Assembly (NCBI GenBank): GCA_013214905.1
Contig: JABSRV010000007.1
Coordinates: forward strand, 24,220-57,657
Origin: Psychrobium sp.
GTDB taxonomy: Bacteria; Pseudomonadota; Gammaproteobacteria; Enterobacterales; Psychrobiaceae
Direction: 5' to 3'
DNA length: 33,438 nucleotides
The notes under the pieces: generated by a model
What the model was told of the DNA's origin: nothing
Database searches by the model: none
The model's input: the letters and a program-made list of their open reading frames with translations, nothing else
Shown: positions 1 through 33,438 of the stretch, piece after piece
Layout of the letters: each line of letters begins with the position of its first letter
Numbering within the stretch: the stretch's first letter is position 1
Translations under genes and position numbers: made by a program

Positions 1-954
1 GAACAAGCCGCACGTTGTGCATTACACTCACTGCAAGGGGACTTTTCTAAATTAATCAATCAACTGGTAGAGAGCACCATACATCTTCGAATTTATGTCG
101 AAGCAGCGATTGATTTTCCAGAAGAAGAAATTGATTTTCTGTCTGACGGTAAAGTACTGGGCGATTTAGAGCAAATAATCAAGCATCTAGACAGTGTACG
201 CCATCAAGCGCGCCAAGGCTGTTTATTGCGTGAAGGCATGCGCGTGGTCATCGCTGGTCGTCCTAATGCTGGCAAGTCATCATTGTTAAATGCCCTGTCA
301 GGGCAAAACACCGCCATTGTTACCGACATTGCAGGCACCACCCGTGATGTTTTACGTGAACACATTCATATCGACGGCATGCCACTGCATATTATTGATA
401 CCGCAGGTTTGCGTGAAAGCCCTGACAAAATAGAACAAATTGGTATTGAACGCGCGTGGGAAGAGATAAAACAAGCAGACCGTGTGTTGTTTATGGTCGA
501 CGGTACTGAAACTGGCCATAGCGATCCTCATAAAATTTGGCCAGAGTTTGTCGATAAGCTACCACCGGGAATAGGTTTGACCGTTATTCGTAATAAGGCG
601 GATATTAGTGGTGACATCATTGGTGAATCGTCTGAGAATAACTACCCTATTTTCAAGATCTCTGCCAAAACAGGTGAAGGCATCGACGAGCTTCGGTCAC
701 ACTTAAAGCAATGCATGGGTTATAAAAGTGTTACAGAAGGCAGTTTTATGGCACGTCGTCGTCACATAGAGGCCCTAGAACAAGCCAGTGAGCATATCGA
801 CATAGGCAAGGTGCAGTTAGTTGAATATAACGCTGGAGAGCTGTTAGCGGAAGAATTGAGAATAGCGCAGAATCATCTTAGCGAAATCACCGGTGCTTTT
901 AGCTCCGATGACTTGTTAACGCGTATATTTACCTCGTTTTGTATTGGTAAATAA
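1..954 (+). CDS. mnmE: tRNA uridine-5-carboxymethylaminomethyl(34) GTPase MnmE, C-terminal part
   Basis: The reading frame is open from base 1, so the gene begins upstream of the window; 317 residues are visible out of about 450 usual for the family. With MnmG it modifies the wobble uridine of certain tRNAs. The GTPase domain is intact: P-loop GRPNAGKSS (visible residues about 86-94), switch region IAGTTRD, DTAGLR, the NKAD base-recognition motif and SAKTGEG. The protein ends FCIGK, the conserved C-terminal cysteine motif of MnmE. The N-terminal tetrahydrofolate-binding domain is mostly missing only because of the window edge. The partner gene mnmG lies 8.5 kb downstream on the same strand. 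Identification is secure from the motifs and the terminal motif. Confidence 0.97.
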
Positions 955-1111
955 TACCAACCTAGCAAAGTAACTAATCATTTTTTACGGCCTAAATAGA
1001 TGATGACTGCGTTATTTATTTTCTATGTAGAATAGCTATATACGTAAATAAATGCCTTATCCTAATCAATTTATTCTCGTAAAAAAGTAGCTTACTTACC
1101 TAGATTGGTAT
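954..1111. repeat. MITE-like imperfect-palindrome intergenic element
   Basis: The stretch begins with ataccaacctag and ends with ctagattggtat, inverted copies with one mismatch, and both arms keep similarity inward (aagtaa, then a run into tttttacg). The centre is a second imperfect palindrome around tagaatagctatata, flanked by ttatttatttt and aaataaat. At about 158 bp it looks like a non-autonomous miniature element or structured intergenic repeat. Its left end touches the last base of the mnmE stop codon. No reading frame is present inside. Recognition as a mobile element is inference; the inverted structure is visible. Confidence 0.6.
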
Positions 1112-1113
1112 GA

Positions 1114-1143
1114 AAAAAGGCCGCAACATGTTGCGGCCTTTTT
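1114..1143. terminator. Bidirectional Rho-independent terminator
   Basis: A perfect 30-nt palindrome centred on gccgcaacatgttgcggc is flanked by six A on the left and five T on the right, so it can end transcripts from both sides. It sits between mnmE on the plus strand and the converging lipoprotein gene on the minus strand. Confidence 0.92.
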
Positions 1144-1159
1144 AATATTAATTTTTCAA

Positions 1160-1501
1160 CTACTTAGATTTACAGAGCTTGACCATACGTAAATTGTAAG
1201 ACGTCATATAACGTACAGTTTCTTTGCGTAACTCTCGTTGTGACGCTGACTTAATCACATCGCCAACATCTTTCATAAATTTGATACCACAACGTTGTTT
1301 GCCCACCGCCATTTCTTCATTATTTAAACCAGGGATCAACACCCTGCGCCCAGACGTCGCATACAAACGATAATCCTGAGCGGCGACAGCCTTAGTTAAC
1401 TCGTTATCTAATGTATTATCGAAAAGCTGCTGCGATGTCTGTTCGGTGGTATTACACCCTCCTAATAAGATGACCGCTAACACTAATAATTTATGCTTCA
1501 T
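1160..1501 (-). CDS. Small hypothetical lipoprotein
   Basis: Encodes 113 residues with a short basic start (MKHK), a hydrophobic stretch and a lipobox LLGGC ending at about residue 16, so it should be lipidated at that cysteine by signal peptidase II processing. The mature part has two further cysteines, one in GKQRCGIKF and one near the end in VKLCKSK, and no domain I recognise. A good ribosome site, gaggga, lies 9 bases before the ATG. Only 38 bp separate the start from the palindromic element at 1540-1807, so the promoter probably lies partly or wholly inside that element. Function is unknown; localisation is the only confident statement. Confidence 0.75.
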   Translation of the reverse strand: MKHKLLVLAVILLGGCNTTEQTSQQLFDNTLDNELTKAVAAQDYRLYATSGRRVLIPGLNNEEMAVGKQRCGIKFMKDVGDVIKSASQRELRKETVRYMTSYNLRMVKLCKSK

Positions 1502-1539
1502 GACGAAATTTCCCTCTATTAATACGCGATAGCGTGTAA

Positions 1540-1807
1540 TATACCCAAGTTACTTGAAAATGCGAGTTTCAGAGTTCGGGTAGGATGCCAGAACAAGGCA
1601 TGACTTGTAAGCAATGGTTATTCCCTTACTCAGAGTCATAACGCCGTGCTGGCTTTCTACCCGAACTCCCGCAGGGCAAGGCGATAAGCGACCAACTACG
1701 GCGTTATAAAACCTTGATGTAGAGTGACTAGAACGGCGGTCTTATGCCTTGTATTTGGCACGCTTCTCGACTTGCTGAATTCTGCATTTCCAGGTAGCTT
1801 GGGTATA
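1540..1807. mobile_element. MITE-like element with long imperfect terminal inverted repeats, inserted in the protease 3' end
   Basis: The left end tatacccaag (1540-1549) is matched exactly by its inverse cttgggtata (1798-1807). Similarity continues for about 60 bp into each arm (tac-tg-aaatgc, then aag/gcat blocks). Two nested perfect inverted pairs lie inside: gagttcgggtag (1572-1583) with ctacccgaactc (1657-1668), and taacgccgt (1639-1647) with acggcgtta (1698-1706). No transposase is encoded, so it would depend on an enzyme elsewhere. The element occupies the space between the lipoprotein start and the protease, and its right arm supplies the last 21 codons and the stop of the protease gene. 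Calling it mobile is inference from structure. Confidence 0.7.
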
Positions 1808-4345
1808 TATGCTGCCTAACAGTAATAACCAAAGCGATGCACCAGCCGATGACGATTTTTTAGTTTGCTTTTTTGCAATCACCGTAATGCTAACAATGCC
1901 TTTACTTTGACCGTCAAGACTATCGGACACCGTATACTCAATGGTTTCTACCCCTGAAAAATCAGCGTGTGCTTGATATACCAATTGATTATTTGCTATT
2001 TTCACACTGCCAGCACCAAGATAATTAAATGCTTGAAGGGTTAAACTTCCAGCCTCATCCACGTCACTATCATTACTTAACACATCAATGGTCACCGCTG
2101 CACTTCCTTGGTTTATCGAAATACTGTCTGGCGCCGCTAACGGTAAATCATTGACCGACAACACGGTAATTTTAACCGTGAATACGTCACTTTCAATGCC
2201 ATTGTTTACACCAATAACTCGCGCACGTATAAGACCGTGAAAATTAGCGTCTGGCACTATGGTAGAGTCACCTTGTATTTGATAGTTTGCCCCCTCTAAT
2301 ACTTTCATTGATTTAGCCGCAACATCGAGATAAGTAAACATTTCAGGGGTGATTTTCAAACTAATATCTTCGTCCATCAATAGGTTATTAACTAAACTGG
2401 TAATAACAGGTTTACCGCCTTGAGCGATAGAAAAGTCACCGTTGTTAATCGCAAAGAATATGTTCCCAAAACAACTGACTTTAACTCTTGCCGTTGCGGT
2501 AATTGATGAAGGCACCGTCACCGTAAAACTACCTGTGTTTGCGACTTGACTGGCTAAGGTGACAGGGAAACTATTACCTGAGTCGGTCGATAACGTTATA
2601 TCAACAGATTGACAGGAAATAGGCGCCTGATCGGTGCCTGCTACTTGCCAGCGTATAATCGCTGTTTTATCGCCCCAATCGTTCTGATTTGTCGGTTCAA
2701 GCACCGAAAATGCCAACTCGGTTTTAACCACGTTAACTTTCATGGCGTCGTAACTTACGCCGCCTTTGTTGTCACGAGCAATCAATCTGAAATTTAATTC
2801 CCGCGTCGTATTAGCATAAACCTCACCGATGCTTATCTTTGCGGCTAATACGTCTTGTAACTTAGGCAAGATACGAGTCGGCGTTTTAGTTGGTTGCCAT
2901 GCCCTAAATAGCGGGCGCTTACCATCATCGACCATAGTGCTAGCGCTAGACGATGGACCAAGATCCATTTGTTGCCAGTCATAACTTAACTCATCACCAT
3001 TGGCATCGGTCGCACTGCCCGTTAATATAAAGGGAGTATTAGCAGGAATGATATAATCAGCGCCAGCATTAACGGTTGGTATCGCATTGTCACTTGCTGA
3101 AACAACACCACAACTACTACCTAGCTCTGAAGAAACAAAGGCAGATATTTGATCCATTGAATGACTGTGAAAAAACGGCTGAGAATTCATCTGCAAATTC
3201 TGTTGACCACAAATACCCGCATACCCCATGATGGTTGATGCACTGCCTGGCTCAAAGCTACTTGGCGCTTCTCGATTGCCGCTACAAGCACCTTCGGTGC
3301 CATTAAATGTATGTTCTGCACCAAATTGATGGCCAATTTCATGTGCTACATAATCGATATAAAAACTGTCGTTGCTAGGGTTTGGATCGCCAGTAACACC
3401 ATCGCCTTTTAATTGAGCATCACAAACGACTCCGAGACTAGCCAAACCACCACCACCGGTACCCACTATATGACCTATATCATAATTTTGACTGCCTATA
3501 ACACCATCGATAATACCGGTATTAATTTCCCCGTCATTATCACTATTATCGTAGGGGTCGCTTACAATATTGGTATAAATAATCGCATCGTTGTTAGCCA
3601 CCAATTGCAGGCTAATGTTTAAATCACGTTCATAAACGTCGTTAATACGATTAAGCATGCTAGTGATTGCTGCTAGGCCATTTTCCTTGCTGCCGCCGTG
3701 ATACTGCGTAAATTCAGCATTAGCGGCTATGGCGATGCGATAAGTGATTCGCTGGGCACTCAGCTGTTTTGTTGCACCGCGCGCATATTTTTTCAATAGT
3801 GGTTGTTGCAAACGCAATTTTGGCGCTAGTCGTAAGGAGCCTTTACTTCCTGCTAGCGCAACAGCATCACGTTTATAATAACTGATGTAATAATCTGTTT
3901 TTTCTCGATAAATGGGATCTATAAACACAGTATCGCCAGCTAAATTAAATACCCCATGAAAACCTTGTGGCGTGATATCAAATCGCCCACGATTGCTCTC
4001 CTTGTCAATTTGATAACCCGTAAATGTTTTAATCATTGGGTAACGCTGCGCTAACTCATCGGCCATGATAAGCGATGGCACTAATCTAAAGTCGGCGTAA
4101 GAGCCGTTGGGCAGTGGCAAACTAATGACGACAGACTGATCGGTATTAACCAAGGTTTCATTTAATGAAGCGATATTAGCTCGGATCTTAAAGCCCGCGT
4201 TAGCGCGTAAGAAAACGGCCTTGTTATTATCTATGGGTGCCAATACCTGTTGCCATTCATTAAAACGACTTTGTTGCTCGGCAATAGCTTGCCAACTGAT
4301 AACACAGCACAAACTTGCCGTTACAAATGATAATAAACGCTTCAT
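1742..4345 (-). CDS. Secreted reprolysin-like zinc metalloprotease with GlyGly-CTERM-like tail
   Basis: An 867-residue protein from the ATG at 4345, preceded by aaggg; an upstream TTG would add 20 residues and spoil the signal peptide. Order of parts: signal peptide (about 1-22, ending AIA), propeptide-like region, metalloprotease domain with HEIGHQFGAEH at 335-345 (three zinc histidines and the catalytic glutamate) and a downstream Met-turn STIMGYAGICG, then PKD/Ig-like segments and a cadherin-like repeat (VLSNDSDVDEAGSLTL). Near the end SSSAGASLWLLLLGS resembles the GlyGly-CTERM sorting signal handled by rhombosortase and the type II secretion pathway. The last 21 residues, from YTQATWK on, are encoded by the inserted repeat at 1540-1807; they are basic (K, R), which may replace the usual arginine-rich end. 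The substrate is unknown. Confidence 0.9.
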   Translation of the reverse strand: MKRLLSFVTASLCCVISWQAIAEQQSRFNEWQQVLAPIDNNKAVFLRANAGFKIRANIASLNETLVNTDQSVVISLPLPNGSYADFRLVPSLIMADELAQRYPMIKTFTGYQIDKESNRGRFDITPQGFHGVFNLAGDTVFIDPIYREKTDYYISYYKRDAVALAGSKGSLRLAPKLRLQQPLLKKYARGATKQLSAQRITYRIAIAANAEFTQYHGGSKENGLAAITSMLNRINDVYERDLNISLQLVANNDAIIYTNIVSDPYDNSDNDGEINTGIIDGVIGSQNYDIGHIVGTGGGGLASLGVVCDAQLKGDGVTGDPNPSNDSFYIDYVAHEIGHQFGAEHTFNGTEGACSGNREAPSSFEPGSASTIMGYAGICGQQNLQMNSQPFFHSHSMDQISAFVSSELGSSCGVVSASDNAIPTVNAGADYIIPANTPFILTGSATDANGDELSYDWQQMDLGPSSSASTMVDDGKRPLFRAWQPTKTPTRILPKLQDVLAAKISIGEVYANTTRELNFRLIARDNKGGVSYDAMKVNVVKTELAFSVLEPTNQNDWGDKTAIIRWQVAGTDQAPISCQSVDITLSTDSGNSFPVTLASQVANTGSFTVTVPSSITATARVKVSCFGNIFFAINNGDFSIAQGGKPVITSLVNNLLMDEDISLKITPEMFTYLDVAAKSMKVLEGANYQIQGDSTIVPDANFHGLIRARVIGVNNGIESDVFTVKITVLSVNDLPLAAPDSISINQGSAAVTIDVLSNDSDVDEAGSLTLQAFNYLGAGSVKIANNQLVYQAHADFSGVETIEYTVSDSLDGQSKGIVSITVIAKKQTKKSSSAGASLWLLLLGSIYTQATWKCRIQQVEKRAKYKA

Positions 4346-4394
4346 CCAATACCCTTGATATGTAAATTTTATGTTAATAATAGAAATAACCTTA

Positions 4395-4670
4395 TCATAC
4401 GCCATTCAAATTACTATTTAATTGAACCTCACATTGCGTTACCGACATTTTCTTTAAATAAGCTATTAAATTATCTAAACGCCAGGTGCGTAATTCATCA
4501 GCTCGGCCGTGGCGGATCACGTAAGCAATTTGTTGTTGCGGGTTAATGCCAACCAAAGAAAACTTCAACGGCGAGTTTTCGCTCTCCTGCGCAATAAATT
4601 TTGTGATAGACTGTGTTTCTACCAAACGACAAAACTCCCCTTCTTTAACTCTATAAAAAACTACAGCCAT
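4395..4670 (-). CDS. Small hypothetical protein
   Basis: Encodes 91 residues beginning MAVVFYRVKEGEF. The ATG at 4670 is preceded by ggtgga at a plausible distance; a TTG four codons earlier is less likely. There is no signal peptide or membrane segment. The centre reads as alternating strands (FSLVGINPQQQIAYVIRHG) followed by a helix (RTWRLDNLIAYLKKM) and a final strand, which suggests a small alpha/beta fold. I do not recognise the family. It ends 50 bp before the protease start and could be co-transcribed with it. It is divergent from the VWA operon, with a perfect 17-bp palindrome between them. Confidence 0.65.
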   Translation of the reverse strand: MAVVFYRVKEGEFCRLVETQSITKFIAQESENSPLKFSLVGINPQQQIAYVIRHGRADELRTWRLDNLIAYLKKMSVTQCEVQLNSNLNGV

Positions 4671-4681
4671 ACATTCCACCA

Positions 4682-4698
4682 ATATGTAAGTTACATAT
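4682..4698. promoter_or_regulatory. 17-bp perfect palindrome between divergent genes, candidate operator
   Basis: The sequence atatgtaagttacatat has 8-bp perfect arms around one central base. It lies 12 bp upstream of the minus-strand small gene and about 120 bp upstream of the VWA operon. Its position and symmetry fit a dimeric repressor site, but no cognate regulator is identified and an AT-rich hairpin arising by chance cannot be excluded. Confidence 0.4.
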
Positions 4699-4818
4699 TG
4701 TCATAATGTCGATAATGCACACTAATTTCAATAATTTTCACATTAAATAACCCTTTATTCATTGTCGCTCGTTTATATCTATAACGAAACCAGTCACCAA
4801 TTGAATAAGGACTAAATA

Positions 4819-6522
4819 ATGAAAAAGCTAACTTACCCAGTTGCATTAACCTTAATGTTGTCACTCATCGCCTGTAGCGGTCAAAATAGCGATATACAGC
4901 AACAAGATAGCACCAATGAACATAAAAACGTCAACAAAAGCATTATCAAGTCTCCCGATTTTTATCCGGTAGGCATGCCAGCAGAGGCAATGGTTGCTAG
5001 CAAAGTAATGCGCCAGTTTAGCCAACCAATGCACTACTCTTCACAACCAATTTTCATCGCTCCGGCATCCAACAAAGAAAACTATCAACAGACAACTAAA
5101 AATCCTTTACAAATCACGAGTGAACAACCAATTTCTACATTTTCGGTTGATGTTGATAGTGGCAGTTATAGCAATATGCGTAGAATGCTTAGCCAAGGTG
5201 TATTACCGCCCAACGACGCCCTAAGAACGGAAGAATTGATTAATTATTTTGATTATCAAATAGACACACCAAAAAATAGTGATATCCCATTTTCCATCAA
5301 TACTGAAATGATGGTTTCTCCGTGGAATGCTGATCGCATGCTGTTAAAAATCGCGTTAAAAGCCTATGAAATTCCTAAAGCCGATATAGGCGCCGCCAAT
5401 TTGGTATTTTTACTTGATGTATCAGGCTCAATGAATGCAGCCAATAAACTGCCGTTACTGAAAAAATCTCTCATTATGCTGAGCAAGCAACTTGAAAAAC
5501 ATGATCGGGTATCAATAGTGGTTTACGCGGGTGCCGCGGGTATCGTATTGGAAGCATGTCAAGGCAACGATCTATTTTCTATTACTCAAGCACTAAACAG
5601 CCTTAAAGCTGGTGGCTCAACTCATGGCAGCCAAGGCATAGAACTCGCTTATCAGTTAGCTCAAAAATCTTTTATTAAGGGAGGTATTAATCGGGTTATT
5701 CTTGCCACCGACGGCGACTTTAATGTCGGCACAACAAACATAGATACCTTAAAAGAATTGATTGAAAAAAAACGAAACCAAGGCATTAACCTAACAACGT
5801 TGGGCTTTGGACAAGGCAATTACAACGATCATTTAATGGAGCAGTTAGCCGATATAGGCAATGGTAATTATGCTTATATCGACAATATTAATGAGGCGCG
5901 CAAAGTATTAGTCGATGAAATATCGTCAACCCTGCATATAGTGGCAAAAGATGTAAAAATTCAAGTGGAATTTAATCCTGATCAAGTGGCGCAATATCGT
6001 TTACTAGGTTATGAAAATCGCCTGCTTAAGCGCGAGGATTTTAACAATGACAAAGTCGATGCAGGGGAAATAGGCGCAGGTCATGACGTAACCGCAATTT
6101 ATGAATTAACCATGATTGATGCAAACAATAAAACCATTGATGATTTACGCTATAAAACCCCCCCTGCAGCACCCGTGATTAAATCGGCTGAAATAGCCAT
6201 CGTAAAACTGCGTTACAAGCAACCAACATCAGAAAAGAGCCAGCTCATCACGCGTATTATTAGACCAAGTCTATTAAATAATAAAGGCAGTGAAAACTTT
6301 AAATTCGCCAGTGCGGTAGCCGCCTTCGCACAATTGTTAAAAGGCGGAAAATATCTGGAAAATTACAATTTTCAAGATATTATTAAGTTAGCGCAAAACA
6401 ATAAGGGTAAAGATGACTTCGGTTATCGCGCTCAATTTATTCAATTAGTAAGAACGGCAGCTAGTTTGCAAACGCCATTGGTATCAAACAACAAGGATCA
6501 GATAAATCGACAAGTTAAATGA
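4819..6522 (+). CDS. VWA-domain lipoprotein of the YfbK type
   Basis: A 567-residue lipoprotein: signal peptide with lipobox LIAC (cysteine about residue 19), then a low-complexity linker, an N-terminal domain seen in YfbK-like proteins (TFSVDVDSGSYSNMRRML...PPNDALRTEELINYF), a von Willebrand factor A domain, and a C-terminal DUF3520-like region ending in GYRAQFIQLVRTA. The metal-ion adhesion site is intact: DVSGS at 200-204 and TDGD at 297-300. It is probably anchored to an envelope membrane and exposed to the periplasm. A strong ribosome site (aagga) precedes the ATG. It is followed by the sigma factor gene 10 bp downstream, so the VWA protein may be a sensor, target or partner of that ECF system. 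The biochemical role of this family is not established. Confidence 0.9.
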   Translation: MKKLTYPVALTLMLSLIACSGQNSDIQQQDSTNEHKNVNKSIIKSPDFYPVGMPAEAMVASKVMRQFSQPMHYSSQPIFIAPASNKENYQQTTKNPLQITSEQPISTFSVDVDSGSYSNMRRMLSQGVLPPNDALRTEELINYFDYQIDTPKNSDIPFSINTEMMVSPWNADRMLLKIALKAYEIPKADIGAANLVFLLDVSGSMNAANKLPLLKKSLIMLSKQLEKHDRVSIVVYAGAAGIVLEACQGNDLFSITQALNSLKAGGSTHGSQGIELAYQLAQKSFIKGGINRVILATDGDFNVGTTNIDTLKELIEKKRNQGINLTTLGFGQGNYNDHLMEQLADIGNGNYAYIDNINEARKVLVDEISSTLHIVAKDVKIQVEFNPDQVAQYRLLGYENRLLKREDFNNDKVDAGEIGAGHDVTAIYELTMIDANNKTIDDLRYKTPPAAPVIKSAEIAIVKLRYKQPTSEKSQLITRIIRPSLLNNKGSENFKFASAVAAFAQLLKGGKYLENYNFQDIIKLAQNNKGKDDFGYRAQFIQLVRTAASLQTPLVSNNKDQINRQVK

Positions 6523-6532
6523 TGCACAACTC

Positions 6533-7063
6533 ATGAGCAAATATAGCCGCGGCAATGTCGAGGCGTTTGAAATTCTTTATCGCCGATATAAAGGGGCTAG
6601 TTATCGCTATTTCAAACGCCAATGCCGCACACAACAAGAAACTGAAGATTTGATGCAAGAGCTTTGGAGTCGAGTGATCAAAGCGAAATACAATTACCAA
6701 CAAAGCGCCCTTTTCGCAACTTGGTTTTATCACATAGCCCATAATTTGCTGGTCGATCACCATAAACGATTGGTATTAGTCACTGATGATAATAGTCAAA
6801 GCAACGACGATCTATTCGAACATGATACAAACTCGTTGCCGGAACAGAAGATGCGAGCACACCAGCAAGCGATGAAATTGCGTAAATGCATGAATAAATT
6901 GCCTTCACTGCAGCTTGAAGTCTTCTTAATCAAAGAAGAGGCTGGTTTAACGATGGCCGATATTGCAAAAGTTGTAGATGCGAGTGTCGAAGCCACTAAA
7001 AGTAGATTAAGGTATGCAATAAGCAGCCTAAAAAAATGCTTGGGAGGTCATTATAATGAATGA
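6533..7063 (+). CDS. ECF-type RNA polymerase sigma factor
   Basis: A 176-residue sigma-70 family protein. Region 2 (about residues 1-75) includes EDLMQELWSRVIKAKYNY and the ATWFYHIAHNLLVDHHKR helix; a variable acidic linker follows; region 4 (about 105-170) contains LPSLQLEVFLIKEEAGLTMADIAKVVDASVEATKSRLRYA, the -35-binding helix-turn-helix. The only ATG has no clear ribosome site, and in-frame codons just before it read N-D-A-Q-L, which matches the usual family N-terminus but has no standard start; the next upstream in-frame codon is a stop at 6503-6505. Translation is probably coupled to the VWA gene, whose stop is 10 bases away. It overlaps the next gene by 8 bases, as expected for a sigma/anti-sigma pair. 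Confidence 0.92.
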   Translation: MSKYSRGNVEAFEILYRRYKGASYRYFKRQCRTQQETEDLMQELWSRVIKAKYNYQQSALFATWFYHIAHNLLVDHHKRLVLVTDDNSQSNDDLFEHDTNSLPEQKMRAHQQAMKLRKCMNKLPSLQLEVFLIKEEAGLTMADIAKVVDASVEATKSRLRYAISSLKKCLGGHYNE

Positions 7064-7679
7064 AAAACAGCAATCCTTATCAAACCTTTACCAATCGCAG
7101 GCTAACGAGAACCCTAGCGAACAGCTTGACGATCAAATAATAGCACTGGCGAAAGAGCAAGCTAAAATAAACAAAAAGAGCCAACCCCATATCAACTATG
7201 CCCCCTACTCTATTGCAGCTAGTATCGCAGTGCTAGGTTTGTTGGTATTAAATTCCCCCAATTTCTATCAATCATCAATACCTGAAAATAACGATAATAC
7301 CCCAGTGATAATTACGATGGAGAAAAGCACTGATCAATCGATTGCGAATAGCTACTCTCAACATAAAAAAATATCCTTAGCCAAACCTCAAGCATCACCA
7401 GTAATGCCAACAGCTGAACTGATGGCTGACATTAACATCGCACATGATAGTGGCGCGCCCATGGGGTTAACCGAACAAACGCCGGTAAGCGTTAATAAAT
7501 ATAAAATAGACTATACGAGTGAGCAGAAAATTGCGTTAAAAACAGTCGAAGAATTCATAAATTCGGGCAAGATCCCACTCGCTATAGACAAGCTAAAATT
7601 AGTAAACAAAGAGTGGCCTGATATGATATTACCCGTCAAATATCAGCAATTATTAGACGGTGATAAAAACTCTCCTTAG
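7056..7679 (+). CDS. Putative membrane-anchored anti-sigma factor
   Basis: A 207-residue protein with a hydrophilic N-terminal part containing PSEQLDDQIIALAKEQA, one membrane segment at about residues 50-66 (YSIAASIAVLGLLVL), and a periplasmic C-terminal half rich in Ser, Thr and Pro that ends in a helical stretch (EQKIALKTVEEFINSGKIPLAIDKLKLVN). This cytoplasm-membrane-periplasm layout, and the 8-bp overlap with the ECF sigma gene, point to an anti-sigma or co-regulator. No zinc-binding HxxxCxxC motif is present, so it is not a classical ZAS-domain protein. Ribosome site ggagg lies before the ATG, within the sigma gene. The anti-sigma role is inferred from position and topology only. Confidence 0.7.
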   Translation: MNEKQQSLSNLYQSQANENPSEQLDDQIIALAKEQAKINKKSQPHINYAPYSIAASIAVLGLLVLNSPNFYQSSIPENNDNTPVIITMEKSTDQSIANSYSQHKKISLAKPQASPVMPTAELMADINIAHDSGAPMGLTEQTPVSVNKYKIDYTSEQKIALKTVEEFINSGKIPLAIDKLKLVNKEWPDMILPVKYQQLLDGDKNSP

Positions 7680-7896
7680 GAACAATTCGCTTTATATTTA
7701 ACCGCTTAAACGTTAAGTTATAGGCTAATTTTCTTGTAACTATTCAGCGTCTTGACATTTGTAACCATTTTGTTGTCGAAAGTGCTTATTTATGCATATA
7801 AACTCCGCGCTTTCTCCTAAAACTTGCACCAAATGGCTGCGCGATGAACAGCTACATATTATGCTCAGTAGTTACATTATCTAAAGGATAACGCTT

Positions 7897-8535
7897 GTGG
7901 CCTATCGTTCAACCGACAAAACACATGCTCATATGGCACAACAACGTGAAAAATTACTCAGTGCAGCTAGAGAGATCGTTACAAATAATGGTTTTAGCGC
8001 ACTAACGATCGTTGCTATCGCGCGACGATCTGGCTTGGCTGTGAGCTCTGTTTATAAGAATTTCAAGTCCAAGGATCAGCTGTTATTGCAAGTTTATAGT
8101 GATCTAACCAATAACGATCTTTTGTTAGATCTAGCGTAAATTCATATATCTAAAACCGCAAAAGAGCAGTTAAATACCGCCTTAGAACAGTTATTTTCTA
8201 AGGCGTTAATGGCAGACAAGCTTGCCTTTGCGTTGTTTGCAGAAGATATACCACCAAAGGTCAGCCTACTTCGTCAAAAACACAAGGCGGATTATAAAAA
8301 TATACTAATAAATATCATGTAGTTAGTAATATGTGAAAAAGAGTTTTTACAACAAGATGCTAACCTTGCGGCGAATGCTATTATAGGTGTGCTTATCGAG
8401 TCTTTGTTAACCCATATGCATTGGCAAGACAGGCAGATGCCTACATTTTAGCGCATAAAACTCATCCAACAAAGTCAGCAATTTTGTTTAAAAGCCATAA
8501 CTTACGTTGATGATGAATCAGTATTTTTCGAATAA
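7897..8535 (+). pseudogene. TetR-family regulator broken by three in-frame stop codons
   Basis: The frame starts at a GTG preceded by aaagga and encodes a typical TetR N-terminal helix-turn-helix (LLSAAREIVTNNGFSALTIVAIARRSGLAVSSVYKNF split over residues 20-60). It is interrupted by TAA at 8137-8139, TAG at 8320-8322 and TAG at 8449-8451. Between and after these stops the same frame reads as a credible TetR ligand-binding domain (for example AKEQLNTALEQLFSKAL, then FLQQDANLAANAIIGVLIE) up to TAA at 8533-8535, 212 codons in all. There is no frameshift. All three stops could each arise by one C-to-T change in a Gln codon. Only an 80-residue DNA-binding fragment would be made. It lies directly upstream of mioC. 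Confidence 0.9.
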
Positions 8536-8551
8536 TTAAAAGGAACATGCA

Positions 8552-8998
8552 ATGAGTAATATCTCTATCCTAATAGGTACTATGTTAGGAGCGAGTGAGT
8601 ACGTAGCCGATCATTTAGCGGCGTTGTTATCACCACAGCATGAGGTAAATGTAGACATGGAACCAGCACTTGATCGTTATCAATTAACAGATCAACAGAC
8701 TTGGATCATTTGTACCTCAACCCACGGTGCGGGTGACTTTCCAGACAATATATTACCCTTTGTAGAAGCATTAACGCAGCAGAAACCCGATTTATCGGCG
8801 ATCAAATATGCCGTTTGTGCCTTAGGGGATCGTAACTACGATACCTTTTGCAAGGCTGGTATATCCATTGATCATTTGCTCGAAACTCTAGGTGCTACCC
8901 GCCTTACAGCGATCAACCTAATTGACGTTAATACAGGTGAAATACCAGAAGACAGCGCTCAATTATGGTTAGAACAGTGGATAAACGATCTAAAATAG
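8552..8998 (+). CDS. mioC: Flavodoxin-like protein MioC
   Basis: A 148-residue flavodoxin-fold protein. It has the FMN phosphate-loop region IGTMLGASEYVADHL (residues about 8-22), the STHGAGDFPDNILPF segment and the CALGDRNYDTFCKAG segment characteristic of MioC and the flavodoxin domain of sulfite reductase relatives. In Escherichia coli the gene flanks oriC and its product has been linked to biotin synthase activity. Ribosome site aaagga lies well placed before the ATG. The gene contains nine GATC sites in 447 bp, continuing the Dam-site enrichment of the adjacent origin. Position directly before oriC and mnmG agrees with the identification. Confidence 0.93.
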   Translation: MSNISILIGTMLGASEYVADHLAALLSPQHEVNVDMEPALDRYQLTDQQTWIICTSTHGAGDFPDNILPFVEALTQQKPDLSAIKYAVCALGDRNYDTFCKAGISIDHLLETLGATRLTAINLIDVNTGEIPEDSAQLWLEQWINDLK

Positions 8999-9181
8999 CC
9001 CCAATCAACGATTGATCCCTCCTCTATAAGCAAGCTAATTACGATCGCCATCACATCTTTTGGATCTAAATGGCGATCTAAAATCGCAATAGATCCGATC
9101 TAAAAACGGATCGTACACCTCCATTTACCTTTGATCATCTCTAAAAGTTATTAAAAAAACAGCGATCAGATCATTTTAACC

Positions 9182-9368
9182 TGTGCATAACTACCGTATA
9201 TCAGCCCTATTTAAATTACTTATATCTTAATAACTATCAAACCTAAACACCCTGTGGATAAGTAGCCTTTTTATACACAGCTTATCATCAAGAAGGATCA
9301 TGATCATTTAACAGGTTATGATCACTATTAAGATCAAGATCATCATGATCTTAGATCGGTTATCAACA
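9182..9368. promoter_or_regulatory. DnaA box cluster in oriC
   Basis: Matches to the TTATNCACA consensus: TTATGCACA on the minus strand at 9182-9190, the perfect TTATCCACA on the minus strand at 9253-9261, TTATACACA on the plus strand at 9271-9279, and the weaker TTATCAACA on the plus strand at 9360-9368. Looser copies (ttatcatca at 9282, ttatgatca at 9316) lie between them. The last box borders the AT-rich unwinding region, like R1 in Escherichia coli. Confidence 0.85.
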
Positions 9369-9435
9369 GATCTTGCGATCATTAATAATAAGAGATAATA
9401 AAGATCTTTAAATAATCTTATATATATTTAAGCAA
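9369..9435. promoter_or_regulatory. AT-rich DNA unwinding element of oriC
   Basis: An almost GC-free stretch with GATC-led 13-mer-like units (gatctttaaataa near 9403, and gatcattaataat near 9378) leads into tcttatatatattta. Its place between the DnaA boxes and mnmG matches the 13-mer region of Escherichia coli oriC. The exact limits are estimated by eye. Confidence 0.7.
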
Positions 9436-9520
9436 CCCCTCGTTAAAAATGATCGTTTTAGATCTGTGAAAAAATTGGTAGAATATCCACCCTCTGAAAA
9501 GTTAGTCGATATGGTGTGAG

Positions 9521-11410
9521 ATGTTATTTAATAAACAATTTGATGTGATAGTGATCGGTGGTGGTCACGCAGGAACCGAAGCCGCGTTAGCCGCCGCTCG
9601 TATGGGTCAGCAAACGCTATTACTCACTCACAACATCGATACTCTGGGTCAAATGTCATGTAATCCCGCTATCGGCGGCATTGGCAAGGGCCACTTGGTC
9701 AAAGAGATTGACGCCTTGGGTGGTTACATGGCGCAAGCAACCGATTTGGCAGGTATTCAATTTCGAACGTTAAATTCAAGCAAGGGGCCAGCGGTTCGAG
9801 CAACACGAGCTCAAACCGACCGAGCGCTTTACAAAGCGGCGGTACGCAGCAAACTTGAAAATCAACCGAACCTAACTATTTTTCAACAATCTTGTGATGA
9901 TCTCATTGTTGAAAATGATCGTGTTTCTGGCGTCGTTACTCAAATGGGTATTAAGTTTTTTGCCCCTACCGTGGTACTGACCGTAGGTACATTCCTCGGT
10001 GGTTGTATTCACATAGGTTTAAAAAATCATACCGGCGGTCGTGCAGGAGATCCGGCGTCAATTAAATTGGCTGATCGATTACGTGAATTACCGTTACGAG
10101 TGGGCCGCTTAAAAACTGGCACCCCCCCACGCCTTGATGCACGCACCATTGATTTTTCAAAATTAGAACCTCAGCCAGGTGATACGCCATTACCAGTATT
10201 CTCATACATCGGTAAACAAAGTGATCACCCGAGACAAATACCGTGTTATATCACTCATACCAATGAAAAGACACATGACATTATTCGCAACGGTTTAGAT
10301 CGTAGTCCAATGTTTACTGGCGTTATCGAAGGTACAGGACCACGTTATTGTCCATCTATCGAAGATAAAATAACGCGTTTTGCTGATAAAACTTCACATC
10401 AAATATTTGTTGAGCCAGAAGGATTAACGACCAACGAAATTTATCCAAATGGTATATCCACCAGCTTGCCGTTTGATGTACAGGTTGCTTTGGTTAATTC
10501 AATGAAAGGTTTTGAAAATGCATTTATCACTCGACCTGGTTACGCCATTGAATATGATTATTTTGATCCCCGTGATTTAAAACCTAGTTTAGAAAATAAA
10601 TACATCAACGGATTATTCTTTGCAGGACAAATTAACGGCACCACGGGTTACGAAGAAGCCGGTGCACAAGGATTAATTGCTGGCATGAATGCCGCTCGTC
10701 AATCTCAAGGATTGGATGCTTGGTCTCCTGCACGTAATGAAGCTTACATAGGCGTACTTATTGATGATCTGTCAACATTAGGCACCGACGAACCTTATCG
10801 TATGTTTACCAGTCGTGCTGAATATCGTTTATTGTTACGCGAAGACAACGCTGATATTCGTTTAACCGAAAAAGGCCGTGAAATGGGCTTGGTTGACGAT
10901 CATCGTTGGGAATTATTTAACAAAAAAATGGAAAGTGTTGAATTAGAAAAGAAACGTTTATCTGGTCAGTGGATACAAGCCGCGAGTGAACAAGCAACCG
11001 AGTTAAATAAAGTTTTAAAATCACCAATGAGTCGTGAAGCTAGTCTAGAAGAATTATTACGTCGTCCTGAACTAACTTATAAAACACTAATGACCATTGA
11101 CGGCATTGGCCCTGGATTAGAAGATAGCGTTGCCGCTTATCAGGTACAAACACAAATTAAATATGCGGGTTATATCAAACGCCAAGTGGAAGAAGTAGAA
11201 AAGCAAAAACGTAACGAAAACGCGTTATTGCCAATCGAACTTGATTATAGCCAAGTATCTGGATTATCGAACGAAGTTGTATCTAAGCTTACAGATGCTC
11301 GTCCTGCTACTTTAGGTATGGCTAGTCGAATTTCAGGCATCACGCCTGCCGCTGTATCCCTATTATTGGTGTACATGAAAAAGAAAGGCATGCTGAAAAA
11401 AGCTAGCTAA
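9521..11410 (+). CDS. mnmG: tRNA uridine-5-carboxymethylaminomethyl(34) synthesis FAD enzyme MnmG (GidA)
   Basis: A full-length 629-residue FAD protein that works with MnmE on the wobble uridine of tRNAs. The N-terminal dinucleotide-binding motif [15 protein letters not shown] is at residues 13-27, followed by [23 protein letters not shown], the GGRAGDPAS segment, the [10 protein letters not shown] motif and [20 protein letters not shown], all hallmarks of GidA. The C-terminal helical domain ([12 protein letters not shown], then [11 protein letters not shown] and [19 protein letters not shown]) used to contact MnmE and tRNA is complete. The ATG is 50 bp past the origin, so its promoter overlaps the oriC edge. 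A strong terminator follows. rsmG, commonly the next gene, is absent here. Confidence 0.98.
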
Positions 11411-11434
11411 TCAATCGCAATAAATAACGCATTG

Positions 11435-11471
11435 AAAACCGGTCATTTAAATTTTAAATGACCGGTTTTTT
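11435..11471 (+). terminator. Rho-independent terminator after mnmG
   Basis: Arms aaaaccggtcatttaa and ttaaatgaccggtttt form a near-perfect 16-bp stem, with a two- to three-base loop, followed by a T tract. It lies 24 bp after the mnmG stop codon. The flanking A run gives it bidirectional potential, but no minus-strand gene faces it. Confidence 0.92.
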
Positions 11472-11679
11472 ATGTTCAGGATGAACTGTATGCCGCGGTG
11501 CTATGGATGGCAAGGAGCGGCGATTGCTTTCAATTTGAGCATAAAATAAAACCGTTTATCCCGCCTATAGACCACTTTTCATTATTAATCTCTTTGATTG
11601 CATGCCACGTTTTAAGATAGTCTCATCGTGAATGTCTTAATACCGAGACAATAATAAGAACAATAACAAGGAATAAAAC

Positions 11680-12399
11680 ATGAATACTGAAAACACATCA
11701 TCACCAATGGCGATGGTCGATATATTTGTCGCTCCTAAATCAGTTTTCGATAATCTTTTAGGCAACGGAAAATGGGCATGGTTGAGTTTATTGCTAATTA
11801 TTGCAGTGTTGGTAGGTAGCCAAATTGCATTTTTCAGTGGCATGTCAAGCGACTGGATCGTTGAGCAGCAATTAGCTCAAGCAGGAGAAATGACGGCTTC
11901 AGAGGCTGCGCAAGCACGAGAAGGCATGACCATGATGGCCGAATATACCGGCATCATCGCTTCTATAGCTGGTTCTATCATTTTTGTTATCCTGACCGCT
12001 CTCAGTGCGGCTTATTACATGGTAATAAGCAACGTTGCTGCCACTAAGACACCTGAATTTAGTTTTGGAAATTGGTTTACTTTTGCCGTTTGGACGCAAA
12101 TGCCAACCATTATTAATACCATTGGATTTATTGTGTTATTCGCTGGCGCTAATACGGCGGATTTACCGCTAACCTTAGGAAGTTATGCATCGGTTAATCA
12201 ATTGTTTCTGTCTTACGTACCTGGTGACGCACTGTTTAATTGGGCTGAAACGTTAAATCTATTTTTAATCTGGGGCATTGCATTAGCGGCGATTGGTTTT
12301 AACCGTTGTTGTGACATGTCAGCGGCTAAATCGATTTTCTTCGCTGTACTACCTAGTCTAGTTATCTTTGGTGTTTGGTTTGGCATAGCTGCATCTTAA
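11680..12399 (+). CDS. Yip1-family polytopic membrane protein
   Basis: A 239-residue inner-membrane protein with about five membrane segments: residues about 33-53, 88-112, 129-152, 188-208 and 215-237. The N-terminus (MAMVDIFVAPKSVFDNLLGNGKWAWLSLLL) matches the start of bacterial YIP1/DUF1282-type proteins, where a short amphipathic piece with P-x-x-x-F precedes the first helix. Ribosome site aagga lies 8 bases before the ATG. Function in bacteria is not established for this family. It is separated from the downstream efflux-type operon by a strong hairpin at 12433-12479, so it is probably its own transcription unit. Confidence 0.8.
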   Translation: MNTENTSSPMAMVDIFVAPKSVFDNLLGNGKWAWLSLLLIIAVLVGSQIAFFSGMSSDWIVEQQLAQAGEMTASEAAQAREGMTMMAEYTGIIASIAGSIIFVILTALSAAYYMVISNVAATKTPEFSFGNWFTFAVWTQMPTIINTIGFIVLFAGANTADLPLTLGSYASVNQLFLSYVPGDALFNWAETLNLFLIWGIALAAIGFNRCCDMSAAKSIFFAVLPSLVIFGVWFGIAAS

Positions 12400-12432
12400 G
12401 TAATCCACTGTTAAATCATCATTACCTATAAA

Positions 12433-12479
12433 TAAGGGGCTTATACTCATGACCATAGATTATGGGTATAAGCCCCTTA
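12433..12479. terminator. Strong hairpin, probable terminator or structured repeat
   Basis: Perfect 14-bp arms taaggggcttatac (12433-12446) and gtataagcccctta (12466-12479), extendable inward through one G-T pair. It lies 34 bp after the Yip1-like gene and 24 bp before the adaptor gene. The T tract after the stem is poor on the plus strand. Its core (12442-12470) matches a palindrome at 28429-28455 at 24 of 27 positions, so it may be a repeat-derived structure instead of an ordinary terminator. Confidence 0.65.
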
Positions 12480-12503
12480 CTTAGTTTCAATCGAGAGCCA
12501 ATC

Positions 12504-13646
12504 ATGAAAAAAATACTTATATTATTGCTAATTATTGGCACCGTTAGCGGGCTGGTTTATTGGAAAAAACAGCAGGGCAGTCACGCCAGTCTTGTAGTAA
12601 ACAGCGAACAAGTAAGCGAGCAAATATTATCAGACAGCATTTTGGCCTCGGGTAACTTAATTTTTAATACTCAAATTCAAATTCGATCTGAGGTCACTGG
12701 CATTGTGACCAAGGTGTTAGTGGAAGAGGGCGAGTACGTCGCCAAAGATCAGATATTAATGCAATTGGATCAAACTGCATTTTCTGCCGATGTTGCCAAT
12801 TATCAAGCGGCTGTTAACGCGCAAAAAATAGAAATCGAATTTGTCACCGAGCAAAGCTCTGACTTGCAGCGTCAATTTCGTTTAAAACAAAAATTATATC
12901 GTCAGAAACTCATTGGCTTAGACGACTTAGAGCGTTTTAGAAGTTTATTGAAAATTTCAAAAATTAAAATGAAAGCCGCTCACGAGCGTCTTAATCAAAA
13001 ATTAGCGACGTTGGCTTTTGCCGAAGACCGATTAAAGAAAACCACCTTTAGAGCATCTATGCCTGGGCTTATCGCCGCTGTTGATGTTAAGCCGGGTGAA
13101 ACCGTTATTGCCGGCACGACAAATATCATCGGTTCAGCGTTAATGACCCTTGCAGATCCTGCCACCATATTGGCTGAACTGCGTGTTGATGAAGCCGATA
13201 TTGCTAGTGTTAAAACAGGGTTAGTGGTCGAAGTATTTGCCGCCGCAGATCCTAAGCACTCTCTTAAAGGCAAAGTGGTTAGCATTGGCACGTCAGCTCG
13301 CTCTAACCGTCAAGGTTTAGGTTTATTCTTTCGGGTTAAAGTCTTGTTAGAAGATGGCACCCAGTTATTCCCAGGCATGAGCTGCCGCGCAGAAATTATT
13401 ACCGCACAAACCGAAAAATCACTGAGCGTGCCTATTGCAGCAGTGCATAAAAAAGACAAAGCCTATTTTGTATGGCTGATAAAAGATAAGAAAGTATCAA
13501 AACAAGTAGTAACAGTGGGCATGGCTACCGATACCAAGCAGCAAATATTGTCAGGATTAACCTTAGAAAATACCGTGGTTACTGGCCCTAGTCGAGTAGT
13601 TAGTAAAATGGAAGCCGGTGACCTAGTACGCAAAAAGGAAAGCTAA
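12504..13646 (+). CDS. HlyD/MacA-type periplasmic adaptor subunit
   Basis: A 380-residue membrane-fusion protein. The start is placed at the ATG at 12504 (MKKILILLLIIGTV); an in-frame ATG 14 codons upstream lies inside the 12433-12479 hairpin and is unlikely. One N-terminal membrane anchor (about 3-20), a lipoyl-like half motif VTKVLVEEGEYVAKDQILMQ, a coiled-coil hairpin (about 95-180, QLKQ/RQKLIGLDDLERFR region), a second lipoyl half with PGLIAAVDVKPGETV, and a beta-barrel domain. It should bridge the inner-membrane permease to an outer-membrane channel. It ends one base before the ABC ATPase gene, fixing it in the operon with that gene, the permease and the two-component system. Confidence 0.92.
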   Translation: MKKILILLLIIGTVSGLVYWKKQQGSHASLVVNSEQVSEQILSDSILASGNLIFNTQIQIRSEVTGIVTKVLVEEGEYVAKDQILMQLDQTAFSADVANYQAAVNAQKIEIEFVTEQSSDLQRQFRLKQKLYRQKLIGLDDLERFRSLLKISKIKMKAAHERLNQKLATLAFAEDRLKKTTFRASMPGLIAAVDVKPGETVIAGTTNIIGSALMTLADPATILAELRVDEADIASVKTGLVVEVFAAADPKHSLKGKVVSIGTSARSNRQGLGLFFRVKVLLEDGTQLFPGMSCRAEIITAQTEKSLSVPIAAVHKKDKAYFVWLIKDKKVSKQVVTVGMATDTKQQILSGLTLENTVVTGPSRVVSKMEAGDLVRKKES

Positions 13647-13647
13647 G

Positions 13648-14367
13648 ATGAATGATTCAACAACTAACGTTATCGAACTCAAACATATCACTAAAAACTA
13701 TCCGATGGCCGACGAAGACTTTCTGGCGTTAAATGACGTCAATTTAAGCATCAAAAAAAATGACTACGTCGCTATTACTGGCCCCTCAGGATCTGGTAAG
13801 TCGACCTTAATGAATATTCTGGGTTGTTTAGATCAACCAAGCGACGGTGAATATTGGTTAGACAAACAAAATGTAGCCACTAAAACCGAAACGCAATTGG
13901 CTGAAATTCGTAATAAGGGCGTTGGTTTTATATTTCAGAGTTTTAACTTATTACCACGCGCCAGTGTCTTGCAAAATGTGATGCAGCCATTGGTTTATAG
14001 AATGATGCCCGCAGCTGAGCGTAAAAAGTTAGCATTAGAGGCGCTAGAACGGGTAGGGCTTAGTAGTAAAGTAACTAGTCTACCCAATCAACTCTCTGGT
14101 GGTCAGCGTCAACGTGTCGCCATTGCACGAGCTTTAGTAACCAAACCCGCGATCATTCTAGGTGATGAGCCCACCGGTAATTTAGACAGCAAGACTTCGC
14201 GCGACATCATGGCGTTATTCGATCAATTGCATCAACAAGGGCATACCATCATCTTAGTAACCCATGAAGCGGATATCGCTAATCATTGCCAACGCATTAT
14301 TAGGTTAGTCGACGGTGTTATTGAAAGCGATATACGTAAGCAACAAGGGGAGTTGAGTCATGCTTAA
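13648..14367 (+). CDS. ABC transporter ATP-binding protein, MacB/LolD type
   Basis: A 239-residue ATPase with all motifs of the exporter family that pairs with FtsX-like permeases: Walker A GPSGSGKST (about residues 45-53), Q-loop in FIFQSFNLLPRASVLQNV, signature LSGGQRQRVAIARAL, Walker B ILGDEPTGNLD and the H-loop in ILVTHEADI. Ribosome site aagga precedes the ATG. It overlaps the permease gene by 8 bases, which implies coupled translation of the two halves. The substrate cannot be read from the sequence; relatives export macrolides, peptides, lipoproteins or siderophores. The neighbouring LytS/LytTR pair suggests inducible export. Confidence 0.95.
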   Translation: MNDSTTNVIELKHITKNYPMADEDFLALNDVNLSIKKNDYVAITGPSGSGKSTLMNILGCLDQPSDGEYWLDKQNVATKTETQLAEIRNKGVGFIFQSFNLLPRASVLQNVMQPLVYRMMPAAERKKLALEALERVGLSSKVTSLPNQLSGGQRQRVAIARALVTKPAIILGDEPTGNLDSKTSRDIMALFDQLHQQGHTIILVTHEADIANHCQRIIRLVDGVIESDIRKQQGELSHA

Positions 14368-15598
14368 AACAATGCACATATTTTTTGAGGCAAGCAAAGC
14401 GGCGATGCAAGCGATAACCGCACATGGTATGCGCAGCGCATTAACCACCTTGGGTATTGTGATTGGTGTCGGCGCAGTTATTACAGTGGTGGCTATCATG
14501 GAAGGACTCAGTGCCAATATTACTAGCCAGCTCGATGACTTAGGCAGCGACATGGTCACGTTACGCGCTTATACAGACCCCGAGCAAGAAATGCTTGGTT
14601 TTAGCAATAAGGTCAGTTACGAAGACTTCTTGTTATTAAAAAGCAAAGCCGACAATGTGACGGATATGACCGCTACCATGCGCGCCTTTTCTTTGGGGTC
14701 TAGTGTGCAATATGGTCGCTCAACCACCCAAACACAAATTATTGGTACCGACAGCAGTTATCAAAACGTGGTGCATATTTATCCAGAGTTAGGGCGGTTC
14801 TTATCTGAAAGCGATGATTTAAAACGACGCCGTGTTGCATTCATTGGTAGTTCGGTGGCTAAAAAACTAAAAATGCCACCAGATCCTACGGGACAGTTTA
14901 TTAACCTAAGCGGCGATTGGTTTCGAGTCATAGGTGTTGCTGAAACACGTGGCAGCTTGTTTGGCTTCGATCAAGACAACTATATTATCGCGCCATTTAG
15001 TACTATTCGTTCATTAAACGGTAGTCAGGCCACTGATAATATTGATATTATGTTTCGACCACAAAGTGATGCGTCGTTAACGGACATCAAAATTCAAATG
15101 CGTCAAATATTACGTCAAAAGCATAAATTGTTGGATGATGATCCCGACCATTTTGAGTTTCACAGTGCTGAAAAAACCAAAAAACAGTTTGCCAGCATTA
15201 CCACCTCGGTGACCTTGGTGGCTTCTGGTGTGGTCAGTATCAGCTTATTGGTCGGTGGCATTGGCATCATGAATATTATGTTGGTGTCGGTTACCGAGCG
15301 TACCAAAGAAATTGGTATCGCCAAAGCATTAGGCGCTACGCCGCAGTTTATTTTGCTGCAATTTTTAATCGAGGCATTAATATTGTCGTTATTTGGCGGA
15401 GTAATGGGGCTGTTATTAGGTTACGGCTTAGCCTCAATGGTCTCTATGATGATGCCCGGCTCTAGTAGCGTATTAGTACCATTATGGGCCATTGGTTTAT
15501 CGTTTGGTTTTACCACCGCCATCGGTGTTATTTTTGGACTAGCGCCTGCCATCAAAGCCGCCAAGTTAAATCCTGTTGACGCCTTAAGATATGAGTAA
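14360..15598 (+). CDS. MacB/FtsX-type ABC transporter permease
   Basis: A 412-residue permease: one N-terminal membrane helix (about residues 25-50, with RSALTTLGIVIGVGAVITVVAI, the standard MacB start), a large periplasmic domain (about 50-285), then three helices at about 288-312 (ends with the GIGIMNIMLVSVTERTKEIG motif), 335-362 and 375-398. The C-terminal AIKAAKLNPVDALRYE is the family's typical ending. This is the mechanotransmission type of ABC system with a periplasmic adaptor and tripartite channel. The ATPase is a separate gene, unlike MacB proper, which is fused. Ribosome site gggg-ag sits inside the ATPase gene end. Confidence 0.95.
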   Translation: MLKTMHIFFEASKAAMQAITAHGMRSALTTLGIVIGVGAVITVVAIMEGLSANITSQLDDLGSDMVTLRAYTDPEQEMLGFSNKVSYEDFLLLKSKADNVTDMTATMRAFSLGSSVQYGRSTTQTQIIGTDSSYQNVVHIYPELGRFLSESDDLKRRRVAFIGSSVAKKLKMPPDPTGQFINLSGDWFRVIGVAETRGSLFGFDQDNYIIAPFSTIRSLNGSQATDNIDIMFRPQSDASLTDIKIQMRQILRQKHKLLDDDPDHFEFHSAEKTKKQFASITTSVTLVASGVVSISLLVGGIGIMNIMLVSVTERTKEIGIAKALGATPQFILLQFLIEALILSLFGGVMGLLLGYGLASMVSMMMPGSSSVLVPLWAIGLSFGFTTAIGVIFGLAPAIKAAKLNPVDALRYE

Positions 15599-15607
15599 AA
15601 AATAACT

Positions 15608-16735
15608 ATGTTTTCATTACAATTAGTAAAAAATGGCTTGTTGAAAAGCTTGGCTGTTTCACGTCATACGAGCAAAGGTTACAAGATCGCGACCTTTGTT
15701 TTATTGCTCGTTGCGTTCAGCATAAATTACTCGGTATTCCAGGCTATTGTGGTGGCAAATAAAGAGCTGAATCTGACTTCGGTAATGTTGATAGCGTTAT
15801 TAGATCCGCTAATTTTCTTAACTAGCATGCATTTTATCGTGCGACCGTTTTTAAAATTAAAGCTGCTCAATGCTGGATTTAGCAAATTGTTGCTCTTACA
15901 GTTGCTAGTTTGTTTTCTTATTGAGGCTGTGGTGAGTACAACTCTTAATATCAGCATATTACAGCTTGAGTATTTTAAAGGATTGGATTTTCATGAATTC
16001 AAAATGAGCGTGCCTGATGGCGAAGTTAAAATGCAAATGGATAAACTGTCTTACTTATTGATAGATATAGTAAATAGTATTCTTTTAGCCTTTGTTTGGA
16101 GCATTTTTTACATGTTTTGGCACATGCAAGCCGGGCGTAAAAAAATGAAACAAGAACTGCACCGCGCGCAAATACAGCAATTAACCAATCAACTAAATCC
16201 TCACTTTTTATTTAATGCGTTTAACAGCATTCGCGCGCTAATTTATGAAGATCAAGATAAAGCGGCTGATACGGTCACTCAATTAGCAGAACTGTTTAGA
16301 ACGCATTTACAGGCGCATCTTAAGGCTAAATCAAGCTTAGAAGAAGAGTGGCAAGTGTGCAGTCGTTATTTAGCCATTGAAAAAATTCGCTTGGAAGAAC
16401 GTCTGCAATTAGAGATTGAAATTGACGATGCGTTACTCATGCAGAAATTACCCACCTTGAGCTTGTTAACCCTTATTGAAAATGCAATTAAACATGGCAT
16501 ATCACCAAGCAGTCAACCAGGTTTTATCAAAGTCAGCGCTAGTAAAACCAGCGATAAATGTTGGAATTTATGTATTGTTAATAGCGTCAGACAGCAATCT
16601 AATGCAGCGGGTACTAATACAGGCATCATTAACATTAAAAAGCGTTTGCAACTGATGTACGGTGAAAATTATTGCTGGCAGCAAAGCAGCGAAAACAATC
16701 AATTTACGGTAAATATGGAGCTTCCCCTTGCTTAA
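15608..16735 (+). CDS. LytS/YehU-type sensor histidine kinase
   Basis: A 375-residue kinase with about four N-terminal membrane helices (within residues 24-175), a short coiled segment and a His_kinase domain of the LytS class. The phosphorylatable histidine is H199 in QLNPHFLFNAFNSIRALI, followed by the LAELFRTHLQ segment and an ATPase part with TLIENAIKHGIS (N box) and a G-rich NTGIINIKKRLQLMYG. It starts 9 bp after the permease gene with a weak ribosome site and overlaps the response regulator by 8 bp. No extracytoplasmic sensor domain of size is visible, so it probably senses through its membrane domain or through the transporter. Confidence 0.93.
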   Translation: MFSLQLVKNGLLKSLAVSRHTSKGYKIATFVLLLVAFSINYSVFQAIVVANKELNLTSVMLIALLDPLIFLTSMHFIVRPFLKLKLLNAGFSKLLLLQLLVCFLIEAVVSTTLNISILQLEYFKGLDFHEFKMSVPDGEVKMQMDKLSYLLIDIVNSILLAFVWSIFYMFWHMQAGRKKMKQELHRAQIQQLTNQLNPHFLFNAFNSIRALIYEDQDKAADTVTQLAELFRTHLQAHLKAKSSLEEEWQVCSRYLAIEKIRLEERLQLEIEIDDALLMQKLPTLSLLTLIENAIKHGISPSSQPGFIKVSASKTSDKCWNLCIVNSVRQQSNAAGTNTGIINIKKRLQLMYGENYCWQQSSENNQFTVNMELPLA

Positions 16736-17462
16736 TGTATTGATAGTTGACGATGAACGTTTAGCGCGCGTTGAATTAAAACGCCTGCTGGCGAAAATCC
16801 CGCAAGTCAATGTCGTTGCCGAGGCTAACGGCGCTGCACAAGCACTTGAATTGTTAGAAGAACATGATATTGATTTGGTTTTTCTAGATATACAAATGCC
16901 AGAAATGGATGGATTGCAATTGGCTGATAAAATTGACCCGTCAATCCAGTTTGTATTTTGCACCGCATTTAACGAACATGCGGTAGATGCATTTTCTCTA
17001 AACGCGGTCGATTATATTGTGAAGCCTATCAACCCTGATCGCTTGTTGAGGACAATAGCGCGTGTCCAACAATCCATAGAAGAAAAGGCTGAGCAGTCTA
17101 ACAAAGAGATCATCAGTTACTTACCAGACAACCATGGCCTGTTACTTAAATTTGGTGACAGCAGTAAAATAGTCAGGCTGCAAGATGTCGAGCGCTTTGA
17201 ATCAATCGGTAATCATGTGGCTGTTTACACCCCCGCTGGAAAATCTTACATTCATTCGTCTTTAAGTAAGGTCGAACAACGACTTGATCCTGCGTTGTTC
17301 TTTAAAGCGAGCCGCAGTGAAATAATTAGAGTGGATAACATTAAATGCATTGAAGATGGCATGGCTACTGGCAGTTTGTTGGCGATTATGAATTCAGGAA
17401 AAACCATTGACGTTAGCCGCCGCCAAGCACAGCAATTAAAAAAATTGTTTAATGTTTGGTAG
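16728..17462 (+). CDS. LytTR-family response regulator
   Basis: A 244-residue regulator starting at TTG, with atggag as ribosome site inside the kinase gene. Receiver domain at 1-120: acidic pair DD at 8-9, phospho-acceptor D54 in LVFLDIQMPEMDG, T in FCTAFNEHA and K in DYIVKPI. LytTR DNA-binding domain at about 140-243 (KFGDSSKIVRLQDVERFES, YIHSSLSKVEQRLDPALFFKASRSEIIRVDNI). Transcriptional output is therefore on direct-repeat LytTR sites, probably including this operon's own promoter. It is the final gene of the five-gene transporter operon. Confidence 0.95.
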   Translation: MLNVLIVDDERLARVELKRLLAKIPQVNVVAEANGAAQALELLEEHDIDLVFLDIQMPEMDGLQLADKIDPSIQFVFCTAFNEHAVDAFSLNAVDYIVKPINPDRLLRTIARVQQSIEEKAEQSNKEIISYLPDNHGLLLKFGDSSKIVRLQDVERFESIGNHVAVYTPAGKSYIHSSLSKVEQRLDPALFFKASRSEIIRVDNIKCIEDGMATGSLLAIMNSGKTIDVSRRQAQQLKKLFNVW

Positions 17463-17549
17463 ATTGTTTTATCGCAAGTAAGTTGTAACAAAAACGTTGC
17501 TAAAAGGCCACTAATAGTCACATAATAGTTTTCGTAAAATTACTTCTAT

Positions 17550-17635
17550 AAAATGGCAAACCACCCGAAAGGTTGAGACGCAAAGCCACCGGTCTAATGG
17601 GATTTCCCAATGATAGCGGAGCTACCAATAATGCA
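17550..17635 (+). promoter_or_regulatory. Cyclic-di-GMP-I (GEMM-I) riboswitch
   Basis: The segment contains the hallmark core of GEMM-I RNAs: ggcaaacc followed by a GAAA tetraloop hairpin (cacccgaaaggttg), then gacgcaaagccaccggtct, a variable second hairpin (tgggatttccca) and the tetraloop-receptor side tagcggagctacca. It agrees with the Vibrio cholerae Vc2 aptamer in order and in the conserved bases. It lies in the leader of the TraF-like gene, about 145 bp before its ATG, on the same strand. Immediately after it come a small hairpin (taatgc/gcatta, 17629-17645) and a pyrimidine stretch complementary to the downstream ribosome site. Binding of c-di-GMP should therefore control the two-gene operon at 17781-20646. 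Confidence 0.92.
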
Positions 17636-17780
17636 TTACGCATTAGTCTTTCCTTTGTTATATGTCAGCCATCTTAACTAAAATAAATGCTGGTATATGC
17701 AAGCTTCTTTGTAAAAAGATACTCCTTGAATATTACCTGTAACGATCTCTCGACAGTTTATTAACAAGGACTATTGTCTT

Positions 17781-19046
17781 ATGAAATTATTCAAACTCGC
17801 CCCTTTAGCGTTGCTATGCAGTGCAACCGCATTTGCTGGACAAGGCGATCAAGTGGGCAATTCTCGCTACAGTGTTTCTACCCTCAATGCTCACGCATAT
17901 AACGGTGTCAATGTTGCAAGCGTTAATGCACACCTAAAACAATCAATCTCCTTTGCTTTTATGACCTCAATACGTGCCGGGATTGAAATGGGCGAGGCGG
18001 ATTTTGCCGACGATATGGAAGATCTCATTGATGACTTAGATCGAGATGATTTAACCCTAGATGAAGCAAATAGCTTAATAGAGCGTTTTGACAAAGTATT
18101 AGCAGACGCTGGTGAGAACGGTTATGTCAATTTACAGGGTGGGCTTGAACTGCCTCTATCCATATTATGGAAAAGAGAGATCGATACCATTAGTTTTTCT
18201 ACCCGTGCTTATGGCAATGTAGGCATCAAAATACTTGATGATAAACTGCGTTATAACCCGGTGCAACAATCTATAGGCACCAATGCCGCGGGTTATATAA
18301 AAGTTGCCGATATGACAGAAGTATCGCTGGCTTATAGCCGGTTGGTTTGGAATAACTCTGAAGGTGATCTTCACGCCGGTGTACGAGCCAATCTGCAAAG
18401 TTTAGGCTTATCAAAACAAGTTATTAGCTTTGAAAACGCTGATAGCGATGATGATATTGGTGATATATTTTTAGATGATTATGAAGATGGTCGTGTTACT
18501 AGTACTCAACTAGCTATCGATATGTCGGTATATTGGGCGGCAAAAAATTATAATATTGGCCTTACCTTATCCAATATTAACGAACCAGAATTTGAATATA
18601 CCAAGCTAGGCCAGAATTGCGCCGATAAAACCGAGCAATTTACCCGAGATAACTGTTACGTTGCGTTAGGTTTTAGCGACCGTATAGCATTAGAAGAGAC
18701 CTATATAGCCAATAGTTACGCCACTGTGCAAGCTAACTATTTTAATGACGAATATGGCATTAGCTTAGATGTGAGTTACGAAACAGAACACAATACGCCA
18801 CTAGGCGATAGAGAACAGTGGATGACCGCTTCAGTTTCTGCTTCACCAGACTCCATCTTTGTTCCTAATGCACGATTAACATATTCTAATAACTTGGTTG
18901 GCAGTAAACTTAGTTACATATCGGGTGAGCTAACTTGGGGCTGGTTAGGGTTTGGCGCTGGTTATGCGCTTGATAAGACTACCGTAGATGGTGATGAAAT
19001 ACCGCGCGGTGGTTTTATTAACTTGTCTATTAGCAATCAATTTTAA
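17781..19046 (+). CDS. TraF-like (TraF_2 family) outer-membrane protein
   Basis: A 421-residue exported protein with a clear signal peptide (MKLFKLAPLALLCSATAFA, cut after residue 19). The rest alternates short amphipathic strands and ends in a terminal phenylalanine (SISNQF), as expected of an outer-membrane beta-barrel. Segments such as LADAGENGYVNLQGGLELPL and the IDMSVYWAAKNYNIGLTLSNINEPEFEY block resemble chromosomal proteins annotated as conjugal transfer protein TraF; no conjugation genes are near, so that label should not be taken as function. It is preceded by a c-di-GMP riboswitch and followed after 10 bp by a lipoprotein gene. A surface or biofilm-related role is inferred from the riboswitch only. 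Confidence 0.78.
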   Translation: MKLFKLAPLALLCSATAFAGQGDQVGNSRYSVSTLNAHAYNGVNVASVNAHLKQSISFAFMTSIRAGIEMGEADFADDMEDLIDDLDRDDLTLDEANSLIERFDKVLADAGENGYVNLQGGLELPLSILWKREIDTISFSTRAYGNVGIKILDDKLRYNPVQQSIGTNAAGYIKVADMTEVSLAYSRLVWNNSEGDLHAGVRANLQSLGLSKQVISFENADSDDDIGDIFLDDYEDGRVTSTQLAIDMSVYWAAKNYNIGLTLSNINEPEFEYTKLGQNCADKTEQFTRDNCYVALGFSDRIALEETYIANSYATVQANYFNDEYGISLDVSYETEHNTPLGDREQWMTASVSASPDSIFVPNARLTYSNNLVGSKLSYISGELTWGWLGFGAGYALDKTTVDGDEIPRGGFINLSISNQF

Positions 19047-19056
19047 GGAGTCAATG

Positions 19057-20646
19057 ATGAAATTTACTAAACATATCGTAGCACTAAGTATTATCAGTGC
19101 ACTCATGGGTTGCTCGCCTGAAGATCAAGACATTGCTAATACAGACGAAGCTAGCTCCAATATTGCAGTAAGCGGTGCGGTGATCGACCCCTTCATCACC
19201 GGCGCTATCGTGTTTGCTGATTATGATAATGATGGCGTACTAGATACCTTTGAACCTTGGGCTTATACCGATGCTTACGGCTTTTATGGTAGCAGTAAAG
19301 AAGGTGAAGATTATTGTACGACCAAGCCTAAATATTGTTTAAATATTTCGGCGCAAGTGGCCAAAGATGGTCCGGTAAAATTAGTCGCCGTAGGTGGTTA
19401 CGACTTAACGACTTATCAAAAAGTTAAAACTCGTTTAAGCCGTTATTTCACCAGTGGAGAATTTCAGGCTATAACACCGTTGACCAGCGTTAGTGATATG
19501 AAAGTTAGCGACGAATATGATTATCTCTCAGGTAATAATTTTATAGAAAAAGCGTTTGTTAACGCTGAAGATACTCAGGCGTTTAAATTAGCATTTACCT
19601 TGCATAAGATTATTGAAATTATAAATTCGTTTGTTATTCAAAAGTTTCCTGAGGTTGGCGACAACGAATTATTGCCAAGTGATGCGTCAGGCTTTGTTTA
19701 TGATGCATTAAATAAACTTGGTAAAGAGCAAAACTTGTCAGTGCAATCGTTTATTGAAAATGTCACCGAAGAGCAAATTGTGACCATGCTAGAAGTTATT
19801 AGTGTTGAGATTCGCGCCGCATACTTAATTGCAGATATCAGCCCTAGTATCAAGTCAAATAGGGGCCAACATAAAAGAATGACTACGGCAGAAATTGTGG
19901 GCGGAGCGGTAGTTGTTGGTGCCGCCGTCGTTTCAGAGGCCGTAGACGAAATTGATGAAGGTATCAGCGATGATACAGAGCGTCGGGAGTTTGCGCTTAA
20001 AGCTGCGGCAAGAATAGGGCAAATATTAGCGAATAGAATTGTTGAAAAAATTAAGGTTGCTAAAGATGGTGACGAAATTAAAGAAGATGCATATATTAAT
20101 GTTGTTAAAAATGCAGTCAAAGATATTATTGACCTAGTAAAAATCGACGACTTTGACGTGTCTAGTATCAACACATCCAGCAATGTTGATGATGTTCGTC
20201 AGCTATTAATTGCGTTAGAAAAAGCCACAAATAAAACCAAATTACCAGAATCATTGGCTCAAATGCAATTAACAATGATTGATGAGTCAAAAGATACCAG
20301 TGCTAAGATAAGCATGTTTTTTAGCGGTAATACTGGTGAGCAACAAGAAGGCAAGTTGGTGATGTGTGTGCGTTATAAAGATCTTGATGATCCAGGAAAT
20401 TCAGAAAATACGGAAGGTGCTCAGCTGGAAGGAACATGGCAAACGATTAGTAATCAATTGTTTATTACGGCCGAATTCGCCAATTCTGAACGAGTACTAA
20501 GAGTCAAAACCAAAGAAAATAATAACTTTGTATTTGATTACGATGGCGACGAGACCATTTGGCCATCGGTGAACGGTTTTACTGTATTTGAGGGCTCTGC
20601 GCCAACAACAGATCAGCAATGTAAAGATTGGTTTAGTCAAATGTAA
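19057..20646 (+). CDS. Hypothetical lipoprotein with a calcium-loop-like motif
   Basis: A 529-residue lipoprotein starting at the second of two adjacent ATGs, 6 bases after aaggag. The signal peptide ends in ALMGCSP, with the lipidated cysteine at about residue 18. Early in the mature part a stretch reads VSGAVIDPFITGAIVFADYDNDGVLDTFEPWAYTD (split in three blocks), with a DxDNDG loop like those in dockerin or calcium-binding envelope proteins. A long helical middle follows, with an Ala/Val/Gly-rich piece (VGGAVVVGAAVVSEAVDEID) and a cysteine-containing C-terminal beta-rich part. I do not recognise the family. It is co-transcribed with the TraF-like gene, and hence probably under the same riboswitch. 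Confidence 0.75.
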   Translation: MKFTKHIVALSIISALMGCSPEDQDIANTDEASSNIAVSGAVIDPFITGAIVFADYDNDGVLDTFEPWAYTDAYGFYGSSKEGEDYCTTKPKYCLNISAQVAKDGPVKLVAVGGYDLTTYQKVKTRLSRYFTSGEFQAITPLTSVSDMKVSDEYDYLSGNNFIEKAFVNAEDTQAFKLAFTLHKIIEIINSFVIQKFPEVGDNELLPSDASGFVYDALNKLGKEQNLSVQSFIENVTEEQIVTMLEVISVEIRAAYLIADISPSIKSNRGQHKRMTTAEIVGGAVVVGAAVVSEAVDEIDEGISDDTERREFALKAAARIGQILANRIVEKIKVAKDGDEIKEDAYINVVKNAVKDIIDLVKIDDFDVSSINTSSNVDDVRQLLIALEKATNKTKLPESLAQMQLTMIDESKDTSAKISMFFSGNTGEQQEGKLVMCVRYKDLDDPGNSENTEGAQLEGTWQTISNQLFITAEFANSERVLRVKTKENNNFVFDYDGDETIWPSVNGFTVFEGSAPTTDQQCKDWFSQM

Positions 20647-20661
20647 GCGTTAATAAAAACA

Positions 20662-20707
20662 GAACATTGCCGTTTATTACCAAAAATGGTATTGCGGCAA
20701 GTTGTTC
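20662..20707 (+). terminator. Long imperfect hairpin after the lipoprotein gene
   Basis: Arms beginning gaacattgccg and ending cggcaagttgttc pair with a small bulge, and the inner taccaaaaatggta closes the loop. It follows the lipoprotein stop codon by 15 bp. There is no T tract directly after it, so it may protect the mRNA 3' end or assist the terminator at 20715-20747. Confidence 0.5.
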
Positions 20708-20714
20708 ATCTAGA

Positions 20715-20747
20715 CAAAAAAAAGGAACGTTTTCACGTTCCTTTTTT
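20715..20747. terminator. Bidirectional Rho-independent terminator
   Basis: The stem aaaaaaggaacgt / acgttcctttttt with a four-base loop tttc has A and T runs at both sides. It separates the riboswitch-controlled operon (plus strand) from the converging ygiQ gene (minus strand) and can serve both. Confidence 0.92.
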
Positions 20748-20775
20748 ATGTTCATAACTGCAATGCTAAGCGGTG

Positions 20776-23100
20776 TTACACACGATCTACGCGAGCACCT
20801 AACGCAGGGCCACTAGAGCGATTAGGCTTTCGTTTTGGCTTTGCACTCGTTGCTTTCGTTTTGACAACAACCTTATTATCTACATCACTAGTCACCTTAG
20901 CCTTATAGTTGATGGCTTTGCTTTTTGTAAATGTAGCTTTGTCATTACGAATATCAGGTTGCTTAGGGTTTTTTGTCGCAAAACGTTTGCTGCCGTGACG
21001 ACTTGACTCACGAGTACGTAGACTAGCTGCTACACGATCTTCTTCAAACTCACTTGGCACTAAACAATGGCTCTTGGTACCTATTAAATATTTCATGCCC
21101 ATGCGGGTTAATGCAGAGCGAATTAGCGGCCAGTTTGCTGGATCGTGATAACGCAAAAATGCTTTATGCAAACGGCGTTGTCTTTCACCCTTAGCAACAA
21201 ATAGCTCTTCGCCTTTTTTCTTATATTTTACGCGTTTTAACGGATTGGTCTCCGAGTGATACATCGCCGTTGCGTTGGACATTGGAGAAGGATAGAAGTT
21301 TTGTACCTGATCACACTCAAAGTCGTTTCCTTTTAACCACAGCGCCAATTTAAGCATGTCTTCATCGGTGCTTCCTGGGTGAGCGGCAATAAAGTACGGG
21401 ATCAAGTATTGTTTTTTACCGGCTTCTGCACTGAATTTATAGAACATATCTTTAAATTCATCATAAGAAGTCATCTCGGGTTTCATCATTAGGTCTAACG
21501 TATCTTTAGCAATATGCTCAGGCGCTATTTTCAAATAACCACCCACGTGATGCGTCACTAATTCTTTGACATATTCAGGAGAAGTAACGGCCAAGTCATA
21601 TCTAACACCCGAGGCGATTAAAATCTTGTCGATACCCGGCACCTTACGTGCCTCTTTATATAAGTCGATGGTGTGTTTGTGATCGGTATTTAACTTGCTA
21701 CATATTTTTGGAAACACACAAGAAGGGTGACGACAATTTATTTCGGCTTTAGGATCAGAACACCCTAGACGATACATGTTGGCTGTTGGGCCGCCTAAAT
21801 CAGATATGGTGCCAGTAAAGCCAGGAACCTTGTCTCTGATTTCACCTAATTCGCGCAAAATAGATTCTTTTGAGCGGCTTTGAATAATACGACCCTCATG
21901 TTCGGTGATAGAACAGAATGAACAACCGCCGAAACAGCCACGCATAATATTAACCGAGGTTTTGATCATATCGTAAGCGGGAATCTTTGCATTGCCATAA
22001 GCCGGATGCGGCACACGGGCGTATGTTAGATCAAACACAAAATCCATTTCTTCTGTGGTTAATGGAATTGGCGGCTTATTAACCCACAATTCCCTATCGC
22101 CATGTTGTTGAATCAAGGCGCGACCAGAATATGGATTGGTTTCCAAATGCATAACTCGTGCTGCGTGTGCGTACAATACCTTGTCGGTTTTCAACTTCTC
22201 ATAAGAAGGAATGCGTACGACGGTGGTTTTAGCATCATGGCGAGAAGGCCTAACCGTAATTACCTGAGCTGTTGCGGCGGTTTTCTCTTTAACTTTGTCT
22301 GTATCATTCTTACAACTGGTGTCTGTTTGATAAGGGTTAAGCATTTTAGGCACCATGGCCTTATTGGGTTTTTCAATGCGCGAAGAATCTACTTCGGTAT
22401 AACCCTCGGGTATTTCTTTTATAATGACTGCGGTGCCAGCAATGTCGGTGATCTGTTCAATAGGTTCGCCATTAGCCACACGGTAAGCAAACTCTATTAA
22501 TGCGCGTTCGGCGTTGCCAAACAGCAGTATATCGGCCTTTGCATCAAACAATACAGAACGGCGAATCTTATCTGACCAATAGTCATAATGCGCTAAACGG
22601 CGCAAACTAGCTTCTATGCCGCCAATAATAATAGGCGTGTCTTTATAGGCTTCTTTACAACGCTGCGAGTAGATTAATACCGCACGGTCAGGGCGTTTAC
22701 CACCCTCGTTATTTGGGGTGTAAGCGTCGTCGTGGCGAAGTTTTCGGTCGGCAGTATAACGATTTATCATCGAGTCCATATTGCCAGAGGTTACCCCGAA
22801 AAATAGATTAGGCTGACCAAGAGTCATAAAAGCATCTTTATTATCCCAAGCCGGCTGCGCAATAATGCCAACTCTATATCCTTGAGCTTCTAATACGCGA
22901 CCAATAACCGCCATACCAAAACTTGGATGATCAACATAAGCATCGCCCGATACAATAATAATGTCACAACTGTCCCAACCCAAGGCATCCATTTCTTGAC
23001 GAGTTGTTGGTAAAAAGGGTGCCGTACCAAAACATTCAGCCCAATACATTGGGTACTTATTGATTGGTTTTGCGGTGGGTTTTATTACTGCTCTAGACAT
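20776..23100 (-). CDS. ygiQ: YgiQ-family radical SAM protein
   Basis: A 774-residue protein of the UPF0313/YgiQ family. The N-terminal cobalamin-binding-like domain carries the family opening [29 protein letters not shown] (split), and the radical SAM core has the cluster motif CFGGCSFC with C389, C393 and C396. Later blocks [22 protein letters not shown] and [17 protein letters not shown] are typical. The C-terminal tail is lysine/arginine-rich and low in complexity. The start is set at MSRAVIK (23100), because an upstream TTG adds only non-conserved residues; neither start has a good ribosome site. The reaction catalysed is not known for this family. Confidence 0.92.
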
Positions 23101-23623
23101 AAAAAAGGGTCTGCATAAAAAATGAGCGCAAATTATAACCAATTGTAAAAATGATAGCTAGCGTTACACCACTAATACTCCATGAGTTTGTGAGCAAGAT
23201 TGCGCTTTATATACCCGTCATCCTTGAAACCGCAGTTTTATTGTCTGCGCTGTAAACCACTATCACTTATAGATATAAGCCCAGGCGGTTTAAAACTTGA
23301 CGGCTTTGCCTACATGGACGTAGGTACTCTGGTTTTGTCTGGAACTGAAAACCTGCACTGCAATTCCAATGATACAAATATTCGGAATGGGTTTTTGGTT
23401 GTTAAATGTTAAAGGTTGTTAATTATAGGGTGTGTCGAGCGTTGTAAGTGGTTACTAACTGGTTTGTGTGGATTTGTTTGTTCTCTAAGTTTATTGTGAT
23501 AAGCGTTCGTTAGTTGAAGCAATAGTCAGCGATAAACACAACATAATAAAACGGCGGTAAAACAAAATTGACCTGAGATATTATCAGTCACTATTATCGT
23601 CAAATAGATTTAAGACAGGCTAT
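23101..23623. other. 523-bp intergenic region with possible repeat remnant
   Basis: No credible gene is seen between the divergent starts and ends here. A stretch from about 23210 opens with tatacccgtcatccttgaaa, the same opening style as other intergenic elements in this window, and contains gcctacatggacgtaggta, a small imperfect palindrome. No matching inverted right end was found, so it may be a decayed or single-ended copy. A 70-codon open frame across it has no ribosome site or protein-like character. The rest is AT-rich and featureless to me. Confidence 0.35.
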
Positions 23624-24217
23624 TTATTTAACAAAATAGCCTTTCCATAAACGAGCTAATGCCGTTTTAGCAATAGAAGTGAATGTAAGTTCAGGTTGTT
23701 TAGATTTGTGTTGCCATAAACCGAGTATCAAGGCGTGGCTATCGGTTAAAAGATTGAGTGCTTGTTGTTCAGACAAGGTTGGAAACTGCTGATGCATAGA
23801 TTGAGCAATCAACTGCAATTGCTGATTAAACCATTGTCGATATTGCAGGTTGAATTCGTCATCGGTCGCGGGTTCAAGTATTGAACAAGACAAGCTCGCC
23901 AGATTAAAAAAGACTTCTTCTTGTTCTGGATACAACAACAAGCAGTTGATAATATCCGCCAAATTGTGACTGGACTTTAAGGTGGACAATATTTGCTGGA
24001 ACCAAAAGCGGTAATGCTGTTGCAACAAATTCAAATAGATAGCTTCTTTACTAGAGAAATACAAATAGACGGTGCCCTTGGCTTGGCCACTGCTTTTGGC
24101 AATAGTGGCGACCGTTGGCAAGCATTGTTGCTGCTTAAATAATGTCGCTGCAGCATCGATAATAGCTTGGTGTTTCTGCAATTTGTCTTCTTTGCTGTTA
24201 GCTCTAGCTAATGTCAT
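23624..24217 (-). CDS. TetR-family transcriptional regulator
   Basis: A 197-residue regulator. The N-terminal helix-turn-helix is clear: AIIDAAATLFKQQQCLPTVATIAKSSGQAKGTVYLYFSSKEAIY (in pieces, about residues 20-65); the remainder is the variable ligand-binding and dimerisation domain. The ATG at 24217 is used because aaaagg precedes it, whereas the ATG seven codons upstream has no ribosome site. It is divergently transcribed from the PAS/sigma-54 regulator gene, with about 150 bp between them holding the palindrome cgatatatcg. Its effector and target are unknown. Confidence 0.88.
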   Translation of the reverse strand: MTLARANSKEDKLQKHQAIIDAAATLFKQQQCLPTVATIAKSSGQAKGTVYLYFSSKEAIYLNLLQQHYRFWFQQILSTLKSSHNLADIINCLLLYPEQEEVFFNLASLSCSILEPATDDEFNLQYRQWFNQQLQLIAQSMHQQFPTLSEQQALNLLTDSHALILGLWQHKSKQPELTFTSIAKTALARLWKGYFVK

Positions 24218-24345
24218 GTTCTGACGACCTTTTAACATCTATTTTTATATTATTAAATACTGCATCTTATTGCCTCTGCAATCAACTTATCTTTAGCGTG
24301 TAAATATTTACTGTTATTAGCGACAGAATGCTGCAAAATATACCT

Positions 24346-24355
24346 CGATATATCG
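24346..24355. promoter_or_regulatory. Palindrome cgatatatcg upstream of the sigma-54 regulator
   Basis: A perfect 10-bp palindrome sits 11 bp before the ATG of the PAS/sigma-54 gene, between it and the divergent tetR gene. The same palindrome, extended to cacgatatatcgtg, occurs at 26844-26857 at the end of that operon. It could be an operator, but it also overlaps the likely leader and may be chance. Confidence 0.3.
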
Positions 24356-24365
24356 TGGGGTGATT

Positions 24366-25826
24366 ATGACAGACAATATAAAGAAATTTTTGGCCGACTC
24401 AGACCTGTTGCTTAATGCGGTTGGCGAGGGTATTTACGGTTTTGATCAAACGGGTGATGCGGTATTTATTAATCCCGCGGCTGAAAAAATGACCGGTTGG
24501 CAGTCGAGTGAATTGTTGGGTAAAAATATTCATCAATATCATCACCATAGTCATGAAGATGGCTCTTGTTATCCGGTTGAAGAGTGCAAAATATACGGCA
24601 CCTTACACGATGGTATTTCTCGACGAGTAAGTGGCGAGGTATTTTGGCGTAAAGATGGCAGTAGCTTTCCGGTGGAGTACACCACAACAGCAGTCACTAA
24701 AAATGGCGAAATTATTGGTGCGGTTGCCATTTTTAGAGATGTTAGTGAGCAACATGCCGCAAACAAAGCACTGAGACAGGCATTAATAGAGGTACAGCGA
24801 CTAACCCAGCAGTTGCAAACCGAAAATACTTATCTTATTGGCGAACTAGATCAACAGTGGTCTAGCGCTGGGTTGGTTGGACATAATCGGCAGTTTTCTC
24901 AGATGTTACAACAGCTGGAATTGGTTGCTCAAACGCAAAGTACGGTGCTAATTTTTGGTGAAAATGGTACTGGTAAGGAGTTAGTTGCGCATAATATTCA
25001 TCGATTAAGCGCGCGGAGGCAGCGGCCATTGGTTAAAGTGAACTGTGCAGCGTTTGCCGATAATTTACTCGAGTCTGAATTGTTCGGTCATACTAAAGGG
25101 GCATTTACCGGCGCCATCAACGATCGTAAAGGACGTTTTGAAATTGCGGATAATGGCACCTTATTTTTAGATGAAATTGGCGAATTATCGCTTAGCGCGC
25201 AAAGTAAACTGCTGCGCGTATTGCAAGAGCAAGAGTTCGAGCGGGTGGGCAGCAATAAAACCATTAAAGTCGACATTCGAATTATTGCCGCAACCAATCG
25301 TGATTTACATAAAATGGTCAGCGACGGCACATTCCGGATGGATTTGTTCTATCGTTTAAATGTATTTCCACTGCACATACCGCCGCTGCGAGAGCGTTTA
25401 GAAGACATGGCTAATTTGTGTCAGGTGATCATCGAGAAGCTGAACAATAAGCTGGGCAAGAACATTACTGCCATTAGCAATAAGAGCCTGCTTAAGCTGC
25501 AGCAATATCACTGGCCTGGTAATATTCGTGAATTACAAAATGTGTTAGAACACGAAGCTATTTTATCAGCTAGTGACATATTAGAGATTAAACATAATCT
25601 ATTACAGCAACATAGTATTAAGTCGCCTATTAATGATTCACTAGCGAGTGCAGAAAAGAAACATATTATTAATGTACTAACGCAGTGCCACTGGCGCATT
25701 GGTGGCATACATGGCGCGGCAAGTGCGCTAGACTTGCCTGAAAGCACCCTAAGATCTAAAATGAAAAAGCTTGCAATAGAGCGTCCAAAAAGTGAAATAA
25801 ACATGTTTAAAAAGAGTGGAATATGA
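24366..25826 (+). CDS. PAS-domain sigma-54-dependent transcriptional activator
   Basis: A 486-residue enhancer-binding protein. The start is the ATG at 24366, closely preceded by gtgggg. N-terminal PAS domain, about residues 10-125, with [19 protein letters not shown] and an unusual conserved-looking run [16 protein letters not shown]; a short coiled linker ([16 protein letters not shown]); AAA+ domain with Walker A GENGTGKE at 198-205, the sigma-54 contact loop GAFTGA at 245-250, Walker [10 protein letters not shown] and NPGNIREL-type [18 protein letters not shown]-terminal Fis-type helix-turn-helix ending [20 protein letters not shown]. No receiver domain is present, so the signal should enter through PAS. 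It overlaps ywbE by 4 bp. Target promoters are unknown. Confidence 0.95.
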
Positions 25827-26014
25827 ACGGTACTAATCGCGCAGATATCAAGGTAGGTCTTACGGTTGCCATCGTTTTAAAACAAGATCAACGCAGTGGT
25901 AAATTAACCCAGGGCACGGTGCAGAAATTACTGACCAATTCACCAAACCATCCTCATGGGATCAAGGTTAGGCTAACCGATGGTGCGGTCGGCCGCGTTA
26001 AGGAGATATTATAA
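25823..26014 (+). CDS. YwbE family protein
   Basis: A 63-residue protein matching the conserved small YwbE (DUF2196) family along its length: [33 protein letters not shown] and the ending [21 protein letters not shown]. It looks like a single small beta-barrel of KOW/SH3 type. Its start ATGA overlaps the stop codon of the sigma-54 activator gene, and its last codons contain the ribosome site of the DHH gene 2 bp downstream, so the three are translated in a chain. The function of the family is unknown. Confidence 0.92.
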
Positions 26015-26016
26015 TA

Positions 26017-26832
26017 ATGAGTCATTTATGTATTTACCATAAAAATTGTGCCGACGGTTTTGGCGCAGCATTAGCCGTGGAAGTGTATTGTAAAGAACAT
26101 AATATTAGTTGCGAATACTTAGCTGCACAATATGGCGATGAAATACCAGACGTTAGCGGTAAAGAGGTATTTATAGTTGATTTCTCTTATGATCGTGACA
26201 GTTTAATCGCGCTAAAAGAGCAAGCTAATTCATTAATGGTCATCGATCATCACAAGAGCGCGATGGAAGCATTAGCCGGATTAGATTATTGTGTATTTGA
26301 CATGACTCGTTCAGGTGCTGTGTTGACGTGGCAAACATTAATGGCCGACAAGCCCTTGCCATTATTACTGGCTTATATCCAAGATCGCGATTTATGGCAA
26401 TGGCAACTACCAGACTCAAAGGCCGTATCCGCGGCACTATTGACAATGGAAAAGAGTTTTGAATGTTGGCAGCCTTATTTGGATGATCACAATATTAGTG
26501 AGCTAATTAGCAAGGGCAATGCCATTGTTGACTATCAACAGCAACAACTCGCTAAAACGCCAAAAGGCGATTCCGTACCAATGGCAACCATTGCGGGTTA
26601 TAAAGTGCCGTGTGTGAATTCAACGCATCTAATTAGCGAAATGGGTGCAATATTAGCGCAAGGGCACCCGTTTGCGGCGCTTTATTTTGACAAGAGTGAC
26701 AAACGTATTTATTCACTTCGTTCAGCCAAAGACGGCATTGACGTTGCTGAAGTTGCTCAGCAATATGGCGGTGGTGGTCATTTCCATGCGGCGGGTTTTG
26801 CGGTTGATAAACCGTCGATAGATGTAGAGTAA
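26017..26832 (+). CDS. DHH/DHHA1 family phosphoesterase
   Basis: A 271-residue soluble phosphoesterase. The DHH domain shows HKNCADGFGAALAV near the start, IVDFSYD, and the metal-binding signature DHHKSAM with D77-H78-H79; the D-R-D motif is in IQDRDLWQW. The DHHA1 part has RSAKDGIDVAEVAQQYGGGGHFHAAGF (split), with the G-G-G-G-H substrate-binding loop starting at about residue 251. Members cleave phosphodiester bonds of small nucleotides or short oligonucleotides; which one is used here cannot be told. It lacks membrane and PAS-like domains, so it is not GdpP. A strong ribosome site, aaggagata, is embedded in ywbE. Confidence 0.92.
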   Translation: MSHLCIYHKNCADGFGAALAVEVYCKEHNISCEYLAAQYGDEIPDVSGKEVFIVDFSYDRDSLIALKEQANSLMVIDHHKSAMEALAGLDYCVFDMTRSGAVLTWQTLMADKPLPLLLAYIQDRDLWQWQLPDSKAVSAALLTMEKSFECWQPYLDDHNISELISKGNAIVDYQQQQLAKTPKGDSVPMATIAGYKVPCVNSTHLISEMGAILAQGHPFAALYFDKSDKRIYSLRSAKDGIDVAEVAQQYGGGGHFHAAGFAVDKPSIDVE

Positions 26833-26839
26833 TTACATT

Positions 26840-26885
26840 AAGCCACGATATATCGTGTATTAAGCGTTATGCCGTGGCTTTTTAT
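26840..26885 (+). terminator. Rho-independent terminator after the DHH gene
   Basis: Outer stem aagccacg / cgtggctt, with the smaller palindrome cacgatatatcgtg inside its left part, is followed by ttttat. It lies 7 bp after the stop codon and closes the sigma-54 activator/ywbE/DHH operon. Confidence 0.8.
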
Positions 26886-26992
26886 ATTGTTATAAATATA
26901 AAACCAATTAATATCAGACAGATACAGCGATAAAAAACTGGCTCACTCTTTGCTAAATACAGATTACGATAATTTGTAATAAAGTAATTTAA

Positions 26993-28378
26993 ATGGCAGT
27001 CCAGATTAACCCCCAAGATTTAATAATCGCCCCTAAAAGCTCCTTAGGCAACAAAATATATGTTCGGCAACAGCCGGGTAAATATCAAAAGATCCGACGC
27101 TATATCGGCATCTTTTTGATGAGCCTATTTGTTTTTTTGCCATGGTTTGATGTAGGTAGCGCACCTGCCATCTTATTTGACTTAGCCAAACAACAATTTC
27201 ACGTCTTTGGTACTACCTTATATCCGCAAGATTTAACCGTGTTTGCGGCTTTATTAATGATCTCGGCATTCTTACTATTTTTTATAACCACGTGGTTGGG
27301 ACGAGTTTGGTGTGGTTTCTTGTGTCCACAGACCCATTGGTTATTTATGTTCTTGTGGGTAGAAGAGAAAATAGAAGGCACCAGAAATCAGCGTAAGCTA
27401 CTTGATCGCAAACCATGGTCACTAAATAAAGTCAGTAAAAAAGGTGCCAAGCATATCATCTGGCTCAGTTTGGCATTTTTTACAGCGACTACCTTTGTTA
27501 GCTATTTCGTGCCAGTGCAAACGCTTTATAGCGACTTGTGGCAATTATCTTGGGGAATATTAACCATATTCTGGGTATTCTTTTTCATGGCCTGTACTTA
27601 TGCCAATGCGGGTTGGTTACGCGAAAAAATGTGCTTGCATATGTGCCCTTACGCTAGGTTTCAATCGGCGATGTTTGATAACGATACATTACTGATTGCT
27701 TACAATAGCGAACGCGGCGAAGCTCGTGGTCCTCGTAAGCGCAAATACGACGCCAAAGCAATGAACCTAGGTGATTGTGTTGATTGCAATCTATGTGTTG
27801 ACGTATGTCCCGTAGGCATTGATATTCGCGATGGTTTGCAATATGAATGCATAAACTGCGGCGCCTGCGTAGACGCTTGTGACGCAACCATGAGCAAGTT
27901 TAATTATAAAAAGGGGCTCATTAGCATGACCAGCGAAGCGGCATTAGCTGGTGGCGTGACACAGCTATTTAGAGCCAAAGTTATCGCCTACGGCATGATT
28001 AGCATACTGATATTGCTTGCAATGGCACTTTATTGGTTTAACCGAGCGCCATTAGAGTTTTCAGTAACACGTGATCGTAATGTGCTATATCGCGTCACTA
28101 ATGACGACATGGTCGAGAACGTTTATCGTATTAAACTTTTTAATAAATCTAATGAAGTGCAAACGTACAGCATCCTTATCGGCGGTATAGATTACCTTGG
28201 AGGTGGAACTCCTTTAACAATGACTGTATTGCCAGGTATCTTTAGCACAAAGGTAGTAACTATCACCGCAGATCCAGCGACGATAGATAAAAGTAAAACA
28301 CGAATTACCTTAGATGTGTTCTTAGAGCAAGGTGGTCAGCTATTAACGACTGAGAAATCTATTTTTTATAGCGAGTAA
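26993..28378 (+). CDS. ccoG: Cytochrome c oxidase accessory protein CcoG (FixG/RdxA)
   Basis: A 461-residue inner-membrane iron-sulfur protein required for cbb3-type oxidase assembly through copper handling in related bacteria. About five membrane helices: residues 36-55, 82-103, 157-177, 187-206 and 332-353. The third motif region has WCGFLCPQTHWLFMFLWVE, and a 2[4Fe-4S] ferredoxin domain follows with CVDCNLCVDVCP starting at C262 and CINCGACVDAC starting at C286. The C-terminal Ig-like domain (FixG_C) is complete. The ribosome site is weak. The ccoNOP and ccoHIS genes are not beside it in this window, so it stands alone. A perfect-stem hairpin follows. Confidence 0.96.
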   Translation: MAVQINPQDLIIAPKSSLGNKIYVRQQPGKYQKIRRYIGIFLMSLFVFLPWFDVGSAPAILFDLAKQQFHVFGTTLYPQDLTVFAALLMISAFLLFFITTWLGRVWCGFLCPQTHWLFMFLWVEEKIEGTRNQRKLLDRKPWSLNKVSKKGAKHIIWLSLAFFTATTFVSYFVPVQTLYSDLWQLSWGILTIFWVFFFMACTYANAGWLREKMCLHMCPYARFQSAMFDNDTLLIAYNSERGEARGPRKRKYDAKAMNLGDCVDCNLCVDVCPVGIDIRDGLQYECINCGACVDACDATMSKFNYKKGLISMTSEAALAGGVTQLFRAKVIAYGMISILILLAMALYWFNRAPLEFSVTRDRNVLYRVTNDDMVENVYRIKLFNKSNEVQTYSILIGGIDYLGGGTPLTMTVLPGIFSTKVVTITADPATIDKSKTRITLDVFLEQGGQLLTTEKSIFYSE

Positions 28379-28395
28379 ACTTTTAAAAGGAATGG

Positions 28396-28426
28396 ACAAA
28401 GCATGCGCTAAAACCGCATGCTTTGT
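28396..28426 (+). terminator. Terminator-like hairpin after ccoG
   Basis: A perfect 12-bp stem, acaaagcatgcg (28396-28407) with cgcatgctttgt (28415-28426), has a seven-base loop, 17 bp after the ccoG stop codon. The T tract after it is only ttct, so termination may be partial. The hairpin is part of the diverged repeat shared with 30261-30360. Confidence 0.65.
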
Positions 28427-28428
28427 TC

Positions 28429-28455
28429 TATACCCGTGACCATTGATTATGGGTA
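28429..28455. repeat. 27-bp palindromic unit, extra in repeat copy 1
   Basis: It starts tatacccgtgacc and ends gattatgggta, an imperfect palindrome. It is absent at the corresponding point of the repeat at 30261-30360, and 24 of its 27 bases match the core of the hairpin at 12442-12468. It therefore looks like a small unit inserted between gctttgttc and the following 36 bases. Confidence 0.6.
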
Positions 28456-28533
28456 AATATTGCTACGACTGAGGTTATGCCAATGCTAGCGCCTGCTCCT
28501 AGGGGTCTGCTACACTAACGCAGCACACATTAA

Positions 28534-29358
28534 ATGAAGACTTTTCCTATGCAACGCCCGCCACTTCGACAAGCCAAGAAAATCGATAACGTATTCAATA
28601 GTGCTTATTGGCATTTAAGCCAACAAAATTATACGATTAGCGAGATCCGTCGCAAGCTAGAACGTAAAACAGAAAATGTTGAGTGGATAGATAAGGTTAT
28701 TGCACAACTTATCGAACAGGGTTATCTAAAGAGTGACCTTGAATTTACGATACTTTATTGCGAGTCGGCATTTAGCAATGAAATAGGAAAAGGAGCCATC
28801 CAACGAAAATTAAAAATGCGCGGAGTATCCTCCAATGATATTGCAACGGCAATTGAGCAAGTCGTTGAACAACAAGATATTGATTTCGATGAAATGGCGA
28901 GCAGTCGACTACTGTCTCGGTACATAACATTCGAAGGCATTAGTAAAGAAAAACTGTACGCGCAAATGACTACTAGAGGCTTTTCTCGCCCACAAATAGA
29001 TCAGGCGTTATCACAACACCCAGCACAAGAATCGCTACGCAGTAAACTGGCCATCAAAGCTGAAAAAGCGGAGCTAGCCACTGAAATCATTAAGTTATAC
29101 CGTAAAGGGAAAGGTCAAACGCTTATTCTCAATGAGTTAAAGCAGCGGCTTATTGACGTGAGTGAATTTGAAGAAACCTTATATCAACTCGAACTTGCTG
29201 GTGATATCGACTTTTATCAGAGCTGCAAAGATCAATTCGCCAAAAAAAACTACGACTTATCTGACTATAAAGAGAAATCAAAGGCCTATGCTTACTTGGC
29301 ACGAAAAGGCTTCACCAGTGATGAAATCAAAGAAACAATGTCACCCGATCAAAATTAG
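28534..29358 (+). CDS. recX: RecX-like protein, extended form
   Basis: A 274-residue, all-helical, highly charged protein with RecX-type three-helix modules. The best marks are at the two ends: FNSAYWHLSQQNYTISEIRRKLERK (about 21-45) with VIAQLIEQGYLKSD, a typical first module, and SKAYAYLARKGFTSDEIKETM at the C-terminus, a typical last module. Similar helices recur between them (AIQRKLKMRGVSSNDIATAIEQV; KLYAQMTTRGFSRPQIDQAL; LILNELKQRLIDVSEFEETLYQL). RecX is normally about 150-170 residues, lies next to recA and caps RecA filaments. Here it is far longer and has no recA beside it. Start choice is uncertain: an ATG six codons later is possible. Role in RecA control is inferred. Confidence 0.75.
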   Translation: MKTFPMQRPPLRQAKKIDNVFNSAYWHLSQQNYTISEIRRKLERKTENVEWIDKVIAQLIEQGYLKSDLEFTILYCESAFSNEIGKGAIQRKLKMRGVSSNDIATAIEQVVEQQDIDFDEMASSRLLSRYITFEGISKEKLYAQMTTRGFSRPQIDQALSQHPAQESLRSKLAIKAEKAELATEIIKLYRKGKGQTLILNELKQRLIDVSEFEETLYQLELAGDIDFYQSCKDQFAKKNYDLSDYKEKSKAYAYLARKGFTSDEIKETMSPDQN

Positions 29359-29523
29359 CGATGTCACCGCCTAAAGCAATAAAAATCAGCGCTAATTATT
29401 CAATTCGCGATACTATTTTTATGCGAGTCCCATCCTTGATAACACTTATAGACGCAGTGCATCTAGCCTTGACTAATTGTATAATGCGATACCACTCAGA
29501 CATCACAATCAAAGCTTTCTTTA

Positions 29524-30153
29524 ATGCCAATCACTAATTCAAACAGTTTAAAAGAGCTCGCTGCGTCAAGCCAAAATCATCAGCACTTCAAAATATTTAA
29601 GCCACATGGTTATTTAAGTCAGTTTGTCCCAGAATCACGAAAGAAGAAGCATCTATTAGGCGAGATATTTAACTTTCCTGATAAAACGATGGCAATAGGT
29701 CGATTAGATCACGACTCCGAAGGCTTATTGTTACTGACAACTGACGGGTTGATGAGCCACAAAGTTAGAAGTAAAGGGATAGAAAAAGAATACTACGTAC
29801 AAGTCGATGGAGCGATTACTGACGAAGCCATGTCACAGCTTCAAAATGGTGTTGAGATTGGTATCAATGGAACTAAATATTTAACCCTGCCTTGTAAAGC
29901 GTTCAAGCTTGAATATGAGCCACAACTTCCCGCTCGTGGTCGTAAAATACGCGATCCAAGACATGGTCCTACTAGATGGATCTCTATCACTCTGTGTGAA
30001 GGTAAAAACCGTCAGATAAGAAAGATGACGGCTGCTGTGGGCTTTGCCACATTAAGACTGGTAAGAGTTCGGATAGGCAACATCCATATCGATAGCATGC
30101 TTGCTGGGGATGTTGTTTCCCTAGCTAATTTTGACGCCGCGTTTAATAGCTAA
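29524..30153 (+). CDS. rluE: 23S rRNA pseudouridine synthase, RluE-like
   Basis: A 209-residue enzyme of the RsuA/RluB/RluE group lacking the N-terminal S4 domain, as in RluE, which modifies U2457 of 23S rRNA in Escherichia coli. The catalytic aspartate is D62 in GRLDHDSEGLLLLTTDG; other family motifs are IEKEYYVQVDGAITDEAM, the LPARGRKIRDPRHG segment and EGKNRQIRKMTAAVGFATLRLVRVRIG near the end. The N-terminal FKIFKPHGYLSQF corresponds to the conserved KP-x-G-x-x-SQ start of this group. It is probably monocistronic. RluE is the best match in length and layout, though another member of the group is possible. Confidence 0.88.
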   Translation: MPITNSNSLKELAASSQNHQHFKIFKPHGYLSQFVPESRKKKHLLGEIFNFPDKTMAIGRLDHDSEGLLLLTTDGLMSHKVRSKGIEKEYYVQVDGAITDEAMSQLQNGVEIGINGTKYLTLPCKAFKLEYEPQLPARGRKIRDPRHGPTRWISITLCEGKNRQIRKMTAAVGFATLRLVRVRIGNIHIDSMLAGDVVSLANFDAAFNS

Positions 30154-30260
30154 TGCCTGAAACATTAAACCCTTTGTGCATAAGAGAACAAACTCGCAAA
30201 CATCCTCAAACCGAGATTAACATGCTGCACTATATTTAATTTACATCTACCCTAATTATC

Positions 30261-30360
30261 ATAGCGAGTAATCTTGTTTAAAAAGGCACGGACAAAGTAT
30301 GCACTAACGCTGCCAGCTTTGTTCAAAATGGCTGTGGCTTCGATCATATCAATGCTAGCG
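30261..30360 (+). repeat. Structured intergenic repeat, copy 2
   Basis: Diverged partner of 28368-28491, lying in the 362-bp gap between the pseudouridine synthase and the esterase gene. It keeps atagcgagtaa at the start, ggacaaag/gctttgttc as the outer stem, and caatgctagcg at the end, but lacks the 27-bp palindrome of copy 1 and has lost the inner stem pairing. The remaining parts of this gap (30154-30260 and 30361-30515) hold no gene I can support. Confidence 0.6.
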
Positions 30361-30515
30361 TCGGTCGCTGAAAAAAATATCCTACGGGAATTAACATAAT
30401 CCCTTTGGTATCACTTGGCGAGCATTGGACAATAAAGTTTACCCGATTTCATAATCGCCCATATTTACTACTTCTATTACCTCATGGTATGGTCATTTTT
30501 AATATAACAAATGGA

Positions 30516-31697
30516 ATGGTTAACAAATTGAAAATTATAAAATTAATATTACTTTTAGCCTTACTTGTACAAGGCAATGTTTATGCAGCTGACGATATAA
30601 ATATCGCTCAAAGCATAGAGATAAAATCTAAAATATTACAACAAACAAGGACTATCTTAGTTTCGCTTCCCAAAGGGTACGAAGCAAACAAAGCACGCTA
30701 TCCAGTGATATATATGTTAGATGGCTTGCTAGCTATTAACCACGCGGTTGGTGCTAGAGATGTTCTAGTTCATAGCGCTAGCATACCTCCGACAATCATT
30801 GTTGGAATAAAAAGCGAAGATAGGATGATGGACTTTACACCATCAAACACTGAGCATTTTAAAAGTAGTGGTGGAGCGGACAAGTTTCTTAATTTCATGA
30901 AGTTAGAATTAATTCCTTTCATAAATTCTAAATTTAAAACTAATGCGTTTAAAGTGCTAGAAGGACACTCAATGGCTGGCCTCTTTACTGCGCATGCATT
31001 AATCAATTCGCCAGAACTCTTTGACGCATATATTATTACCAGTCCTGAACTAGGCTGGAATAAGGATGAAATTAATAAAAAATTAAAAATATTTTTAGCA
31101 TCCTCAACGGCGTTACCAAAAGATCTCTATTTTGCTGTTGGCGGGCAAGAGAGTAGTATGATAAAACAGCAACTTAAAACGTTTGTTTCAGAAATAGAAA
31201 ATTCATCGAAAAATAAAAGTCGCATAAAACATGATGTTTTTGAGGACGAGGGCCACATGTCCGTCCCTTTTTTAGCTAACTATCATGCATTGAAATTCAT
31301 ATTTTCAGATCTTAAACTTCCAAAAGATATCATTGAAAATTATAGTGATGAGAAATTCTTCTCTCATGAAACTAGAATGAGCAAAAAATATGGAGAATTG
31401 GCAAGACAGGAGTTAAAAGTATATATACCACTTGCATTAGGGTTAATGAAACAACATAAATACCAAAGTGCGGTTAATGTGTTTGAACGCCTAGTACAAA
31501 CCTATAAGGTTGATAACGATCATCCCCAAAATTATGCATGGTTGGCATCAGCCTTTGATAAGAATGGTAATAAGCAAGCAGCTCTTAAAAATTACAAAAT
31601 AGCGTTGAAAAAATCTGTAGATATAGGGTTTATGAGAGAAGCGTTATTTCGCACCAAAGTTACTGAGTTAATTACCGAATTAGGTTTACCAAAGTAA
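30516..31697 (+). CDS. Secreted esterase-family alpha/beta hydrolase with TPR-like C-terminus
   Basis: A 393-residue protein from the ATG at 30516 (MVNKLKIIKLILLLALL), which gives a proper signal peptide cut after VYA; the frame is open for 37 codons further upstream, but that part has no protein character. The catalytic domain is of the putative esterase / IroE-YbbA type (PF00756-like): KSKILQQTRTILVSLPKGYE, YPVIYMLDGLL, nucleophile S152 in GHSMAG, TSPELGW and a histidine in EDEGHMSVPF. The last 110 residues form helix pairs with TPR spacing (YQSAVNVFERLVQTYK ... NYAWLASAFDKNGNKQAALKNYKIAL). Relatives include siderophore esterases and proteins of unknown substrate. Periplasmic or secreted location is inferred from the signal peptide. 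Confidence 0.85.
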   Translation: MVNKLKIIKLILLLALLVQGNVYAADDINIAQSIEIKSKILQQTRTILVSLPKGYEANKARYPVIYMLDGLLAINHAVGARDVLVHSASIPPTIIVGIKSEDRMMDFTPSNTEHFKSSGGADKFLNFMKLELIPFINSKFKTNAFKVLEGHSMAGLFTAHALINSPELFDAYIITSPELGWNKDEINKKLKIFLASSTALPKDLYFAVGGQESSMIKQQLKTFVSEIENSSKNKSRIKHDVFEDEGHMSVPFLANYHALKFIFSDLKLPKDIIENYSDEKFFSHETRMSKKYGELARQELKVYIPLALGLMKQHKYQSAVNVFERLVQTYKVDNDHPQNYAWLASAFDKNGNKQAALKNYKIALKKSVDIGFMREALFRTKVTELITELGLPK

Positions 31698-31919
31698 GAC
31701 AGCAGTTACCTAATTCATAATTTATGCTCGAATTGTTTTTCAGATAAAAATTAAATAACCATCACATAGTTTGATTTTTATCTGACGCGCCTTGCCTACA
31801 TTAAAACAGACGCCTAAACCAACATTGGCACAATAAATTCGGTCTCGCTTTGTACTTCTTTACACCATAGTAAATAGATTGAACTTAGCCTGTTACTGTG
31901 CGCTCAAGACTTAAGCAAT

Positions 31920-31945
31920 AAAAAGGCCGCTGATTAGCGGCCTGA
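31920..31945 (-). terminator. Rho-independent terminator of add
   Basis: Stem aggccgc / gcggcct with loop tgatta. On the minus strand it is followed by a T run (tttttattg). It lies about 20 bp after the add stop codon and faces the esterase transcript on the other strand. Confidence 0.85.
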
Positions 31946-31963
31946 TTCATAATCGATAACCGA

Positions 31964-32965
31964 TTAGCGGTTTTTACATTTATCGATTAGCTGTTGTTTT
32001 TCGCTATTAGACAAATAGGCTTGCTTAAGGCCGTTTACTTGCAGCGTTTGCAGTTGCATCGCGCTCAGGCCAATCGCTTTAGCTGCTTCATTATATTCAT
32101 AAGCAATCTCAATATCACTGACCCCTGGATCATCGGTATTTAGTGAGACTAAAATATCGCGATCAAGGAAATCCTTAATGGGATGAGTCGCATAACTCGC
32201 TACTGTGCTGGTGTGAATGTTGCTGGTGGGGCAAGACTCAATGCCTATTTGCTCTTTGGCTAAAAAGTCCATTAATCTTGGATCTTCAATCGCCTTAACA
32301 CCGTGACCTATGCGACGCGCACCTAGCTTTTCAATGGCGTACCATATCGCTTCACTACCCGCTGCTTCACCGGCATGTACAGTGATGTTTAGGTCGCTAT
32401 CACGTGCTTGCTTAAACTGTTTTAAAAACATATTGCTCGGAAAACCTAATTCGTCGCCGGCTAAGTCAATGGCCACTAACTGATCGCGCTGACTCAGCAA
32501 TGCATCTAATTCTACTTGGCAAGCGTCAACACCAAAGGTGCGCGACAAAATACCAATCAAATTAACCTTAACGTCATATTTAGCCTGTCCTTGCTTTATA
32601 CCTTCGATAACGGCTTCTACTACACCTTGCGCTGGTAATTTATGACTCATCGCCATATAACCAGGGCTAAAACGTAATTCAGCATAATCAATGCCAGCGT
32701 TAAAAGCGTCTTCTACATTTTCAAAGGCTACGCGGCGTACGCTGTCTAAATCACCAAGCACGCCAACCATCCAATCTAACTTAGACAGGAAAGCCATTAG
32801 TGAAGGTTCTTTTTCCACGACCTGTACATAGGGTTTTAAACCTATGATATTGTCACTGGGCAACGGACAATTAAACTGACGGCCTAAATCTAATATAGTT
32901 TGCAAACGAATATTACCGTCGAGGTGACGATGGATATCGGTTAGAGGAATATTTCTATTGATCAT
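31964..32965 (-). CDS. add: Adenosine deaminase
   Basis: A 333-residue enzyme converting adenosine and deoxyadenosine to inosine forms in purine salvage. With the ATG at 32965 the protein starts [20 protein letters not shown] and has the same length as the Escherichia coli Add; an ATG-like start 22 codons upstream would add residues absent from the family. Zinc and active-site motifs are all present: HRHLDG with H12 and H14, [27 protein letters not shown] and NTDDPGV. Ggtgg lies about 10 bases before the start. A terminator lies shortly downstream. There is no obvious operon partner in the window. Confidence 0.97.
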
Positions 32966-33141
32966 AGTTAGCGCCCACCATGTATGACCAATTCCACCAA
33001 GTATTTGGTCACTTGTGCTAGTTAAAATCAATGATAACTACGTTGCTCTCAATCACAATAGCCAGCTATTGCTTAATCGAGCGCCTTGTTCTAATTAATT
33101 TTTCCTGCGCACAACAAGAACACAAACTTAGTAGAATTGGT

Positions 33142-33438
33142 CTAATTGTTATTTTTACGTATCATAGCAACAATCTTACGTCCTTGTTTAAGGTAGGCGA
33201 TAAACATTTGCGCTAGCTCACAGGGTAAATTATCAAGGGCAATTAGCTCAAAGTTTAATTGCTGATAAAAAGGTTGCAGGTGTTGCAATGAAAAAGTATA
33301 AATGAATTGTGGTTCATTACATGTGCTTTGCAGTAAATCTCGCGCTACACCTTGCTTTCTATACTCTGGTGCCACAAATACACCGTTCAATAAACGATAG
33401 TGTGGTAATACCAATGACAAGCGAGCCGCCGCAATAAT
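33142..33438 (-). CDS. GNAT-family N-acetyltransferase, partial
   Basis: The frame runs off the right edge of the window, so only the last 98 residues are seen. The acetyl-CoA binding signature of the GNAT fold is present: LLNGVFVAPEYRKQGVARDLL contains the V-x-P-x-x-R-x-x-G-v-A motif, in which the R-K-Q-G-V-A loop grips the pyrophosphate. It is followed by FSLQHLQPFYQQLNFELI, the usual final helix and strand with F-Y-x-x-x-x-F. Substrate unknown. The upstream part of the gene must be read from adjacent sequence. Confidence 0.88.
   Translation of the reverse strand: MIAAARLSLVLPHYRLLNGVFVAPEYRKQGVARDLLQSTCNEPQFIYTFSLQHLQPFYQQLNFELIALDNLPCELAQMFIAYLKQGRKIVAMIRKNNN

Follow-up and report, generated by a model that had tools for sequence, protein, structure and literature searches.

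A MITE-like palindromic element supplies the C-terminal end of a GlyGly-CTERM-like metalloprotease in Psychrobium, most likely as a tolerated swap

In the marine bacterium Psychrobium sp., the gene for a secreted metalloprotease ends inside a palindrome, which raises the question of where its present C-terminus came from and whether the borrowed end serves as a protein-sorting signal. A preliminary description of the locus had regarded it as a clear case of a miniature element exapted as a sorting end. Here we examine the locus within a 33,438-nt stretch of contig JABSRV010000007.1 (the window; coordinates without a further label are positions in it).

The protease gene and the palindromic element

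The protease contains a Reprolysin_4 match at residues 221-412 (1.8e-32) and a Big_9/cadherin-like match at residues 752-841 (1e-15) in Pfam, and orthologues are present in Colwellia, Pseudoalteromonas and congeners. As had been described, its minus-strand frame (Table 1) runs into the palindrome; the open reading frame ends in KKSSSAGASLWLLLLGSIYTQATWKCRIQQVEKRAKYKA, and the stop codon falls inside the palindrome. The C-terminus of the protein is KKSSSAGASLWLLLLGSI-YTQATWKCRIQQVEKRAKYKA, where the residues after the dash are encoded by the palindrome. The element accounts for 62 coding nt and the stop, that is, 20 whole codons and one codon shared across the border, in agreement with the 21 codons and stop counted before. 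The tail that it encodes is basic, also as claimed, with six Lys or Arg residues against a single acidic one (Glu).

The 26 copies aligned with their flanks share no sequence outside the borders given in Table 1. The palindromic element proposed earlier is therefore real, while its extent is corrected from 1540-1807 (268 bp) to 266 bp. Its fold is more stable than any of 200 shuffles, with z scores of -8.0 as DNA and -9.1 as coding-strand RNA. Most copies fall between 264 and 269 bp. The element is short, multicopy and dispersed, has terminal inverted repeats, carries no transposase and lies in unrelated flanks, as MITEs do. Among the loci retrieved, we found no longer element sharing the ATACCCAAG and CTTGGGTAT ends, the largest measuring 451 bp. 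No Rfam family matched the element; all weak matches were below threshold and lay on the neighbouring terminator hairpin. All six frames of the element are closed, and the tails produced by entering it have a median of 20 residues.

Table 1. Features at the 3' end of the protease gene, in window coordinates.
Feature	Position	Strand	Basis
Gene for an 887-aa secreted metalloprotease with M12B reprolysin-like and Big_9 domains and a GlyGly-CTERM-like end	1742-4405	-	Pfam and orthologues
Portion of the sorting-like end encoded by the host, KKSSSAGASLWLLLLGSI (motif, hydrophobic segment)	1807-1861	-	Sequence; compared with orthologue ends (SSGG, hydrophobic segment, R-rich tail)
Element-encoded protease end, (Y)TQATWKCRIQQVEKRAKYKA and stop	1742-1806	-	Sequence, element borders
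MITE-like palindromic mobile element, 266 bp, ends ATACCCAAG / CTTGGGTAT	1541-1806		26-copy alignment, fold z, further copies in this genome and in the genus
Probable remnant of the former protease 3' end (YYTLSRINRGKFRHEA and stop), beyond the element, with an 11-nt overlap with the start of the next gene	1491-1540	-	No-duplication rule from two other loci; inference
Small lipoprotein-like gene, 113 aa, beginning MKHKLLVLAVILLGGCN	1160-1501	-	Directly follows the protease gene in orthologues; 240 nt away here

The preliminary description had suggested that the element would recur in the genome, and it does. A full sister copy in the same genome (G000:C35:37124-37399) differs at 6 of 266 bp (97.7% identity), and about ten further sites carry partial or more diverged copies. 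The element is carried by six of the nine genomes of the genus (a search at family level gave these nine congeners only), with up to 24 matches in one genome. The genus holds dozens of copies, full or partial, and identity is ~76-82% in five congeners. The metagenome-assembled genome (MAG) Alteromonadaceae DT_4 has a version at ~70-74% identity, and one Pseudoalteromonas contig has a copy of 266 bp; none was found in plasmid records, phage records or viral contigs.

Copies examined elsewhere are mostly intergenic, several of them no more than ~30 nt from a stop codon, as expected if only the least harmful insertions survive. Copies that end other genes had likewise been envisaged; among ~45 copies with flanks, gene-ending copies are convincing only for the window protease and for nnrS of DT_4, a broken gene. 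The fusion of protease and element is seen in the source species only. Two open reading frames of 91 and 87 aa, at copies L035 and L038, are further possible element-ended genes. In Pseudoalteromonas sp. NBT06-2 (L043, 667-3736), an element copy lies ~38 nt past the stop of another long gene, which ends in SSSGSIYILCIFMAFVTRLR and has a similar sorting-like end, possibly by chance since retrieval favoured such pairs.

Insertion mode and the displaced former end

Scanning boundary shifts and lengths across the 26 copies, we found that no target site duplication of 2-8 bp stands out. In DT_4, nnrS is split by an element copy (L042, JABSOI010000072.1, 2354-3094 and beyond) and has further stops downstream of the split, making it a pseudogene. 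When exactly the 264-bp element is removed, the resulting protein stretch aligns without gaps with seven intact NnrS homologues. A copy in genome G007 (L044) has an empty site in G001, where 600 nt align gapless with 600 nt at 84% identity and two bases adjacent to the junction differ. The gapless nnrS alignment together with the G001 site indicates, judged from these two loci, that insertion of the element neither adds nor removes host bases on balance. Around the junction of another empty site (L057/L123), the sequence has diverged too far to be read, and copy L078 was dropped as an empty-site case, its flank conservation being too short.

Most elements moved by DDE transposases duplicate their target, and some transposon classes make no target duplication. 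A single-strand (HUH-type) or other duplication-free mechanism is possible for this family, which occurs in Colwellia-like and related bacteria. We use the label MITE-like because the target duplication counted among the features of a MITE was not found.

The protease orthologues from ten other genomes are without the element. Their ends, compared in two congeners, DT_4, Colwellia and Pseudoalteromonas luteoviolacea, run from a Ser/Gly motif through 13-15 hydrophobic residues to a short Arg/Lys tail, and the YTQATWKC tail is in none of the orthologues compared. Both observations agree with the expectation, put forward in the preliminary description, that this tail came with the element and that element-free orthologues end in basic residues. 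The DT_4 orthologue (L024, 5310-5451) has an unusually long 21-residue tail, RPNSYLLYKPGNNAFHLKGIK, after its hydrophobic segment, with no element copy inside.

In the orthologues, the protease stop falls from 19 nt past to 2 nt before the start of the lipoprotein-like gene, and this tightly coupled pair is now 240 nt apart. Under the no-duplication rule, the former protease end would read GSIYYTLSRINRGKFRHEA, with a stop overlapping the lipoprotein ATG by 11 nt. This overlap is within the orthologue range (about -19 to +2 nt) and therefore fits YYTLSRINRGKFRHEA as the former end, even though, by our estimate, a random frame would perhaps give a stop in this range one time in five. The empty site at the protease locus is thereby reconstructed from other loci and not from a same-species allele without the element. 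The former basic end was probably displaced and now lies just past the element, and the protease apparently had one basic tail swapped for another.

Sorting signal and consequences of the swap

A comparison for such an end is VesB of Vibrio cholerae, which rhombosortase cuts after the second Gly and which loses its activity when the serine at the final motif position is changed to alanine (VesB-RssP: PMC3237569, PMC6219818, PMC11389362). VesB that lacks its last five residues, basic ones included, is no longer retained at the cell surface (PMC6219818), in line with the earlier statement that signals of this kind need basic residues. The genome that holds the window encodes a rhombosortase (G000:C435:8748-9200, 166 bits against a cut-off of 84) and five other GlyGly-CTERM proteins scoring above cut-off.

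The three-part end of this system is clear in the orthologues of the window protease. The window protease itself has SAG, 17 residues and KCRIQQVEKRAKYKA, with weak hydrophobicity. Its motif is SAGA and not SGGS; a GGA at the motif position is also found in the G007 orthologue and in another GlyGly protein of the same genome. The element fills the latter half of the hydrophobic segment with five mostly polar residues, YTQAT, and the mean hydropathy of the whole segment is 1.01, below every orthologue (1.72-2.41). TIGR03501 does not match the window tail, and the orthologue tails score at most 12.6 bits, under the 15.5 cut-off. The assignment to the GlyGly-CTERM type in the preliminary description thus holds as far as the orthologue ends resemble that class, while membership of the window protease, which we call GlyGly-CTERM-like, is putative given the sub-threshold scores. 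In comparison with VesB-RssP, it differs in its SAGA motif, half-replaced hydrophobic part, element-derived basic end and lack of a match to the model.

How readily could such a basic tail arise by chance? Entering the 26 copies from both ends in three frames gives tails of which 44% reach a net charge of at least +2 and 35% one of at least +3, and with the latter share the basic tail needs no special explanation. Compared with the C35 sister copy, the tail differs by one base, which is nonsynonymous (I/T), and shows no sign of selection or tuning in its sequence. We consider it probable, with good confidence, that a recent, duplication-free insertion of the MITE-like element in the sorting-like end was a tolerated swap rather than an adaptation. 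The element would have entered the signal recently, at the point where the hydrophobic segment met the basic tail, parting the protease gene from the lipoprotein gene that it once abutted. Since all frames of the element close quickly, the protein came to end with ~21 element-encoded residues, basic by chance. The protease domain is unaffected, and the new end may plausibly still serve as a weak stop-transfer segment with a basic terminus, so that the protease may be either processed less efficiently by rhombosortase or set free as a soluble protein. As far as the sequence goes, processing could have been kept, weakened or lost, and all three fit.

A tentative alternative, to which we give less than even chances, is that the insertion destroyed the signal and that the protease is fully secreted or degraded. 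The polar YTQAT stretch and the drift of the motif to SAGA point in this direction, as do the release of VesB without its basic end (PMC6219818) and the nnrS gene broken by a sister insertion in DT_4. Against it, the 887-aa frame is otherwise intact and the tail is still basic.

We regard it as unlikely that the element arm was retained as a working basic sorting tail, by which the protease is cut by rhombosortase, anchored to the surface and kept by selection. The six Lys/Arg residues, the usable length of the hydrophobic segment and tail, the rhombosortase in the same genome and the need for basic residues in the surface retention of VesB (PMC6219818) are consistent with such a role. A single species carries the fusion, however, and the frequency of strongly charged entries, the hydrophobic segment weaker than in all orthologues, the lack of recognition by the TIGR03501 model and the lack of a sequence sign of selection argue against it. 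The preliminary description was therefore right that the element replaced a GlyGly-CTERM-like protease end with a basic tail, while its step to a clear case of exaptation is not borne out. That two contigs were wrongly joined at a repeated palindrome is very improbable, even in a draft assembly of 447 contigs in a genus where many contigs end within element copies, as both flanks are syntenic: one holds the protease, and the other the lipoprotein gene found behind it in orthologues.

Relation to known mini-elements and neighbouring sequences

Proteins whose C-termini, in some cases basic, come from mini-elements are already known; the new details here are that a sorting signal was hit and that the former tail was probably displaced. 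QMITE1 and QMITE2 of Coxiella burnetii are inverted-repeat mini-elements of 150-400 bp in ~50 copies or more, and QMITE1 overlaps gene 3' ends, giving the last residues and the stop, with some basic ends as in pntAA and CBU_2058 (PMC5896051). In pntAA, the end is AQTHRRQLKGAR and the pI rises from 6.93 to 8.79 (PMC5896051). The window element resembles them as an inverted-repeat mini-element that supplies a C-terminus and stop, a likeness judged from their described features. In contrast, QMITEs leave direct repeats of 2-11 bp, none being detectable for the window element family, and the part replaced here is a sorting signal.

The ERIC-like RU-1 and RU-2 of enterobacteria are likewise fused to gene 3' ends, for example giving the amidase ECA3499 a new C-terminus, but RU adds residues past the conserved domain (PMC2759123), whereas the window element replaces the final part of a sorting signal. 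Rickettsia palindromic elements (RPEs) are also palindromic repeats, lying in frame within protein genes (PMC10969869). RPEs keep an open frame and a conserved peptide, while the window element closes all frames and is mostly intergenic. No description of the element family was found in the literature searched, which is weak evidence of novelty. The locus illustrates cleanly how a mini-element can exchange one end of a protein-sorting signal for another, with what was probably the original end preserved alongside, and the protease offers a natural experiment on how strictly rhombosortase signals require a basic tail.

Two other sequences lie close to the locus. A perfect 15+15 palindrome with A and T runs at 1114-1143, resembling a bidirectional terminator hairpin, sits between an mnmE-like GTPase gene and the lipoprotein gene. 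Just past the GTPase gene, at 952-1112, is a second, different multicopy sequence of ~160 bp with the ends ATACCAA / TTGGTAT, which matches about 15-20 places in this genome (75-95% identity).

Follow-up and report, generated by a model that had tools for sequence, protein, structure and literature searches.

Class-I c-di-GMP riboswitches and the present locus

Class-I riboswitches sense c-di-GMP, the bacterial signal to settle. They are known as GEMM, a name that stands for environment, membranes and motility, and the two of V. cholerae act in opposite directions, neither via termination (PMC6366702). The bases of Vc2 that touch the ligand comprise G20, A47 and C92 (PMC4744006). The switch described here lies in the window, the whole stretch of 33,438 nucleotides that was analysed, and resembles V. 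cholerae Vc1 (gbpA) and Vc2 (tfoY) in its full-length aptamer match, in the equivalents of the three Vc2 contacts, and in the envelope or secreted protein genes typically found downstream. It differs from them in preceding the genes of a TraF_2 barrel and a lipoprotein, in an expression platform that is not recognisable, and in ligand binding that is predicted. Since class-I switches usually precede genes for secreted or envelope proteins, what is new here is the target, the switch itself being of a known class.

The explanation that we favour, and consider probable, is that a riboswitch in the leader controls a two-gene operon encoding the TraF_2 barrel and its partner lipoprotein, the pair being old and the switch specific to one lineage. 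The literature searched does not treat the pair as a unit, and it yielded no papers on this pair under c-di-GMP or on PF13729, the TraF_2 family, and no function for that family; the regulator itself is of an ordinary kind. The point of interest is a conserved pair with an apparent switch acquisition in a single lineage, and not a new class of c-di-GMP component.

The aptamer

17545-17629, + strand: c-di-GMP-I (GEMM-I) riboswitch aptamer, RF01051 match, with contacts G17556, A17582 and C17625

The covariance-model search on which the earlier note had staked its proposal of a well-formed GEMM-I aptamer returned a canonical match to RF01051 that spans the full model (positions 1-87) with 74.1 bits and an E-value of 5.9e-13, against a gathering score of 35 bits; the proposal stands, with the start of the aptamer moved from 17550 to 17545. 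The equivalents of Vc2 G20, A47 and C92, mapped with the conserved GGCAAACC, GACGCAAAGC and UACC strings as anchors, are all kept (3/3), and the G at the first contact position is the base that we take to separate c-di-GMP binders from cGAMP-binding variants. No second match to RF01051 was found in the source genome (an assembly of 3.89 Mb in 447 contigs, about 94% completeness), which also contains 41 matches to the GGDEF domain, so that c-di-GMP is very probably made by the source organism.

The TraF_2 barrel and its partner lipoprotein

17781-19046, + strand: TraF_2 protein P0001, 421 aa (PF13729), with signal peptide and C-terminal Phe, a predicted outer-membrane β-barrel
19057-20646, + strand: lipoprotein P0002, 529 aa, with lipobox Cys19, starting 10 nt after the barrel gene
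19219-19254, + strand: EF-hand-like loop DYDNDGVLDTFE, P0002 residues 55-66, by motif match

P0001 matches PF13729 with 123.7 bits (cut-off 25) over 258 of the 264 model positions, and both its signal peptide and its terminal Phe are evident in the sequence. The AlphaFold model, built on an alignment of four sequences, is of low confidence (mean pLDDT 51); its best structural matches are the outer-membrane barrels FhaC, CdiB, CymA, PelB and OmpG (Z at most 16.8), porins and secretion barrels alike, which points to an outer-membrane β-barrel. P0001 resembles PF13729 proteins in its score and in the barrel-like fold of its model, and differs in that its gene is followed by a dedicated lipoprotein gene. 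A further match, to PorP/SprF (PF11751), reaches 24.2 bits, barely above the Pfam cut-off of 22.3 and some 100 bits weaker than the TraF_2 match, and the NCBIfam model TIGR03519, at 24.5 bits against a cut-off of 90.55, does not place P0001 among the PorP/SprF proteins of type IX secretion.

The Pfam name of PF13729, and nothing else, suggests that the barrel might be a true conjugation TraF, a reading to which we give next to no credence: TraF of the F plasmid (NC_002483) matches PF13728 alone, with 234 bits, whereas P0001 shows no match to PF13728 up to E = 1. The split between the two families speaks against the conjugation identity and makes the TraF name of P0001 misleading, as the earlier note had held. 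Its companion statement, that conjugation genes are absent, is correct for the window ORFs scanned, among which no transfer genes were found; the scanned neighbours include an ABC exporter set, a LytTR two-component pair, MnmG, a radical-SAM protein and a sigma-54 activator.

P0002 carries the lipobox L-M-G-C19 after its signal peptide, and is thus a predicted bacterial lipoprotein. Residues 55-66 fit D-x-[DN]-x-[DN]-G-x-x-D-x-x-E, a pattern kept with substitutions in relatives, and form a putative EF-hand-like calcium loop; Cys19 and D55 are invariant in 10 aligned lipoproteins. The 529-residue lipoprotein with a Ca-loop-like motif described earlier is therefore confirmed at the level of the lipobox and the loop. 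No Pfam, NCBIfam or PHROG family scores above cut-off in P0002, and the sequence search found no solved homologues. With a mean pLDDT of 49 the structure model has low confidence. Searched whole, it gave no Foldseek match under E 0.001; its C-terminal part (residues ~395-510) resembles small calycin-like barrels with Z 6-8, values that the tool's stated background range also covers. In the favoured explanation the barrel and the lipoprotein would act together at the outer membrane, and the N-terminal Ca-loop domain of the lipoprotein would serve as an interaction module.

Distribution and genomic context of the pair

The pair is adjacent, with the barrel gene always first, in 12 of the genomes searched, including that of the window, covering at least four families and extending beyond the order. 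These genomes comprise (i) G000, G001, G006, G007, G009, G263 and G375 within the same order, and (ii) G660, G550, G584, G446 and G688 outside it. In the genus members G006, G007 and G009 the barrel is 63-66% identical to that of the window and the lipoprotein 36-37%, so that within the genus the rate of evolution is much higher for the lipoprotein; in G001 the pair is present with the lipoprotein cut by a contig end, in G008 the barrel start lies at a contig end, and in G263 and G375, from another family of the order, both genes are present. A full or long lipoprotein match was obtained in 5/369 class genomes outside the order, the gene directly upstream being a barrel relative in every case (5/5), with PF13729 in 4/4 tested. 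More distant barrel relatives (G187, G031, G194, G078 and G063) stand without an adjacent P0002-type gene. Behind a misleading conjugation label, then, stands a barrel-lipoprotein unit that several gammaproteobacterial groups have conserved and that merits a functional test.

Just upstream of the switch and on the same strand, positions 11680-17462 of the window encode a Yip1-domain protein, an HlyD-like adaptor, an ABC ATPase, a MacB-like permease, a LytS-type kinase and a LytTR regulator, and a similar gene order is kept in G001 (L046). In G001, G006 and G007 the pair follows the LytTR regulator that also precedes it in the window, with an opposite-strand gene intervening; this divergent gene had been considered as a TetR repressor, an identity ruled out since it encodes an OmpA-like barrel protein.

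The pair may be an uptake or export device, a barrel pore with a lipoprotein partner serving a nutrient or a polymer, with no role in attachment and with c-di-GMP as no more than a marker of the lifestyle that employs it. This is a serious alternative, to which we nevertheless lean less than to its contrary: the barrel model resembles both porins and secretion barrels, and class-I switches of congeners precede degradative secreted proteins (an alginate lyase, an S8 peptidase, a chitin-binding-like protein), whereas no substrate gene adjoins the pair, and the neighbours differ from one genome to another. The link of the pair to surface attachment, for its part, would be drawn from the messenger only.

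The riboswitch was found with the pair in a single species

The neighbourhood search proposed in the earlier note gave a divided answer, the pair recurring in 11 other genomes and a riboswitch being detected at none of these loci. A permissive Rfam search detected no c-di-GMP riboswitch near the barrel in G001, G006, G007, G008, G009, G263 or G375, no Rfam riboswitch was found at the five class-level loci (G660, G550, G584, G446 and G688), and the congener leaders contain no degenerate switch even at a permissive threshold. The switch accompanies the pair in one species and in 0/11 other pair genomes, which rules out that the switch is conserved together with the two genes and renders the suggested new class of c-di-GMP-regulated surface component an overstatement. 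It likewise means that comparison lends no support to the importance of regulating the pair.

The genus comparison covered ten genomes. The barrel leaders of G001, G006 and G007 are alike among themselves and hardly like that of the window, and in the barrel tree the sequence from the window branches close to the base of the group formed by the genus, its order relative to G008 not being settled. With outgroups devoid of the switch, a gain in the lineage of the window is the simplest reading, and the switch looks like a lineage-specific acquisition on an older gene pair. A genus in which the pair occurs both under a switch and free of one offers a clean case for testing how riboswitches spread to new operons.

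Leader and expression platform

17497-17526, + strand: candidate promoter TTGCTA-18-CATAAT, by consensus match; the start would fall just 5' of the aptamer
17568-17579, + strand: aptamer segment AAAGGUUGAGAC, pairing with 17646-17656 in the predicted ligand-free fold
17646-17656, + strand: candidate anti-aptamer strand GUCUUUCCUUU in the leader, from the predicted fold
17723-17770, + strand: hairpin UCCUUG...CAAGGA burying the RBS AAGGA (17766-17770), from the predicted fold

The leader extends for 151 nt between the end of the aptamer and the barrel gene. Forcing the aptamer costs ~6 kcal/mol relative to the predicted ligand-free fold, a penalty that ligand binding could plausibly outweigh; in the favoured explanation c-di-GMP would stabilise the aptamer against this alternative leader fold and thereby alter the expression of both the barrel and the lipoprotein genes.

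Three candidate platforms were considered, none of which gained support: (i) an intrinsic terminator, none being found in the leader; (ii) ligand-dependent exposure of the RBS, which stays buried whether or not the aptamer is forced (unpaired probability 0.02-0.05 in the two modelled states); and (iii) the long-range anti-aptamer duplex between 17568-17579 and 17646-17656, whose strength is reached by 129/200 shuffles and is thus not above chance. Because the V. cholerae class-I switches work in opposite directions, the ON or OFF sense cannot be carried over to the window switch; by analogy with Vc1-gbpA there is a weak lean towards a switch that is ON in response to c-di-GMP.

The aptamer might instead bind c-di-GMP without appreciable control of the pair, either because the switch has decayed or is a recent arrival and lacks a working platform, or by virtue of an internal promoter after the aptamer. 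The long leader, the want of a convincing platform within it, and a second promoter-like site 3' of the aptamer (TTGTTA-18-TAAAAT, 17655-17684) are in keeping with such uncoupling. We regard it as rather unlikely, given that the aptamer scores high, is intact and retains all ligand contacts, which one would expect to be lost from a relic, and that promoter-like sites occur at chance frequency (14 found in the region vs 11.1 expected in shuffles, not significant alone).

Class-I switches are also located 5' of S8-peptidase-type genes in L027 (G008:C192), L029 (G003:C445) and L026 (G004:C24), Pfam supporting the peptidase identity in L026. In these three loci the aptamer GGUCUACGGG can pair with the leader CCCGUAGAC, most strongly in L027, and GACUUCAC, next to the leader CCCGUAGAC, can pair with the RBS GUGGAGUC, from which OFF switches acting by RBS sequestration are predicted. 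The anti-aptamer duplex is matched by 0/200 shuffles in L027, 2/200 in L029 and, being weaker, 22/200 in L026; the strong pairing in L027 and L029 indicates that comparing pairing with shuffles detects plain platforms.

Class-I switches elsewhere in the genus and a possible origin

The targets of class-I switches in congeners comprise EF-loop lipoproteins (L019, L020, L028), a chitin-binding-like protein (L022), DUF1800 proteins, S8 peptidases and alginate lyases. Among the riboswitch loci fetched, the best DNA matches of the window aptamer are L003 (94% over 48 nt), L073 and L002, all preceding EF-loop lipoproteins. The window switch is possibly derived from those before the EF-loop lipoproteins of the same genus, a match that is suggestive only, because aptamers are short and constrained.

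The EF-loop lipoproteins under class-I switches (L002/L019, L003/L020, L010/L028 and L073) share with P0002 a signal peptide, an upstream class-I switch, and a loop, 'DGYLxGALVCLDLNNN', that resembles 'DPFITGAIVFADYDND' of P0002. They resemble P0002 in its N-terminal part only, with 31% over 81 aa and an E-value of 1.4e-4 from a small set, and their genes directly follow the switch with no intervening barrel gene, unlike P0002. A bolder proposal, which we hold tentatively and with distinctly less confidence than control of the operon as such, is that the TraF_2 barrel and the EF-loop lipoprotein constitute an unrecognised, widespread gammaproteobacterial two-component outer-membrane device, placed in this lineage under c-di-GMP control via a riboswitch captured from another lipoprotein gene. 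If true, the capture would exemplify the recruitment of a riboswitch to a new operon.

Lipoproteins with the 'DGYLxGALVCLDLNNN' loop are recurring targets of class-I riboswitches (L019, L020, L028 and L073), and no Pfam family was found in the three tested. The aptamers of L010 and L006 score best, above gathering, with the c-di-GMP-I-GGC family RF03167. Class-I switches also stand 5' of alginate-lyase-like secreted proteins in L021 and L025, with PF05426 in L025 at 93 bits.
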